The notes below the pieces were generated by a model that was not told the DNA's origin, made no database searches, and worked only from the letters and a program-made list of their open reading frames with translations. Below are positions 1-64,000 of a stretch of 64,000 nt of DNA, in pieces; position 1 is the first letter of the stretch; each line of letters opens with the position of its first letter. The stretch is from assembly GCF_016859125.1 (NCBI RefSeq), contig NZ_CP069338.1:1612001-1676000 (forward strand). Direction: 5' to 3'. The translations under genes and the position numbers were made by a program. This DNA comes from Archangium violaceum. GTDB lineage: Bacteria; Myxococcota; Myxococcia; Myxococcales; Myxococcaceae.

Positions 1-1051
1 AGGCGAAGTGCACGTTCTCGAACGCCACCTCGCCCCGCACGCCCGTGACCTCCTCGGCATCCGGAGCGTCACCGAGACGATCCTGGGCGTCGAGGATGGA
101 GAAGACCTGGTTGATCGCCACCGAGGCGGTCCGCAGGGTCTTGTACACGCCGCTCAGGCCCTGGACCGGACCGAAGAGGCCGCCGATGTAACCGAGGAAC
201 GCCACCAGGGTACCGGAGGTGATCTCCCCGCGAAGCACGAGCATGCCGCCAAAGCCAATCGACGCCACGCGCGCGACGAGCACGGTGATGCTCTGGCTGG
301 CGCCCACGGTCGCGTCGAAGGCGACGCCGCGGGTGACCACGGAATTGGCCTCGCGCACGTCGTGCAGGAAGCGCTGCTTCTCGCGCTCCTCCATGGCGAA
401 GCTCTTCACCGTCACGATGCCCGAGAGGACCTCGTTGAAGCGGGCGTAGATCTTCGTCCAGCGGTCCATGAGCGTCTGCTCCCGCTGGGTCTGCACGGGT
501 GCCGCCCTGCGGGCGATCAACACCGGGATGGGCGCGAATGACAGCGCGAGCAGCGCCAGACGCCAATCCAGCCGGAACATGATGATCACGGAGACGATGA
601 GGTAGGTCGCCGCCGGGATGACGTTGAAGGCCAGCTCGGTGATGGCGCCCACGAAGCCCTGCATGCCACGGTCGAGCTTCGTCATGATGGCGCCCACGCC
701 CTCCTCGCGGTGGAAGCTCAGCGGGAGCCGGTGGAGACGCGTGACCGTGGCCTCGTTGAGCGAGAAGTGCACGGCGATGCGCGTGCGCCAGGTGAGCCAG
801 TTGGAGGTGGCGCCGAGGACCTCACGCACCAGGCCGATGCCCACCAGGCCCGCCACGGCGATGAGCACCGCCTTCAAGGAGCCGTGCGAGCCGAGCTGAT
901 CGAAGACGTGCTTGAGCACCAGTGGTTCGATCGCACTCAAGCCCGCGGAGGTCAGGACGAGCAGGAGGATGATGGCGACCGTGCGCCGGTGCGGGCGGAG
1001 GAAACCCATCGCGCGCCACAGCGATCCACGAGAGACGAAAAGGGTCTGCAT
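1..1051 (-). CDS. ABC exporter, transmembrane half (MsbA-like), 3' end outside window
   Basis: Reading leftwards from ATG at 1051, about 350 codons are open to the window edge. The product begins with MQTLFVSRGSLWRAM and has membrane segments starting near residue 27 (TVAIILLLVLTSAGL) and near 60. Next comes a type-1 ABC exporter core with the coupling-helix-like stretch FHREEGVGAIMTKLDRGMQ and then ERFNEVLSGIV-like helices ending in a long helix before the ATPase domain. The nucleotide-binding domain should start just past the window (the visible end reads GEVAFENVHFA, a typical beta-strand entry). It is therefore a half-transporter with fused ATPase, acting in the inner membrane on an unknown lipid, peptide or drug. 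The ribosome site is weak (AGGTCGCGACC). Family assignment is firm, substrate unknown. Confidence 0.85.
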   Translation of the reverse strand, partial: MQTLFVSRGSLWRAMGFLRPHRRTVAIILLLVLTSAGLSAIEPLVLKHVFDQLGSHGSLKAVLIAVAGLVGIGLVREVLGATSNWLTWRTRIAVHFSLNEATVTRLHRLPLSFHREEGVGAIMTKLDRGMQGFVGAITELAFNVIPAATYLIVSVIIMFRLDWRLALLALSFAPIPVLIARRAAPVQTQREQTLMDRWTKIYARFNEVLSGIVTVKSFAMEEREKQRFLHDVREANSVVTRGVAFDATVGASQSITVLVARVASIGFGGMLVLRGEITSGTLVAFLGYIGGLFGPVQGLSGVYKTLRTASVAINQVFSILDAQDRLGDAPDAEEVTGVRGEVAFENVHFA

Positions 1052-1201
1052 GGTCGCGACCTGAACGCCCGCGACGTTTCTTCCCTTCCGTTCACGCGGG
1101 GTAGGAGCGGCACCGCATACGATCGTCAGGAGGGCATGCGCGCTAACGAGAGGCAGCCCGCCAGTACGTGAGCAAGCAGGCAAACGTGGGGGAAATACAC
1201 A

Positions 1202-2083
1202 ATGGCCACTCGTCTCGCTGGGGTGCACCCCTTCACCGCGTCGCCTCGTACGCCGAGCCATCAACTCGTGGCACTCGTCCTGACCCTAGCGGTAGCCATG
1301 ATCCTCGAAGGGTGCGCCACGGGCCCTCCGCGAGGGAGCCTGACGAGCGGCTACGGACTCCACTCACGAAGCGCTTCGTTGCGCCACGGCACCAACCCCT
1401 CGCAGCCAGTCGCCCCCCCTCGGACCTGGAGGTAGCTGGAGGTAGGAGGCGCGGGCGGTTTCCCCGAGCCAACGGCAGACGCCTTCCAGGTGGCACAGGA
1501 AGCGAGCGGTCTTGGGGAAGAGGCATGGCACCCGGTGGGCGCGGCGCTCGACCTGGAGCAGGCGCGCCAGCTTCTGGGCCGGTTGGCGAAGACGCCCCTG
1601 ACACAGGGGCGCTTCGCCCCGCGCCGGGTGCTGTCCTGGCTGCTGCGCGAGGTGCTCGAGGGCGGCGAGCGAGTGGAGTACGCCGATTTGAAGTGGCGTG
1701 CCGAGCGCTTCTGGCTCCTGGTGCTGGTACGACCGGACGGCTACCTGGTGGCGGCCCTCACCGGAACTCCCCTCGAGCGTATGGGCCCACCCGAGCTCGT
1801 GGAGGGCGAATGGAAGGTGGGCCGCCTCATGGTGGGCGACTTCTACTTCTCACGCGGTGGCGTCTTCTATCCGGTCAGCGAGGCCCTGCGACGCGCGGAC
1901 AGCCCACCCTTGGCCGAGTTGGGATTGGGGAGAGACCCACTCAACGCCGCACTCGACGGGGCCCAGGACGCCATCGGGGAGATGGCGGTGGCCCTGGCCC
2001 ACTCCATCCTCCACCCCATCCGCACCGCAGATGAAAATGAGGGCAACACAGACTTCACCGTCGTTACCTTGAGGACCGATTGA
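1202..2083 (+). pseudogene. degraded lipoprotein gene with a chimeric 3' end
   Basis: From ATG 1202 the product has a lipoprotein signal (VALVLTLAVAMILEGCATG, lipobox EGC). The frame is stopped by TAG at 1433-1435 inside a tandem repeat of ctggaggtag, then continues open in the same frame to TGA at 2081-2083. The downstream part (from GTG 1490, 197 residues) has coherent coding composition (LDLEQARQLLGRLAKT) but I do not recognise its family. The last residues DFTVVTLRTD match the C-terminus of the DUF2169 protein at 7616-8620 (DFTVITLRTD). The join is exactly at the end of a 40-bp direct repeat (2011-2050). I read this as an old lipoprotein gene broken by a nonsense codon and fused to the tail of a duplicated DUF2169 gene. 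A separate short protein starting at 1490 is possible. Confidence 0.55.
2011..2050 (+). repeat. 40-bp direct repeat, left copy, bounding effector copy 1
   Basis: This stretch matches 5824-5863 at 37 of 40 positions; the last 27 bases (2024-2050 and 5837-5863) are identical, with core gcagatgaaaatgagggc. Homology between copy 1 and copy 2 of the effector locus begins at the next base, 2051. No third copy was noticed in the window. Origin unknown: it could be the end of a mobile element, a recombination site or a target duplication. Confidence 0.85.
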
Positions 2084-2084
2084 G

Positions 2085-3161
2085 ATGAGTGCTGACGTGA
2101 AGTTGGTTGCCTCGGGAGCACGTGCGCCCGTAGGGACGACGGCCGAGAGCGTGGCAGCGGCCGTGCGTGCGGGCATCAGCCGCGTGCGGCGTCTCCAGGT
2201 GCCAGAGTTGGGGCGCCAGTCCGCTTCGTTCCTCGCGCGGGACGCCCTGCTGGACCCGGGAGAATGGAACGGTGCGGCGCGCATGGCGGCACTCGGGGCG
2301 GCGGCGTTGGCGGAGGTCCTCGGAAAGCTGGCGCCGGCACTGACGCAGTGGAACGCCGAAGTGCCGGTGCTGGTGGGGCTACCCGAGGAGCGCCCGGGAT
2401 GGAAGTCGGCGGATGCCGCGCGAGTTGTCGCCGCGCTCGCGGCCGTCGGAAATGTGCGCCTGCGGGTGGAGCCCCGACTGGCGGGCCACGCCTCGGCGCT
2501 GGAGGGATTGCAGGAGGCCGTGAGACGCGTGAGCCGCGCCGGAGGCTCGCCACTGGCGATAGTGGGGGGCGTCGACAGCTACCATGACGTCCAGACGCTG
2601 GCCTGGCTGCGCGAGCGCAACCAGTGGCTCGAGGAGGGGGCGCGTACGGGCTTCGCACCCGGCGAGGCCGCCGCCTTCGTGGCGGTGATGGCCTCGCCGG
2701 ATGCGCGCCGGTGGGGACTGGCGCCCCACGCCACGGTGCGCATCGCCACCACGGCCCGGGAGACGCGGCTCATCCATACCGATGACCTCAACCTGGGCGA
2801 GGGGTTGACGGCCGCCGTGGGTGAGGCGCTCGCGCCGCTGGGTGGCACGCAAGTGCAGGTGGAGAACATCCACGGTGACATCAACGGCGAGCGCTACCGC
2901 TCCGAGGAGTGGGGCTTCGTCGCGCTGCGGCTGGGGGCGGCGTTCCACGACGCCTCCGCCGTGCACACGCCCGTGAGCAGTTGCGGCGAGGTGGGTGCCG
3001 CCACGGGGGCGCTGAACCTGGTCCTGTGCGCGCAGGCATGGCGGCGTCGGTATGCTCGCGGTCCCCGTGCGCTGCTCTGGGGCAGCTCGGAAGCCGGGTT
3101 GAGAGCCGCTGCGTTGCTGGAGGAGCCGCTGTCCGGAAGTAGAGTCGGAGCAAGACAATGA
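2085..3161 (+). CDS. beta-ketoacyl-synthase-like protein of a T6SS effector locus (copy 1)
   Basis: The 358-residue product has a thiolase-fold layout. GGVDSYHD and GFAPGEAAAFVAVM resemble the middle of FabF-type ketosynthases. ENIHGDINGERYR corresponds to the first catalytic-histidine region, and PVSSCGEVGAATGALNLVL to the KxxxGH...AAG strand-turn. The usual catalytic cysteine (AC-S/A-G) is not seen; the equivalent position reads GHASALEGLQEAV. It is therefore probably a non-catalytic structural or adaptor protein. Such proteins accompany DUF2169 and DUF4150 in T6SS effector loci, where an adaptor or loading role is assumed. The start is one base after the upstream TGA. The stop overlaps the next start by four bases (ATGA), so the two are translationally coupled. 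It is about 95% identical to the copy at 8622-9707. Confidence 0.75.
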   Translation: MSADVKLVASGARAPVGTTAESVAAAVRAGISRVRRLQVPELGRQSASFLARDALLDPGEWNGAARMAALGAAALAEVLGKLAPALTQWNAEVPVLVGLPEERPGWKSADAARVVAALAAVGNVRLRVEPRLAGHASALEGLQEAVRRVSRAGGSPLAIVGGVDSYHDVQTLAWLRERNQWLEEGARTGFAPGEAAAFVAVMASPDARRWGLAPHATVRIATTARETRLIHTDDLNLGEGLTAAVGEALAPLGGTQVQVENIHGDINGERYRSEEWGFVALRLGAAFHDASAVHTPVSSCGEVGAATGALNLVLCAQAWRRRYARGPRALLWGSSEAGLRAAALLEEPLSGSRVGARQ

Positions 3162-4411
3162 CCAAGGTCACCGTCAATTTCCCGAAGACACCCGTCACCC
3201 AGGGCAGCTCGGGCGTCGCCGCGGCCACGCTGCCCAACGTCTGCAAGATGCCGGGCCCGCCGGCCCCTTTCGTGCCCACGCCCTTGCCGAATATCGGCAA
3301 GAGCGGCGACTCTCCCCAGGGCTACTCCAAGACGGTGACCATCGAGGGGAACCCCGTTGCCATCACCGACGCCAGCTTCGGCAGCCAGGGCGACATGGCC
3401 AGCAAGGGTACGGGGGGAGGTCTCATCTCCAGCAATACCCATGGCCCCACGAAGTTCCTTGGCCCCGGCTCGATGAACGTCAAAATCGAGGGCAAGAACG
3501 TGCAGTTGCTGGGCGACCCCATGCTCAACAACTGCGGCCCCTCGGGCAGCCCCGCCAATGCCGCCACGATGACGGGCATCATCCAGGCCTCCGGAGTCAT
3601 GGCGGTCATCTACGGTGACGACGCGCCGTGCGGACTCTGCGGGAAGACGCACCCGCTGGAAGCCGGCGAGGAGACGCAGACGGCGATAGCAACACTGCTT
3701 GAACGGCTGCAGAAGGCCATCGACGCCCAGAAGCAACAGATTCTCGAGTATGCCAATTCAAAGAGAGAGGAGAGAGATAAAGAGCGAAGGTTTGAAGAGC
3801 TAAACAGAAAGAACACGGACGAAAACAGAAGAAGCGGGAAAGGACCAAACCCTGCCGAGAGAGCAGAGCTGGCAAGACTGCCGGGCGAACTTTCAACTCT
3901 TTCGGGCAAAATCGCTGCCCTCGAAGACTTCTTCTGCAGAAACGCCGTGCTTCGATACAACAGAGACCGTAAATCCTACGTCAAGGGCTATATGGTTGGC
4001 GCCATGGTCTGTGTGTGTAAAGGCCAGAAGCTCGCGGCCTGCTCAGGCCAAGCGCCTCCCGGCTTCGTGGAAGTCGTAAGGTCAGTGGGCTTCGAGTGTG
4101 CAAGCCAGCCCGTCGACTCAGCGATTGAGAGAGAAGTCTGGGACTGTGCCGCCAAGCAGATCATGGAGAAGCACAGAGGACACAGCCCCAAACAACTTAT
4201 CGAGCGCCTATTCTACCCAGCGGTAGAAGGCTTTAAGCCCGACAGGGGACCCAAGATTAAATTCAGGGTTCGGAAAGAAGACCTGCACACCAAGAAACTC
4301 TCCGAACCAGAGGAGCACGAGCAGATATTCAAAAATGGCGAGAACGTCCCATCGTGTGCGGACTGCCAGGAGAAGCTTCCGGCAATGTACTGCAAAACAA
4401 ATTGCACCTGA
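3158..4411 (+). CDS. DUF4150 (PAAR-like) protein with C-terminal toxin, possible deaminase fold (copy 1)
   Basis: This 417-residue protein has two parts. Residues about 1-165 form a DUF4150/PAAR-like domain (MTKVTVNFPKTPVT, later MTGIIQASGVMAVIYGDD) that should cap the T6SS spike. After CGLCGKTHPLEAG comes a charged coiled-coil linker (about 180-250) and a variable C-terminal domain. That domain has GYMVGAMVCVC...LAACSG, then VWDCAAKQIMEKH, then VPSCADCQEKLPAMYC. This pattern recalls polymorphic-toxin deaminases ([HC]AE plus CxxC zinc ligands), but the catalytic glutamate position reads alanine, so activity is uncertain. Base composition drops from very GC-rich to much more AT-rich near 3740, at the domain boundary, suggesting an exchanged toxin tip. 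Its cognate immunity gene lies 15 bases downstream. Confidence 0.75.
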   Translation: MTKVTVNFPKTPVTQGSSGVAAATLPNVCKMPGPPAPFVPTPLPNIGKSGDSPQGYSKTVTIEGNPVAITDASFGSQGDMASKGTGGGLISSNTHGPTKFLGPGSMNVKIEGKNVQLLGDPMLNNCGPSGSPANAATMTGIIQASGVMAVIYGDDAPCGLCGKTHPLEAGEETQTAIATLLERLQKAIDAQKQQILEYANSKREERDKERRFEELNRKNTDENRRSGKGPNPAERAELARLPGELSTLSGKIAALEDFFCRNAVLRYNRDRKSYVKGYMVGAMVCVCKGQKLAACSGQAPPGFVEVVRSVGFECASQPVDSAIEREVWDCAAKQIMEKHRGHSPKQLIERLFYPAVEGFKPDRGPKIKFRVRKEDLHTKKLSEPEEHEQIFKNGENVPSCADCQEKLPAMYCKTNCT

Positions 4412-4426
4412 CTCGGGAGCCTAGAA

Positions 4427-5155
4427 ATGAGAGCATTCGTCGAATTCGTCGAAAAATACCGCCCCGGCTTCTCCAAGGAAATTGTCCCGGCGGATGAAAT
4501 CGACATCGCAATCCTGGAGAAAAAAGCGGGCCCCCTTCCAGGTGCATATCGTCGTTTCCTGGAGACCATGGGAGCGAGCATGGGTGAACTTGAACTCGCC
4601 GAGGCATCCTTCTCCATTGACGGAGCCCTCGATGTCTATAGCTCCAAGACATGGCTACAACATGGGCGATACATTCCTGTGGCTGGAGATAATGGGCCCT
4701 CCAGCTTCGATTGGTTCCTTGATCGTTCGAATCCTCATGGACCCGATGACTGCCTGGTGGTCCGAAGGGCACTGGAGAAGAACTACCCCCCGGAAGCCAG
4801 TTCTCCCAAGTACGTGGGGCTGGAGGAATTTCTCTACTACGAAGCCTTCAAGGAGCTTCGCCTGCCACAGTTGCCCTTCCGGCGGAAGTTCTCCTCACCG
4901 GAGGACGTCAAGGCTGCGGCCGAATACCGCTCGGATGCAATAACGAAGCTGGCGGAAGAGAGGGGCTTCATGCGCATTTCGCCCGTCGAGCACTGCGCGC
5001 TGTACGAGCGAGGAGACGCCGCGCTGCTACTCTACCGACACCCAACGCGGCCCACCTTCTCATTCATTCTGGGCTGCGAAGATTCGGCGGAGATGGAGCG
5101 ACTGGCCCGGGATTTCGAGGCGCGAACGGGACTGAAGGGCATCGTCACGAGGTAG
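4427..5155 (+). CDS. SMI1/KNR4 (SUKH) family immunity protein (copy 1)
   Basis: The 242-residue cytoplasmic protein has the SUKH hallmarks: AILEKKAGPLPGAYRRFLETMG near residues 28-50, then GRYIPVAGDNGPSSFDWFLD and DDCLVVRR. SUKH proteins bind and neutralise toxins of polymorphic-toxin systems, often nucleases or deaminases. Here the gene directly follows the DUF4150 toxin, so it should be that toxin's antidote. The first 85 or so residues differ from copy 2 at scattered sites (DVYSSKTWLQH against NVYSLSWMRG). The remainder, from base 4691 on, is identical. That leaves specificity, if it differs, in the N-terminal third. Confidence 0.85.
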   Translation: MRAFVEFVEKYRPGFSKEIVPADEIDIAILEKKAGPLPGAYRRFLETMGASMGELELAEASFSIDGALDVYSSKTWLQHGRYIPVAGDNGPSSFDWFLDRSNPHGPDDCLVVRRALEKNYPPEASSPKYVGLEEFLYYEAFKELRLPQLPFRRKFSSPEDVKAAAEYRSDAITKLAEERGFMRISPVEHCALYERGDAALLLYRHPTRPTFSFILGCEDSAEMERLARDFEARTGLKGIVTR

Positions 5156-5196
5156 GCGGAGCCGTGATGCTCTGACATGGGGCACAACACGGCGGA

Positions 5197-5409
5197 GTGG
5201 ACGCGCAGCTCGCGAGGGCCGCGGCAAGCAACTACTGCTCGGAGAGCCAGGCGCAGGCTGTGGGCGCGCTGGGCTGGCTCCTCATCCTTTCCAAGGAACC
5301 CATGACGGCGAGCAACCCCGAGCACGTGGCATTCACCGCACGTGTGCGCGAGCTGCTCGACCGGGCAGGACTCATCGAACGGCCGGAACCCGAGCCCGAG
5401 GGCTGGTGA
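5197..5409 (+). CDS. small hypothetical protein (copy 1)
   Basis: A possible 70-residue product from GTG 5197 (VDAQLARAAASNY...RPEPEPEGW) with coherent helical content and a Pro/Glu tail. It is duplicated base for base at 11737-11949. It lies between the immunity gene and the 3' end of the oppositely oriented Gfo/Idh gene, whose stop is 31 bases away. I do not recognise it, and there is no convincing ribosome site. It may be the remnant of another immunity or effector gene rather than a functional protein. Confidence 0.3.
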   Translation: MDAQLARAAASNYCSESQAQAVGALGWLLILSKEPMTASNPEHVAFTARVRELLDRAGLIERPEPEPEGW

Positions 5410-5440
5410 CACCCACAGGGGCTCGGGTCCGAACCCGGAC

Positions 5441-5869
5441 TCAGCCGTAGATGCGATCGAGCGCGCCCGCCACCTGGACGAGACGCTCGGACTCCGGATC
5501 GAAGCGGGCCCCATGGGCCAGGCGCGTGGCCCAGTCCACCGCGGCCCGGCCTCCCCATGCATCCGGCGGATCCGCGAGGCGCTCACGCCGGGTGCCCCAG
5601 AACAGGTCCGCCGTGAAGTCGTAGAACGAGCCGTTCACGTTGCGGAACGCGGCGCCGCCCTTCGTCGAGAAGGCCAGGTCGACCAGGTGGATGCCCAGGT
5701 CCATCACGCACCCGCCGCCCGCGAGCTTCGGATCATAGAACCATGCCTTGTCCGGGCCGTAGGCGTTGTGGAAGACCAGTCCGTCGAGCCCCAGCTCGAG
5801 CAGCGCGTCGAGCGGCCGGTGCGCAACCCCATACGAACCGCAGATGAAAATGAGGGCAACACACATCAT
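5441..5869 (-). pseudogene. Gfo/Idh oxidoreductase fragment with two internal deletions
   Basis: This is the truncated twin of the intact gene at 11981-12991. Relative to that gene it lacks its whole NAD-binding N-terminus, replaced by residues from the 40-bp repeat (MCVALIFICG...). It also lacks 82 codons between LGLDGLV and FHNAYGPDK, and 66 codons between LVDLAF and TKGGAAF. Both deletions (246 and 198 bp net) keep the frame, so 142 codons remain open. Without the Rossmann region it cannot be a working dehydrogenase. Retention of the frame may be chance. Confidence 0.85.
5824..5863 (+). repeat. 40-bp direct repeat, right copy, bounding effector copy 1
   Basis: Same orientation as 2011-2050, with three mismatches in the first 13 positions and identity over 5837-5863. 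Homology to the intact Gfo/Idh gene ends at 5814, nine bases before the repeat. Together the two repeats frame a 3.77-kb segment that contains the complete effector copy 1. Confidence 0.85.
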
Positions 5870-6115
5870 GCCATCGGCCTCCGACGCCGACGCTTGGTTT
5901 CAGTATTTCAGCCCGGTTGCACTTGGGTGTGGGCCATCATCTCCAGCATGCCTCATGCATCGCGAGTCAGCCCGGGCCTGTAGGGTTGCCCGGTAGAGAC
6001 ACGTTCAGCTGATTGACTCGCTGCACCCCATGGGGTAGTTCGGCTCCAGCAAGGGCCCCATCCACGTCGTCCATCCAGCGCCCTGTCATGACGTTTCGCA
6101 GAGGGGGGAGTTCCC
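5870..6115. other. stretch with no recognised gene
   Basis: Between the right 40-bp repeat and the TIGR02270 region I see no reading frame with convincing coding character and no RNA gene. The sequence has no counterpart in copy 2. It may be the residue of whatever brought the 40-bp repeats here. Confidence 0.5.
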
Positions 6116-6247
6116 ATGAATCACCTGTTGTCTTTGCACGCCTCCTCACCCGAGGTGGCGTTGGAGCCTCTTTGGGAGAGCCGCTTCGGGCGCATCATCG
6201 GAACGGACGGGAGAGTCTCGTCCTGCGTTGTGGCAAAGCCAGCCTGA
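6116..6247 (+). CDS. possible 43-residue peptide upstream of the TIGR02270 gene
   Basis: ATG 6116 is preceded by a good ribosome site (ggggggagttccc) and opens 43 codons (MNHLLSLHASSPEVALEP ... VVAKPA). It ends 36 bases before the TIGR02270 start. No family recognised. It could be the surviving start of a longer truncated gene or a leader peptide. Supported only by the ribosome site and plausible composition. Confidence 0.3.
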   Translation: MNHLLSLHASSPEVALEPLWESRFGRIIGTDGRVSSCVVAKPA

Positions 6248-6283
6248 CACTGCTGCGCAGCGGGCCAATCAGGGGGACGTGAC

Positions 6284-7582
6284 ATGGTATTGGTGGACGT
6301 GCTGGAGGAGCACCTGGACGAGGCGGCCTTCCGGTGGTTGCAGTGGGAAAGAGCCCTGGTGGCACCGGACTTCAGCCTGGTGGAAACCACGAGATTGGAG
6401 GAACTCCTCCTCGCGCACCTGGACGGGCTGGTGATTGGAGCGTCCACTGCGGCCGATGCCGTGCTACGCCCGGCCTTCGAAACAGAGGATGCCACACGTA
6501 TCTCCGCGGCAGCCCATGTGCTGCTGGCACTGGGCGAAGTGGACGAGGTGCTGCTGGTGCGGCTGCGTGGCGCCGAGCCCGAAGCCCGCGCCGCCATACG
6601 GCGGGCGCTGGAACTCAGCGAGGCACCCGGGCTGGGCGCGCGCCTGCTCGACCTGCTGAAGCAGGAGGACAGCTCCTTGCAGGCCGAGGTGTTGGAGACG
6701 TTGGCCTTCCGCCGGGAAGCGCCTCCCGAGGTGCTGGCGCCCTTCTTCACCCACGACGAGCCGCGGGCACGGGTGGCGGCCCTACGTGGCACATGGCCAC
6801 TGCCAGCAGACGCGGTGCACAGGCTGCTCCCCAGGTTGCTGGACTCCGCGCACCCTGGCATTCGCGCGGTGGCAATGGAGGCGGGAATGGCGTCTGGCGT
6901 GCGGCAAGCCTGGGAGGCATGTCGCTCCGCCGTGCGCTCCCGCCTCGCGCTCAGCCCCGAGGCACTGGTGCTCTTCGCCATGGGAGGCAGTGACACGGAC
7001 GTTCCATTGCTGCTGGCACTGCTGGACGCGGAGAAGCTTCGGCCTCACACCCTCTGGGCCCTGGGCTTCAGCGGCCGGGTGGCGGCGATGGAAGCGTGCC
7101 TGGAGTATCTGGCCGTGCCCGAGGCGGCGCAGCTGGCCGGGGAGGCCTTCTCGGCCATGACGGGATTGCGGCTGGAGGAGCCCTATTCTCTGCCCCCTGG
7201 AGAGAGACCCGAGGGAGCCTCACCACCTCCGGAGTCGCAGGAGTCCCTGGACGCGGACCTGGTGCCCAAACCCGAGGACGACCTGCCCTGGCCGAACGTG
7301 GCCGCCATCCGGGGTTGGTGGGACGTGGCGAAGAAGCGCTTCGTGAAGGGGACGCGCTACCTCCACGGCCAGCCATTCAACGGCAGCGTCCTGGTGGAGG
7401 CGCTGGAAACCAGTCCCATGCGCCGCCGCCACGTGCTCGCACGCGAGCTGGCCCTGCGAAGTCAAGGCATGCTGACGGTGCGCACGCGGGCCTTCACGCA
7501 TGTCCAACGCGCGGAGCTGGCCAGGGCCCGGACCGCCTGTGCCCGACTCCGTACCCAGTCCTTCGACAGCGGCCTGCGCTGA
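6284..7582 (+). CDS. TIGR02270 family HEAT-like protein, T6SS effector locus
   Basis: The 432-residue product starts VLVDVLEEHLDEAAFRWLQWE and contains LEELLLAHLDGLVIGA, the recognisable opening of TIGR02270 proteins. It continues with alpha-helical repeats (ARAAIRRALELSEAP, ARVAALRGTWPLP, GIRAVAMEAGMASG) like HEAT/PBS-lyase repeats. The C-terminal third (WPNVAAIRGWWDVAKKRFV, PMRRRHVLARELALRSQG) is typical of the family. Members occur in T6SS loci and are thought to act as scaffolds or chaperones for effector loading; no reaction is known. The start has a clear ribosome site (gggggacgtgac). It leads the set TIGR02270, DUF2169, KS-like, DUF4150 and SMI1. Copy 1 lacks this gene. Confidence 0.85.
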   Translation: MVLVDVLEEHLDEAAFRWLQWERALVAPDFSLVETTRLEELLLAHLDGLVIGASTAADAVLRPAFETEDATRISAAAHVLLALGEVDEVLLVRLRGAEPEARAAIRRALELSEAPGLGARLLDLLKQEDSSLQAEVLETLAFRREAPPEVLAPFFTHDEPRARVAALRGTWPLPADAVHRLLPRLLDSAHPGIRAVAMEAGMASGVRQAWEACRSAVRSRLALSPEALVLFAMGGSDTDVPLLLALLDAEKLRPHTLWALGFSGRVAAMEACLEYLAVPEAAQLAGEAFSAMTGLRLEEPYSLPPGERPEGASPPPESQESLDADLVPKPEDDLPWPNVAAIRGWWDVAKKRFVKGTRYLHGQPFNGSVLVEALETSPMRRRHVLARELALRSQGMLTVRTRAFTHVQRAELARARTACARLRTQSFDSGLR

Positions 7583-7615
7583 GGGACAGAAGCCCCCTCT
7601 CCTTTGTGAGAAACC

Positions 7616-8620
7616 ATGTGGGTACTTCAAAACAAGACACCGTATGCCGCTGAACGGACGTGGGTCCGCGACAAGGACGGCCACCACGTCTGGGTCATCG
7701 CGCTCAAGGCGACCTTTGACCTCGACGGCACGGGCCAGCTCCGTCTCTCGGACGTGCAGGAACCTCCCCTGCCGGAGCCCGTCTACTGGGGAGAGCCTGG
7801 CCGCTCCAGCCTGCGTTATGAGGCCGAGCTCGTCCCGCCCAAGCCCCACACCGACGTCCTCATCAACGCCTGCGCCTACGCGCCCGGAGGGCGGCCCGCC
7901 CCCAGCGTCGAGGTGGCCGTCCGCATCCACGACGTGGACAAGATGCTGGTGGTCCACGGTGAGCGCTTCTATACGCGGGGACTGACGGGCGTGAAGCCGT
8001 CGTCCCCCAAACCCTTCATCAGCCAGCCCATCCTCTACGAATGGGCCTGGGGAGGGACCGATACACGCGACGCGGACGCAAGCAAGCACGTCGGCGATTT
8101 GCGCAACCCGGTGGGCCGCGGGATGGCCAGCCGTGATGCGCACCTCGTGGACCAGCCCGCGCACCGCATCGAATACCTGCGAGGCAAGCCGGCGGAACCA
8201 GGCCCGGCCGGATTCGGCCCCATAGCCAGTCACTGGTCGCCGCGACTGGAGCTGGCCGGGACTTACGACGAGGCATGGCGGAAGACGAGACACCCGCTGC
8301 TGCCACGCGACTACGACGAGCGCTCCGCCCTCTGCGCGCCTGTCGACCAGCGGCCGTCGCGCCGTCTCGTAGGCGGAGAGAAGATGGCCCTGGTACATCT
8401 CACGCCTCTGGGCTCGCTCCACTTCACGCTGCCACGTCTGCATTTCGGCTTCACCACCTACTTCGGGGCCATCCGGCGCTTCCATGAAGCCACCCTGGGC
8501 ACGGTGGTCATCGAGCCTGAGCTGAGGAAGGTGCGCATGATTTATCAGACCGGATTGAGAGTCGGCCCGCGAGAGACCGACCAGCTCGACTTCACAGTCA
8601 TTACATTGAGGACGGATTGA
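7616..8620 (+). CDS. DUF2169 domain protein, T6SS effector accessory
   Basis: The 334-residue protein has the DUF2169 signature: WVLQNKTPYAAERTWVRDKDG at the N-terminus, VIALKATFDL, the HTDVLINACAYAPGG turn, then ILYEWAWGGTDTRD and RNPVGRGMA. DUF2169 proteins accompany DUF4150/PAAR-like effectors and probably help assemble or fold the cargo at the spike; the mechanism is not settled. It ends DFTVITLRTD one base before the next start. The same C-terminal coding sequence reappears at 2051-2083, showing where the duplication was cut. Start ATG 7616 has only a modest ribosome site (gtgag). Confidence 0.88.
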   Translation: MWVLQNKTPYAAERTWVRDKDGHHVWVIALKATFDLDGTGQLRLSDVQEPPLPEPVYWGEPGRSSLRYEAELVPPKPHTDVLINACAYAPGGRPAPSVEVAVRIHDVDKMLVVHGERFYTRGLTGVKPSSPKPFISQPILYEWAWGGTDTRDADASKHVGDLRNPVGRGMASRDAHLVDQPAHRIEYLRGKPAEPGPAGFGPIASHWSPRLELAGTYDEAWRKTRHPLLPRDYDERSALCAPVDQRPSRRLVGGEKMALVHLTPLGSLHFTLPRLHFGFTTYFGAIRRFHEATLGTVVIEPELRKVRMIYQTGLRVGPRETDQLDFTVITLRTD

Positions 8621-8621
8621 G

Positions 8622-9707
8622 ATGAGCACAGACGTGAAGCTCGTGGCCTCGGGAGCACGTGCACCCGTAGGGACGACGGCCGAGAGCGTGGCAGCGGCCG
8701 TGCGTGCGGGCATCAGCCGCGTGCGGCGTCTCCAAGTGCCGGAGTTGAGGCGCCAGTCCGCTTCGTTCCTCGCGCGGGACGCCCTGCTGGACCCGGGAGA
8801 ATGGAGCGGTGCGGCGCGCATGGCCGCACTCGGAGCGGCGGCGTTGGCAGAGGTCCTCGGAAAGCTGGCGCCGGCACTGACGCAGTGGAACGCCGAAGTG
8901 CCGGTGTTGGTGGGGCTACCCGAGGAGCGCCCGGGCTGGAAGTCGGCGGATGCCGCGCGAGTTGTCGCCGCGCTCGCAGCCGTCGGAAGTGTGCGTCTGC
9001 GCCTGCGGGTGGAGCCACGACTGGCGGGCCACGCCTCGGCGCTGGAGGGATTGCAGGAGGCCGTGAGACGCGTGAGCCGCGCCGGAGGCTTCCCTCTGGC
9101 GATAGTGGGGGGCGTCGACAGCTACCATGACGTCCAGACGCTGGCCTGGCTGCGCGAGCGCAACCAGTGGCTCGAAGCGGGGGCGCGTACAGGATTCGCA
9201 CCCGGCGAGGCTGCCGCCTTCGTGGCGGTGATGGCCTCGCCGGATGCGCGCCGGTGGGGACTGGTGCCCCACGCCACGGTGCGCACCACCACCACGGCCC
9301 GAGAGACGCGGCTCATCCATACCGATGACCTCAACCTGGGCGAGGGGTTGACGGCCGCCGTCGGTGAGGCGCTCGCGCCGCTGGGTGGCACGCAAGTGCA
9401 GGTGGAGAACATCCACAGTGATATCAACGGCGAGCGCTACCGCTCCGAGGAGTGGGGCTTCGTGGCGCTGCGGCTGGGGAGTGCGTTCCGTGATGCCTCC
9501 GCCGTGCACACGCCCGTGAGTAGTTGCGGTGAGGTGGGTGCCGCCACGGGGGCGCTGAACCTGGTCCTGTGCGCGCAGGCCTGGCGGCGTCGGTATGCTC
9601 GCGGTCCCCGTGCGCTGCTCTGGGGCAGCTCGGAAGCCGGGTTGAGAGCCGCTGCGTTGCTGGAGGAGCCGCTGTCCGGAAGTAGTAGAGTCGGAGCAAG
9701 ACAATGA
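8622..9707 (+). CDS. beta-ketoacyl-synthase-like protein of a T6SS effector locus (copy 2)
   Basis: This 361-residue paralogue of 2085-3161 has the same thiolase-like fold and again lacks the active-site cysteine (GHASALEGLQEAV). It carries three more residues overall. Two (LR) come from a short duplication in VRLRLRVEPR and one from an extra AGT near the end (SGSSRVG against SGSRVG). These micro-insertions explain the change of offset between the copies. It is coupled to DUF2169 upstream (one-base gap) and to the DUF4150 gene downstream (ATGA overlap). Probably an adaptor or scaffold in effector delivery. Confidence 0.75.
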   Translation: MSTDVKLVASGARAPVGTTAESVAAAVRAGISRVRRLQVPELRRQSASFLARDALLDPGEWSGAARMAALGAAALAEVLGKLAPALTQWNAEVPVLVGLPEERPGWKSADAARVVAALAAVGSVRLRLRVEPRLAGHASALEGLQEAVRRVSRAGGFPLAIVGGVDSYHDVQTLAWLRERNQWLEAGARTGFAPGEAAAFVAVMASPDARRWGLVPHATVRTTTTARETRLIHTDDLNLGEGLTAAVGEALAPLGGTQVQVENIHSDINGERYRSEEWGFVALRLGSAFRDASAVHTPVSSCGEVGAATGALNLVLCAQAWRRRYARGPRALLWGSSEAGLRAAALLEEPLSGSSRVGARQ

Positions 9708-10968
9708 CCAAGGTCACCGTCAATTCCCCGAGGACGCCCGTCACCAAGGGCAGCTCGGGCGTCGCCGCGGCCACGCTGCCCAACGTCTGCAAGATGCCGG
9801 GCCCGCCGGCCCCTTTCGTGCCCACGCCATTGCCGAATATCGGCAAGAGCGGCGACTCCCCCCAGGGCTACTCCAAGACGGTGACCATCGATGGGAACCC
9901 CGTCGCCATCACCGGCGCCAGCTTTGGCAGCCAGGGCGACATGGCCAGCAAGGGCACGGGGGGAGGTCTCATCTCCAGCAATACCCATGGCCCCACGAAG
10001 TTCCTTGGCCCCGGCTCGATGAACGTCAGAATCGAGGGCAAGAACGTGCAGTTGCTGGGTGATCCCATGCTCAACAACTGCGGCCCCTCGGGCAGTCCCG
10101 CCAATGCCGCCACGATGACCGGCATCATCCAGGCCTCCGGGGTGATGGCGGTCATCTACGGTGACGACATTCCGTGCGGGCTCTGCGGGAAGACGCACCC
10201 GCTGGAAGCCGGTGAGGAGACGCAGACGGCGATTGCTGCCCTGTTTGAGCGAGTGCAGAAGGCTCTCGACGCACAAAAGCAGCAAATTCTCCAGCGCAGC
10301 AAGCTCGCCAAGGAGAAGAATCAGAAGGAGAGACTCCTTGACCAGTTAGAGGAGAAGAACACGGAGGAGAATAGGAAAAAAGGAAAGGGGCCAAACCCCA
10401 AGCAAAGAGAAGAGTTGGCGACGTTGCCGGGCGAGATCTCAGCTCTGGGAGCGCAGATTGATGCTCTTGACGATTTCTTCAAGGCAAGTGCCGTGCTTCG
10501 ATACAGTCGAAACAGTGGCTCCTACACCAAAGGATATATGATTGGTGTCATGGTTTGCGAATGCACGGGTAGGAAGCTCGCGGCGTGCTCAGGCAAAGCG
10601 CCTCCAGGCTTCATGGAGGCCGTTGAGCTGTGGGTTTTGCGTGTGCAAGTCCCTCCGTGGGTTCAGGGGTCGAGAAGGAAGACTGGGACTGTGCCGCCAA
10701 GCAGATCATGGAAAAGCATGGAGGACACAAACCCAAACAGCTCATTGAGCGGCTGTTCTATCCGGCGGTCGAAGGCCTCAAGCCTGACAGGGGTCCCAGG
10801 ATTAAGTTCAAGGTCCGAATGGAAGACCTGGGTAGCAAGAAACTATCCGAACCAGAGGAGCGCGAGCAGACATTCGAAAATGGCGAGAACGTTCCGTCGT
10901 GCTCGGACTGCCAGGAAAAGCTTCCGGCAATGTACTGCAAGACCAACTGCCCTGGTTCGGGAGTCTAA
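9704..10968 (+). pseudogene. DUF4150 toxin gene with -1 frameshift (copy 2)
   Basis: The N-terminal PAAR-like half is intact (residues 1-165, about 97% identical to copy 1). The linker is strongly divergent. The C-terminal domain (GYMIGVMVCECTGRKLAACSG) runs to PPGFMEAVE. Comparison with copy 1 shows one base missing near 10630. After it the toxin continues in another frame (CGFACASPSV...WDCAAKQIMEKHGG...VPSCSDCQEKLPAMYC) to TAA 10966-10968. In the unshifted frame the sequence stays open and enters the immunity gene in frame, giving a 663-residue read-through to 11695. Possibilities are real inactivation, a sequencing error, or recoding. Confidence 0.8.
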
Positions 10969-10969
10969 A

Positions 10970-11695
10970 ATGAGAGCATTCGTCGAGTTCGTTGAAAAAT
11001 ACCGCCCCGGTTTCTCCCAGGAGATTGTCCCGGCGGACAGGCATGATATTGCGATTCTGGAAAAGCATGCGGGTCCCCTTCCAGGTGCCTACCGTCGTTT
11101 CCTGGAGACAATGGGGGCAAGCATGGGTGACCTTGAACTTGCCGAGGCCTCCTTCTCCATTGAAGGAGCCCTCAATGTCTATAGCTTGTCCTGGATGCGC
11201 GGTGGGCGGTACATCCCTGTGGCTGGAGACAATGGGCCCTCCAGCTTCGATTGGTTCCTTGATCGTTCGAATCCTCATGGACCCGATGACTGCCTGGTGG
11301 TCCGAAGGGCACTGGAGAAGAACTACCCCCCGGAAGCCAGTTCTCCCAAGTACGTGGGGCTGGAGGAATTTCTCTACTACGAAGCCTTCAAGGAGCTTCG
11401 CCTGCCACAGTTGCCCTTCCGGCGGAAGTTCTCCTCACCGGAGGACGTCAAGGCTGCGGCCGAATACCGCTCGGATGCAATAACGAAGCTGGCGGAAGAG
11501 AGGGGCTTCATGCGCATTTCGCCCGTCGAGCACTGCGCGCTGTACGAGCGAGGAGACGCCGCGCTGCTACTCTACCGACACCCAACGCGGCCCACCTTCT
11601 CATTCATTCTGGGCTGCGAAGATTCGGCGGAGATGGAGCGACTGGCCCGGGATTTCGAGGCGCGAACGGGACTGAAGGGCATCGTCACGAGGTAG
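10970..11695 (+). CDS. SMI1/KNR4 (SUKH) family immunity protein (copy 2)
   Basis: The 241-residue SUKH protein has the same core as copy 1 (AILEKHAGPLPGAYRRFLETMG, GRYIPVAGDNGPSSFDW). It differs at the N-terminus (PADRHDIAILEKH; GALNVYSLSWMRGG) and is identical from about residue 87 on. The start is one base after the toxin stop. Because of the upstream one-base deletion this frame is continuous with the N-terminal part of the toxin gene. An intact antidote beside a damaged toxin is the safe arrangement, and it may still protect against kin carrying the intact toxin. Confidence 0.85.
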   Translation: MRAFVEFVEKYRPGFSQEIVPADRHDIAILEKHAGPLPGAYRRFLETMGASMGDLELAEASFSIEGALNVYSLSWMRGGRYIPVAGDNGPSSFDWFLDRSNPHGPDDCLVVRRALEKNYPPEASSPKYVGLEEFLYYEAFKELRLPQLPFRRKFSSPEDVKAAAEYRSDAITKLAEERGFMRISPVEHCALYERGDAALLLYRHPTRPTFSFILGCEDSAEMERLARDFEARTGLKGIVTR

Positions 11696-11736
11696 GCGGA
11701 GCCGTGATGCTCTGACATGGGGCACAACACGGCGGA

Positions 11737-11949
11737 GTGGACGCGCAGCTCGCGAGGGCCGCGGCAAGCAACTACTGCTCGGAGAGCCAGGCGCAGGCTG
11801 TGGGCGCGCTGGGCTGGCTCCTCATCCTTTCCAAGGAACCCATGACGGCGAGCAACCCCGAGCACGTGGCATTCACCGCACGTGTGCGCGAGCTGCTCGA
11901 CCGGGCAGGACTCATCGAACGGCCGGAACCCGAGCCCGAGGGCTGGTGA
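11737..11949 (+). CDS. small hypothetical protein (copy 2)
   Basis: Base-for-base duplicate of 5197-5409 (70 residues from GTG). Its 3' end lies 31 bases from the stop of the convergent Gfo/Idh gene. Function unknown. The perfect identity reflects recent duplication or gene conversion of this segment, not necessarily selection on a protein. Confidence 0.3.
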   Translation: MDAQLARAAASNYCSESQAQAVGALGWLLILSKEPMTASNPEHVAFTARVRELLDRAGLIERPEPEPEGW

Positions 11950-11980
11950 CACCCACAGGGGCTCGGGTCCGAACCCGGAC

Positions 11981-12991
11981 TCAGCCGTAGATGCGATCGA
12001 GCGCGCCCGCCACCTGGACGAGACGCTCGGACTCCGGATCGAAGCGGGCCCCATGGGCCAGGCGCGTGGCCCAGTCCACCGCGGCCCGGCCTCCCCATGC
12101 ATCCGGCGGATCCGCGAGGCGCTCACGCCGGGTGCCCCAGAACAGGTCCGCCGTGAAGTCGTAGAACGAGCCGTTCACGTTGCGGAACGCGGCGCCGCCC
12201 TTCGTTCCATAGAACGAGGCCTCGATGACGGCATCGCACCCGGCGGGCAGCTTCCACGAGCACGCGAGCTGCACGGCCGTGCCGCTGGAGAGCTCCAACT
12301 GCGCGGCGGCGTAGTCCTCCACGGCCTCACCGCGCTTGCCCAGCGAGCGGCCCTGGGCGAAGAGCTGGCTCGACACGCGGCGCACCTCGGGGAAGCCCAG
12401 CACCCAGAAGGCCAGGTCGACCAGGTGGATGCCCAGGTCCATCACGCACCCGCCGCCCGCGAGCTTCGGATCGTAGAACCACGCCTTGTCCGGGCCGTAG
12501 GCATTGTGGAAGACGAGGTTCACCGCGTAGATGTCACCCAGCGCGCCGCCCTGGATGCGCTCGCGCAGCTGCCGCATTCCCGTGGTGAAGCGGTAGCTGA
12601 GGTCCACGCCCAGGAGCCGATCCGCGGCCCTCGCGGCGTCCACCACGCGCTTCGTCTCCTCCGCCGAGCGGCCGAGGGGCTTCTGGCAGAACACCGCCAC
12701 CCCGCGCTCCAGCGCCCGCACGGACTGCTCCGCGTGGAACGCACTGGGCGTGGCGATGACCAGTCCGTCGAGCCCCAGCTCGAGCAGCGCGTCGAGCGAG
12801 TCCACCCGCTGGCTGCCCGGCACGAGCTTCTGCGCCTCCTCGGCCGCCGTCGGCACCGGGTCCGCGATGCCCACCACCTGGGCCATCTCGCTCTGGGCGA
12901 TGGCCTCCATGCGGTTGCGGCCAATCCAACCCACGCCGAGGAAGCCGAGCCTCGGACGGGGCGCTGTCTTCTGAATGGAGTGTCCGTTCAT
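11981..12991 (-). CDS. Gfo/Idh/MocA family NAD(P)-dependent oxidoreductase
   Basis: The 336-residue enzyme begins with a Rossmann motif (LGFLGVGWIGRNRM, GxGxxG-like). It then has the Gfo/Idh signature CQKPLGRSAEETKRVV (the EKP-like lysine, about residues 107-120), GVDLSYRFTTGMRQL and the substrate-domain motif GGGCVMDLGIHLVDLAFWVLG (D and H typical of the family). It oxidises or reduces a sugar, sugar acid or inositol; the substrate is unknown. It overlaps the upstream dehydrogenase gene by four bases (ATGA), so they form a two-gene operon. Inositol-1-phosphate synthase at 20918 makes an inositol-type substrate conceivable but unproven. Confidence 0.9.
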   Translation of the reverse strand: MNGHSIQKTAPRPRLGFLGVGWIGRNRMEAIAQSEMAQVVGIADPVPTAAEEAQKLVPGSQRVDSLDALLELGLDGLVIATPSAFHAEQSVRALERGVAVFCQKPLGRSAEETKRVVDAARAADRLLGVDLSYRFTTGMRQLRERIQGGALGDIYAVNLVFHNAYGPDKAWFYDPKLAGGGCVMDLGIHLVDLAFWVLGFPEVRRVSSQLFAQGRSLGKRGEAVEDYAAAQLELSSGTAVQLACSWKLPAGCDAVIEASFYGTKGGAAFRNVNGSFYDFTADLFWGTRRERLADPPDAWGGRAAVDWATRLAHGARFDPESERLVQVAGALDRIYG

Positions 12992-13956
12992 ACCGTGATG
13001 AGCGCCTTGAGGAAGCCCTCGGGACGGCTGCGCATCGTCTCGAAGGCCTTGTTGAGCTCGTCCAACCCGAAGCGGTGCGTGAACAGCGGGAACGGGTCCA
13101 GCTTGCCGGAGGCCACCGCGTCGACCGCCATACGGATGCCCTCGACGTAGACCTTGGGGTCACGCTCGTGCGCGTTGATGACGTCCAGCCCGCGCCAGTT
13201 CCATAGCCACATGTTCACCTGGCGCGGCCCGTCCTGGTGGTAGCCCGCGACGATGAGCTTGCCGCGCTCGCGCGTGAGCTCGCCAGCCAGGTCGAGCGGC
13301 CACTGCTCGCCGACCACCTCGATGACCCGCTCGCAGAAGGCGCCATTCGTGAGCGACTTCACGCGATCGATGATCTTGTGGTGGTCATCCATCGGGATGC
13401 ACTCGGTGGCGCCGTACGCGCGGGCCAGCTCGAGCGCATAGGGCCGACGGGAGATGGCGATGACCCGCGCCCCGGCGTTCGCCGCCAGCCGCGTCACCAG
13501 TGCCCCGAGGAAGCCGATACCGATGATGGCCACCGTCTGTCCGGGCTGGATGTCGCTGCGGCGGAAGATGTTCATCGCGCAGCCGAGCGGCTCACCCGGG
13601 AAGGGCTTCCCCGCGAGCGACGGCGGCAGCAACACCGCCGAGTCCGTGTTCACCACGTCGTACTCGGCATAGGCCGCCGAGGACAGGGTGGCCACGCGAT
13701 CGCCCACCTTGAAGCCGGTGACGCCGCTGCCCACGGCGTCGATCACACCCCAGCCCTCGTGACCGGGGGCACCGGGCTGCATCGGGTACTTGAACCACTC
13801 GCGACCTTCCCAGACGGGCAGGTTGGAACCGCACAACCCGCAGCCCTCGAGCTTCACGCGTACGGTGTTCGGACCCGGCTCGGGCCGCGCCACGCGCTCG
13901 ACCCGCGCGCCCTTCGGCCCGGCGATCACCGCCGCAGCCATCGTCGCGTTCGACAT
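12988..13956 (-). CDS. zinc-dependent medium-chain alcohol dehydrogenase family protein
   Basis: I chose ATG 13956 because GGAGGCGGGA precedes it. The 322-residue product carries GCGLCGSNLPVWEG and GHEGWGVIDAVG near residues 30-70, corresponding to the first catalytic zinc ligands of MDR enzymes. The Rossmann stretch VAIIGIGFLGALVTRLAA is near 145, and ECIPMDDHHKI and FCERVIEVVGE follow. The structural four-cysteine zinc loop of classical ADHs is absent, as in sugar/polyol-type members. It probably oxidises a polyol or sugar derivative as partner of the downstream Gfo/Idh enzyme, to which it is coupled by a four-base overlap. Confidence 0.88.
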   Translation of the reverse strand: MSNATMAAAVIAGPKGARVERVARPEPGPNTVRVKLEGCGLCGSNLPVWEGREWFKYPMQPGAPGHEGWGVIDAVGSGVTGFKVGDRVATLSSAAYAEYDVVNTDSAVLLPPSLAGKPFPGEPLGCAMNIFRRSDIQPGQTVAIIGIGFLGALVTRLAANAGARVIAISRRPYALELARAYGATECIPMDDHHKIIDRVKSLTNGAFCERVIEVVGEQWPLDLAGELTRERGKLIVAGYHQDGPRQVNMWLWNWRGLDVINAHERDPKVYVEGIRMAVDAVASGKLDPFPLFTHRFGLDELNKAFETMRSRPEGFLKALITV

Positions 13957-14201
13957 TCCCGCCTCCATCTGTTGTTGCCTCCGCTGCTGTGTCTGGGTGA
14001 GAGGAAGGCCGAAGTGTGGTCGAGCCAGCGTCCAGGCAAGCGGCCCGCGTGGCCTCATGCTCCAGACGTGAACAGGAGAACGCCGCCGCTGCCTTCTGAC
14101 GGACGCGGTGGGCGCCTGATCCGTCGGAAAATCAACGAAGGGCCCGGAGGGGTCATCGACCGCCGCTCCCTCGGCCCGGTGCCCGGCCCCAGCCTACGCG
14201 C

Positions 14202-15209
<1,008 letters not shown>

Positions 15210-15218
15210 ACGATGGAC

Positions 15219-16934
15219 TCAAGGCACGGCGGGCAGGGCCTCCACCACGCCCGCCACGTGCCGCACGAAGCCGGGCAGGCGAAGCACGAGGCCTCCCTGC
15301 CGCGCCGTCAGCTCCTCCGTCGCGAGCTGCTCGCCCGTCACGTCGTTCCACCAGGAGACGCGGTACTTCCCGGAGGGCACCCCCATTCGCACGGTGGCGT
15401 CCCGCACCGGGGAGCCGTAGCCCGTCTCCGCACCCAGGACCCACAGCGCCCAGTAACCGGAGCGCCCGAGCACCCAGGCCCGGGTCCCCTCGGGTGTCGC
15501 GAGCGGGGCGAGCTGCGGGTGGAGCGGCGGCGACCAGGACAGCCTCGACAGGAAGTCCGACAGCACCCGGAAGTGCTGGCCCCGCCCGGGCGTCATCATC
15601 ACGTCCGAGTCGGCGGTGAACGGCGGCGCGCTGTGCGCCAGCACTCCCGCTCCCGAGAAGATGGCGCTCCAGATGCCCACGTGGGTGTGGTCGTACGTCT
15701 GGGGATCATCCCCGCCGTAACCGAACTCGCCACAGAGGACGGGTTTGCCGTAACCCCAGCTCTCGGCGACCTTGCGAGAGAACTCGGCCGCCAGCGCGTG
15801 GACCTCGTAGTACTCCTTGCCGTAGAGGTGCCACTGCAGGATGTCGTTGCGCGGGCTGGAGTACCAGGGGCGCTCGTCCCCATCCTCGTTCCAGTGCAGC
15901 CCCACCGAACCCAGTGTGACGAGGTGGCCGTACGGGTCCGCGGCGTGCCACACCTCCGCCATGTGCTCGCCCCAGGGAACCCAGAACTCCTCTCCGTTGT
16001 TGCCGTCCCACTCCGGCTCGTTGAGGAGATCCACGGCGAGCAGGTGCGGTGAGTAGCCGTACCGGTCGAGCACGTAGCGCAGCTTGCGTTCCGCGAGCGC
16101 GCGGATGTCCGGACGCTCGAAGAAGTCGAGGGGAGTCTCCGCGGGGCCTCCTCGCGCGGTGCTATAGGGATTGTCCTCCCAGCTCTTCCACGTCTCGCCG
16201 GGTGTGAAGCCGACGGCGAAGAGCGTGAGGATGACGTAGATGCCGTGCTTCTCCGCGGCCTCCAGGATGGCGTCGTATTGCGCGGCCACCTCCGGGTCGA
16301 AGCGGCCGACCTGGGGCTCCAGACAACCCGGCTGCGGCCCCGGCTGGGGCTCCTCGCGCTCGCAGTCGGTGAAGATGAAGACGCGCAGCGTGTTCATCCC
16401 GTGGCTGGCCATGTAGGCCACATACTCGGGTGCCGGGAGCTGGTTGTAGTTCCACGTCGGGTCGTAGACGTTGAAGCGGTTCTCCCCGAGCGGAATGAAG
16501 GGTCCGCCGTCCTCCCACGCGAGCTGGTGCGCGGAGCCGGTTCCACGGCGCACGAAGCCCCGCCGGTCACTCGGCCGCACCCGGAAGCCTCCCGAGGACA
16601 CCTCACGCGGGCCGGAGCCGCCATCCGCCTGGATGACGTAACGGTATTCACCCGTCTCGCGAGGGGTGAAGCGCACGCGGAAGCCTCCCCCTGCGACGGC
16701 GAAGCCCCCCACTGTCACGACCTGACCGGAGGGCGCGGTGAAGCGGGCCTCGATGGACACATCATCCGGGTGACGCGTGCGCTCCGGCAGCTCGAAGCCC
16801 ACCTCGAAGCGCGCGAGGCGCTCCACTTCGGGAAGCGCCCCCTGGGAAGGAGCAGGCAGCGTGCGAGGTACGGCGCAGGCCACCAGGGCCAGGAGCGCGA
16901 GAGGAACCAACCGGATGAACGGGCGAGGAGGCAT
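15219..16934 (-). CDS. lipoprotein with DUF5060-like and GH5-type cellulase/mannanase-like domains
   Basis: ATG 16934 starts a signal sequence with lipobox (VPLALLALVACAVP), so the 571-residue protein is probably anchored outside the inner membrane. Residues about 40-130 look like the beta-sandwich DUF5060 that precedes many glycosidases (RFEVGFELPERTRHPDDV). A TIM barrel follows, with GMNTLRVFIF, the acid/base region VDLLNEPEWDGNN and the nucleophile region KPVLCGEFGYGGDD. The C-terminal 90 residues look like a beta domain (WWNDVTGEQLATEEL). It should hydrolyse or remodel a beta-linked polysaccharide at the cell surface; substrate unknown. Confidence 0.8.
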   Translation of the reverse strand: MPPRPFIRLVPLALLALVACAVPRTLPAPSQGALPEVERLARFEVGFELPERTRHPDDVSIEARFTAPSGQVVTVGGFAVAGGGFRVRFTPRETGEYRYVIQADGGSGPREVSSGGFRVRPSDRRGFVRRGTGSAHQLAWEDGGPFIPLGENRFNVYDPTWNYNQLPAPEYVAYMASHGMNTLRVFIFTDCEREEPQPGPQPGCLEPQVGRFDPEVAAQYDAILEAAEKHGIYVILTLFAVGFTPGETWKSWEDNPYSTARGGPAETPLDFFERPDIRALAERKLRYVLDRYGYSPHLLAVDLLNEPEWDGNNGEEFWVPWGEHMAEVWHAADPYGHLVTLGSVGLHWNEDGDERPWYSSPRNDILQWHLYGKEYYEVHALAAEFSRKVAESWGYGKPVLCGEFGYGGDDPQTYDHTHVGIWSAIFSGAGVLAHSAPPFTADSDVMMTPGRGQHFRVLSDFLSRLSWSPPLHPQLAPLATPEGTRAWVLGRSGYWALWVLGAETGYGSPVRDATVRMGVPSGKYRVSWWNDVTGEQLATEELTARQGGLVLRLPGFVRHVAGVVEALPAVP

Positions 16935-17153
16935 GACTTCTCTGGGGGGCAACAGGTCCGGAGGGCAATCTGCGTCCCGCGCCCGGGCCCGCCCGTGACT
17001 TGTCGCGACCACTGTCCACCCGACAACCGGGCGACGGGCGCCCGCATGAGTGCCTGCCCACCAACCGCGCACTGCACGACACCGAACCGCTCCCGCGGGA
17101 GCCTCCTATCTTCCGGGGAGCAGACCGCGGCCACGAGGAGGGGAAACAACACC

Positions 17154-18941
17154 ATGCTCGTTTACGGAGACCATGAGCGCGAGGTGCGACCAGCAGAGGT
17201 GCTCGCGGCTCTCCGTGAGCGCTTGCGTCAACTCGACACCATGCCCGCGGGCATCGTCCGTCATGCCGCGCTGGTGTCCCTGTTCATCGAGGCGGGCGAG
17301 CTCGCCCAGGGTCTGCTCGACGCGGACTTCGCCGAGCGGCGCCAGGACGAGCCAGGCCCGCGGAGCACGGCATGCCTCGCGCTCCCACTGGCCCTCGCGC
17401 GAGCCATCCGCTACTCCCACTCGAGTGGCTTCACGAGCTACAGCCCCATCCCGGACGAGGTGCTCGACACGCTCGAGCGTCTGGAGCTCCCGGAGCGGGT
17501 CACCGTCAAGATGCCCGAGGGCTACGCCTACTACGCGCTCTACCCGGAGCTGTACCTGGAGGCCGCGCGCTCGCTCCGGTTGTTGCCACGCCCGCCCGTG
17601 GTGGTGGGCATCCGCAGCATCGGAACGGGCCTCTCGTGCCTGGTCGCGGCCTCCGCGGGCACCACGACTGCGCCCTTCACCGTCAGGCCGGGAGGCCATC
17701 CCTTCCAGCGTACCCTCAGTCTCGGCCCCGAGCTCGAGCGCGAGCTCCTGACCCGAGCCAGGGAGTCACACGTCGCCATCGTGGACGAGGGGCCCGGGTT
17801 GTCGGGCAGCTCCTTCGGCGCGGTGGCGGACTTCCTCGAGGACCGGGGTGTCCCCGAGGACAGGTTGCTCTTCTTCCCGAGCCACGCGGGTGAGCTCGGG
17901 CCCATGGCCAGCGAGCGACACCGGACACGTTGGTCCCGGGCGCGCCGGTACACGGCCGACTTCGACGCGCTCTTCATCCGCCCGAGCGATACCCGCGCGC
18001 CCCTCGTCGACTGGGTCGAGGATCTCACCGGCACCGCCGTCGGTCCGCTCGTGGATGTCAGTGGCGGTGCGTGGCGGCGCAAGCACCTCCCGGACGAGCG
18101 CGACTGGCCCGCGGTGCACATCCAGCAGGAGCGGCGCAAGTACCTCCTGCTGACCGCGCGCGGCACGTTCCTGCTCAAGTTCGCCGGCCTCGGTACCTAC
18201 GGGGAGCGGCGCCTGGCGCGCGCGCGCCAGCTCTCGGACGCGAGCCTGACACCGCCCGTCGAGGGACTGCGACACGGATTCCTCGTCCAGCGGTGGCTCG
18301 AGGGCGCGCGGCCCCTTCCCGTCGCACGCGGACTCGACCGCGCGGAGCTCGTGGCGCGCGTGGGGACCTACCTCGGCTTCCGCGCCCGTCGCTTCCCCTC
18401 CGAGCCCGGGCGGGGAGCCTCGCTCGCGAAGCTGCTGGAGATGGCGCGCTACAACACCGCCCAGGTCCTGGGTGACGGGTACGCCGAAACGCTCGGTGTC
18501 TGGGCGCCGCGCCTCGAGCGGCTCTCCGCCGAGGTGCGCCCGGTGGAGACGGACAACAAGCTCCATGCGTGGGAGTGGCTCGTGCTCCCGGACTGCCGGC
18601 TCCTCAAGACGGACGCGGTGGACCACCACGACGCGCACGACCTGATCGGGTGCCAGGACGTGGCCTGGGACGTGGTGGGGGCCGCCGTGGAGCTCGGGCT
18701 GGACCCGGCGGAACAGTCCATCCTCGCCGAGTACGTGGAGCGCGCGAGTGGCCGCGCCGTCAGCGCCGCGCTCATGGACTTCTACCGGCCGTGCTACCTG
18801 GCCTTCCAGCTGGGCCACCATGTCATGGCGGCCTCGGCGCTGGAGGGGCTCGTCCCGGAGGAGTCCGCGAGACTGCGCCGGGCCGCGGAGCGCTACACCT
18901 CGCTGCTGCGCGACCCGGCACCTCCCGCCTACTTCGCGTAG
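17154..18941 (+). CDS. phosphoribosyltransferase-like / APH-kinase-like fusion protein, unknown function
   Basis: ATG 17154 follows gaggaggggaaacaacacc. The 595-residue protein has no signal peptide. The first half contains PPVVVGIRSIGTGLSCLVAA (about 141-160) and VAIVDEGPGLSGSSFGAVAD (about 204-223), which look like the substrate and PRPP loops of a type I phosphoribosyltransferase. The second half resembles an aminoglycoside-phosphotransferase-type kinase: LLTARGTFLLKFAGLG (lysine strand) and then DNKLHAWEWLVLP...LKTDAVDHHDAHDLIGC, a degenerate HxDxxxxN...D loop. It overlaps the 3' end of the convergent glycosidase gene by 13 bases. I know no characterised homologue. Confidence 0.55.
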   Translation: MLVYGDHEREVRPAEVLAALRERLRQLDTMPAGIVRHAALVSLFIEAGELAQGLLDADFAERRQDEPGPRSTACLALPLALARAIRYSHSSGFTSYSPIPDEVLDTLERLELPERVTVKMPEGYAYYALYPELYLEAARSLRLLPRPPVVVGIRSIGTGLSCLVAASAGTTTAPFTVRPGGHPFQRTLSLGPELERELLTRARESHVAIVDEGPGLSGSSFGAVADFLEDRGVPEDRLLFFPSHAGELGPMASERHRTRWSRARRYTADFDALFIRPSDTRAPLVDWVEDLTGTAVGPLVDVSGGAWRRKHLPDERDWPAVHIQQERRKYLLLTARGTFLLKFAGLGTYGERRLARARQLSDASLTPPVEGLRHGFLVQRWLEGARPLPVARGLDRAELVARVGTYLGFRARRFPSEPGRGASLAKLLEMARYNTAQVLGDGYAETLGVWAPRLERLSAEVRPVETDNKLHAWEWLVLPDCRLLKTDAVDHHDAHDLIGCQDVAWDVVGAAVELGLDPAEQSILAEYVERASGRAVSAALMDFYRPCYLAFQLGHHVMAASALEGLVPEESARLRRAAERYTSLLRDPAPPAYFA

Positions 18942-19816
18942 CGCCGCGTCATGCGCGCGCAGAAGTCGGCGAACTCCTCCACGTTCCGGGGCGGGCTCGT
19001 GTGGTGGTCGACCACGCCGCGAGAGCCCGGCGTGAAGCAGTACGTCAGCGTCAGGTCGAAGTCCTCGAGCGCGCTCATCTGCCGGTCGAACCAGGCCTCG
19101 TAGTTGGGCCGGTGGCTGTCCGCCCAGCTCAGGCCCGTGCGCAGCTTCTTGACGCCCAGCTTCTTGAGCCACTTCACCGCGTCATCCAGCCGGTGGTCCT
19201 CGAAGTGGAACCACTGGCAGATGCCCATCTCCGGCGTGTAGTCCGCGAAGTGGCGCATCGCGCGCTTGGGCGTGCCGTCCTCCCTGAGCAGGCCCATGTA
19301 GAAGTGCCGGTAGTACGACGAGCCCTCCGCCTCACGGTGACGCGTGGTCGCCGGCCAGGCCTTCGGCAAGTCATAGAGGCTGTACCAGTGGACGCGGTCC
19401 ACCTTGCCGAGCAGCAGCTCCGCGGTGCGCCGCAAGCCGAACTCCTGCACCTCCTCGGCGCCGAAGGTGGAGACGCCCACCTCGGTCACCCACACCGGCA
19501 GGTGCGTCACCGCGCGGATCTCCTCGAGGCGCTCCGGCCACTCGTGGATCTGCCAGTGGTTCCAGTCGAGCGGGAAGCCGTGCACCGCCACGACGTCCAC
19601 CTCGTCCATGCCGCCCTGGTCCTTCATCCGGCGGATGAAGGCCGGGTCGATGGGGGAGATGCCCCCGAGGACGCGGGTGAGCTTCGGGTTCTCCGCGCGC
19701 ACGGCCTCACCGGCCAGGCGCACCATGCGGGAGAAGACGCTCCAGTCCTTGTCGATCCCAAAGTCCCAGTGGGACATGTTGTTGGGCTCGTTCCACAGCT
19801 TCACCGCTTCAATCAT
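18929..19816 (-). CDS. glycosidase-like TIM-barrel protein (GH39-like), apparently circularly permuted
   Basis: The start ATG 19816 overlaps the stop of the methyltransferase gene (ATGA). The 295-residue protein begins directly with VKLWNEPNN (acid/base Glu10), normally at strand 4 of a GH39/GH5-type barrel. It then has VHGFPLDWNHWQ and VWVTEVGVSTFG (nucleophile region). Its last 80 residues (AVKWLKKLGVKKLRTGLSW, LTLTYCFTP, EFADFCARMTRRYA) look like strands 1-3, which normally come first. There is no signal peptide, so it acts in the cytoplasm or by association. Being coupled to the methyltransferase suggests they modify one glycan or glycoconjugate. Hydrolase family placement is by motif only. 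Confidence 0.65.
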   Translation of the reverse strand: MIEAVKLWNEPNNMSHWDFGIDKDWSVFSRMVRLAGEAVRAENPKLTRVLGGISPIDPAFIRRMKDQGGMDEVDVVAVHGFPLDWNHWQIHEWPERLEEIRAVTHLPVWVTEVGVSTFGAEEVQEFGLRRTAELLLGKVDRVHWYSLYDLPKAWPATTRHREAEGSSYYRHFYMGLLREDGTPKRAMRHFADYTPEMGICQWFHFEDHRLDDAVKWLKKLGVKKLRTGLSWADSHRPNYEAWFDRQMSALEDFDLTLTYCFTPGSRGVVDHHTSPPRNVEEFADFCARMTRRYAK

Positions 19817-20610
19817 TGGATCGTCTCCGGGTGCGCGACGGTGGTGGTCTTCAAGGTCTGGCGCGGATAGGCCGCGCCCCACTTTCCGGTGCGCTTGCCG
19901 CGCCGGCAGATGTAGACCTCGTTCGAGGGACGCTCGAGGATGTCGAAGCCCGCCGAGCGCAGCATCGCCTCGGTGCACGCCCGGTTGGGCGCCCACCAGT
20001 TGGTCCAGTCCCCCGCGTATTCGTGCTCGATGAAGTGCATCTTCGGGTAGTCCGGCCGGTCGAAGATGGAGCGCTCGGTGATGGGGTAGTCCGGGGCGAA
20101 CTGGCCCACCTGGTCGCTGCCGCGCTCCAGCGTCTGGAAGATGAGCTGGTCCTTCACGACGTTCTCATACAGCAGGTCCAGCGCCAGCAGGGGGTGGCGC
20201 AGGTGGTAGAGCACACCCATGAACAACACGACGTCGAAGGTCTCGCCCAGCGAGCCCACGTCGTAGATGTCCATCTTGTGCAGCTCCACCTCCAGGCCCG
20301 TTACCTCGGAGGCGAAGCGGGCCTGGGCCAGGTAGCGCTCGTCGGCGTCGATGCCCACCACCCGCGACGCACCGCGGCGCTTCATCTCGAGGCTGTAGAA
20401 GCCTCCGTTGCACCCGATGTCCAGGACCGACTTGCCCGTCAGATCCTGTGGAAAGGCGTGCTGGAAGGTCTTCCAGAAGACAGTGGGGAAGTCGCCCAGG
20501 AAGTGTCCCGGAGCCGTCCGGACTCCCTTCAAGTCCAGGTTGTGGAACCACTCACCCAGAGAGCGCACCCGCTGCTCGATCTGTTCACTCGACATCTCAC
20601 CCGGAGTCAT
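19813..20610 (-). CDS. SAM-dependent methyltransferase, TIGR04290-like
   Basis: ATG 20610 is preceded by gaggtgcgg. The 265-residue class I methyltransferase has SAM motif I SVLDIGCNGGFYSLEM (about 68-83), the acidic strand GIDADERYLAQARF, motif LHKMDIYDVGSL and GVLYHLRHPLLALD. These features and its context (glycosidase, dehydrogenases, epimerase) fit the family named TIGR04290, whose substrate is not known to me. The 3' end overlaps the glycosidase gene. A possible operator hairpin lies in the divergent region upstream. Confidence 0.78.
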   Translation of the reverse strand: MTPGEMSSEQIEQRVRSLGEWFHNLDLKGVRTAPGHFLGDFPTVFWKTFQHAFPQDLTGKSVLDIGCNGGFYSLEMKRRGASRVVGIDADERYLAQARFASEVTGLEVELHKMDIYDVGSLGETFDVVLFMGVLYHLRHPLLALDLLYENVVKDQLIFQTLERGSDQVGQFAPDYPITERSIFDRPDYPKMHFIEHEYAGDWTNWWAPNRACTEAMLRSAGFDILERPSNEVYICRRGKRTGKWGAAYPRQTLKTTTVAHPETIQ

Positions 20611-20777
20611 CCGCACCTCGAAGTCAGGATCGCTCGCACGGTGTGCAGCGCCTCCGGGCTTTCCAAGGGCGGGCCGCTCCACGACCCCGTCCACGTCACC
20701 TGGAGGACATCGCCCCACGGGAGTATTGCCATGCGGCAATCAAGGCAGCGCGCTCCAGCCAAACTGGACGAGGGAGA

Positions 20778-20797
20778 CACTGGCTGTTTGGCCAGTG
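20778..20797. promoter_or_regulatory. perfect 7-bp inverted repeat in the divergent intergenic region
   Basis: cactggc and gccagtg flank a 6-base loop. The region between the minus-strand methyltransferase and the plus-strand inositol-phosphate synthase (20611-20917) holds no gene and must contain both promoters. The repeat could be an operator for one or both, or just a hairpin. Confidence 0.4.
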
Positions 20798-20917
20798 AGT
20801 ACTTAAGCCTTAGGCGAGCACATGGGGGTGGGGATGCGGGTGTGGTGGTTCCTCTCCCAGCACGTCTTCCGACCCGGGCGGGCAACCCGGCGTATCGGCA
20901 CAACCAGCGAGGGATAG

Positions 20918-22219
<1,302 letters not shown>

Positions 22220-22228
22220 AAGGCGCCC

Positions 22229-22672
22229 ATGGAGTTCACGGAGTGGGTCTCGCTGTCGGCGCGCCTCTTCGAGGGCGCCGGCGTGGCGGTCATGGTGGTG
22301 GGGACGATCGTCTCGATCGTGCTCGTGCTGGTCCACTACCGCCGTGGGGGCGGTGAGCACGCATTCCGCAGCCTCCGGGAGAAGGTGGGCCGCGCCATCC
22401 TGCTCGGGCTGGAGCTGCTGGTGGCCGCGGACATCATCCGCACCGTCAGCGAGGAGCCCACGCTGCGCGGCGTGGTGGTGCTCGGGCTCATCGTGCTCAT
22501 CCGCACCTTCCTGAGCTTCACCCTCGCGGTGGAGCTCGAAGGGCACTGGCCCTGGCGCAGCGCGGAGATTCGAGGCGTGCACGCGCAAGGGCGCCTCGCG
22601 ACTCCCGAGCCCCGGCCCGGTCCCGGGAGAGCACCCCAAGCGCACGAGACGCAACCGCCCTCGGAGCACTGA
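22229..22672 (+). CDS. DUF1622 inner-membrane protein
   Basis: The 147-residue protein has three predicted membrane helices: EGAGVAVMVVGTIVSIVLVLV, then ILLGLELLVAADIIRTV, then GVVVLGLIVLIRTFLSFTL, with a hydrophilic Pro-rich tail. The arrangement with charged AADIIRT and RTFLSF is typical of DUF1622. Function is unknown; it probably sits in the inner membrane. It follows the inositol-phosphate synthase by nine bases. Confidence 0.8.
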   Translation: MEFTEWVSLSARLFEGAGVAVMVVGTIVSIVLVLVHYRRGGGEHAFRSLREKVGRAILLGLELLVAADIIRTVSEEPTLRGVVVLGLIVLIRTFLSFTLAVELEGHWPWRSAEIRGVHAQGRLATPEPRPGPGRAPQAHETQPPSEH

Positions 22673-22706
22673 GGCACGGCAGCGGCCTGGCTCAGGCTTC
22701 TTCTTG

Positions 22707-22955
22707 TCATTCGCCAGGGGCAGCGCCTTTCGAAGGTGCGGAACCCCTTCCGCTCACGTCATACGCCCCCACCCACTGCTCGAGCTCAGGAGGCAGGGTC
22801 GAAGAAGCGGCCTCCACCTTCATCACGTCAATTCCCTGGAACGAAACCTTCAAGGAGGAGTTTGACTCCACGCGGCCCTGCACTGACAGCTTGTGGCCAA
22901 CAACAGGGCCAGGCACGTGTAAGCCAGCTCCTCCAGCGCGCCTGCATATACCCAT
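22707..22955 (-). pseudogene. decayed 3' fragment of an immunity-like secreted protein gene
   Basis: The last 60 or so codons (SLKVSFQGIDVMKVEA...QWVGAYDVSGRGSAPSKG) are clearly homologous to the C-terminus of the intact protein at 23267-24070 (SLKVSFPGSGVMKIEP...EWLGVYDVSGKASAPLKE). The rest of the gene is missing. Downstream the sequence also begins like the 52-residue frame at 23277 (NDKKKPE against DDKKKQSE) and then loses similarity. It is the remnant of a tandem duplication of the immunity region. Confidence 0.8.
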
Positions 22956-22980
22956 CTCTCATGGGCTCTCCTGCTCTTAG

Positions 22981-23059
22981 AGCCTGTTTCGGTACGTCTC
23001 AGCCCTGGCAGCCTGCTCCGCTGGCGGGGAGCTGCCAGAACGTCCTACCGAAACAGGCA
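22981..23059. mobile_element. 79-bp palindromic MITE-like element with 5-bp target duplication
   Basis: Terminal inverted repeats are gcctgtttcggta (22982-22994) and taccgaaacaggc (23046-23058). An inner inverted pair is ctggcagc/gctgccag. The direct repeat CTTAG flanks it on both sides (22976-22980 and 23060-23064). It is too short to code. It probably was mobilised by an IS transposase recognising these ends; that IS is not in the window. Confidence 0.75.
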
Positions 23060-23118
23060 CTTAGTATGTTCATGACACTCGTTTGAGCCTTATGAGGAGG
23101 AGAGCCATCCACCGATCC

Positions 23119-23277
23119 TTACTGAGAGAAAAGAAACTTGCGTTTGCGTGTCAGCAGCACCACCTGCATGGGCGTACCAGTCTCGAATTGAAGACCCTCC
23201 TTGCAGCCCTCGTCCGCAGTGGCCTTGAGGACCGTCTTCTTGTTCTCCTCGCTCTGTTTCTTCTTGTCATCCGCCAT
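23119..23277 (-). CDS. 52-residue charged protein overlapping the immunity-like gene
   Basis: ATG 23277 lies inside the last codons of the secreted protein gene, so the two overlap by 11 bases and are likely co-translated. The product MADDKKKQSEENKKT...KRKFLFSQ is Lys/Glu-rich at the N-terminus. A trace of the same start survives next to the decayed paralogue at 22707, so the pair was duplicated together. Family unknown. Confidence 0.55.
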   Translation of the reverse strand: MADDKKKQSEENKKTVLKATADEGCKEGLQFETGTPMQVVLLTRKRKFLFSQ

Positions 23278-24070
23278 GATTGCTTTCCTTCAAAGGCGCA
23301 GAGGCCTTGCCGCTCACGTCGTACACCCCCAGCCACTCTTGCATCTTTGAGGGCAGGTCTTCCGAACCCGGCTCTATCTTCATCACGCCGCTTCCTGGGA
23401 AAGAGACCTTTAGTGACCAGGTCTTTTCCTCCGCTCCTTTTTCCCAACGGGTGGTGCGTAGCGGAATATCATCGGCGACACACCTGATCTCCCCCTTGGC
23501 CCCATCTACCCTGAATACAAAGCCCAGGTGAGTACTGCCTCTCTTCACTTCCGTGTAATCCTCGGAACTGACAGTGGTGAATGCATCTACGAGCTCGACC
23601 CACAAGAGCCGATTCGCCTCGCCACGTTTTCCTAAGAGCTTCATGGAATCCGCACGCACTGTCGGCTCGGTGATATTGGTGTAGGGGACCTGGATGGCTA
23701 GCGGAACAACCCCCTGGAGCCGTCCTGAAGGAGCTCGATACAAGACCGCCCATACGTGCTGGCCCCCACGTGGTGCGCCGTTTTGAATGATGCGCCCCAG
23801 CATGAGAGCTCCCACTTTCTTGTCCCGAAGCGTCCGCTCCACCTGCCACGAGTACGACTCAGAGGACTCGGGCGAAGTGTCCCAACCAAGAGACTCCGCA
23901 ACCTGCTCCGCCCACATTGCCTGTTGGGGAACGTCGAGGAGTCGCACCGCTGGAGAGATTGGTGCGACCTTCAGTGGAGCGGAACTCTCCGTGCCGCTGC
24001 TGTCAGCTAGAGCGGAGCCAGCAACAAGCAGCATTGTCAGGAGCACGGCTCTGATGGCTTGTTCTTTCAT
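23267..24070 (-). CDS. secreted hypothetical protein, candidate periplasmic immunity protein
   Basis: ATG 24070 follows an excellent ribosome site (taaggagcatc). The 267-residue protein starts with a Sec signal peptide (AIRAVLLTMLLVAGSALA) and is otherwise soluble (SPAVRLLDVPQQAMWAEQ; GALMLGRIIQNGAPRGG; TRWEKGAEEKTWSLKV). I do not recognise the family. It lies 68 bases downstream of a peptidoglycan-hydrolase-like T6SS effector gene on the same strand. Effectors of that kind are countered in the periplasm, so an immunity role is a reasonable inference. A broken paralogue follows at 22707. Base composition is lower in G+C than the neighbouring housekeeping genes, consistent with transfer. Confidence 0.6.
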   Translation of the reverse strand: MKEQAIRAVLLTMLLVAGSALADSSGTESSAPLKVAPISPAVRLLDVPQQAMWAEQVAESLGWDTSPESSESYSWQVERTLRDKKVGALMLGRIIQNGAPRGGQHVWAVLYRAPSGRLQGVVPLAIQVPYTNITEPTVRADSMKLLGKRGEANRLLWVELVDAFTTVSSEDYTEVKRGSTHLGFVFRVDGAKGEIRCVADDIPLRTTRWEKGAEEKTWSLKVSFPGSGVMKIEPGSEDLPSKMQEWLGVYDVSGKASAPLKESNHGG

Positions 24071-24138
24071 GATGCTCCTTACGATACTCAGGACTTCTAC
24101 CCTTCGAGACCGCAGGCACAGAGGAATCTTCTCTTTTT

Positions 24139-25241
24139 CTACGGCGCACCTGACGCAGGCGCACCTTCGTGCGCTGAAGAGGGAACGGGCTTTTTCTCGA
24201 TTTTTCGAATCGCGGGCCTGCCAAGGAAGTTGTACCTGTAATTGCTGGCGGTGGCCTTTTCGCCCGTATGCTCCAGGATTTCTCTTACACCGGCGTAGCC
24301 ACAAGCTTTGGCAACATCATCATCGAGATTCGATACACAAAGCATGATGAAGGCCGCGCGCTTTTCTGGACTGGTCATCCCCCCCACCTTCTTGAGCCGC
24401 TTCTTCCTCAGCTCAAGAATGACCTTTATCATCTCGAACTCATGCTCTGGGGTAATGACCGACAATGTGAACCCCTTCGACCCCAAGGCGTTCTTCTCGA
24501 GTTTTCCCAACACCTGCTTGGCTGCTTCAGCCCAGACACCAGCTCCCAATTCCGGCCAGAACGCTCCTGCTTCCAGGAAGCCTGGCCTGTTGAGATGAAG
24601 ATCGAGGAGGAGGGCCTGGGCAAGTTCGGATTTATGGATTTGAGGCAGCTTGAACTTCTGCCCCTCCCCGAAGTCATAATCCATATCTCGTACAATCTGG
24701 AGTCTTTTGAACCCCTGCTCCAAGAAGAGCTTACTGAACGCCTGCTCCTGCATGGCCTTGACGAAGCGACAAGGGAAGGCGAAGTTCCGTAACAACTTCT
24801 TACCCTCCTGGGACTTCAACACCTCTCCATCGAACATCAAGTACCCCGTCTTCATCCATTGCTTGCCGCTGACCTCAGCAACATCAATTTTGTGGTCCAG
24901 GAAGTACTTCCTGAACAACTCCTTTCCACTTTCGTGGTTCTTGACGTAGTCGAGCGCTCCCGCCAGCTCTCCCTTGCCGGATTCAGTTCCAGCTGTCTGC
25001 TGGAAGGGGCCGCAAGAGAGGAACGAGTCATCCCAGGTGTTGGCACTCGAAAGCGAGCCCTCACTCGCCCACAACGAGGCCCAGATGTTCTGGACATCTT
25101 GCGACAATGGAGGCAGGAGTTCAGCAGCCGCGTTCTTTTGAAGCAACTGATAGAGGTTGAATCTCCCCGGATCAAGCTTGTCGCGCTCGAGCCCATCTTG
25201 CTTCTGAACGCCCAGAAGCCACGACTCATTCGAGACGCTTT
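24139..25241 (-). pseudogene. T6SS effector gene, 3' part (lysozyme-like domain), cut off by the IS
   Basis: The open frame runs from the IS boundary at 25241 (SVSNESWLLGVQKQDG...) to 24139 and has no start of its own except a TTG at 25146. The stretch IWASLWASEGSLSSANTWD followed by SCGPFQQTAG and GELAGALDYVKN resembles lysozyme-like glycosidases (catalytic Glu followed by an NT-D...FG-QQT pattern). The remainder is alpha-helical and of unknown fold (EHEFEMIKVILELRKKR), ending KKPVPSSAHEGAPASGAP. Joined across the IS to 26563-28021 it forms one effector. Confidence 0.8.
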
Positions 25242-26562
25242 GGAGGCTCGGAAAAATAAATGTTCCACACGGCGTGTTGAGTGTCTGAATTCAGCAGACG
25301 GGTGACAGATGAACGTAACGCCATCGATAGAGGCTGTTCAACGCAAATTCGAGGCGCTGCGTGCGGGAATGAACGAGGCGGTTCGTCGGCGCTGGGCGGC
25401 TGCGGAGGCCAGGTCCTTGGGAAGGGGAGGCATCAGTTTGGTGGCAAAGGCCACAGGACTGTCCCGGTCGGCAATACGGCGGGGGTTGAAAGAGCTTGAA
25501 CAGGGGGTGACTCTCGACATCCACCGCGCACGCCGCCATGGTGGAGGCCGGAAGAAAGCGACAGAGAAAGACACAACGTTGCTGTCGGACCTCGAGGTGT
25601 TGGTGGAGCCAGCCACGCGCGGCGATCCGATGTCGCCCTTGCGCTGGACTTGCAAGAGCACCGTGAAACTGGCCGCTGAGTTGAGTCATCGAGGCCATGC
25701 CATCGATCCCAGCACCGTGGGGAGACTTCTGCGCCAGACGGGCTACAGCCTCCAGAGTAACCGCAAAACGCGTGAGGGCGGCAAGCATCCCGACCGAAAC
25801 GCACAATTCGAGCACATCAACGCGCTGGTGCGGGCCTTCCACCGGCGCGGAGAGCCTGTCATCTCGGTGGATGCCAAGAAAAAGGAGTTGGTGGGGGACT
25901 TCAAGAACGCAGGAAGGGAGTGGCACCCGAAAGCCAAGCCGTCCGAGGTTCGGGTATACGACTTCGTAGATAAGGAGTTGGGTAAAGTCCTGCCGTACGG
26001 CGTCTATGACGTGGGCGCCAATGAGGGATGGGTGAGCGTAGGGGTGACACACGACACGCCCGCCTTCGCCACGTCCACCATCCGAACCTGGTGGTTGGAG
26101 ATGGGCCGAGAGCGCTACGCGCGAGCGAAGGAGTTGCTCATCATCGCAGACAGCGGTGGCAGCAACAGCGCTCGTGCTCGGTTGTGGAAAGTGGAGTTGC
26201 AGCACCTGGCGGACGAGATGGGGCTGCGAATCAGCGTCAGCCACCTACCGCCCGGAACGAGCAAGTGGAACAAGATAGAGCATCGGATGTTCTGCCATAT
26301 CACCCACAACTGGAGAGGGCGTCCCCTGGAGAGTCGAGAGATCGTCGTCAACCTCATCGGGAGCACGACTACCGAAAAGGGCCTACACATTCAGGCAGCA
26401 CTCGATACGGACGACTACCCTCTTGGCATAAAGGTAACCAACCATGAGATGGAGTCGCTCCGAATAAAAAGGAACAAGTTCCATGGGGAATGGAACTACG
26501 TATTCATACCCAACGTGGTTTGAATTTCACGCACAATGGAACATTTATTTTTCCGAGCCTCC
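25242..26562 (+). mobile_element. ISAzo13-family insertion sequence, 1321 bp
   Basis: Perfect 26-bp terminal inverted repeats (25242-25267 and 26537-26562, beginning ggaggctcggaaaaataaa) enclose one transposase gene. A TTT direct repeat flanks it (25239-25241 and 26563-26565), consistent with a 3-bp target duplication. The element sits inside the minus-strand effector gene. Confidence 0.92.
25309..26523 (+). CDS. ISAzo13 family transposase
   Basis: The 404-residue protein has an N-terminal helix-turn-helix region (SLVAKATGLSRSAIRRGLKEL, about 46-66), then RPLRQT-type linker and YSLQSNRKTREGGKHPDRN, a signature of the ISAzo13 group. The DDE-type catalytic core follows: VISVDAKKKELVGDF (first D), LLIIADSGGSNSAR (second D) and SKWNKIEHRMFCHI (E). 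It appears intact. The gene lies within perfect terminal repeats, so the element may still be active. Confidence 0.92.
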   Translation: MNVTPSIEAVQRKFEALRAGMNEAVRRRWAAAEARSLGRGGISLVAKATGLSRSAIRRGLKELEQGVTLDIHRARRHGGGRKKATEKDTTLLSDLEVLVEPATRGDPMSPLRWTCKSTVKLAAELSHRGHAIDPSTVGRLLRQTGYSLQSNRKTREGGKHPDRNAQFEHINALVRAFHRRGEPVISVDAKKKELVGDFKNAGREWHPKAKPSEVRVYDFVDKELGKVLPYGVYDVGANEGWVSVGVTHDTPAFATSTIRTWWLEMGRERYARAKELLIIADSGGSNSARARLWKVELQHLADEMGLRISVSHLPPGTSKWNKIEHRMFCHITHNWRGRPLESREIVVNLIGSTTTEKGLHIQAALDTDDYPLGIKVTNHEMESLRIKRNKFHGEWNYVFIPNVV

Positions 26563-28021
26563 TTTCTACATCATCATAGACGTAGACTTCCTCCCGAGAA
26601 TTCAGGTCATCAGATTTTTCAACGATGAACTCCTCCTTGTCACGAATGACATAGAAGAGCGGAGGCGCGGGCAGGTGTGCCGCCAAGTATTCCATCAATG
26701 CGAGTGAATGGTAATGATAGACGAGTGGTTTGCCCGGCAGGCTCACACCCGCCTCCTGGGCCTCCTTCCACCACATCAACTCGGTGGCGGCCTTCACCTG
26801 GTCGTCCGTGAGGTCGAACTCCTTGGCCCAGGCCTCGTTGTTCTTCTTCACGTCCGCCCATTCGACAGCCCAGAATGACTTGTTGCGCGTGATGCTGGAG
26901 CGCAGGAACTGGCGCTGGGTGTCATTGAGCTCGTTGAAGGCCTTCTTGACCTGCTCCGGCTTGATGAGCGCCGAGGAGTTGTAGGCCAGCGGCTCCAGCT
27001 CCTTGGGCAGCCCCGTGATCTCACACAGCGGATCATCGTCCGCGTCACTCTCGAAGAGGTGCCACTGGGACAGGTCCTCCTTGTCGATGACGTTCTCCTC
27101 GGAGAACACCTCCAGGTGCACCATGCCGGTGCCGGCCTTCACCTCGCCCACCAGCCCGATGCACTCGCCCGCCACCACCGGATAGTCGAGCTTCGAGCAG
27201 CCCCCCTTCTCGAGCGCCTGGACCTGGGTGGCGAACGCGGGGACCTCGACGAGCTGGTTCGCCTGCGAGCGGACCCACCCCACCCGCCCATCTCCCGGAT
27301 TCTTGATCTTGCTGTACCCCTTCTTGGCGAGCGACTCCTCCGCCTCCGTCGGAGCCAGCACCTCCACGATCGTTCCCATGCCCAGAAAGCTCAGGGGACC
27401 CCCTCGGACCAGCGAGGAACCACTCTTCTTGGGCGGGCCCCAGAAGGTGAGGCCGGGTGACTTCTTCGTGGGCTCGTCCCGCGCGATGGCAACCCGTGCG
27501 AACTTCCGAGACGGTCCGCTGGCATCCGCCTCCGGCGCGGGTCCCAGGAAGGGCGCGAAGCTCTTGAGCCAGGGAATGTTCTGCGTCGAGGCCTCGGGCA
27601 GGTACAGGTGGATGTACAGCGAGTAGAGCTTCACGTCCCGGAAGGTCCACTTCGTCGGGTCCTTCTCCGTCAGGCTCTTCTTGTCGAGCACCTTCAGGTC
27701 GTGCTGGATGAGCACGAACTGCGGCCCTCCGAGCGGGTACTCCTTGGGCTTCTTCGCCGGCTCCCCGCCCTTCATCCGCAGGCGCGCGGCGACAATGCGT
27801 CCCGGCGCCATCGCTCGCACCGGAGTGTTGAGCTGCCCCGTCAGGTGGATGCCATTGTGCCACGTCTGGCTGAGCCCGAGGGGGTACCAGCCTCCCTCAC
27901 CCTCCTCGTTGCTCTTGTAGAGCGCGGCGAGGGCGGCCCGGTCCGCCTCGTTCTTCGGGTTGAAGATGTCCTTGTCCTGTCTGCCCAACGGAAGACCGAG
28001 CCGGACGAGCTTGTGCGCAAT
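26563..28021 (-). pseudogene. T6SS effector gene, 5' part (M23-like peptidase domain), interrupted by the IS
   Basis: The frame starts just after VgrG. The best ribosome site (gaggggggaattcc) points to an unusual ATT start at 28021 (I/M-AHKLVRLGLPLGRQDKD); the next possible start is TTG 27988. TWHNGIHLTGQLNTPVRAMAPG and LYSLYIHLY resemble the HxxxD and HxH strands of LytM/M23 endopeptidases, partly degenerate. An SH3-like stretch follows (GRVGWVRSQANQLVEVP), then KSFWAVEWADVKKNNEAWAKE. The native frame ends at ...VYDDVE at the IS edge, and beyond it reads into IS sequence. Removing the IS and one TTT rejoins it in frame with 24139-25241. Confidence 0.82.
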
Positions 28022-28033
28022 GGAATTCCCCCC

Positions 28034-30505
28034 TCACCTCTTCTCCGGGAAGGTCAGCTTGACCTTGCCCGGCTTCACGTCGTCCACCTGCACCTTACCG
28101 GTGGCGTCCATCTTGCCCTTGCGCGTGGACCCATCCGAGAGCTTCAGCTCGAACTCCTTGCCCTCGAGGGACTCGCCCCCCGTCGACAGCGTCTGGAACA
28201 CCACGCTGCTCTTGGGCGTGGCCTTGTCGAGCTTCTGGATGTCCGCCTTCTTCCCGGAGCCGCTCTTGAGTGAGCCCGCGGGCTCCAGCTTCACCTTCGA
28301 GCCCTTCGCCTTGAAGTTCGAGCTGTCGATCGTCAGCGTCTTCGCGAAGAGCTTGACGCTGCCGGACTTCTCCATCTGGAGGATCAGGTTGCCTCCCACC
28401 ACCAGGGAGAACTTGTCCGCCTTCAGCTCGAAGGCCTTGGCCAGCCACGCCGTGGCGTCCTTGATGTCGAGGACCGTCTCGCCCTTGATGTCGTGTGTCT
28501 CGTCCTTGCCCGTCACGAGCGACAGGCCGCCTTCGATCTCCGTCTGGAAATCGCGGCCGACCTTCGTCTCCTTGTCCTTGGCGACCATTTCCTGGCGGCT
28601 ACCCTCGACGTACTCGGTGTAGGCGGCGGCCACCTGGGTGGACTTGAGCCCGCCCACCGCTTCGTTGAGGGCCAGGGCCACGTTGATGGCATACCCCGCG
28701 CCGACGGTGAGCGCCCTGGCGGCCCCCACCGACTCCGAGGCCGCCTGCGAGATGGAGGCCGTGACGTTCTTCGCCACGCTGATGGACTGGTTGCCTTCCA
28801 CCGACTCCGAGTGACTGCCCGACGTGGACGTGGAGCGGTTGCCTCGCACCTGGAGCGTCTGGTTGCCCTCCACCCGGCTGTCGTCATCCAGCAACACGGA
28901 GAGCTTCTGGTTGCCCTCCACCGTGCGCTGGCGGTCCTTCTTCACCAGGAGGTCCTCGTTGGCCTTCACCTCCTGGGCCTTGTCGTTCTCGGTGACGAGG
29001 TCCTCGTCCTTCTGTCCATGGACGAAGATTTCTTCCTCGCCCGCCGCGTCCTCGATGCGGAACTCGTTGAAGCCATCACTGCCCAGGCTGGAGGCGCTCT
29101 TGAGCGTGGACTTCGTCTTGTCGTCCGGCAGCGCGTAGGGCGTCGGGTTGCCTCCGTTGTACACCGTGCCCGCGATGAGGGGCCTGTCCGGGTTGCCCTC
29201 GAGGAAGCGCACCACCACCTCCTGCCCGATGCGCGGCAGGTACAGCGCGCCCCACGCCAGTCCGCCCCAGGTCTGGCCTACCCGTACCCAGCACGACGCC
29301 TTGTCGTCCCGCTGGCCCTCCCGGTCCCAGTGGAACTGCACCTTGATGCGCCCGTGCTCGTCCGTGTGGATTTCCTCTCCCGAGGGCCCCACCACCGTGG
29401 CCGTCTGCACGCCCGCGATGGAGGGCATGGGCGTCAGGCGCCTCGGCCGGTACGGAACCCTGGCCGGCATGCACCGGAAGTGGTTGCGGTACAGGCCGCC
29501 TAGCGCCTCCCGGCCACCCGGCGTTTCCGGCTGCGCCCCCATGTGACGCACTTCCACCACCGTGTACTCGCCCGCGTTCGTGCCGTCGTCCTCCACCTCG
29601 AACCGGTAGCCCGCCGTCAGCCGCGGCGCCACGCTCTCCCCCTGCAGCGTGCGCGCCGCCTGCACCGCCTCCTCCAGACGCACCCTGGCCGTCTGCTTGC
29701 CCACGCCCGGAGTCACGTACTCGCCCGGATAGTCGTAGACCTCCAGCCCGCTCAGCCCCTCGTCACTGTTGGATCTGCCCGAGACATCCAGCGCCGGCTT
29801 CTCGAAGTCGAAGTCCTTCAGGTGCACCCTGCCGGGACGCAGCCGGTACGCCCGCTCCAGTGAGACGAGGTACTCGCCCTCCGCCACCCGGCCATCGTTG
29901 TCGCGCAGGGACAACGTCGCGCCACCCGGCAACGGCTCGTGCACCGTGGGCTTGTCGCCCACCACCAACGTGTGCCCGTCCTCGGTGTGCTCGAAGAAGT
30001 AGAACAGGCCCTCCCACTCCATCAGCCGGCTGATGAAGGCGAAGTCCGTCTCCCGGTATTGGGTGCAGTACTCGCGCGTCTCGTAGCTGCCGCTCAGGGC
30101 CCAGCGGGCCTTCACCCCGGCCTCGCCCAGCACCGCCTTGATGATGTCCGGTACGCTCTTGCCCTGAAAGATGCGGCTCCTGGCCACACGCTTGAGCCAC
30201 CACAACCCGGGAACCATCCACAACCGGTAGCGCTCATGTCCGCCGCGCGAGCCCAGCGCCTCCACCGCGCACACACGGCCATGCACGTACCGGGGACTGG
30301 CTCCAGGCACCTCCAGCGTCAGCAAGGCTTGCGTGCCCAGCACGTCCGCCGTCTCCAACGGCTCCGCGCCCGCATGATGGAACTCCACCTGGAACTCATA
30401 CAAGCGGCTGAGCCCTTCGGTCCCCGCGAAGCGGCCAACGACCAGCTCCCCGGCTCCGTATTGCCCAGCCTTCAGCGAAAACGCTGATGACCCTGGACCC
30501 GACAT
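28034..30505 (-). CDS. vgrG: VgrG, type VI secretion spike protein
   Basis: ATG 30505 follows a strong ribosome site (ggggggagtcaac). The 823-residue protein has the gp27-like part (SRLYEFQVEFHHAGAEPL; YRETDFAFISRLMEWEGLFYFFEH), then the gp5-like OB fold and spike (GRIKVQFHWDREG, CWVRVGQTWGG, YLPRIGQEVVVRFLEGNPDRPLIAG, NPTPYALPDDKTK). Next come beta-prism repeats with VEGNQ units and a C-terminal extension (about 730-823, LSTGGESLEGKEFELKLSDGS) that may bind cargo. It pierces target cells carrying the effector encoded 12 bases downstream. No sheath or baseplate genes are in this window, so the machine is encoded elsewhere. Confidence 0.95.
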   Translation of the reverse strand: MSGPGSSAFSLKAGQYGAGELVVGRFAGTEGLSRLYEFQVEFHHAGAEPLETADVLGTQALLTLEVPGASPRYVHGRVCAVEALGSRGGHERYRLWMVPGLWWLKRVARSRIFQGKSVPDIIKAVLGEAGVKARWALSGSYETREYCTQYRETDFAFISRLMEWEGLFYFFEHTEDGHTLVVGDKPTVHEPLPGGATLSLRDNDGRVAEGEYLVSLERAYRLRPGRVHLKDFDFEKPALDVSGRSNSDEGLSGLEVYDYPGEYVTPGVGKQTARVRLEEAVQAARTLQGESVAPRLTAGYRFEVEDDGTNAGEYTVVEVRHMGAQPETPGGREALGGLYRNHFRCMPARVPYRPRRLTPMPSIAGVQTATVVGPSGEEIHTDEHGRIKVQFHWDREGQRDDKASCWVRVGQTWGGLAWGALYLPRIGQEVVVRFLEGNPDRPLIAGTVYNGGNPTPYALPDDKTKSTLKSASSLGSDGFNEFRIEDAAGEEEIFVHGQKDEDLVTENDKAQEVKANEDLLVKKDRQRTVEGNQKLSVLLDDDSRVEGNQTLQVRGNRSTSTSGSHSESVEGNQSISVAKNVTASISQAASESVGAARALTVGAGYAINVALALNEAVGGLKSTQVAAAYTEYVEGSRQEMVAKDKETKVGRDFQTEIEGGLSLVTGKDETHDIKGETVLDIKDATAWLAKAFELKADKFSLVVGGNLILQMEKSGSVKLFAKTLTIDSSNFKAKGSKVKLEPAGSLKSGSGKKADIQKLDKATPKSSVVFQTLSTGGESLEGKEFELKLSDGSTRKGKMDATGKVQVDDVKPGKVKLTFPEKR

Positions 30506-30683
30506 GTTGACTCCCCCCCTCGACAACACCGGACGCGCACGTGCCGTCACGGCCCGTTCAATCTACCGGGCGCATCTGACCCACGCACCCCTCTTTCCCC
30601 TGAAAATGTCGAGAGGGAGGGGGCTCAAACAGGATCAGCAGGGAAAGCGAGACAACGAGAGGGCTCCGCGGCCCGACATGGGC

Positions 30684-31982
30684 TCACGCCCGCGAGTGGT
30701 CCTGCTCGTAGCGCTGCATCAAGGGCGTCACCGAGATGCCGTGCACCACGATGGACACGGCCACCACGGTGAGCACGAGCGGCACGAGCTGGTGCGCCAT
30801 CGACTCCTCCACCCCGTGGTTGAGGGCGAAGAAGAGGTAGTAGAGCGAGCCGATCCCTCGGATGCCGAACCAGCTCATCATCCAGCGCTGGGGGCGTGAG
30901 GTGCGCGTTCCGAGCAACGAGAGGAGCACGGCGGCGGGGCGGATGCCCAGCAGGAGCAGCGGCGTGAACCAGAGCGCCTCGGAAGACAACGGCAGACCCG
31001 CGAGCAGGATGCCGAGGAGCAGCACGAGCCCCACCTCGGTGATGCGCTCGAGCTGCTCGTTGAAGTCCAGCACCGCGTGGGCCATGTAGGCCGGAGCGTG
31101 CTCCGGATCCGTCGCCGCCTCGTGCTTGTGGCGTGCGTGAGCGCTCTTCTCCACGAGCTCCGGTGGCTTTCCCAGGTTCGACTTCTTCTCGATGCGCCGC
31201 AGCGCGAACCCGGCGGCGAACACCGCGAGGAAGCCATAGGCGTGGAGGAGCAACGCCACCCCATAGGACAGCGCGATGAGCCCCAGCGCGAGGAAGTCAT
31301 CGAGCCCCACGGCCTCACGGTGGGTGCGCCGAAGATAGAGGATGATCCGTCCGATGGCGCCTCCCAGCAGCGTGCCCACGCCGAGCCCCGCCACCACCGC
31401 CCACACCAGGTCCACCGCCACCCAACGCCACAACCCCTCGCCCAGGGGGTGCAACCCGAGCAACCCCAACCCGAGCATCACGAAGGGAAAGGCGGTGCCG
31501 TCATTGAGGCCCGCCTCTCCCGTGAGCCCGAAGCGCAGGGTCTCGCTCTGGAAGGGGCTCTCCACCTGCACGTCCGAGGCGAGCACCGGATCCGTCGGGG
31601 CGAGCACCGCGCCCAGGAGCACGGCCGCGCCCAGGGGCAGGCCCATCAACCAGACGCCCGCGGCGGTCACGAACCCGATGGTGAGCACCATCGTCAAGGA
31701 GGCGAGCCGCACGGCGATGCGCCACTCCGGTGCCCTCAGCGGCGCCCGCAGCTTCAGACCCGCGGTGAAGAGCGAGATGAGGACCGCGATCTCCGTGAGG
31801 TGCTCGAGCAGCTTCGCTTTCGCGTAGGGGTCCAGCCGGTCCAGGCCCAGACGACCCACGGTGAAGCCCACCACCAGGTAGAGCATCGAGGTGGACAGGG
31901 GCAGGCGCTTGAGCACCGAGCCCCCGAGCGCCATGGCGATGAGCAGCGCCCCGACAATGATGAACCAGCTCACATCGTGCAT
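30684..31982 (-). CDS. CPA1-type cation:proton antiporter
   Basis: The 432-residue membrane protein has 11-12 hydrophobic segments starting WFIIVGALLIAMALGGSVL. It has the family core VLLGAVLAPTDPVLASDV (TDP motif) and GEAGLNDGTAFPFVMLGLGL (the conserved ND in helix 5). A cytoplasmic charged loop (EKKSNLGKPPELVEKSAHARHKH) and the WFGIRGIGSLYYL segment follow. It exchanges Na+ or K+ for H+ across the inner membrane. It is a separate transcription unit, 16 bases after the PilZ-Hsp70 gene on the same strand, possibly co-transcribed with it. Confidence 0.92.
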   Translation of the reverse strand: MHDVSWFIIVGALLIAMALGGSVLKRLPLSTSMLYLVVGFTVGRLGLDRLDPYAKAKLLEHLTEIAVLISLFTAGLKLRAPLRAPEWRIAVRLASLTMVLTIGFVTAAGVWLMGLPLGAAVLLGAVLAPTDPVLASDVQVESPFQSETLRFGLTGEAGLNDGTAFPFVMLGLGLLGLHPLGEGLWRWVAVDLVWAVVAGLGVGTLLGGAIGRIILYLRRTHREAVGLDDFLALGLIALSYGVALLLHAYGFLAVFAAGFALRRIEKKSNLGKPPELVEKSAHARHKHEAATDPEHAPAYMAHAVLDFNEQLERITEVGLVLLLGILLAGLPLSSEALWFTPLLLLGIRPAAVLLSLLGTRTSRPQRWMMSWFGIRGIGSLYYLFFALNHGVEESMAHQLVPLVLTVVAVSIVVHGISVTPLMQRYEQDHSRA

Positions 31983-31998
31983 GAGGCCGGTGCCCCCG

Positions 31999-34704
31999 CT
32001 ACGCCTTGCCCACCACCTTCTTCAGGAAGCCCCAGAAGCGACCCGAGCGCTCCTTCAGATCCTGACCTCGCCGCTCCTCCGCCGCCCGTGCCGCGTCCGA
32101 CGCCACGCCCAATCGCTGCCGCAGTTCCTCCGGCGTGTAGCGCGTCGCCAACGTCGCCTTCATCTCCTTGCGCGTCGAGTACTCCTGCGCGTTCACGTGC
32201 AGCACGCACTCCGAGTCCAGCCGCAGCGTCACCGCCACCCGCACCGAGCCCTTCGGGCCCTTGGGCAGGCCCTCCAGCCGCACCGTGCCCAGGTACTCGT
32301 TCGCCGAGATGTGCGTGTCCTCGCCCTGGAAGATGGACAGCTCCATCACCTCTTCGTTGTCCCGCGTCGTGGAGATGGCGAACGAGCGCTGCGCTGGCAA
32401 CGGCGTGTTGCGCTCGATGACGCGCGTGAACGCGCCTCCGGGCATCGCCACGCCGATCGTCATGGGCAGCACGTCGATGAGCACCACGCTGCTCACCTTG
32501 TCCACCGCGTTCGAATACAGCGCCGCGCCCAGCGCCACCGCCTCGTCCGTGTTCACGCCCGCGTGTGGCGGCTTGCCGAACACTTCCTTGAGCTTCTCGC
32601 GTACCAGCGGCATGCGGCTCTGTCCGCCCACCAGGAGGATGTCGTCGATCTCCCCCGGCCGCATCTTCGCGTCCAGCAGCACGTCGCGCACCACGTCCAG
32701 CGTGCGCATCACCATCGGCAGGCACGCCTTCTCCATATCCGCGCGTGTCAGCGTGACGTGCATGTCTCGCGGCTGCCCCGTCTCGTCCATCATCAGCATC
32801 GGGATGTGGACGTCGTAGGAGCTGGCCTCCGAGAGCGCCACCTTCGCCCGCTCGGCCGCGTCCGTCACCCGCGACAGCGCGATGCGGTCTCCCTGGAAGG
32901 ACACCTTCTCCTGCTGCTGGAAGCGCTCCAACAACAGGTCCACCAGCACGTTGTCGAAGTCCATGCCGCCCAGGAAGATGTCGCCTCCCGTGGCCAGCAC
33001 CTCGAACACGTTCTTGTCGATGCGCAGGATGGTCGCGTCGAAGGTGCCACCGCCCAGGTCGTAGACGAGCACCTTCCGGGTCACCTCGCGGTTGAGCCCG
33101 TAGGCCAGCGCCGCCGAGGTGGGCTCGTTGAGGATGCGCTCCACCTTCAGCCCCGCCATCCACCCCGCCCGGCGCACCGCCTCGCGCTGCGGCTCCGAGT
33201 AGTACGCCGGCACCGTCACCACCGCGCGCTCCACCTTCTGCCCGAGGTGCTGCTCCGCCAACTCCTTGCACTCGCGCAGGATGATGCCCTGCACCTCTTC
33301 CAGCGACAGCACCTTGTCGCCCATCCGCACCGCCGCCCGGCCTCGCGCGTCGGGGACGATCTCGTAGTGGAAGCGCTCGCGGACCTGGTTCACCACCGCG
33401 CTGTCGAAGGGACGGCCCACCAGGCGCTTCGCGCCGTAGATGGTCTGCTCCGGGCGCAGCAGCACCTGGCTCTTCGCGCGGTGGCTCACCAGCAGCTTGC
33501 CCTGCGAGGAGAGCGACACCACCGAGGGGATGGTGTTGTAGCCCTCACGCGAGCGCAGCACCATGGGCTTGTTGTTCATCACCACCGCCACGCACGAGTT
33601 GGTGGTGCCCAGGTCGATGCCAATCACCGGGCCCTTGCTCTCGATGTTCGCGGGCGGCGTGAGGAAGACGGTGCTCACCTGCCCAGGAGAGCTCTTGGGC
33701 TCGGAAGCGAGCGGGGCCGCCGGCTTCGCGGCCACGGGCGCGGGCGTGCCCACCTGGGACTGCGCCGGGGCGATGGGCGCGGCCGGAGTCACGGGCCGGG
33801 CCGCGGGGGGTGGTGGAGCCGGCTTCCTCGCGACGGGCCTGTTGAGCTTGCCCGCCACCGGCCGCGCGAACTCGAGCGGCTCGTCATCATCGGACGACTC
33901 CAGCTCGAACTCCACCGCGCTCCCGCGATGGACGGAGGCCGCCGGCTTCGGGACGGCGGGCGTGGCCGCCGCCGAGAGGTCCGCCAGGTCGAACTCCTGC
34001 ATGCTCCCGGACGGGCGTGGCTTCGCGGCGGGTGGGGCCTCGACCCTCGGGCTCGCGGGCGGAGGCGTGCTGGCGATGAGCTCGTCGAGCGGGATGTCGA
34101 CGGCGGTGATCGGCGGAGGAGGAGGCGGAGCCAGGGGCTCGCTCGGGCGGGCCACGGGGACGGGCCGCGCGACGGGCATGCCGGGGGACACCGGCGACAC
34201 CGAGGGAACCGCCCGCACCGGAGGCACCACCGGGGCGACCGGCGCCGCTGCGAGCGGCCTCACGGTGGCCACCGGCACGGCGGCAACCGGGGGCGGCGTG
34301 TTCGCGGGCATCGTGGGAATCGCCGCGGGCGTCGCGCCCTTGCGCTGCAACATCCGCTCGACGAGCGCCTGCGAGGGCGCGTCCAGCTCCGTGAACTGGA
34401 TGCCCATGCCGGGAGGGCCGGACAGATCCTCGGGAGGCCGCACCCAGCGCACGATGGCCGCGCCCCGCATCACCCGCAGGCCGTCGGCGATGCGCACCTC
34501 GAACTTCACGGGCGTCCCCACCGGTTGCGGCTCGCGTGAACGGATGAACATGCCCCCAGGGCTGATGTTGACGGCGAACTCCTCGACGAAGCTGCCTATG
34601 TCCGTGTGCTTGAGCTTTACCAGCAGGCCCACGGCCTTGCGTTCCGTGGTGCGCCGTCCCTGATCCATGTTTCTGACTGTCGCGGGTCCCACTGTCCCGC
34701 TCAA
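31999..34704 (-). CDS. PilZ-Hsp70 (DnaK-like) fusion protein
   Basis: I chose TTG 34704 because AAGGAGGAGAGAAAGAC lies just upstream; ATG 34668 is the alternative. The 901-residue product has three parts. Residues about 13-115 form a PilZ domain of the myxobacterial type (RRTTERKAVGLLVKLKH; EEFAVNISPGGMFIRS). A Pro/Ala-rich linker runs to about 355. An Hsp70 module follows with GIDLGTTNSCVAVV (about 363), VYDLGGGTFDATIL (about 548) and LVGGQSRMPLV (about 688), but it lacks a long DnaK C-terminal lid. Hsp70 would use ATP to bind unfolded peptides. The PilZ part may bind cyclic-di-GMP or simply proteins; the RxxxR...N-SxGG elements are only partly visible. Confidence 0.9.
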   Translation of the reverse strand: MSGTVGPATVRNMDQGRRTTERKAVGLLVKLKHTDIGSFVEEFAVNISPGGMFIRSREPQPVGTPVKFEVRIADGLRVMRGAAIVRWVRPPEDLSGPPGMGIQFTELDAPSQALVERMLQRKGATPAAIPTMPANTPPPVAAVPVATVRPLAAAPVAPVVPPVRAVPSVSPVSPGMPVARPVPVARPSEPLAPPPPPPITAVDIPLDELIASTPPPASPRVEAPPAAKPRPSGSMQEFDLADLSAAATPAVPKPAASVHRGSAVEFELESSDDDEPLEFARPVAGKLNRPVARKPAPPPPAARPVTPAAPIAPAQSQVGTPAPVAAKPAAPLASEPKSSPGQVSTVFLTPPANIESKGPVIGIDLGTTNSCVAVVMNNKPMVLRSREGYNTIPSVVSLSSQGKLLVSHRAKSQVLLRPEQTIYGAKRLVGRPFDSAVVNQVRERFHYEIVPDARGRAAVRMGDKVLSLEEVQGIILRECKELAEQHLGQKVERAVVTVPAYYSEPQREAVRRAGWMAGLKVERILNEPTSAALAYGLNREVTRKVLVYDLGGGTFDATILRIDKNVFEVLATGGDIFLGGMDFDNVLVDLLLERFQQQEKVSFQGDRIALSRVTDAAERAKVALSEASSYDVHIPMLMMDETGQPRDMHVTLTRADMEKACLPMVMRTLDVVRDVLLDAKMRPGEIDDILLVGGQSRMPLVREKLKEVFGKPPHAGVNTDEAVALGAALYSNAVDKVSSVVLIDVLPMTIGVAMPGGAFTRVIERNTPLPAQRSFAISTTRDNEEVMELSIFQGEDTHISANEYLGTVRLEGLPKGPKGSVRVAVTLRLDSECVLHVNAQEYSTRKEMKATLATRYTPEELRQRLGVASDAARAAEERRGQDLKERSGRFWGFLKKVVGKA

Positions 34705-34847
34705 GTCTTTCTCTCCTCCTTCGCCTGCCTGCCCGCCGCTCACACGATACAGGTGCACACATGAGCGACCCCGGTAGGCCTCGCCCCGCGAAACCCTTTA
34801 AGTTCTTCGCGCTTTTTGGGAAATCGCAGGGGCCTCGGACTGGAAGT

Positions 34848-36203
34848 TCACGGAGTCAGCAGACGCAGGAATGCATCCTGGTCCCAGGCGTTCCCCGCCG
34901 CCGCGCCGCCGTGCCGCTGGTAGCCCGCGAGGGTGACGCCCTGGCCGGGGACGACCCCCAACGCGGTCCCCGTCACCGGACAGTCCCCCTCGGGGCACTC
35001 ACCGGGTGACAACAGGCGCTGCTCGCGCTGTGTCCCCTCGGGGGCGTACGCGCTCAACGTGCCACCACAGAGGGCCACGACCTGGCCCGCGTCGTCCACC
35101 GCCACCACGGGAGGAGCCGACGCGGCGCCACACTCGAGCGGCCGTGCCCAGCGCTCGGCGCCGTCCGGGTCCGCCGCGATGACGAAGGCTCCCGGACCGG
35201 AGAGACTCGTGTCGCCCCACGGCAGGGTGTCGCGGAACCCGCCCACCAGCACCGCGCCCCCGTCCGGATCCAGCTTCAGACCGGTGACGTGGCCGTCCAC
35301 GCCGCGCCACTCCCTGCCCCACGCGAGGCTCCCGTCCCTCTCGAAGGCGAGGAGCACCAGTCCCTGCCCTCCATCGGACCCGAAGGCGCGGCCATCCACC
35401 GTGAGCGGTCCCACGAGGCGTCCGGCGAGCAGCGTCCGGCCGGAGGGAGCGAGCGCCACCGCGTGAAGCTCCGTCCCCTCGGCCACCAGCTCCAGCTGCC
35501 GCGTCCAGACGAAGGCCCCCTGAGCGTCATGATGGGCGAGCACCGGGACATGGCCCTCCGGCGTCCACTCCTCGGCCACGACGAGCACTCCCCCCTCCCC
35601 GTCCGCCGCCATCCCGTACACCTTCTGGCCCACGCGCCGCTGCCAGAGGGGTTCGCCCTCGCCGGAGAACTTCACCACGAAGCCATCGGTGGCCGCGCCC
35701 AGACCGAAGTCCAGCGGGTACAGGAAGGCATTGCCGGAAAGGAAGACATCGCCCGAGGGCGAGGCCGCCACGCCCGGCGAGGCCACGCGCATCCGCGAGA
35801 AATCACGGACCCACCGCTCCGTCCCGTCCGGGCCATACTTCGCCACCGAGAGGCCGCGCCTCTGGCCGGGCACGGAGTCGCGCTCGTCATCCTCGCGAGG
35901 CGTGGAGAGCCACACCACGGAGATATTGCCCGAGCCATCCACGGCGAGCCCCGTGCCGGAGTCGTCCTGCGGCCCTCCGAACCGGTGGAACCAGGAGCGC
36001 CCCCCGGGCCCAGGCTCCACCTCGGGAGGAGGGCTGGAGGGCGTCGCGTCCACCGGCCCGGTCGTCTCACCCGGGGGAAGGTCGGCGGGTGGGGACTCCG
36101 GCGAGCGCGGGTCGGCGCCACACCCGGCGGCCAGCGCCAGCAGCGCGGCGGGCACGAGCCCCTTCCACAGACGGTTGGTGTGTACTCCTGAATCCTGGTG
36201 CAT
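34848..36203 (-). CDS. lipoprotein with beta-propeller-like repeats
   Basis: ATG 36203 follows ggggagaacg. The 451-residue protein has a lipobox (VPAALLALAAGCGADP) and then a Pro-rich spacer. Repeats of the type GxVxVxGxF...G...WxR follow (WFHRFGGPQDDSGTGLAVD; ERWVRDFSRMRVASPGVA; WQRRVGQKVYGMAADGEG; AWGREWRGVDGHVTGLKLD), as in myxobacterial propeller-like surface proteins. It should be anchored in the outer membrane. No enzymatic motif is visible. It is divergent from the MoxR operon. Confidence 0.75.
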   Translation of the reverse strand: MHQDSGVHTNRLWKGLVPAALLALAAGCGADPRSPESPPADLPPGETTGPVDATPSSPPPEVEPGPGGRSWFHRFGGPQDDSGTGLAVDGSGNISVVWLSTPREDDERDSVPGQRRGLSVAKYGPDGTERWVRDFSRMRVASPGVAASPSGDVFLSGNAFLYPLDFGLGAATDGFVVKFSGEGEPLWQRRVGQKVYGMAADGEGGVLVVAEEWTPEGHVPVLAHHDAQGAFVWTRQLELVAEGTELHAVALAPSGRTLLAGRLVGPLTVDGRAFGSDGGQGLVLLAFERDGSLAWGREWRGVDGHVTGLKLDPDGGAVLVGGFRDTLPWGDTSLSGPGAFVIAADPDGAERWARPLECGAASAPPVVAVDDAGQVVALCGGTLSAYAPEGTQREQRLLSPGECPEGDCPVTGTALGVVPGQGVTLAGYQRHGGAAAGNAWDQDAFLRLLTP

Positions 36204-36475
36204 GCGTTCTCCCCACCGTCGCTTCCGGCCCGAGCAGCCCGGAGACACGAACCGGGGGAAGGTAATGGGGTCATTCCCACCGGCATCCCCCCGCTCGTGG
36301 GGTGGTTCGAACCCCCCCGGAGGGCAGGGGGACGGCCTCGGGCGTCGGAGGGCGGGTGAACGTCCGGTGGCAGGAATACGAGGACGCCGGAACGGTTGGC
36401 ACCCCACGTTCGAGCCGCGCCCCCCTCGCGAACCCCTTGGACCGCGCGCCGCCCGCGATTAAGAGAACGCTTCTC

Positions 36476-37507
<1,032 letters not shown>

Positions 37508-37516
37508 CGCTCGCGC

Positions 37517-38395
37517 ATGCTGCTGGATGCCCAGACACTGGCCCGGCTCCAGGGCGTGAAGCTGCGCGCCCGCGCGGTGATGGAGGGGGTGCTGTCCGGC
37601 CTCCACAAGAGCCCGCACCAGGGCCAGAGCGTGGAATTCGCCGAGCACAAGGAGTACGCGCCCGGTGACGAGCTGCGCCACCTGGACTGGAAGGCCTACG
37701 GCAAGTTCGACAAGTACTACGTCAAGCGCTACGAGCACGAGACGAACCTGCGCGCGGTGATGGTGGTGGATGCGTCCGCCTCCATGGGCTACCGCAGTGG
37801 CGCGCTCTCCAAGCTGGACGTGGCCACCACGTTGGCCGGCGCGCTGTGCTACCTGCTCGTGCGCCAGCAGGACGCGGCCGGGCTCGCCCTCATGACGAAC
37901 GGGCGCTTCCAGGACGTGCCCCCGCGCGCCTCGGCCGGCCACCTCAACGTGCTGCTGGACGCGCTCGAGCACGCCACGCCCACCGGCGGCACCCACCTGG
38001 TGTCCGCCGCGGACCACCTGGCCGAGGTGCTCCCGCGCCGCTCCTCCGTCGTCGTGCTGTCGGACTTCCTCGACGAGAACCAGGACGCGCTCAAGCGGAT
38101 ACTCGCGCTGCGCCAGCGCAAGAACGACGTGGCGGTGTTCCACCTGGTGGACCCGGCGGAGCTGACGTTCCCCTTCGATGACCCCACGCTCTTCCTCGAC
38201 ATGGAAGGCCAGGGCCGCATCGAGGTGAACCCGCGTGAAATCAAGGAGAGCTACCTGGAGGAGTTCGGGGCCTTCCTGGCGAACGTGAAGTCGGCCTGCG
38301 CGGAGGCGGACGTGGACTACGAGCTGGTGCGCACCGACGAGCGGTTGGACGAGGTGTTGCTGCGCTTCCTGGGGAAGCGGGGGAGGCGCCGGTGA
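37517..38395 (+). CDS. DUF58 domain protein
   Basis: The 292-residue protein has the DUF58 block LHKSPHQGQSVEFAEHKEY...RHLDWKAYGKFDKYYVKRYE (about 35-75). A vWA-like fold follows, with a degenerate MIDAS (MVVVDASASMGYRSG) and VVLSDFLDE. It partners MoxR ATPases in envelope or stress functions. The C-terminal 60 residues show no membrane segment. Its stop overlaps the next start by four bases (GTGA). Confidence 0.92.
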   Translation: MLLDAQTLARLQGVKLRARAVMEGVLSGLHKSPHQGQSVEFAEHKEYAPGDELRHLDWKAYGKFDKYYVKRYEHETNLRAVMVVDASASMGYRSGALSKLDVATTLAGALCYLLVRQQDAAGLALMTNGRFQDVPPRASAGHLNVLLDALEHATPTGGTHLVSAADHLAEVLPRRSSVVVLSDFLDENQDALKRILALRQRKNDVAVFHLVDPAELTFPFDDPTLFLDMEGQGRIEVNPREIKESYLEEFGAFLANVKSACAEADVDYELVRTDERLDEVLLRFLGKRGRRR

Positions 38396-40494
38396 CGTTC
38401 GCGCATCCGTGGATGCTGCTGGGCGCGCTGGCGGCGCTCATTCCGCTGCTCGTCCACCTCTTCGACCGGCGGCGGCCCCGGCCCCACCCCTTCGGGCCCC
38501 TGGCCTTCGTGCTGCGCAGCCAGAAGCGCACCGCGAGCCGGCTCAAGCTCAAGCGGCTGCTGCTGTACGCGCTGCGCACGCTCATCCTGATTGCCCTGCC
38601 GGTGGCGCTGGCGCGGCCGGAGTGGAAGCAGGACAAGGCGGCGGCGGCGGTGGTGAAGGGCCCGGCGGCCACGGCCATCGTGCTGGACGCGTCGCTGTCC
38701 ATGCGCTGGTCGGACGGTACGCCCCTCTTCGAGCGGGCCCGGGACGAGGCGCGCGACGCGCTGGCGGACCTGCGGCCCGAGGAGCCCGCGACGGTACTGG
38801 TGTGCACGAGCTCGCCCCTGCCGCCCGCGGCGCCGGGCTTCGACCGCTCGAGGATGCGTCAGGTGATCGACGAGGCGCAGCCCACGTTCGCGGGGGCGGA
38901 CCTGTCGCGCTGCCTGGACCTGGCGGCGCGCTCGCTGGAGGAGAACCCCATGGCGGGCAAGCGCCTGGTGGTGGTGTCGGACCTGACGGCCGGCTCCATG
39001 CGCCTGGAGGCGCCGGTTCCGACGGTGAAGGGTCCCACGGGAGAGGCGATACGCCCCGAGGTGGTGCTGCGTGACGCGGCCAACGGCAAGGACACGCTGC
39101 CCAACCACGCGCTGGTGGACCTGAAGGTGGAGCCCGCGCTGCAGGCGGGACCGCGCGCCTTCCAGTTCACCTTCACGGTGAAGAACTTCAGCGACACGCC
39201 GCTGAAGGACCTCGAGGCGGCGGTGCGCACGGCGGACACCACGCTGGGCAAGGGCTTCGTGGACGTGCCCGCCAACGGCACGGCGCAGAAGTCACTGACG
39301 GTGCGCTTCCAGCAGGGTGGCACGGTGGCGGGTCATGGCGCGCTGACGCCGGATGGGCTGGCCGAGGATGACCGGCGGGCCTTCGTGCTCGCGGTGCCGA
39401 GGCCGTTGAAGGCGCTGGTGGTGAACGGCTCGCCGAACCCCACGCGCTACCGGGACGAGGCCTTCTTCATGGAGGCGGCGCTGTCGGCTCCGGGCTCGCC
39501 GGTGCAGGTGGCGGTGCGGGACGCCGAGGCCGGGTGGCGCGAGGACCTCGCCCAGTACGACCTGGTGTACCTGCTGAACGCACCGGCGCCGGACGAGACG
39601 GAGGCGGAGAAGCTGCGGGCCTTCGTGGAGAACGGCGGCGGACTCTTCGTCAGCATGGGCGACCACGTGGACCCCGAGGCGTACAACGCGCGACTGGGAA
39701 GCCTGCTGCCGCGCAACCTGCGGCTGGTGCGCACCAGTGTGGAGCGCGAGGACCCGGACGCGGACGACAAGGCGGCGAAGCTGGCGCAGGTGCGGGTGGA
39801 GCATCCGCTCTTCGCGCCCTTCACGGGCCGGGCCGAGGAGGGCCTGGTGGGGGCGCGCTTCTACCGGTACATGCTGCTGGAGGCGGACGGGAGCGGCACG
39901 CCCCAGGGCGCGAGCCAGGTGCTGGCCACGTACGAGGACGGGGCTCCGGCGGTGGCGGTGGCGCGACGAGGCAGGGGCCGGGTGGCGCTCTTCACGAGCA
40001 CGGTGGACCGCGACTGGAGCGACTTCGCCATCCGCACGAGCTTCCTGCCGCTGATGCAGCGCTTCGCGGCGTACCTGGCGGGCTCGCTGGAGGAGCGCGA
40101 GGAGCAGAAGGTCCGCGTGGGCGAGACGCTCGCACTGCGGCCCGAGGGCGCGCAGACGGTATCGGCGGTGAAGGCGCCGGATGGCACGGAGGTGCCGCAC
40201 AAGGCACAGCCGGACGGTACGGTGCTGGTCGGTCCGGTGGAGCAGCCGGGGACGTTCTCGGTGTTGGGAGGAGACGGCAAGCCGGTGAGCGCGCTGGCCT
40301 TCGCCGCGACACTCGACCCGGCCGAGAGCGACTTGAGCCGGCTGCCACAGGACGCGCTCTCCGCGCACTTCGGCGAGGAGACGGTGAAGGCCTCGAGCTC
40401 GGATGCGGAGCGCCCGCCCGTGCCGCTGTGGACGTGGCTCATCGTGGCCGCGGCGTTCGCCTTCTTCTTCGAGGGCACGTTGCTGCGCAAGTAA
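38392..40494 (+). CDS. BatA-like membrane protein with vWA domain
   Basis: GTG 38392 opens a 700-residue protein. The N-terminal double-helix BatA motif (AHPWMLLGALAALIPLLVHLFDRR and LLLYALRTLILIALPVALARPEW) is followed by a vWA domain (TAIVLDASLSMRWSDG, MIDAS DxSxS). An Ig-like domain with a glutamine-amidotransferase-like fold comes next (VVNGSPNPTRYRDEAFF; LVYLLNAPAPDE; FVENGGGLFVSMGDHV). One C-terminal helix follows (LWTWLIVAAAFAFFFEGTLL). It completes the MoxR-DUF58-vWA operon, which acts at the inner membrane. The gene ends at a dispersed CCTCTCCC palindrome. Confidence 0.9.
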   Translation: MTFAHPWMLLGALAALIPLLVHLFDRRRPRPHPFGPLAFVLRSQKRTASRLKLKRLLLYALRTLILIALPVALARPEWKQDKAAAAVVKGPAATAIVLDASLSMRWSDGTPLFERARDEARDALADLRPEEPATVLVCTSSPLPPAAPGFDRSRMRQVIDEAQPTFAGADLSRCLDLAARSLEENPMAGKRLVVVSDLTAGSMRLEAPVPTVKGPTGEAIRPEVVLRDAANGKDTLPNHALVDLKVEPALQAGPRAFQFTFTVKNFSDTPLKDLEAAVRTADTTLGKGFVDVPANGTAQKSLTVRFQQGGTVAGHGALTPDGLAEDDRRAFVLAVPRPLKALVVNGSPNPTRYRDEAFFMEAALSAPGSPVQVAVRDAEAGWREDLAQYDLVYLLNAPAPDETEAEKLRAFVENGGGLFVSMGDHVDPEAYNARLGSLLPRNLRLVRTSVEREDPDADDKAAKLAQVRVEHPLFAPFTGRAEEGLVGARFYRYMLLEADGSGTPQGASQVLATYEDGAPAVAVARRGRGRVALFTSTVDRDWSDFAIRTSFLPLMQRFAAYLAGSLEEREEQKVRVGETLALRPEGAQTVSAVKAPDGTEVPHKAQPDGTVLVGPVEQPGTFSVLGGDGKPVSALAFAATLDPAESDLSRLPQDALSAHFGEETVKASSSDAERPPVPLWTWLIVAAAFAFFFEGTLLRK

Positions 40495-40530
40495 CCCCCT
40501 CTCCCTCTGGGAGAGGGTTGGGGTGAGGGT
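40495..40530. repeat. REP-like palindrome (CCCTCACCCC/CCTCTCCC family), copy A
   Basis: ccctctccctctgggagaggg forms a strong hairpin followed by ttggggtgagggt. The same unit in the opposite orientation occurs at 48438-48473. It lies directly after the BatA-like stop and may double as a transcription terminator. Confidence 0.75.
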
Positions 40531-40573
40531 CTACCGCCCGTCGTGACAGGGGAACGCTACACTTCCGGGCTCC

Positions 40574-41296
40574 TTGACCAGACCGCGCCTACTCCCACTC
40601 TCAATATCTCTTGCTGTGCTGCTGTCCGCATGCGCCGCGACGTCTCCGGCTATGCGCACGTGGGAGGACACGCAGCGAGACGCTCCCACCGCGTGCGAAG
40701 CCCCGAGCGATGACCCGTGTGTCGTGCTCGCATGCGACGAGGGGGAATGCGGCGCATTCAGTTGCGAGGACGCAGACCCGGAGTCGGTGGCACATGCCGC
40801 TCTGGCGCACGGTGCGGAGTTGGCGCGCTATCGCCCTCCCATGCGAAGCCCCGGCACCCAACGAAACTGGAGGCGCGCTGGGCTTCGGGAGGATGCAAGG
40901 CCCCGGCTGACGTTCCATTTCCGCTACCGTCATGGCTTCCTCCCAGCCTTCCCCCGACTCGAAGGACGGCTGCTCAAGCACCACCTGTTCCCCCAGGCTC
41001 AGGAGCTCAGGACGTGGTTCCGGGACAATGGCATCGACGTCCACGCCTGGACGATGGCCATCCCAGAGCAGGTGCATCTACGCATCCATCGCGGAGCAAG
41101 CGGTGGCCCATGGAACGAGGCATGGCGCCAGTTCATGCACGCCAACGCCCGCCGCAGAGTGCCTCCGGAAGAAATGTTGCGAAAAGCCTTCGAGCTGGCC
41201 TACCGCTTCGACATCGTTGGCCTCCTCGTGCCTTACGGTCACCCGCTTGTCCCACCGGTCCCCAGCTCTTCGCGGATTGAGGGTTGCGCTGAATGA
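40574..41296 (+). CDS. SitA6-family polymorphic toxin lipoprotein
   Basis: TTG 40574 starts a lipoprotein signal (LLPLSISLAVLLSACAA). The 240-residue product then has CVVLACDEGECGAFSCED and the C-terminal toxin part with KHHLFPQAQELRTWFRDNGIDVHAWTM...HLRIHRG and GPWNEAWRQFM. This HHxFPQ...VHxxIH arrangement is an HNH-like, GHH-type nuclease motif of the TIGR02269/SitA6 family. Sit toxins are delivered between myxobacterial siblings by outer-membrane exchange (TraA/B). The antidote is encoded 13 bases downstream. Confidence 0.9.
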   Translation: MTRPRLLPLSISLAVLLSACAATSPAMRTWEDTQRDAPTACEAPSDDPCVVLACDEGECGAFSCEDADPESVAHAALAHGAELARYRPPMRSPGTQRNWRRAGLREDARPRLTFHFRYRHGFLPAFPRLEGRLLKHHLFPQAQELRTWFRDNGIDVHAWTMAIPEQVHLRIHRGASGGPWNEAWRQFMHANARRRVPPEEMLRKAFELAYRFDIVGLLVPYGHPLVPPVPSSSRIEGCAE

Positions 41297-41303
41297 AGGG
41301 TGA

Positions 41304-42034
<731 letters not shown>

Positions 42035-42046
42035 TTTCAGGCACGC

Positions 42047-42673
42047 TCACCACCGATCGTCCGTGAAGAGGCAGTCGATGAGCCGGGCCTCCTTCATCGC
42101 GACACAGCGGTATTGAATGTCGGGCACCGGTGTAAAGAGTGTCTCGTTGGGCAGTCGTGGCGCCCCCAGTTCCTCGCACAAGAGGCGCACCAGCACCTCT
42201 TCGTATTCCCGCGTCGCAGGCACCGGTTCGTAGAAGGTCTGGGAGGGACGCCACCGGTGCTCGGCGATGCGCTGCTTGAAGGAAGTATACGTCGCCGCTA
42301 CGGGCGCGAAGATGCTCACCAGCCCCACCACGTATCGGAATTCCTCTCCGCCTCCTTCTACGGGAACCCTGTCGGGAAGGAGCAACCGCACCCGCCAACA
42401 ATTGTCCGAGATGAGGATGGTCCAATCCTCCACCTTGCACTGAGGCACTTCTTCGCGCAGTCGCGCCAGGAACGCCTTCCAGCGTTCCTTCCCGGTTTCA
42501 GCGGCTGCACTACGAGCGGCCTTGAGCCGCTGGTACTCGGGCGTCGCGCCGTAGCCCAGCTCCGACTCCCAGATGTTCGCCGGGAGGTAATGGTGGACCA
42601 GTTCGACGAGCTGCGAGGCGGTGGGAAGCCCTGACTCTGTACCCTCTGTCATGAAAAGTCCCGGTGGTCTCAT
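42047..42673 (-). CDS. hypothetical cytoplasmic protein, second gene of a two-gene operon
   Basis: The 208-residue protein has no signal or membrane segment. Visible features are helical N-terminal ASQLVELVHHYLPANIWESE and a mixed alpha/beta middle (DWTILISDNCWRVRLLLPD, YVVGLVSIFAPVAATYTSF). The end is YRCVAMKEARLIDCLFTDD. Its start overlaps the lipoprotein stop by four bases (ATGA), so they are translationally coupled. A lipoprotein plus cytoplasmic partner resembles toxin-immunity layouts such as SitAI, but I see no motif to support that. Family not recognised. Confidence 0.65.
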   Translation of the reverse strand: MRPPGLFMTEGTESGLPTASQLVELVHHYLPANIWESELGYGATPEYQRLKAARSAAAETGKERWKAFLARLREEVPQCKVEDWTILISDNCWRVRLLLPDRVPVEGGGEEFRYVVGLVSIFAPVAATYTSFKQRIAEHRWRPSQTFYEPVPATREYEEVLVRLLCEELGAPRLPNETLFTPVPDIQYRCVAMKEARLIDCLFTDDRW

Positions 42674-43098
42674 GGTAGGAGCTGCTCGATGCGAGAGCCG
42701 GGAATCAATAGCTCGAGTTCACGCAGCATCTCGACTTTGAACCGCAAGCACAATTCCGCGGACAGATAGCCCTGCCCGGCCACACGTGCCGCCGCGGCAT
42801 CCGCGGCCTGTGCCGCCATCCGCTGGGCGAAGCCATCCGTGACGGGTCCATTCCTGTTGATCTCGGGAACCTGCACCGACAAGTGGCAGGAGACGAAGTC
42901 CGGTTCGTCCGGGAAGCGCAAGAGGTTGATGATCAACCGGGCCGCCTTCCACCCGCCGGAGTCCTCCCCATCATGAGAAACAACGGGGACGAACTCGAAC
43001 TGCGACGGCGAGATACCTCCTGGCCCGCCCGCGATCGAGACGCACGCGGAAACGGATAACAGCCCCACGACGGCAACGAGTCGCAAGAGGGTGCCCAT
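42670..43098 (-). CDS. small lipoprotein behind a run of 11 Gs
   Basis: ATG 43098 is immediately preceded by 11 consecutive Gs (43109-43099 on this strand) that serve as or replace the ribosome site. The 142-residue product has a lipobox (LVAVVGLLSVSACVS). The soluble part contains SFEFVPVV-like strands and EPDFVSCHLSVQVPEINR, with an Ala-rich helix. Family unknown. Slippage in the G-run could change spacing and translation, so expression may be phase-variable. Confidence 0.65.
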   Translation of the reverse strand: MGTLLRLVAVVGLLSVSACVSIAGGPGGISPSQFEFVPVVSHDGEDSGGWKAARLIINLLRFPDEPDFVSCHLSVQVPEINRNGPVTDGFAQRMAAQAADAAAARVAGQGYLSAELCLRFKVEMLRELELLIPGSRIEQLLP

Positions 43099-43195
43099 CC
43101 CCCCCCCCCGCCTATCACGCCGAGCCCACTCCACCGTGTCACCGTCAGGTGACGGTGTTCTTGAGTTGGTCCTTCTCGCGTGGAGCGGGTGCCCC

Positions 43196-43594
43196 TCAGT
43201 AAGCCTCCGCGGCGGATTGTTCGGGGGCTGGGGCCGGCACCGGCTCCTGGATGTTGTCGAGCGCCTGGGCCACGGCATCCTCGAACTCTTCCAGCGGACA
43301 GCTCTTGGAGAGGACATGGACGCCTGGGAGCCGGGGCGCCCGCCTGGAGCTGTGCAGGATGATGGGAATGCCCTCGAGCCCTGGGTCCCGCAGGAGGCTC
43401 TGGCAGAGCTCGACCCCGTCCATCCGAGGCATCATCCAATCCGTCACGATCAGGTCCGGCCGCTGCTGATGGGCCTTCTCCAATGCTTCCATGCCATCGT
43501 GCGCCTGGATGACCTGGTCGCCCATGATTTCAAGTACGTCGGTGTAGAGGTCCAGCAAGTCCGGTTCGTCGTCGACCAGGAGAATCATGCTCAC
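43196..43594 (-). CDS. single-domain response regulator (CheY-like receiver)
   Basis: The 132-residue protein starts SMILLVDDEPDLLDLYTDVLE (acidic pocket DDE). It has LIVTDWMMPRMDGVELC with the phospho-acceptor Asp, the conserved switch region IPIILHSS and the lysine in VLSKSCPLEEFEDAV. A short Pro/Ala tail follows. It has no output domain, so it should act by protein contact in a phosphorelay. No kinase is adjacent. I take GTG 43594 (gaggggatgccacc upstream), with ATG 43588 as alternative. Confidence 0.93.
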   Translation of the reverse strand: MSMILLVDDEPDLLDLYTDVLEIMGDQVIQAHDGMEALEKAHQQRPDLIVTDWMMPRMDGVELCQSLLRDPGLEGIPIILHSSRRAPRLPGVHVLSKSCPLEEFEDAVAQALDNIQEPVPAPAPEQSAAEAY

Positions 43595-43696
43595 GGTGGC
43601 ATCCCCTCTTTCCGGAGCGCCTGACCTGGATGGCTATCTCGCGCCCCTCAATTGGGAGGAGTCGCCCTCACTGCCGGTGTGATTTCATGGTCGGCC

Positions 43697-45334
43697 ATGA
43701 CCATCGCCAGCCGTGTCCTCGCACGTCTCCTGGAATTTCCACCCGCGGACACCCACGACGTCACCGTCGAGCGGGACATCGAGGTGCCGATGCCCGATGG
43801 AATCAAGCTGCTGACCGATCGGTACGCCCCTCGTGGTGGTGGCAGGCTTCCGACCCTCCTCGTGCGCTCGCCCTATGGCAGACGGGGCTTCTTCGGCCTC
43901 CAGTTCGGAAGACTCTTCGCCGAGCGTGGCTTCCAGGTGCTCGTCCAGAGCGTCCGCGGCACCTTCGGCTCGGGCGGCCAACTCGACCCGTTCCGCAACG
44001 AGCGGGCCGATGGGTTGGCGACACTCGAGTGGATGAAGAAGCAGGACTGGTTCTCCGGCGAGTTCGCCACGCATGGGCCCAGCTACCTCGGCCTCGTGCA
44101 ATGGGCGCTCGCCCGTGACGCGGGTCCCGCCTTGAAGGCGATGGTGGCGCACGTGACCGCGTCCCAGTTCCGGGACCAGACCTACGCGGGCGGCGCCTAC
44201 TCGCTCGATACCACGCTGTCCTGGGTCCACCTCGTCCGCACCCAGGAGAAGGCCGGACTGGCGGCCGTGCTCGCGCGGCTCGGCGCGGCCCGCAAGCTCA
44301 AGCCCCTCTTCCAACACCTGCCGTTGAACGAGGTGGACGCGCTCGCGGTCGGAGAGCGGGTCCCCTTCTTCCAGGACTGGCTCGAGCACGATGCGCCGGG
44401 AGACCCGTGGTGGAACCCCGCGGACTTCAGCGGCTCGGTCTCCGAGGTCACCGCTCCCGTGCATCTGATCGGCGGCTGGTACGACATCTTCCTGCCCTGG
44501 CAGATGAATGATTACGCCGCGCTCCGCCGGGCCGGGCGTGCCCCCTACCTGACCATCGGGCCCTGGACCCACGCCGCTCCCGCGGGAATGGCGGCCGCCG
44601 CGCGCGAATCCCTGGTGTGGCTCGAGGCCCACCTCAAGGGTGACCGTAGTCGTTTGCGCGAGGCCCCCGTCCGCCTCTTCGTCATGGGCGCGAACGCCTG
44701 GCGCGACTTCTCCGAGTGGCCTCCGCCAGGCGCCCGCTCCCAGCGCTGGCACCTGCAAGCGGGCCGGGGCCTCTCTCCCGCCACGCCTTCGGCCTCGGAG
44801 CCCGACCGCTACCGCTACGACCCGGCCAACCCGACCCCCACCGTGGGCGGTGCCCTCCTGACGAACGAGGCGGGCCCGAGGGACAACCGCGAGTTGGAAA
44901 CGCGGCCCGACATCCTCACGTACACCAGCGCGCCGCTCGAGAAGGACCTCGAGGTCATCGGCCCCGTCCAGGCCGAGCTCTTCGTCCGCTCCAGCCTCCA
45001 ACACACCGACTTCTTCGCCCGGCTGTGTGATGTCGACCCATCGGGCAGGTCCATCAACATCTGCGATGGGCTGCTGCGCCTCGTCCCCGGCAGGCCCGCA
45101 CCCGAGCCCGATGGCACCTCGCGCGTCTCCATCGACCTGTGGCCCACCGCCCACCGCTTCCTCGCGGGCCACCGCCTCCGGCTCCAGGTCTCCAGCGGTG
45201 CCCACCCGCGCTTCGCTCGCAACACCGGCAGTGGTGAGCCGCTCGCCACCGCGAAGACGCTCGTCCCCGCCGACCAGAGCGTCTTCCACGACCCCGCCCA
45301 CCCCTCCGCCCTCATCCTCCCCGTCATGGGCTGA
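43697..45334 (+). CDS. CocE/NonD family hydrolase (X-Pro dipeptidyl-peptidase/S15-like)
   Basis: From ATG 43697 the protein has 545 residues. Landmarks are VERDIEVPMPDGIKLLTDRYAP, VQSVRGTFGSGG and the nucleophile elbow THGPSYLGLVQW (Ser129). The acid region HLIGGWYDIF and IGPWTHAA follow, and a C-terminal jelly-roll domain (LEVIGPVQAELFVRSS, FLAGHRLRLQVSSGAHP). These are typical of acyl hydrolases such as cocaine esterase and alpha-amino-acid ester hydrolases. The natural substrate cannot be read from sequence. No signal peptide is evident from this start; a longer start at TTG 43652 exists. Confidence 0.9.
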   Translation: MTIASRVLARLLEFPPADTHDVTVERDIEVPMPDGIKLLTDRYAPRGGGRLPTLLVRSPYGRRGFFGLQFGRLFAERGFQVLVQSVRGTFGSGGQLDPFRNERADGLATLEWMKKQDWFSGEFATHGPSYLGLVQWALARDAGPALKAMVAHVTASQFRDQTYAGGAYSLDTTLSWVHLVRTQEKAGLAAVLARLGAARKLKPLFQHLPLNEVDALAVGERVPFFQDWLEHDAPGDPWWNPADFSGSVSEVTAPVHLIGGWYDIFLPWQMNDYAALRRAGRAPYLTIGPWTHAAPAGMAAAARESLVWLEAHLKGDRSRLREAPVRLFVMGANAWRDFSEWPPPGARSQRWHLQAGRGLSPATPSASEPDRYRYDPANPTPTVGGALLTNEAGPRDNRELETRPDILTYTSAPLEKDLEVIGPVQAELFVRSSLQHTDFFARLCDVDPSGRSINICDGLLRLVPGRPAPEPDGTSRVSIDLWPTAHRFLAGHRLRLQVSSGAHPRFARNTGSGEPLATAKTLVPADQSVFHDPAHPSALILPVMG

Positions 45335-45504
45335 GCATCGGGCTCGAAGCCCCACCGGCAGGGGAGGCACGGCTGGCCCGCTCGGCTCCCCTCCGGCCCA
45401 ATGCGGCATTCCTGACGGACGGGCAGGCAGCCACGTGTGGGGGTGGGCATCCGCCGCGCTCTTTCCTCCCCGCGAGGGGGAGGGCGTGCGAAGGTATCGC
45501 CCCC

Positions 45505-46614
45505 ATGAGCAACGCCCTCTACCGAGACTGTGCCCGGCTCTTCATGGTGGGCTTCCCCGGCCCGCGCATCGACGACGACTTCGCCGCGCTGATGGATGAC
45601 GGCATCTTCGGTGCCATCCTCTTCAAGCGGAACGTGGGGACGGCGCAGGAGACGGCCGCCCTGTGCCGCGACATCAAGTCACGCGCGCGCCGGCCCTTCA
45701 TCCTCTCGGTGGACCAGGAGGGCGGACGCGTGGCCCGGTTGCGTGACGTGCCCTTCACCACCCTGCCCCCCATGCGCGAGCTCGGCCAGCGCGGAGACCT
45801 GGTGCTCGTGGAGCGCATGGGGCGGCTGCTCGCGCACGAGCTGCGCGCGGTGGGCTTCGACTGGGACTTCGCGCCCGTGCTGGACGTGGACACCAACCCC
45901 ACCAACCCCGTCATCGGCGACCGCAGCTTCAGCCGCGACCCGGACGAGGTGGGGCGCATGGGCGTGGCGCTCGCCCGGGGCCTGGAGGCCGGTGGCGTGG
46001 CCTCGTGCGGCAAGCACTTCCCCGGGCATGGAGACACCACCTCGGACAGCCACCTGACGCTGCCCCGGCTCCCGCATGACATGGAGCGCCTGCGCCGCGT
46101 GGAGCTGGTGCCCTTCCGTGCCTTCGCCCAGGCGGGGCTCGCCTCGTTGATGACGGCGCATGTGCTCTTCGACGCGCTCGACCTGAAGGTGCCCGCCACC
46201 ATGAGCCACCGCGTGCTGCACGGCGTGCTGCGCGAGGAGCTGGGCTTCGACGGCGTGCTCGTGAGCGATGACCTGGAGATGAAGGCCATCGCGGACCACT
46301 ACTCGGTGGAAGAGGCCGCGGTGCAGGGCACGCTCGCCGGGGTGGACCTGTTCCTCGTGTGCCACCAGGCGGACGTGCAGCGGCGGGCCATCGAGGCGCT
46401 GGTGCGCGCGGTGGAGTCCGGCCGCGTGCCGCGCGCGCGCATCGAGGAGGCCCACCGTCGACTGGCCCGGCTCGAGGCGCGCTTCGCGCGCGGCCCCGAG
46501 GACCGGCTGGCCACGCTCGGCGACGCCCAGCACCGCGCGCTCGCCGAGGGGCTCGCCAGCAGCTTCAGCGGGAAGGATCCCACCGAGGTGATGCTGGCGT
46601 CCCGTCCCGTCTGA
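45505..46614 (+). CDS. nagZ: beta-N-acetylhexosaminidase, GH3 (NagZ)
   Basis: The 369-residue protein has no signal peptide. It has LFMVGFPG at the start, ILSVDQEGGRVARL, and the NagZ hallmark CGKHFPGHGDTTSDSH (about 168-183; the His/Asp pair used as acid/base). GVLVSDDLEMKAIADHY supplies the nucleophile Asp. It removes N-acetylglucosamine from anhydromuropeptides during peptidoglycan recycling in the cytoplasm. A stand-alone gene, facing a row of small lipoproteins. Confidence 0.95.
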   Translation: MSNALYRDCARLFMVGFPGPRIDDDFAALMDDGIFGAILFKRNVGTAQETAALCRDIKSRARRPFILSVDQEGGRVARLRDVPFTTLPPMRELGQRGDLVLVERMGRLLAHELRAVGFDWDFAPVLDVDTNPTNPVIGDRSFSRDPDEVGRMGVALARGLEAGGVASCGKHFPGHGDTTSDSHLTLPRLPHDMERLRRVELVPFRAFAQAGLASLMTAHVLFDALDLKVPATMSHRVLHGVLREELGFDGVLVSDDLEMKAIADHYSVEEAAVQGTLAGVDLFLVCHQADVQRRAIEALVRAVESGRVPRARIEEAHRRLARLEARFARGPEDRLATLGDAQHRALAEGLASSFSGKDPTEVMLASRPV

Positions 46615-46631
46615 CCGGGACGCCGGACTGG

Positions 46632-47039
46632 CTACTTGCCGGGAACGCCGGAGGGAACGCCGCTGGAGGGAGTCGGGGTATTGCCGCCCTGCACATCGGT
46701 GCCAGCCCCCGTGACGCCCCGGCCCTTGGTGCCCGTGCTCTGACTCCCCTCGAGGCCCGCGCCGCCCGTGCCCGCATCCTGGGTCATGACATCACCCTGG
46801 GTGCCCTGGGCTCCTTGCCGCGCGTCCTCGGAGCCACCGAGCCCCTGATCCTCGAGGCTCACGCTTCCCGAGCCGCCCATACCGCTCTGCTCCTCGAGGC
46901 CCACGCTGCCCGAGCCGCCCGTCCCCATCTCGTTCTGCGCTTCGTCGCCCCCCCGATTGGTGTTCGTGCACCCCGGGAACAACAGCGAGGCCGAAGCCAG
47001 CGCCCCCACCACCAGCCACCTGCGAATGTTTCCGCGCAT
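46632..47039 (-). CDS. small Gly/Ser/Thr-rich lipoprotein 1
   Basis: ATG 47039 has a strong ribosome site (ggaggagcgaac). The 135-residue product carries a lipobox (LVVGALASASLLFPGCTN) and a low-complexity tail built from GGSGSVGLEEQ / GGSGSVSLEDQ repeats and Gly/Thr stretches. It is probably a disordered surface lipoprotein. It is the first of three consecutive, similarly organised lipoprotein genes on this strand. Confidence 0.75.
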   Translation of the reverse strand: MRGNIRRWLVVGALASASLLFPGCTNTNRGGDEAQNEMGTGGSGSVGLEEQSGMGGSGSVSLEDQGLGGSEDARQGAQGTQGDVMTQDAGTGGAGLEGSQSTGTKGRGVTGAGTDVQGGNTPTPSSGVPSGVPGK

Positions 47040-47188
47040 GTTCGCTCCTCCATTCCGGGCAACCGTCATCGACAGCCCGGTGAATCCAGATGTGTCCAGA
47101 CCTCGGGTAGACCCCTCCCGTGACGGCGGGATCGGCCGGCACCGCACGGCCCCCGCGCCATCGCCGGGAGAGGACTCCGCCTCTGGCG

Positions 47189-47617
47189 CTAACGGCGCAG
47201 GGGCTCGCGGGGCTTCTGGGTCGCGTCCGCGGGCTCGAGGTTCTCCCCGGGGAGACTCCGAGCGGCGGGCTCGTCATTCGCCGGCGCGATCATCGTGCTC
47301 TCGGGACCCTGGGCCTCGTACGCTGCGCCACTGCCCCCCATCCCCTGCTGTCTCCGTTGTTCGATCAGGGCACGTTCCCCGAGGTCGAACGGCAAGGAGC
47401 GGCCCGGAGTTCCTTCCGCCTGGGGCGTCCGGGGATCGATGCTGGTGGGGATGTCCTTGATGGTGCCGTTGTAGCCGACCTGGACCGGATTCCGGACGAA
47501 GCCGGGCGAGAAGGATTCGTTCCCAGGATGCTGCGCGGACTCACAGGCGGAAACCAGCCACGCGGCCGAAGCCAGCGCCCCCAACACCCCCCACCGTTTG
47601 AAACCTCTGTCGTGCAT
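47189..47617 (-). CDS. small lipoprotein 2
   Basis: ATG 47617 follows ggagacgac. The 142-residue product has a lipobox (WGVLGALASAAWLVSACES), then a short region with GFVRNPVQVGYNGTIKDIP, and a disordered end with the GMGGSGAA motif shared with its neighbours. The signal segment LGALASA is close to that of lipoprotein 1, suggesting common ancestry. Function unknown. Confidence 0.72.
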   Translation of the reverse strand: MHDRGFKRWGVLGALASAAWLVSACESAQHPGNESFSPGFVRNPVQVGYNGTIKDIPTSIDPRTPQAEGTPGRSLPFDLGERALIEQRRQQGMGGSGAAYEAQGPESTMIAPANDEPAARSLPGENLEPADATQKPREPLRR

Positions 47618-47789
47618 GTCGTCTCCAGGAACCGTGTCCGGCGCGCCCGCCTCTCGCGAGGTGCGAGGGCGGAGCACGCCGCCCCTTGAGGGATGGCCAC
47701 CCGGATGATTCCCGACTACCAGGCGGGTTTCTGGCGAGGGCCCGCTCGTCCGGCCGCCCTCCAACGCGGGAAACGGACGGATTCGGGCG

Positions 47790-48344
47790 TTACCGCGTCA
47801 GGTTCTCCCCTTGTTGGCCGGAGGTTGACGACTGGCCCTGTTCCCGCGTGGGGACCTGGGGAGGCGCCTGGAGGCCCGCCGCCGGTTCCCGCCACCGTAT
47901 GGGGCCCGAGGCGAGGCCGGAGCCCAGCTCGACGGCGTAGGTGCCCTGGATCCAGGCGCCATTGGGGCCCGCCCGCAGCGGATTGCCCGTGCCGAGCGGC
48001 ATGAACATCAAGCCGCTGTACTGGGGCGGCGGGTACGGGACGCGGAAGTCCTGCCGCAACCACTGGTCTCCCTGAGCATGGGTGCGCTGCGGGTGGGCGA
48101 GCTGCGCACCAGGCGACGCTTCACCAGAGCCGCCCGTGCCCGGCACCTGCTCGTTGGTCTCGAACAACGAGGAGCTGGAGACGAAATGGGAGCGAGCCCT
48201 TCCCGTCTCGTCCTGGGCCTGCTCGGAGTAGTAGTCCTCCTGGGCCGTCATGGCCCATTTCCGCCCGGCATCGTTGCACCCGGTGAGCAACGCCCCCGTG
48301 GCGAGCACGCTCACCACTCCCAGCTTCACACCCCTCTTCGACAT
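47790..48344 (-). CDS. small lipoprotein 3
   Basis: The 184-residue product has a lipobox (LGVVSVLATGALLTGCND). A region with QEDYYSEQAQDETGRARSHF and FRVPYPPPQYSGLMFMPLG follows, ending in a Gln/Ser-rich tail. The VPGTGGSGEA motif links it to lipoproteins 1 and 2. No family recognised. It is probably exposed in the outer membrane or periplasm. Confidence 0.75.
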   Translation of the reverse strand: MSKRGVKLGVVSVLATGALLTGCNDAGRKWAMTAQEDYYSEQAQDETGRARSHFVSSSSLFETNEQVPGTGGSGEASPGAQLAHPQRTHAQGDQWLRQDFRVPYPPPQYSGLMFMPLGTGNPLRAGPNGAWIQGTYAVELGSGLASGPIRWREPAAGLQAPPQVPTREQGQSSTSGQQGENLTR

Positions 48345-48437
48345 GACCGCCTCCCTGTCTTCGTCCGTTCCTTATGGACAGGGGTGGTCATGCGAGCGGG
48401 AGGCCGGTAGCGGCGAGCGGGTATGCGAGGGGACGAG

Positions 48438-48473
48438 ACCCTCACCCCGTCCCTCTCCCAGGGGGAGAGGGGG
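48438..48473. repeat. REP-like palindrome, copy B
   Basis: accctcaccccgtccctctc followed by ccagggggagaggg is the inverted form of the unit at 40495-40530. It lies between the lipoprotein start and the peroxiredoxin stop, and would form a hairpin 3' of the peroxiredoxin gene. Confidence 0.75.
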
Positions 48474-48499
48474 TGGATGCTCCCTCACCTTCCGGGGGA

Positions 48500-49102
48500 C
48501 TACTTGCGGCGCGCCGGGGCCTTCTTCGCCGGAGTCTTCTTCGGGGCGGCGATCCTGGCGGCCGGAGCGGCCTTCTTCGCCGGGGCCTTCTTCGCTGGAG
48601 CCTTCTTCTGGACCGGCTCGCCCTCTTCCGCCCCCGCGCCTCCCTTCAACGTCTGGAGGATGTCCTGCACGTGGCCCTGCACCTTCACCTTGGGCCACAC
48701 GCGAGCCACCTTGCCCTCGGTGTCGATGAGGAACGTGGCGCGCGTGATGCCCATGAACGTCCGGCCATACAGCGACTTCTCGCCCCACACGCCATAGGAC
48801 TCGGCCACCTGGTGCCCGGTGTCCGCGAGCAGCGGGAAGGGCAGCGAGAACTTCGTGGCGAACTTCTGGTGGCTCCGGGTGTCATCCGGCGACACGCCCA
48901 ACACCACCGCCCCGGCCTCCTGGAGCGCCGAGTGCTCGTCCCGGAAGTCACACGCCTCCCGCGTGCAGCCCGGGGTGTCGTCCTTCGGGTAGAAGTAGAG
49001 GACGACGTTCTTCCCCCGGAGCTGGGAGAGCTTCACGTCGTTGCCGTTCTGGTCCTGCAGCTGGAAGTCGGGAGCCGGGTTGCCTGTCCGCGGAATGGGC
49101 AT
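48500..49102 (-). CDS. bcp: thioredoxin-dependent peroxiredoxin (Bcp/PrxQ type) with lysine-rich tail
   Basis: The 200-residue enzyme has APDFQLQDQNGNDVKLSQL, then YFYPKDDTPGCTREACDFRD with the peroxidatic Cys45 and resolving Cys50 spaced as in Bcp. VVLGVSPDDTRSHQKF and the ESYGVWGEKSLYGRTFMGI block follow. It reduces peroxides using thioredoxin in the cytoplasm. Unusually, about 40 residues are added at the C-terminus, made of KKAPAKKAPAKKA-type repeats like histone H1 tails. That tail should bind nucleic acid or polyanions. Confidence 0.93.
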   Translation of the reverse strand: MPIPRTGNPAPDFQLQDQNGNDVKLSQLRGKNVVLYFYPKDDTPGCTREACDFRDEHSALQEAGAVVLGVSPDDTRSHQKFATKFSLPFPLLADTGHQVAESYGVWGEKSLYGRTFMGITRATFLIDTEGKVARVWPKVKVQGHVQDILQTLKGGAGAEEGEPVQKKAPAKKAPAKKAAPAARIAAPKKTPAKKAPARRK

Positions 49103-49155
49103 GGTGCGCGCTTGGATAACCCATCCCCGCGGCTGCGCAAGCCCGACTTTTCCGG

Positions 49156-49527
49156 TCACCTCGGGTGGGCGTGTCCGTCCATCGGATGACCGTGCTCGTC
49201 CAACGAGGGAGAACCACCATCCGGCACACCTGGCCTCGACAGGGGCCGGCGTGGCGGCGGAGTGCTCCGGAGCTCGCGCAGGACGGCGAGCCGCCGCTCT
49301 GCCTCGGGCCTCGCCTTGGAGTCTCGCGGTACGGACTCCAGCTCGGCGATGACGGCGTCCCAGGCCGGGTCCCTCGGAGGGACACCGCGCTCGACCAGGG
49401 CGGCGTAGCTCGCCTCGGCGCGGGCGAGCCGCTCGGGCCCCTCGTCCTTCCGGCAGGCCCCCCCGGCCAGCACGAGGCCCACCAGGAGCGGCACCAGGGC
49501 CAGACGTTTTCGGTAGATGAGCGACAT
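49156..49527 (-). CDS. small lipoprotein with His-rich end
   Basis: ATG 49527 is preceded by ggagggttgcac. The 123-residue protein has a lipobox (VPLLVGLVLAGGACRKDE), a helical region ARAEASYAALVERGVPP...DAVIAELESVPRDSK, and a tail ending DEHGHPMDGHAHPR that could bind metal. It is divergent from the His-rich NicO-like transporter gene (52 bases between starts), which makes a joint metal role plausible but unproven. Confidence 0.7.
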   Translation of the reverse strand: MSLIYRKRLALVPLLVGLVLAGGACRKDEGPERLARAEASYAALVERGVPPRDPAWDAVIAELESVPRDSKARPEAERRLAVLRELRSTPPPRRPLSRPGVPDGGSPSLDEHGHPMDGHAHPR

Positions 49528-49579
49528 GTGCAACCCTCCTGCTGGCCTCGGACACCAAGGGGGGGTAGGGTGTACCCTC

Positions 49580-50236
49580 GTGTCGCCCCTCTTCTTCGCA
49601 TTCCTGATTGGTCTCGGCCAGGGCCTGCTCCACGCGGTGGGGCCGGACCACTGCGCCGCCATGGCCACGCTCGGCACGCTGGGCCCGTCCCGCCGCCGCG
49701 CCACCCTGCTCGTCGCGCTGCGCTTCGCCGTGGGACACGCGGCGGTGCTCGGTGGAGTGGCCACCTTCTGCCTCCTGGCGGGCGTGGGCCTCTCCGAGAC
49801 GTTCGAGCGCTGGGCGGAGGTGTTCGGCGGCGTGGTGCTGGTGGCGCTGGCCGTCACCGCCTTCCTCTTCCCCAACGTGCTGCGCCACGGCCACCCCCAC
49901 CTGCCCGGTCACACGCAGGAGCCCCACTCCCACATGCATGACTCGCACATGCATGACCGGGTGAGCACCGCCGCTGGAGCCCTCATGGCCGTCAGCGGGG
50001 TGCGCTCGCTGCTGCTGGCCCTGCCCCCTCTGCTGGTGGGCGGCAGCCTGCAGTCCTCCGGGTGGACGTACCTCCCCGGTTTCGCGTTCGGCATCCTCGT
50101 GGGCATGGGCGCGGTGGGCCTCGTCTTCGCCGAGGGCCTCTCCCGCCTGGGCTCGGAGCTGGCCGAGCGGCTCCAGCGCGTCGTGGCCGTGGGCTCCGCC
50201 GCGCTCGGCCTCTTCTGGATCGTCAGCCGCCTCTGA
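49580..50236 (+). CDS. NicO/UreH-like metal transporter
   Basis: From GTG 49580 the 218-residue membrane protein begins SPLFFAFLIGLGQGLLHAV. It has GPDHCAAMATLG, matching the HxxxxDH motif of nickel/cobalt transporters in the first helix, and a second helix AVGHAAVLGGVATF. A cytoplasmic or periplasmic His-rich loop (HGHPHLPGHTQEPHSHMHD) is followed by three more helices (VSGVRSLLLALPPLLVG; GFAFGILVGMGAVGLVFAEG). It probably moves Ni2+ or Co2+, or a related metal, across the inner membrane. Confidence 0.75.
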   Translation: MSPLFFAFLIGLGQGLLHAVGPDHCAAMATLGTLGPSRRRATLLVALRFAVGHAAVLGGVATFCLLAGVGLSETFERWAEVFGGVVLVALAVTAFLFPNVLRHGHPHLPGHTQEPHSHMHDSHMHDRVSTAAGALMAVSGVRSLLLALPPLLVGGSLQSSGWTYLPGFAFGILVGMGAVGLVFAEGLSRLGSELAERLQRVVAVGSAALGLFWIVSRL

Positions 50237-50276
50237 GCGGCCCGGTGAGGTGTCACCCCCGCCGGGGTGGCACCCG

Positions 50277-51602
50277 CTAGCTGCGCTGCTCGAGGATGCC
50301 CAGCGACATCATCGCCACCAGGTAGCCGTAGACGACCTGGTCTGGGCGGTTGGCGTAGGCGAGCAACTCCCCCACGGTCCGGTTGCCGTCGATCCTCGGC
50401 AGCAGCTCCGCCTCCCACCGCTCCAGCTCCACCTCGTGCAGCTGATAGGCCGGGGCCACGGAGGGGATGAGCCGGTCCTCGGGCCGCAACATGCGGCGCA
50501 GGCGCTCGGGCTTGTAGAGCTTCTTGATGCCCCGGACGATGAGGTTGGCCGGGTGCACGTCCAGCTTGATGGACTCGGCGGAGGCCTTCTCCTTGAAGCT
50601 CATCACGTAGGTGCCGTCCTCCCACGAGAAGAGCGAGTAGATGATGGCCTTCACCTGCTGGCCCACGTAGTACAGGCGCTCGGTGTCCTTGAGCAGGCCG
50701 CGCTCCACCAGCACGTCACCGGTGCGCCGGTTGCTCGCCGAGGCCACCGCCGAGGCGTCCTCGAGCTGCTCGGGTTTGATCTTCCCCACGCGCACCAGGA
50801 ACTGGCCGAAGCGGTCCGCCAGCAGGTTGGAGAGGGCGAACACCGGGGTGCCGCGCTCGAAGTAGACGACCTTGCGCACCTTGCCGCGCTGCACACCCAG
50901 CTCGCCCGTCTCACGCGACAGGTAGAAGGCGGTGAGGAGCGAGGGCAGGTTGTCCTTGAGCTCGCCGCGGCGGTGGCCCGGGGAGCCCGCGCCCACGGGG
51001 AGCGGATCCGGCGGGCGGCCCGGCACGGGCGGGCGCACCAGGGTGGCCGACACCTTGTGCAGGGGCGTGGCGGTGAGGTTGGCGCCGCGGATTTCGGCGG
51101 TGAGGTTGTCGCCGCCCGTCACCTTGATGCGGCCCGTCAGCTCCATCGCGTCCTGGGGGCCCTCCTCCTCGACGTCGATGTCGAGCTCCACGTCGAAGTC
51201 GTCCTCCGTGGAGGCCGGGGGCGCGGCCGTCTTGTCCACGGGGGTCAGCTTCTGCACCGCCTCCAGCAGCTTGGCGGCCTCGAAGGGCTTCTCGAAGTAG
51301 CCGGCGGCCGCGTACTTCTGCCGCGCCTCCATGGCGTGCTTGCCGCCCTTGAAGACACCGGTGATGAAGATGAGGGGGAGCTGGGGCTGATCCTTCCGCA
51401 GCGCGTCCGCCAGGTGGTAACCCATCATGTCGGGAAGCAGGATGTCGAGTACGGCCACGGCGGGCGGCTGGGCCCGGGAGACCTCGACCGCCTGCTTGCC
51501 CTTGCTCGCTCCGACCACCTCGTAACCTGCGTCTTCGAAGAGCTGGGTGAGGAGGGTGAGCAGCTCCTGGTTGTCATCGACCACGAGGATTCGGGGGGCC
51601 AT
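50277..51602 (-). CDS. response regulator with DUF4388 (PATAN-type) output
   Basis: The 441-residue protein has a receiver domain (RILVVDDNQELLTLLTQLF; VAVLDILLPDMMGYHLAD with phospho-Asp; YFEKPFEAAKLL with the conserved Lys). An acidic linker follows (FDVELDIDVEEEG). From about residue 215 there is a DUF4388 domain (NLPSLLTAFYLSRETGELGVQRGKV; GTPVFALSNLLADRFGQFLV; GDVLVERGLL) common in myxobacterial signalling proteins that contact gliding or GTPase modules. Its partner kinase is not adjacent. Confidence 0.9.
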   Translation of the reverse strand: MAPRILVVDDNQELLTLLTQLFEDAGYEVVGASKGKQAVEVSRAQPPAVAVLDILLPDMMGYHLADALRKDQPQLPLIFITGVFKGGKHAMEARQKYAAAGYFEKPFEAAKLLEAVQKLTPVDKTAAPPASTEDDFDVELDIDVEEEGPQDAMELTGRIKVTGGDNLTAEIRGANLTATPLHKVSATLVRPPVPGRPPDPLPVGAGSPGHRRGELKDNLPSLLTAFYLSRETGELGVQRGKVRKVVYFERGTPVFALSNLLADRFGQFLVRVGKIKPEQLEDASAVASASNRRTGDVLVERGLLKDTERLYYVGQQVKAIIYSLFSWEDGTYVMSFKEKASAESIKLDVHPANLIVRGIKKLYKPERLRRMLRPEDRLIPSVAPAYQLHEVELERWEAELLPRIDGNRTVGELLAYANRPDQVVYGYLVAMMSLGILEQRS

Positions 51603-51698
51603 CGCGGGCCCACCCTACCAAAAGCCCGAGCTTCCGTAAGAGCTTGTCTTCCCAATGGGTGCATCCCGCCCGCCGGGCGGATAGGTTGGGAGCGCTCC

Positions 51699-52079
51699 AT
51701 GAAGATCGCCCCCCCGACCCGTAGCATGTTGTCGCGCCTGGCCCTCTCACTCACCCTGCTCCTGCCGGTGGCGGCCCGAGCCCAGGACGGGGGCCGTCCG
51801 GACTCGGGCATCCTGTACGACGTCCCGGACGCCTCGGTGGGCAACGGGGGCGCGGATCGTGACAACCCCGAGGCGGATGACTCCACCGGCCGGCCCGGCG
51901 GGGCCTGCCGCACCAGCGGGGACTGCGCGGCGCGCTTCAGCTGCTCCCAGGGCCAGTGCCGCTACACGGGCATCCGACAGGCCGAGCGCGTGGGCTGCCT
52001 GCTGGGCCCTGAGGACACACTGGCGGTGGTGGGGCTGGGACTGGTGGTGGCCGCCCGGCGTCGCCGGGAGGGACGATGA
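51699..52079 (+). CDS. secreted Cys-rich protein with MYXO-CTERM-like tail
   Basis: The 126-residue product has a signal peptide (SRLALSLTLLLPVAARAQ) and a Cys-rich segment (GGACRTSGDCAARFSCSQGQC). Its C-terminus is composed of a GC dipeptide, a hydrophobic helix (LAVVGLGLVVAA) and RRRR. This tripartite end is the pattern of myxobacterial MYXO-CTERM sorting signals. It is probably processed and displayed on the cell surface. It overlaps the next gene by four bases (ATGA). Confidence 0.7.
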   Translation: MKIAPPTRSMLSRLALSLTLLLPVAARAQDGGRPDSGILYDVPDASVGNGGADRDNPEADDSTGRPGGACRTSGDCAARFSCSQGQCRYTGIRQAERVGCLLGPEDTLAVVGLGLVVAARRRREGR

Positions 52080-53116
52080 GGCTCGGGCTCAAGGCGGACA
52101 ACCTGTTGGAGCGGGTGGCGGACTGGCTGAACCTGGCCCCCCAGCCGCTGGCGCACGCCTTCTTCGGGATGATGGCGGCGCGCACGTTGATGGCCGGGGA
52201 GCGGCTGGGAATCTTCTCGGCGCTCGCGGACGGCTCGGCCACGGTGGAGGAGCTGGCGGCGCGGCTGAAGCTGTCGCCGGAGGGCACGCGCGCGCTGCTG
52301 GAGGCGCTGGAGGCGTGCGACGCGGTGGAGCGCAAGAAGGGCCGCTACCGGATGGCGGACCGGGCCCGGCGCTGGTTGGATCCGCGCTCCCCGCAGTACG
52401 TGGGAGGCTTCCTGGACTTCAACTACACCCAGTGGGAGTGGTGGAGCCACGTGGAGGAGGCCGTGCGCACGGGCGAGGCGGTGGACATCCACCACTTCTC
52501 CCCGGACGACCCGCGCTGGCGCTCCTACATCCATGCCATGCACCAGATGGCGCGGCTGTCGGCGCCCGAGGTGGTACGCGCCATCCCGCTGCCCCGGGGA
52601 GCGCGGCACGTGCTGGACCTGGGAGGGGCGCACGGCTGGTACGCCGCGGAGCTGTGCCGCCAGAACCGGGGGCTGAAGGCCACGGTGCTGGACCTGGAGG
52701 GGAGCGTGCGGGTGGGGCGGGAGATCATCGCCCGAGCCGGCCTGTCGCACCTGGTGACGCACAAGGAGGGAGACATCCTCACCTCCGAGCTGGGAGGCCC
52801 CTACGACGCGGTGCTCCTCTTCCAGGTGGTGCACCACCTGACGCCCGCGCAGAACGTGGCGCTGCTGCGCCGGGTGCGCACGGCGCTCACGCACAAGGGG
52901 ACGTTGGCGGTGCTGGAGTACCTGCGCGAGGACGAGGAGAAGCCCCCGAGCGCCGCTCCGCTCATTGGCCTGCACTACTTCCTCACCTCGAAGGCGGCCG
53001 CCTACACGCCCGCGGAGGTGGAGGGCTTCCTGGACGACGCGGGCTTCCGCATCGAGAGCAGCAAGCCGGTCCGCCACCTGCCGCTGCAGACGCTCCTCAT
53101 CGCCCGCCCCGAGTGA
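52076..53116 (+). CDS. SAM-dependent methyltransferase with winged-helix dimerisation domain
   Basis: The 346-residue protein has an N-terminal helical/winged-helix part typical of small-molecule O-methyltransferases (MMAARTLMAGERLGIF; ATVEELAARLKLSPEGTRALL). The Rossmann domain follows, with HVLDLGGAHGWYAAEL (motif I, about 179-194), TVLDLEGSV, EGDILTSELGGPYDAV and LFQVVHHLTPAQN. It methylates an unknown small molecule in the cytoplasm. It is translationally coupled to the upstream secreted protein gene. Confidence 0.85.
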   Translation: MRLGLKADNLLERVADWLNLAPQPLAHAFFGMMAARTLMAGERLGIFSALADGSATVEELAARLKLSPEGTRALLEALEACDAVERKKGRYRMADRARRWLDPRSPQYVGGFLDFNYTQWEWWSHVEEAVRTGEAVDIHHFSPDDPRWRSYIHAMHQMARLSAPEVVRAIPLPRGARHVLDLGGAHGWYAAELCRQNRGLKATVLDLEGSVRVGREIIARAGLSHLVTHKEGDILTSELGGPYDAVLLFQVVHHLTPAQNVALLRRVRTALTHKGTLAVLEYLREDEEKPPSAAPLIGLHYFLTSKAAAYTPAEVEGFLDDAGFRIESSKPVRHLPLQTLLIARPE

Positions 53117-53218
53117 GGGGGCTCGCCTGCTCCCTGGCTGTCCGGAAGCTCGCGAACACTCTCCCCACACAAAGGGTGCGGTGGGCCCCCGCTGCGCTAC
53201 CCTGCGGCGCCGCCACCC

Positions 53219-54514
53219 ATGTTGACCACCGCCCCCACCCCACCGGAGTCTCAGGACGCGACGCCGCTCGCCGTCGACCTGGACGGCGTCCTGGCGCGCA
53301 CGGACACGCTGCACGAGGCGCTGCTGCGGTTGCTCAAGCGTCAGCCGTACCTGGCTCCGGCGGTGGTGGGGTGGAGCCTGAGAGGGCGGGCCTTCCTGCG
53401 GGCGGAGGTGGCACGGCGGGTGGAGCTGGACGTGACGCGGCTGCCCTATGACGAGGTGCTGCTGTCGCGCCTGTCCGAGGAGCGGGCACGTGGCCGCCGG
53501 GTGGTGCTGGCCACGGAGGCGGATCGGCGGGTGGCGGAGGCGGTGGCCGCGCACCTGGGCCTCTTCGACGCGGTCCATGCGAATGACAATCCCCTCGGCG
53601 GCCCTCGCGAGGAGGTGCGCCGCTCCGGGCCCACCCGGTCGCTCCCGCGCACGCTGCTCAAGGCGCTGCGGGTGCACCAGTGGGCCAAGAACGTGCTCGT
53701 CTTCGTGCCGCTGCTCGCCGCGCACAAGGGCCTGAACGGGCCGCTCCTGCTCCAGGCGCTGCTGGGCTTCCTCTCCTTCAGCCTGTGCGCCTCGAGCGTG
53801 TACGTGCTGAACGACCTGCTGGACCTGGATTCGGATCGCAAGCACCCCACCAAGCGCAGGCGGCCCTTCGCGGCAGGAGACCTGTCGGTGCGCGCGGGGC
53901 TGTGGTTGGCGCCCCTGCTGCTGGGGGCCGGAGCGGTGGTGGCGCTGCTGCTGCCGCGCGAGTTCCTGGCGCTGCTGGGCACCTACTACGGGATTACGCT
54001 GGCGTATTCGCTGTACCTCAAGCAGGTGATGATGCTGGACGTGCTGGTGCTGGCGGGCCTGTACACGGTGCGCATCTTCGGTGGCTCGCTGGCCGTGGGC
54101 GTGCCCACGTCGAGCTGGCTCTTCACCTTCTCCATGTTCCTCTTCCTGTCGCTCGCGCTGGTGAAGCGGCTGAGCGAGGTGCGGCGGCTGCGGCTGGCCA
54201 ACGAGTCGGCGGCACCGGGGCGCGGGTACGAGGCCGGGGACTACGAGCAGCTGGCCATGCTCGGCGTGTCGAGCGGCTACCTGTCCGTGCTGGTGCTCGC
54301 GCTCTACATCACCAGCAAGGAAGTGACGGCGCTCTACCTCCACCCGGAGCGCTTGTGGCTGCTGTGTCCGGTGATGATGTACTGGGTGGGACGGGTATGG
54401 CTGCTGGCGCACCGCGGCCTGGTGAACGAGGACCCGCTCGTCTTCGCGCTGAAGGACAAGGTCAGCTACGCGGTGGGGCTCATCGCCGCCGGCGTGCTGC
54501 TGGCCGCGACATGA
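53219..54514 (+). CDS. UbiA-family prenyltransferase (DPPR synthase-like) with truncated N-terminal HAD domain
   Basis: The 431-residue protein has two modules. The first 120 residues start a HAD phosphatase (AVDLDGVLARTDTLHEALL with the nucleophile motif; VVLATEADRRVAEAVAAH with motif II) but lack the later Lys and DD motifs. A UbiA prenyltransferase follows from about 140: RVHQWAKNVLVFVPLL, YVLNDLLDLDSDRKHPTKRR (NDxxDxxxD), ITLAYSLYLKQ. It probably moves 5-phosphoribosyl from PRPP onto polyprenyl phosphate in the inner membrane, as in decaprenyl-phosphoryl-arabinose synthesis. The two genes downstream encode the matching epimerase halves. Confidence 0.87.
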   Translation: MLTTAPTPPESQDATPLAVDLDGVLARTDTLHEALLRLLKRQPYLAPAVVGWSLRGRAFLRAEVARRVELDVTRLPYDEVLLSRLSEERARGRRVVLATEADRRVAEAVAAHLGLFDAVHANDNPLGGPREEVRRSGPTRSLPRTLLKALRVHQWAKNVLVFVPLLAAHKGLNGPLLLQALLGFLSFSLCASSVYVLNDLLDLDSDRKHPTKRRRPFAAGDLSVRAGLWLAPLLLGAGAVVALLLPREFLALLGTYYGITLAYSLYLKQVMMLDVLVLAGLYTVRIFGGSLAVGVPTSSWLFTFSMFLFLSLALVKRLSEVRRLRLANESAAPGRGYEAGDYEQLAMLGVSSGYLSVLVLALYITSKEVTALYLHPERLWLLCPVMMYWVGRVWLLAHRGLVNEDPLVFALKDKVSYAVGLIAAGVLLAAT

Positions 54515-54527
54515 GGGAGTAACGGAC

Positions 54528-55862
54528 GTGGGGATGGAGCTGAATTCCTGGGGCAGGTACCCACGCGTGACGGAGCAGCGGGCGCTCCCGGTCACGTGGA
54601 CCACGGAGCCCCTGCCGCGACCGGCCGGAGGCGGCTCGCTGCTGCCATATGGGCAGGGCCGGAGCTACGGTGACTCGTGCCTCAACGCGGGCGGCTCGCT
54701 GCTGACGACGGCGCGGCTGGACCGCTTCCTCGACTTCAACCCGGCCACGGGCGTGCTGCGCTGCGAGTCGGGCGTCACGCTGGACGCCATCCTCCGGCTG
54801 GTGTCGTGGCAGGGCTGGTTCCTGCCGGTGACGCCGGGAACCAAGTTCGTGAGCGTGGGCGGGGCCATCGCCAACGACGTCCACGGGAAGAACCACCACC
54901 GGGCGGGCACCTTCGGACGGCACGTGCCGCGCTTCGAGCTGGTGCGCTCGGACGGCTCGCGACGTGAGTGCTCGCTGGAGCAGAACCGGGACTGGTACGA
55001 GGCCACCATCGGCGGCCTCGGCCTGACGGGGCTCATCACCTGGGCGGACATCCAGCTGCGGCGGATGAGCAACCCGTACATCCACCAGGAGACGATTCCC
55101 CTCTCCAACGTGGACGACTTCCTGAAGCTCGCGATGGAGTCCGAGCAGGACTACGACTTCACCGTGGCCTGGGTGGACAGCCTGGGGCGGGGTCGCAACC
55201 TGGGCAAGGGCCTGTTCTACCGGGGCAACCACGCGCCGCCGCAGTTCGACGCGGTGCCGCTCTCGAAGAGCCACCTGTCGCGCCGGAGCGGCCTGGCCGT
55301 CCCCTTCGACTTCCCGGGCCTCGCGATCAACCGGCTGTCGGTGGCGGCCTTCAACTGGCTCTACTACCACCGGCAGCGGCTCAACCGGACCGGGCTGGTG
55401 CACTACGATCCCTTCTTCTACCCGCTGGACGGGGTGCACCGGTGGAACCGCATCTACGGGCGCCGGGGCTTCCTGCAGTTCCAGTGCGTGGTGCCGGCGA
55501 ACGACGCGGGCACGGCGGCGTTGAAGGAGATCCTCGATCGGGGCGCGCGAAGCGGCATGCCGAGCTTCCTCACGGTGCTGAAGATGTTCGGCGACGTGCC
55601 CTCGCCGGGGATGATGAGCTTCCCGAAGCGGGGCATGACGCTGGCGCTGGACTTCGCCAACCGGGGGGAGCGGACGTACCGGCTGGTGGAGGAGCTGGAC
55701 CGGGTGACGCGCGAGGCGGGCGGGCGGGTGTACCCCGCGAAGGACGCGCGGATGAGCCCGGAGAGCTTCGCGGCGTACTACCCGGAGCGCGAGCGCTTCG
55801 CGAAGTACGTGGATCCCGCGTTCTCCTCATCGTTCTGGCGCCGGGTGAACGGCGCGGGATAA
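54528..55862 (+). CDS. FAD-linked oxidoreductase, DprE1-like
   Basis: The 444-residue protein has the FAD-binding PCMH fold: YGQGRSYGDSCLNAGGSLL (about 43-61), GVTLDAILRLVSWQG, PGTKFVSVGGAIANDVHGKN and TIGGLGLTGLITWADIQLR. The C-terminal substrate domain contains VHYDPFFYPLDGVHRWN and FQCVVPANDAGTAALKEIL, both characteristic of decaprenylphosphoryl-beta-D-ribose oxidases. It would oxidise the 2'-OH of polyprenylphosphoryl ribose. Start GTG 54528 has gggag eight bases upstream; ATG 54534 is possible. It is followed after nine bases by the SDR partner. Confidence 0.88.
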   Translation: MGMELNSWGRYPRVTEQRALPVTWTTEPLPRPAGGGSLLPYGQGRSYGDSCLNAGGSLLTTARLDRFLDFNPATGVLRCESGVTLDAILRLVSWQGWFLPVTPGTKFVSVGGAIANDVHGKNHHRAGTFGRHVPRFELVRSDGSRRECSLEQNRDWYEATIGGLGLTGLITWADIQLRRMSNPYIHQETIPLSNVDDFLKLAMESEQDYDFTVAWVDSLGRGRNLGKGLFYRGNHAPPQFDAVPLSKSHLSRRSGLAVPFDFPGLAINRLSVAAFNWLYYHRQRLNRTGLVHYDPFFYPLDGVHRWNRIYGRRGFLQFQCVVPANDAGTAALKEILDRGARSGMPSFLTVLKMFGDVPSPGMMSFPKRGMTLALDFANRGERTYRLVEELDRVTREAGGRVYPAKDARMSPESFAAYYPERERFAKYVDPAFSSSFWRRVNGAG

Positions 55863-55871
55863 ACCAACCCC

Positions 55872-56612
55872 ATGATGAAGAAGGTTCTCGTCCTCGGCGC
55901 CACGAGCGCCATTGCCCAATCCACGGTGCGGCTGCTGGCCGCGCGGGGCGCGGCGCTGTACCTGGTGGGCCGCAACGCCGAGCGGCTGGACGCGGTGGCG
56001 AGGGATGCCCGGACGCGGGGCGCTTCCAAGGTGGAGACCGAGGCGTTGGACCTGGACGACCTCGCCCAGCACGAGGCGCTGGTGGAGCGCGCCACGGTGG
56101 CGCTCGGGGGGCTGGATGGGGCCCTGCTCGCCCACGGCATCCTCGGCGACCAGGAGGCGGCGCAGCGCTCGTTCGCGGAAGCCGAGAAGGTACTGCGGAC
56201 GAACTTCCTGAGCGCGGTGTCGCTGCTCACGCCGCTGGCCAACCGCTTCGAGGCCCAGAAGGCGGGGACGCTGGTGGTCATCTCCTCGGTGGCGGGAGAC
56301 CGGGGCCGGCAGAGCAACTACGTGTACGGCGCCTCCAAGGGCGCCCTGAGCGTGTTCCTCCAGGGGCTGCGCAACCGGCTGGCGCGCTCGGGCGTGGCGG
56401 TGGTGACGGTGAAGCCGGGCTTCGTGGACACGCCGATGACGGCCGACGTGAAGAAGAACGCGCTCTTCGCCACGCCGGACAAGGTGGCGCGAGGCATCGT
56501 CCGGGCGGCGGACGCGCGCAAGGACGAGGTGTACCTCCCCGGCTTCTGGGGCCCCATCATGTTCGCCATCCGCGGCATCCCCGAGCGCGTCTTCAAACGC
56601 ATGAGGCTGTGA
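55872..56612 (+). CDS. SDR-family reductase, DprE2-like
   Basis: The 246-residue short-chain dehydrogenase has VLVLGATSAIAQSTVRLLA (about 5-23), a Rossmann start of the GATSAIA type found in DprE2. It also has LLAHGILGDQ, VVISSVAGDRGR and the catalytic YGASKGALSVF. It would reduce the 2'-keto intermediate made by the upstream oxidase to give polyprenylphosphoryl arabinose. A C-terminal amphipathic end (IMFAIRGIPERVFKRMRL) may bind membrane. The tight spacing with DprE1-like and UbiA genes supports one pathway. Confidence 0.88.
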   Translation: MMKKVLVLGATSAIAQSTVRLLAARGAALYLVGRNAERLDAVARDARTRGASKVETEALDLDDLAQHEALVERATVALGGLDGALLAHGILGDQEAAQRSFAEAEKVLRTNFLSAVSLLTPLANRFEAQKAGTLVVISSVAGDRGRQSNYVYGASKGALSVFLQGLRNRLARSGVAVVTVKPGFVDTPMTADVKKNALFATPDKVARGIVRAADARKDEVYLPGFWGPIMFAIRGIPERVFKRMRL

Positions 56613-56819
56613 CGCGCGGCTCAGACCACCAGGTCCGCACAGGGGGCTGGCGAGCGGTCAGCCTCCTCACGGCAAGTGTGGGTTACGCCACGGGACGACC
56701 CCGGCCCCCCTTCGCGCCCTGGTGGACAAAGATGATAGCGTTGCACCCAGAAGGCGTGGCCGGCCCCCAAGGCAGCCGCGTATATCGCCCGCGTCACCGA
56801 TCCGCCCCGGGCCCCTACC

Positions 56820-58619
56820 ATGGCGTTCTCCAATCCGATGAGCAGCAGCCACCGCTCCCTGCCCGGACGCATCGATGCGCTCTTGCGCTCGTGCGCGATG
56901 CCACTGGCCCCCTTCCTGGCCTACCTGGTGGGGATGGTACTCGGGCTGCAAGGTGACCAGCTCTCCCAATCCGTCCTCTGGCTGCTGCCGCCCACCATCC
57001 TCGTCTGGGGCGTGCTCTACCCGCCGCTGCTCATCCACTACCTGCACAACAGCGCCATCCAGTCGATTCCGGGCGAGCCCCCCGGAATGCGCCTGGGCCG
57101 CCTCCTGAAGCTGCCCTGGCGCATCGCCTTCTACGTGCTGCCGGGCTCCTACGTCTTCGGCGCCATCTTCTTCTGCACCGGCGTCTGCCTGTGGTTCGAC
57201 AAGAGCCTGTGGCTGGTGGTCTGGGGCACCGCCATCGCGCTGTCGCTCAGCCTGCTGCTGTCCTTCCCCGCCGGCATCGTCATCGAGCGCTGGATGCAGC
57301 CCCTGGCCCTCGAGGAGCAGGCGAGCCACCCCCACCTGCGCGTGGTGGGCGGCGGCTTCTTCTGGGTGCGCCAGTCCTGGTTCCTGCCCTACGCCTTCGT
57401 CGTCTGCGTGCTGTCGCTCATCGTCCTGGGCGGCCTCACCGTCGCCGTGCAGACCGGCAACGTGCAGCGCCGCTACATCGAGGACCTGCAGGCCGCCGGG
57501 CAGCACCAGGCCGCCTACATGCTCGAGGATCTGGGCTCCTCCCTCCTGTCCGAGCTGAGCATCCCCGTGGCCGTGCTGGCCGTCTTCCTGCTCACCCTCG
57601 CCACCGTCTCCGCGTGGATGCTGGCGCGCCGCCAGGAGCAGGGCTCGCTCGCGGTGCTCAAGGCCATCGAAGGTCTCTCCGTGGGCAAGGTGCGCCCGCC
57701 CCAGTGGGTGTCCACCGACGAGATTGGTGACCTGGCCTTCGGCCTCAACGCCGTCGTCCTACAACTGAGCGCCCTGCCCCGCACCCTCCAGCAGTCGGCC
57801 GCCCAGCTCGTCGAGGCCGGCGCCACCCTGCGCCACGCCAATGACGATCAGCGCCGCGCCCTCATCACCCAGGCCACCGCCATCCAGGAGACCAACGTCA
57901 CCGCGCAGGAGATCAAACAGACCTCCGACCTCACCGCGCACCGCGCCCGCGAGGTGCTGCACGTGGTGCGTCACGCCGAGGAGCTCAGCCGCGCCGGCAC
58001 CCAGGCCATCGAGCAGACCATCGCGGGCTTCAGCGCCATCCGCGACTCGGTGTTCGCCATCCGCGGCAAGATGGAGCGCCTGCAGGCCAGCGCCGTGCAG
58101 ATCGGTGAAATCACCCAGACGGTGAAGGACCTGGCCGACCAGTCCAACATGCTCGCCCTCAACGCCGCCATCGAGGCGGTGCGCTCCGGCGAGCACGGCA
58201 AGGGCTTCGCCGTCGTGGCCCGGGAAATCCGCCTGCTCGCGGATCAGTCCATCCGCGCCACCACCCGCATCAGCACCATCCTCGACGAGGTGGGCAACGC
58301 CATCGGTGACGCCGTCGCCATGACGGACGTGGGCGCCGCCCAGGTGGAAGGCGGCCTCGGCAAGGTGAAGACATCCGGCGACAGCCTGCGCCAGCTCTCC
58401 TTGATGGTGAACGAGAGCTCCGCGGCCGTGTCTCAAATCACCTCCGCCGTGAGCCAGCAGAACGCCGGCTTCGCTCAAATCTTCAACGCCATCGCCGACC
58501 TGTCGCGCAGCATGGATCAGGCCATGGACCGGCTGGAGTCCACGCAGGAAGCCGCCGAGACCCTCCAGAAGGTCTCCGGCCAGGTCAGCCAGGTCGCAGG
58601 CCAGTACCATGTCGAATAG
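56820..58619 (+). CDS. methyl-accepting chemotaxis protein
   Basis: The 599-residue chemoreceptor has several N-terminal membrane segments ([75 protein letters not shown]) and one near 205. A further segment is at about 250 ([18 protein letters not shown]), followed by a HAMP-like linker. The coiled-coil signalling domain has the hairpin tip [26 protein letters not shown] (residues about 419-444) and [20 protein letters not shown]. It has little extracytoplasmic domain, so it probably senses within the membrane or cytoplasm. Confidence 0.93.
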
Positions 58620-58797
58620 TCGATGGAGAGACCCTCCCGCTGGGCAGGTCTTTCCGGGCTTTCCATATTTTCAGCCGGTGCACACGATGCTTTCTGCCCG
58701 GCCGGGGAAGCCCCCTCCCTCGGAAGCGCGGATGAACTGACGTGTAGGCAACACTCCGCGTTAATACTACATTGCTGTTCTAGTAGGAATTTCCTGA

Positions 58798-58827
58798 TTG
58801 ACCGGGCATGCCTCGTATCTGTAATAT
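58798..58827 (+). promoter_or_regulatory. predicted sigma-70-type promoter of the ACP-PKS-FAAL operon
   Basis: TTGACC (58798-58803) and TAATAT (58822-58827) are separated by 18 bases, in a locally AT-rich patch 60 bases upstream of the ACP start. The 58620-58887 gap holds nothing else I recognise. Confidence 0.55.
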
Positions 58828-58887
58828 TCTGTCATTGCTGCAAGGGGGGGCCACCACGCGCTGACTCGCCCGAGGCGGGAGGTCCAT

Positions 58888-59232
58888 ATGCACCGGCAGG
58901 AGATTCTCGATCACGTCCGTAACATCATCCTCGCCACCAACAGTGGCCTGTTCCCGGACGACGTGAGCGAGTTCGCCTCGATGACGTATGATCTGGGCAT
59001 GGATTCCTTCCACCTCGAGTCGATGATTTCCCGGCTCAAGGACGAAGTCGCCGACATCGAGTTCACCCCCTGGTACATCAAGGCCTCGCGCCGCGGTCAT
59101 GACACCGTGGGCAGCCTGGTGGACTTCATCGATGAGCGCCTGTCGCGGACCGCATCCGTGAGCACCGCCCAGCCGCGGGCCTCCGACATCTCCCCCGCCG
59201 GGCCCGGTGAGCTCGACGTGGAGGTTGCATGA
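58888..59232 (+). CDS. acyl carrier protein
   Basis: ATG 58888 follows gcgggaggtccat. The 114-residue protein has the ACP helix-loop with YDLGMDSFHLESMISRL, where Ser40 should carry phosphopantetheine. It has an N-terminal helix RQEILDHVRNIILATN and the third helix SLVDFIDERL. An extra Pro/Ser/Ala tail of about 25 residues (SPAGPGELDVEVA) follows. It probably receives a fatty acyl group from the FAAL encoded at 60315 and presents it to the type III PKS, to which it is coupled by an ATGA overlap. Confidence 0.88.
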   Translation: MHRQEILDHVRNIILATNSGLFPDDVSEFASMTYDLGMDSFHLESMISRLKDEVADIEFTPWYIKASRRGHDTVGSLVDFIDERLSRTASVSTAQPRASDISPAGPGELDVEVA

Positions 59233-60287
59233 CGCTGGCAGCACCCCGCCGTCCCACCCTGCTGTCCATTGCCTCCGCCTTCCCGTCCCTGGCCATCACC
59301 CAGGACGAGCTCTACGAGGACCTGTTCAAGCACTGGTACAAGGACATCCGTAACGCCGAGCGCATCATCAAGAACACGGGCGTGCGCCGGAGGTTCTTCG
59401 CGTGGGATCCGCGCGTGGAGCTCAAGAACGGCAACCCCGGCGTGGGAGATCGCGTGCGCGTCTACGAGCGCGTGGGCCTGGAGGTGACGGGCCGGTCCGT
59501 GGAGCAGGCGCTCGGGACGATGGATCGCTCGCGCGTGGGAGCCTTCACCATGACCACCAACTCGGGCTACTCGGGACCCGGGTTGGATCTCTTCATCGCG
59601 AAGAAGCTCGGGCTGCGCTCCAGCATCCGCCGCACCTTCGTGGGCCACATGGGCTGCTTCGCCGCCTTCCCCACGCTGCGGGTGGCCATGGACAGCATCG
59701 CCGCGCGCCCCGACGAGTACGTCATCGCCAACGCGTCCGAGTACGCCTCGCTGCACTACCACTCCACGCCGGATCCGGAGCAGGCCGTCATCCATGGCCT
59801 CTTCGGAGACGCCACGTGCACGGCGGTGATCGGCAGCGCCCCGGATGGCGAGGGCGTCCAGTTCATCCGCTCCCACACCGAGCAGCTCTACGAGACCCAC
59901 GAGCTGATGGGCTGGCACATGCACAACGACGGGTTCCGAATGACCTTGTCGCCCTATGTGCCCTTCGTGCTCGGCGAGCACGTCGACGCCTTCCTGGAGA
60001 AGCTGCTCGGCCCGGAGAAGCTGACCGCCGGCGACATCCAGCACTGGCTCATCCACCCGGGCGGACCGAAGATCCTCGAGGCGCTGGCCCGCCAGCTCAA
60101 GCTGGGCAAGGAGCGGATGCGCGCCAGCTGGCACGTGCTGAGCGAGTACGGCAACTGCGGCGCCGTCACCGTGATGCTGGTGCTCGAAGAAGTCCTGAAG
60201 ACGGACAAGCCCAAACGCGGCGAGTACGGCGTGATGATGGGTTTCGGCCCCGGCCTCACCGTCGAGGGCCTGCTGGTCCGGTTCTGA
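59229..60287 (+). CDS. type III polyketide synthase (chalcone-synthase family)
   Basis: The 352-residue enzyme has the complete triad of type III PKSs: Cys143 in VGHMGCFAAFPTLRVA, His276 in HWLIHPGGPKILEA and Asn309 in SEYGNCGAVT. It has the terminal GFGPGLTVEGLL signature that separates it from FabH. It should extend an acyl starter with malonyl units and cyclise it to an alkylpyrone, alkylresorcinol or similar. Its position between an ACP gene and a FAAL gene implies a fatty acyl-ACP starter. It overlaps the ACP stop by four bases. Confidence 0.9.
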   Translation: MTLAAPRRPTLLSIASAFPSLAITQDELYEDLFKHWYKDIRNAERIIKNTGVRRRFFAWDPRVELKNGNPGVGDRVRVYERVGLEVTGRSVEQALGTMDRSRVGAFTMTTNSGYSGPGLDLFIAKKLGLRSSIRRTFVGHMGCFAAFPTLRVAMDSIAARPDEYVIANASEYASLHYHSTPDPEQAVIHGLFGDATCTAVIGSAPDGEGVQFIRSHTEQLYETHELMGWHMHNDGFRMTLSPYVPFVLGEHVDAFLEKLLGPEKLTAGDIQHWLIHPGGPKILEALARQLKLGKERMRASWHVLSEYGNCGAVTVMLVLEEVLKTDKPKRGEYGVMMGFGPGLTVEGLLVRF

Positions 60288-60314
60288 GTCGTTATCCACC
60301 GAGGACACACACCG

Positions 60315-62159
60315 ATGAGCCAGGAGCCACTGCGGCGGCAGACGGGTCACGTCCAACTCGGCCCCGGCGTGGGGCGCCACCCCACCCGTGACCTTCCCCA
60401 GCGGGCCCCCACCCGCGCCACCCCGGCCCCCGTGCGAACGCTGGCCGAGGCGGTGGTGCACTGGGGACGCACGCGCCCCTCACAGCCCCTCTTCTACTTC
60501 GTGGACCTGGAGGACCGCCTCACCGTCCTCACCGCGGGGGAGCTGCACCACAACGCGATGCGCCTGGGCGCCAACCTGCGCGCGCGCGGCGTGAAGCCAG
60601 GTGACATGGTGGTGCTCTCCTTCGACACCAGCCCCGAGTTCCTCGAGTGCTTCTTCGCCTGCGGCCTGGTGGGCGCCACGCCCTGCCTCATCGAGCTGCC
60701 CTCCTCGAAGGTCTCCGTGCAGGCCTGGGGCGAGCGGCTGCGCGTGAAGCTGCGGCTGCTCGACGCGCGGGCCATGCTCATCGATCCGGACTTCGTGGAC
60801 CTGGCGCACGAGGCCCTCCTGGACTTCCATCCCGAGCCGGGCCACGAGGCCCCCTTCGTGACCACCCCGAAGGAACTGGAGGCCGACGCCGAGCCCTTCG
60901 AGCCCCCCACCGTCGACGCGGAGCAGGTGGCCTTCATCCAGTTCACCTCGGGCACCACGGACGCGCCCAAGGGCGTTCAAATCTCCCACCGGGCGCTCAT
61001 GGCCAACTGCGCGGCCATTGGCGAGGGCGGCCAGTGGGACTCGGATGACCTGATGGTGTGCTGGCTGCCGCTCTACCACGACATGGGACTGGTGGCCTCC
61101 ACCCTGTCCTCCTTCGTGCACGGCCTGCCCACGGCGCTCATCCCGCCCTTCGGCTTCCTGCTCAAGCCCTCGCGCTGGCTGTGGGCCATGCACTACTTCC
61201 GCGCCACCTCGTGCTTCGCGCCCAACTTCGCCTACCAGCTGTGCGTCAAGCGCATCAAGGACGCGGAGCTCGAGGGCCTGGACCTGAGCGCGTGGGAGCG
61301 GGCCTACAACGCCGCGGAGTTCATCCACGCCGACACCGTGCGCCAGTTCTCCGAGCGCTTCCAGCCCTGCGGCTTCGAGCAGGACGCGTGGTTGCCCTCG
61401 TACGGCATGGCGGAGATGGTGGTGGGCGTGTCCTCGCGGGCCCGGAACGAGCCCCTGCGCATGGAGACGCTCTCCCGCTCCGCGCTGGCCTCGCGGCGGC
61501 GGGCCGAGCCCCACCCCGACGGCAGGGGCCCGGACGCGTTCACCGTGCTCAGCGTGGGCCGGATGCTCAACGGCATCGAGCTGCGCATCGTCGACGACGA
61601 GGGCCGTCCGGTGGACGAGCGCCAGGAGGGTGAAATCCTCCTGCGGGGCACGTCCCTCTTCAGCGGCTACTTCAAGAACCCCGAGGCCACCGACGGCGTG
61701 CTGCGCGACGGCTGGCTGTACACCGGGGACCTGGGCTACGTGGCCGACGGCGAGCTCTTCATCTGCGGGCGCAGCAAGGATCTCATCATCAAGGCGGGTG
61801 AGAACCACCACCCGTACACCATGGAGAACGCCGCCTCCCAGGTGGCCGGCATCCGGGTGGGCTGCGTGGCCGCCGTGGGGGTCAACAACCTCCAGACGGG
61901 CACCGAGGACATCGTCATCGTCTGCGAGACGACCGAGACGAAGCCCGACGCGCTGCGCCAGCTGTGCAAGCACGTGGAGGAGATGGTCTACCAGGGCTCC
62001 GGCGTGCGCCCCAACCGCGTCATCCCCGTCGCCCCGCACACCGTGCCCAAGACGACCAGCGGCAAAATCAAGCGCGCCTACATCCGGCAGAACATCGAGG
62101 CCTTCGAGAGCCTCTCGCTGCTGGTGACGCCCCCGGCCCGGCAGGCCATCGTCCACTGA
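60315..62159 (+). CDS. fatty acyl-AMP ligase (FAAL-type AMP-dependent synthetase)
   Basis: The 614-residue ligase has the adenylate-forming motifs FIQFTSGTTDAPKGVQISH (about 212-230), WLPLYHDMGLVAS, SYGMAEMVVG, LYTGDLGYVADGELFICGR and the C-terminal SGKIKRAY lysine. VCWLPLYHDMGL and ICGRSKDLIIKAGENHHP are typical of FAALs rather than CoA ligases. The protein activates a fatty acid as acyl-AMP and transfers it to an ACP. An N-terminal Arg/Pro-rich extension of about 40 residues precedes the domain. It ends the three-gene operon just before a strong terminator. Confidence 0.92.
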   Translation: MSQEPLRRQTGHVQLGPGVGRHPTRDLPQRAPTRATPAPVRTLAEAVVHWGRTRPSQPLFYFVDLEDRLTVLTAGELHHNAMRLGANLRARGVKPGDMVVLSFDTSPEFLECFFACGLVGATPCLIELPSSKVSVQAWGERLRVKLRLLDARAMLIDPDFVDLAHEALLDFHPEPGHEAPFVTTPKELEADAEPFEPPTVDAEQVAFIQFTSGTTDAPKGVQISHRALMANCAAIGEGGQWDSDDLMVCWLPLYHDMGLVASTLSSFVHGLPTALIPPFGFLLKPSRWLWAMHYFRATSCFAPNFAYQLCVKRIKDAELEGLDLSAWERAYNAAEFIHADTVRQFSERFQPCGFEQDAWLPSYGMAEMVVGVSSRARNEPLRMETLSRSALASRRRAEPHPDGRGPDAFTVLSVGRMLNGIELRIVDDEGRPVDERQEGEILLRGTSLFSGYFKNPEATDGVLRDGWLYTGDLGYVADGELFICGRSKDLIIKAGENHHPYTMENAASQVAGIRVGCVAAVGVNNLQTGTEDIVIVCETTETKPDALRQLCKHVEEMVYQGSGVRPNRVIPVAPHTVPKTTSGKIKRAYIRQNIEAFESLSLLVTPPARQAIVH

Positions 62160-62196
62160 CCGCCCCCGCCTGGGGTTACACGGACTTCATTTCCCG

Positions 62197-62235
62197 ACGC
62201 CGGAGCGCCCCAGCGCTCCGGCGTTTTGCTTTTTC
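62197..62235 (+). terminator. rho-independent terminator of the ACP-PKS-FAAL operon
   Basis: A perfect 11-bp stem, acgccggagcg/cgctccggcgt, with a 6-base loop is followed by ttttgcttttt. The same stem sequence recurs at 63281. Confidence 0.9.
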
Positions 62236-62299
62236 ACAACTCTCCGGGACTCCCACATGTCCGCATAACTGGAATCTTTCAGAAGCGTCACTTCTCCCC

Positions 62300-62328
62300 T
62301 TGTGAGACTCGAATTCTTGGTATATAGG
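62300..62328 (+). promoter_or_regulatory. possible promoter of the M43 protease gene
   Basis: TTGTGA (62300-62305) is 17 bases from TATAGG (62323-62328), within an AT-rich patch (cttggtatatagg) 30 bases upstream of the start codon. An alternative -10 is TATATA at 62321. Confidence 0.4.
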
Positions 62329-62357
62329 CTAGACCAATTTTTCCTGAGGAGTTGGAA

Positions 62358-63245
62358 ATGTCCCGTGGCGGTGTCTCCAAGAGTGGGAAGTTCGCGGTGG
62401 TGCTCGGCGCCGTCATGGCGCTGACGGGTTGCAACAACGCCGAGCAGCAGCCGGCCGAGGAGCAGCAGCCCACGCAGCAGGAAGTGAGGAGTGGCTGCGC
62501 TACGGTGGACCTCACCGAGGCCGAGAAGGCCACGGTGGAAATGGCGATCAGCGGCCGTACGCGCGCGCAGGCTCGCGCCAACGGCTCGGTGAACGTGAAC
62601 GTCTACTGGCACGTCATCAACAACGGCACGGGCATCGCCAACGGTGACATTCCCCAGACGCAGATCGACGCGTCCATCGCCGTGCTGAACGACGCGTACA
62701 AGAACACGCCGTTCAAGTTCACCCTGGCGGGCGTGGACCGCACCACCAACTCGCAGTGGTACACCTGCTCCGGCGGCGGCTGCGAGACGAAGATGAAGAA
62801 CGCGCTGCGCAAGGGCGGCGCGGGCGACCTCAACGTCTACTCCAACAACATGGGCCGTGGCCTGCTGGGCTGGGCGACCTTCCCCTCCAGCTACGCCTCC
62901 AACCCGAAGATGGACGGCGTGGTCATCCTCTACAGCACCGTGCCCGGCGGCACCGCGGCCCCCTACAACGAGGGTGACACGCTCACCCACGAGGCCGGCC
63001 ACTGGTTCGGCGCGTACCACACCTTCCAGGGAGGCTGCACCGGCTCGGGCGACTACGTGAGCGACACCCCGGCCGAGTCCTCCGCCGCCTACGGCTGCCC
63101 GGTCGGCCGCGACACCTGCTCCACCTCCGGCCTGGATCCCATCACCAACTTCATGGACTACACCGACGACGCGTGCATGAACACGTTCTCCGCGGGCCAG
63201 GCCGACCGCATGGACGCGCTGACCATCCAGTACCGCGGTATCTGA
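62358..63245 (+). CDS. M43-family (pappalysin-type) zinc metalloprotease lipoprotein
   Basis: ATG 62358 has gaggagttggaa upstream. The 295-residue protein starts with a lipobox (VVLGAVMALTGCNN). It has the propeptide-like region ATVEMAISGRTRAQARA, then VNVYWHVINN and PQTQIDASIAVLNDAYKNT. The active site is THEAGHWFGAYHTF (HExxHxxxxxH: H211, E212, H215, H221), and the Met-turn is in NFMDYTDDACMN. Four or more cysteines suggest disulfides. It should act as a surface or secreted endopeptidase, useful to a predatory, protein-degrading bacterium. It has its own promoter-like sequence and terminator. Confidence 0.93.
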   Translation: MSRGGVSKSGKFAVVLGAVMALTGCNNAEQQPAEEQQPTQQEVRSGCATVDLTEAEKATVEMAISGRTRAQARANGSVNVNVYWHVINNGTGIANGDIPQTQIDASIAVLNDAYKNTPFKFTLAGVDRTTNSQWYTCSGGGCETKMKNALRKGGAGDLNVYSNNMGRGLLGWATFPSSYASNPKMDGVVILYSTVPGGTAAPYNEGDTLTHEAGHWFGAYHTFQGGCTGSGDYVSDTPAESSAAYGCPVGRDTCSTSGLDPITNFMDYTDDACMNTFSAGQADRMDALTIQYRGI

Positions 63246-63280
63246 TTCGCGCCCGAGAAGTCCCGAAGTCTCGAAGTCCT

Positions 63281-63318
63281 GACGCCGGAGCGACCCCAGA
63301 CGCTCCGGCGTCTTTTTT
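63281..63318 (+). terminator. rho-independent terminator of the M43 protease gene
   Basis: A 12-bp perfect stem, gacgccggagcg/cgctccggcgtc, with an 8-base loop is followed by tttttt. Confidence 0.92.
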
Positions 63319-63423
63319 CGTGCGGGTCAGCCGGGGACGAGGTGGTAGCTGTCCACGCGAACACCCGGCATGACCACCGTGGGAAGCAGCTCCGCGGAGA
63401 ACACCCGGAGGAGCCTGTCCCTC

Positions 63424-64000
63424 CTATGACATGCGCGTGCGCCGCCCCGCCGCGGGGAGATGGATCCTCACGAGCGCCCGCCGCCCGGAATCGGCTGGAG
63501 CCGGATGGCCCCCTCGGTCGGAGGCTCGACATGAGGTCGCTCGGGCCGCGCACGCGCGGTGCGTGAGGAGGCTGCTGCCTGGCCCCACGCGCAGCCGATG
63601 GCCGCGCCACTCCACGCTGCGACGCACGAGGCCGCGCGCCCAGGCCGCGAAGAGCAGCGCGTCCTTGAGCGGCAGCGAGAGGAGCATGCGCCACGGCAGG
63701 CGCAAGGGGCGCATCGCGCTCGCCACGGTGAGATCGTACGCCCCCTTGAGCCCCGCCACCGCGCCCGCCAGGGCGAGCGCGCGCGGCACGGGCCACAGCA
63801 ACGCCCCGATGAGCGCGAGCGGCCCGGGGTGCAGGAAGAGCTGGGCCACATAGGCGGGCGTTGACAGGAGGCTGCGCTGGATGACGCTCCACCGCATGTA
63901 GCGCGCGTAGAAGTCGCCCACCCGCTTATGGGTGCTCACCGCGATGACGCAGTGGGGTGCGACGACCACGCGCTTGCCCAGGCGCTCGCGCACCAACTTC
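63424..64000 (-). CDS. glycosyltransferase (ceramide-glucosyltransferase/HpnI-like GT2), C-terminal part
   Basis: The reading frame enters from the right edge and ends at 63424; the N-terminus is outside the window. Visible are VVVAPHCVIAVSTHKRVGD, FYARYMRWSVIQRSLL (the QxxRW-like region of membrane GT2 enzymes) and membrane segments (GPLALIGALLWPVPRALALAG). LKDALLFAAWARGLVRRSVEWRGHRL follows, which recalls the HpnI and ceramide glucosyltransferase C-terminus. It would transfer a sugar to a lipid at the inner membrane. The final 45 residues are unusual and Arg-rich. Confidence 0.65.
   Translation of the reverse strand, partial: KLVRERLGKRVVVAPHCVIAVSTHKRVGDFYARYMRWSVIQRSLLSTPAYVAQLFLHPGPLALIGALLWPVPRALALAGAVAGLKGAYDLTVASAMRPLRLPWRMLLSLPLKDALLFAAWARGLVRRSVEWRGHRLRVGPGSSLLTHRACAARATSCRASDRGGHPAPADSGRRALVRIHLPAAGRRTRMS

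Follow-up and report, generated by a model that had tools for sequence, protein, structure and literature searches.

The window analysed here is a stretch of 64,000 nucleotides from the genome of the soil myxobacterium Archangium violaceum. At positions 58888-62159 of its forward strand, open reading frames and family profiles identify the genes of an acyl carrier protein (ACP), a type III polyketide synthase (PKS) and a fatty acyl-AMP ligase (FAAL), which follow each other in this order in one operon, overlapping or lying close together as the original prediction had placed them. The direct neighbours of this triad are a chemoreceptor and a protease (Pfam), and neither a methyltransferase nor a monooxygenase gene was found adjacent to it from the open reading frames and the domain scan at the locus. 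The features are:

56820..58619, + strand, chemoreceptor (MCP) gene, part of an inserted block; identified by domain match, adjoins the triad in 11 genomes
58798..58827, + strand, weak promoter-like site (TTGACC-18-TAATAT) that precedes the ACP start by about 60 nt
58888..59232, + strand, acyl carrier protein (114 aa) with Ser40 of DLGMDS as phosphopantetheine site and a distinctive conserved stretch, IEFTPWYIKASRRGHDTVGSLVDF
59229..60287, + strand, type III polyketide synthase, 352 aa; C143-H276-N309 and Trp229
60315..62159, + strand, fatty acyl-AMP ligase, 614 aa; identified by PDB matches and pocket residues
62196..62225, + strand, hairpin resembling an intrinsic terminator, with a T-rich run after it; shuffle test

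A promoter-like sequence and a strong terminator had been predicted to flank the operon. The former holds up weakly, with one site found against 0.3 expected in shuffled sequences, while the latter depends on the scan: the hairpin is absent from 100 shuffles when its own sequence, and thus a pattern derived from the site itself, is searched for, whereas the generic terminator scan alone finds one against 1.5 expected, which is no better than chance. The four-base overlap of the ACP and PKS genes (ATGA or GTGA) is present in 13/13 copies of the triad for which spacing was measured; in the copy left out of this check (G039 C11) the two genes do not overlap, which gives 13 of 14 copies overall. 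The dN/dS values of the three genes, determined against three relatives, are 0.24-0.49.

Pfam assigns no family to the ACP at an E-value of 0.001, the PP-binding profile being unmatched, and the ACP models of NCBIfam match it weakly (best E 1.5e-4, under the curated cut-off). Nonetheless, Ser40 is invariant in all 14 aligned rows, which comprise 13 triad ACPs and one ACP from an ftp-like cluster described below, and the predicted model is a four-helix bundle in which the helix of residues 40-54 starts at this serine. ACPs account for most of the 50 structures listed in a search with this model, and the best Z of 12.5 is to an ACP, a value within the range (below about 13) that the structure-search tool treats as uncertain for helical bundles. 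The fact that an invariant serine is found at the start of helix II of a four-helix bundle indicates that this protein is a divergent ACP despite the missed Pfam profile, and upholds its earlier description as a carrier with Ser40.

The type III PKS carries both chalcone/stilbene synthase domains of Pfam (PF02797, 94.9 bits; PF00195, 62.2 bits; cut-off 27 each), and its best matches among solved sequences are type III PKSs. C143, H276 and N309, together with the F339-GPG loop, are invariant in 13 aligned rows and occur in every one of the 14 triad PKSs, and the fold agrees with this assignment: the AlphaFold model (pLDDT 86) aligns to PKS18 with a Z of 44.6 and an rmsd of 2.0 over 344 residues, and to PKS18, PKS11 and CylI with Z of 43-45. 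The catalytic triad is therefore complete, as predicted. A function as DpgA was rejected, given that NF042429 scores 151.7 bits against a cut-off of 425 and that the scores of three further type III PKSs are similar (155-203), as was KAS III, for which the Pfam match ACP_syn_III_C (55.2 bits) lies below both type III PKS domains. Alignment with the ftp-like PKS and with PKS11 places Trp229 at a position that is linked to resorcinol formation according to PMC5916927; it is a leucine in two of the 14 triad PKSs. PKS11 shares this tryptophan, yet alkylpyrone synthesis has been ascribed to it as well.

The best PDB matches of the third protein are FAALs, and its residues T105, P129, W250, P252, M257 and F305 match T83, P107, W224, P226, M231 and F279 of EcFAAL, signature residues of the blocked CoA pocket and the pantetheine pocket named in PMC8460268 (counted by hand on the alignment with 3pbk, with a constant offset of one). 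All six are invariant in 9/9 aligned rows, two of which are ftp-like, in an alignment that leaves out loci L004 and L006. The top NCBIfam model is NF006624, fatty acyl-AMP ligase, which scores 400.8 bits against a cut-off of 600; the ftp-like FAAL likewise stays under this cut-off, with 458.9. The PDB matches and the six published residues support the predicted identity.

Mining for the triad, which had been proposed as a check, returned 14 copies in 13 of 195 Myxococcota genomes. Triad-type PKSs were found in these 13 by a profile search, and window-type ACPs in the same 13 (E<1e-38), with profiles that were themselves built from triad members (13 PKS rows, nine ACP rows) and that scored only the top candidates of a loose first pass. 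Since nine of the ACPs found went into the ACP profile, the weight of its result lies in the absence of strong matches in other genomes; five further genomes have weak ones (E 2e-8 to 5e-5). An ACP lies upstream and a FAAL downstream of the PKS in 13/13 triad-PKS loci retrieved, one per genome, and the fourteenth copy, G039 C11, also has both. The three genes are side by side in all 14 copies, including three in genus g7 (G039 and G041) that are placed elsewhere in the genome. The clade also holds paralogous PKSs that have neither a FAAL nor a window-type ACP next to them in the four contexts examined, in G000 (at 4.677 Mb), G033, G080 and G026, with G031 and G032 outside this set, and the triad PKSs do not form a clade cleanly separate from them (2 changes; AU p 0.489). 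In a plasmid collection, 194 records matched, all below 60% identity, the best among the matches listed being 33%.

The same genome carries, 23 kb from the triad and oriented towards it, an ftp-like cluster that matches the gene set described for Myxococcus xanthus (synthase, methyltransferase, AMP synthetase and monooxygenase; PMC5006271), here with an ACP gene between the methyltransferase and the FAAL. Triad and ftp are arranged tail-to-tail, their FAAL matches 1.2-23.5 kb apart, in 10 of the 13 triad genomes, and this placement is seen in Archangium and in a second genus (g6). The ftp clade was assigned by gene content, and the ftp-type comparison covers 14 of 15 loci, the one missed (L031) being on a shortened stretch; linkage of ftp and DprE1 is not universal (e.g., G027). 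FAAL, ACP and type III PKS thus occur together in both clusters, but the order is ACP-PKS-FAAL in the triad and PKS-methyltransferase-ACP-FAAL-oxidase in ftp, and the triad lacks the tailoring genes, methyltransferase and monooxygenase, of the ftp-like locus. Identity between the two sets of proteins is 30% for the PKS, 37-38% for the FAAL and 25% for the ACP.

Phylogeny separates them as well. The PKS and FAAL trees were built with 13 triad copies, all but that of G032, together with chosen ftp and outside rows; four stand-alone PKSs were included, G031, G032 and a split G077 copy being left out. In the 43-row PKS tree, which has long branches flagged by the program, window-type and ftp-side PKSs form separate clades with supports of 100/99 and 99/96. 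A quick FAAL tree, with SH-aLRT only, unites the triad FAALs in one clade (99), while its deep branches are weak. Triad PKS and FAAL both fall outside the ftp-like clades, whose members in this genome come from another locus. Against the window FAAL, the ftp-like FAAL of its own genome scores 316 bits, less than several FAALs encoded at other loci, which reach 404 to 356 bits. Judged by identities and trees, the triad is a separate, long-diverged second version beside the ftp-like cluster. A common origin of the two PKS clades gives an AU p of 0.108, and the clades join at 78/62 when five long rows are removed; the two types of PKS may share an ancient ancestor.

The original prediction knew of no characterised example of this layout, which is too strong with respect to the literature. 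In M. xanthus, the type III PKS FtpA together with a FAAL is described as producing alkylresorcylic acid (Hayashi et al. 2011, ChemBioChem 12:2166, via citing papers), and the entry of a FAAL review that cites this work gives alkylresorcylic acid, C18:0 and in vitro data. As in the triad, a FAAL is associated with a type III PKS in a myxobacterium, and Ftp makes a phenolic lipid derived from a fatty acid. Acyl transfer in vitro is also reported for a FAAL-ACP pair of M. xanthus, the genes of which are unspecified in the source. In the cyanobacterial cylindrocyclophane pathway, the stand-alone proteins CylA and CylB are reported to perform FAAL-ACP loading and the type III PKS CylI to take an ACP-bound substrate and form a resorcinol ring. 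Unlike the triad, this pathway is described with two type I PKSs between the ACP and the type III PKS, a halogenase and a dimerising enzyme, and CylI, although it matches the fold of the window PKS with a Z of 43, has 22-23% identity over the structural alignment. Use of acyl-ACP by type III PKSs is reported for Gcs, SCO7671, ArsB/ArsC and CylI. Of these, Azotobacter ArsB/ArsC and Streptomyces Gcs are said to accept acyl chains from an ACP as proposed for the triad PKS, but ArsB/ArsC receive the chain from a fatty acid synthase, through its ACP domain, and the passages on ArsB/ArsC and Gcs mention no FAAL. For the second locus, titles and abstract openings, which mostly do not extend to subscription journals, yielded no publication except a possible mention in a survey of biosynthetic gene clusters (PMC12766979), which speaks of gene duplication among the alkylpyrone clusters of Archangium.

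It is likely, on these grounds, that the operon encodes a private pathway from fatty acid to ring lipid that resembles Ftp but is separate from it and long diverged. The FAAL would convert a free, probably long-chain, fatty acid to the fatty acyl-adenylate and pass the acyl group to the phosphopantetheine on Ser40 of the ACP, which would deliver it to Cys143 of the PKS. The PKS would then add malonyl-CoA units and cyclise the chain. Most likely, as far as the sequence can tell, the product is an alkylresorcinol, an alkylresorcylic acid or an alkylpyrone made from the ACP-borne fatty acid, the first two being favoured because of Trp229. The predicted feed from FAAL through ACP to PKS is supported as an idea, indirectly, by the co-inheritance of the three genes; the loading of the ACP, the hand-over to the PKS, the chain length and the type of ring are inferred.

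Mere neighbourhood of the genes would be a different explanation: the PKS may use ordinary acyl-CoA or housekeeping acyl-ACP, while FAAL and ACP serve another enzyme. The stand-alone PKSs of the same clade are in line with this, as are two loci in which a FAAL and a distant relative of the ACP lie beside fatty-acid desaturase and crotonase-like genes (L121) or fatty-acid hydroxylase, carboxyltransferase and KAS III genes (L123). The maintenance of the three genes as neighbours in all copies, even at the three g7 sites, and the four-base overlap make this explanation unlikely. That the triad is a plain recent duplicate of the adjoining cluster, producing the same lipid, is very improbable. The tail-to-tail arrangement, the three shared functions and the duplication event mentioned in PMC12766979 would suit it, but low identities, separate PKS clades, better-scoring FAALs at other loci, and a different gene order with methyltransferase and oxidase missing all oppose it, and recent duplication of ftp was rejected on the basis of identities and trees.

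There is somewhat more room, though still little, for a joint locus in which the triad feeds the membrane methyltransferase and FAD oxidase of ftp to give a mixture of methylated or oxidised lipids. Both tailoring genes lie at ftp, the window triad itself being flanked by chemoreceptor and protease; the two clusters are linked in 10/13 genomes, and an O-methyltransferase-like gene adjoins two triads far from ftp (G039 C18 and G041). Nonetheless, no gene resembling that O-methyltransferase or that of ftp lies beside G039 C11, the remaining triad not linked to ftp, and the linkage may reflect a single ancestral insertion. The private pathway is preferred.

The idea of a FAAL-ACP-type III PKS pathway has a precedent in a related bacterium, and what is new is the separate, much-diverged second version. 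Myxobacteria hold at least two much-diverged forms of FAAL, ACP and type III PKS, adjoining in one genome, and these offer a natural pair for studying mutual recognition and orthogonality among the three proteins. Surveys of biosynthetic gene clusters may record what are two distinct pathways as a single alkylpyrone cluster. The upstream chemoreceptor adjoins the triad in 11 of its 13 genomes, and among 92 genomes of the family no others had orthologues at 65% or more. An inserted block that works as a make-and-sense unit, in which this receptor detects the ring lipid of the triad as a cue for motility or development in Archangium-type myxobacteria, is a long shot, and the co-travelling chemoreceptor is a possible lead. 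The original prediction had missed this receptor, the ftp-like FAAL-ACP-PKS cluster and another PKS of the triad's clade, the third, which has no FAAL beside it.

The operon lies within 58888-62159 of the window and comprises the following genes:

From 58888, forward strand: acyl carrier protein (ACP, 114 aa), the first of the three genes
Next, forward strand: type III polyketide synthase (PKS, 352 aa), its start (ATG) overlapping the stop codon of the ACP gene by four bases
Ending at 62159, forward strand: fatty acyl-AMP ligase (FAAL, 614 aa), beginning 27 bases after the PKS

It is clear that this triad is real and conserved, and the gene identities, catalytic residues and operon claimed in the original prediction are upheld by direct observation of the domains, the residues and the four-base ACP-PKS overlap. 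The PKS contains both chalcone-synthase Pfam domains, its C143, H276 and N309 are invariant across 13 aligned rows and found again in all 14 triad PKSs of a second comparison, and its AlphaFold model (pLDDT 86) aligns to PKS18, PKS11 and CylI at Z 43-45. The solved structures nearest to the FAAL are FAALs, and in a hand-read alignment its T105, P129, W250, P252, M257 and F305 match the residues named for EcFAAL in the available text of PMC8460268. The ACP, with no Pfam match and weak NCBIfam matches, is divergent by its sequence; Ser40 is invariant in 14/14 aligned rows, and the predicted model is a four-helix bundle with helix II starting at Ser40, whose structural matches are mostly ACPs, the best Z (12.5) falling in a range that the structure-search tool rates uncertain for helical bundles. 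A terminator-like hairpin lies 3' of the triad, the promoter-like site is weak evidence, and dN/dS is 0.24-0.49 in three comparisons.

The three genes are inherited together. Among 195 Myxococcota genomes, triad-type PKSs scoring >590 bits occur in 13 genomes as 14 copies, and the ACP profile at E<1e-38 returns the identical set. Since triad members supplied the sequences for both profiles, the telling part is the gap below the triad scores: weaker ACP matches comprise one extra in genome G039 (E 3e-26) and five in other genomes (E 2e-8 to 5e-5). The ACP is upstream and the FAAL downstream in all 13 fetched loci (one per genome), and likewise present in the fourteenth copy, on contig C11 of G039; for comparison, ACP and FAAL flank 14 of the 15 fetched ftp-type loci. 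ACP and PKS share ATGA or GTGA in the 13 other copies measured; the C11 copy lacks this overlap. The extra triad-type ACP gene of G039 (locus L125, 7880-8293) is separated by one gene from a trehalose-phosphate synthase/phosphatase gene. Loci L121, L122, L123 and L124 of other Myxococcota hold distant relatives of this ACP close to a FAAL; in L121 the neighbours include desaturase and crotonase-like genes, and in L123 they include hydroxylase, carboxyltransferase and KAS III genes.

The original prediction knew of no characterised example with exactly this layout, a novelty claim that is reduced by the Ftp pathway of Myxococcus xanthus, where FtpA, with a FAAL, is reported to give alkylresorcylic acid (Hayashi 2011, as cited in PMC10896814, PMC8460268, PMC5006271 and PMC5916927; a 2025 FAAL review, citing the same work, gives alkylresorcylic acid, C18:0, and in vitro data). 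At ~1.696-1.701 Mb of the same Archangium genome, oriented towards the triad, lies a cluster of PKS, membrane methyltransferase, ACP, FAAL and FAD oxidase genes. We infer this to be an ftp orthologue, given that the gene set is that described for M. xanthus and that the closest match of its PKS is PKS11 (330 bits), the structure on which, according to the source text available, FtpA was modelled. The parts worth following are a diverged second copy beside ftp and a chemoreceptor that travels with it.

A recent duplication of ftp is rejected as the origin of the triad on the identity between the two sets (PKS 30%, FAAL 37-38%, ACP 25%) and on their separate clades. In a PKS tree of 43 rows, the window-type enzymes, triad and stand-alone alike, group at 100/99 and those of the ftp side at 99/96; PKSs from actinobacteria, planctomycetes, Deinococcus and proteobacteria fall on the side of the window type (98/93). 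Judged from these sequences the divergence is old, and the deep branches may be ordered otherwise: an AU test does not reject a tree that groups the two (p 0.108), and they join weakly (78/62) when five long rows are dropped. In a quick tree, triad FAALs group at 99* and ftp FAALs cluster with two relatives at 100*, further FAALs falling between them on weak deep branches. The available text of PMC12766979 mentions a gene duplication event in Archangium alkylpyrone clusters, which we think refers to this pair, a reading that does not draw on its figure; no other mention of the triad locus was found in the literature text available.

In the proposed mechanism, the FAAL would load the triad's own ACP, which would donate the acyl chain to C143 of the PKS for extension with malonyl units and subsequent ring closure. 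The hand-over from ACP to PKS is plausible, since Gcs, SCO7671, ArsB/C and CylI are reported to accept acyl-ACP. Against such a feed, PKSs of the same clade stand alone, one of them at 4.677 Mb of the same genome, and in four such contexts (G000, the Archangium genome itself, G033, G080 and G026; G031 and G032 left out) there is no neighbouring FAAL or window-type ACP; moreover, triads and stand-alone PKSs are not cleanly separated in the tree (AU p 0.489). One stand-alone PKS (L057, 8495-9550, reverse strand; G080 contig 133) has Ser replacing the catalytic Cys, and another window-type PKS (L059, G077:C1:551087-552128) is split over two reading frames, through degradation or assembly error. 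With regard to the product, Trp229 aligns with ArsB W281, the position controlling resorcinol formation and conserved in FtpA, SrsA, PKS10 and PKS11 according to the available source text. Twelve of the 14 triad enzymes carry this Trp; the copies of G039 C18 and G041 have Leu instead. PKS11 is also named for pyrones and, therefore, the residue gives a lean on ring type, not a result.

The 64 kb window belongs to a 12.68-Mb genome, and its triad is preceded by:

53219-56612: UbiA-type prenyltransferase, DprE1-like oxidase and short-chain reductase (SDR) in a row, presumably resembling decaprenylphosphoryl-arabinose genes
56820-58619: chemoreceptor (MCP)

By match coordinates, triad and ftp FAALs are tail-to-tail in 10 of the 13 triad genomes, separated by 23.5 kb in G000, 11.6 in G002, 9.0 in G003, 5.1 in G004 and G006, 8.8 in G005 and 1.2 in G031-G034. 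G039 and G041 (genus g7) carry them on separate contigs, and the 8.9 kb contig in G080 ends too early to show linkage. In G039, ftp adjoins UbiA-DprE1-SDR with one short ORF between, and it also lies near DprE1 in triad-less genomes (e.g., G062 at 6 kb, G077 at 7 kb and G072 at 12 kb), though not everywhere (e.g., G027). In Archangium (g1) and genus g6, an MCP-ACP-PKS-FAAL-M43 protease block separates the DprE1 group from ftp. MCP orthologues of at least 65% identity occur in 11 of 92 genomes, every one beside a triad, and the remainder reach at most 49% (E 1e-90); the control, DprE1, matches in 66/92. The whole block probably arose in one event, either acquired or assembled as a unit. DprE1 has no match at E 1e-90 in G002, G003 and G005, and G002 keeps the UbiA and SDR neighbours.

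M43 (pappalysin-like) metalloprotease genes vary in number between triad and ftp (window 62352-63245; loci L051, L114 and L054). The G039 C18 triad has a carnitine/choline acyltransferase-like gene upstream (L055, 5545-7680) and an O-methyltransferase downstream.
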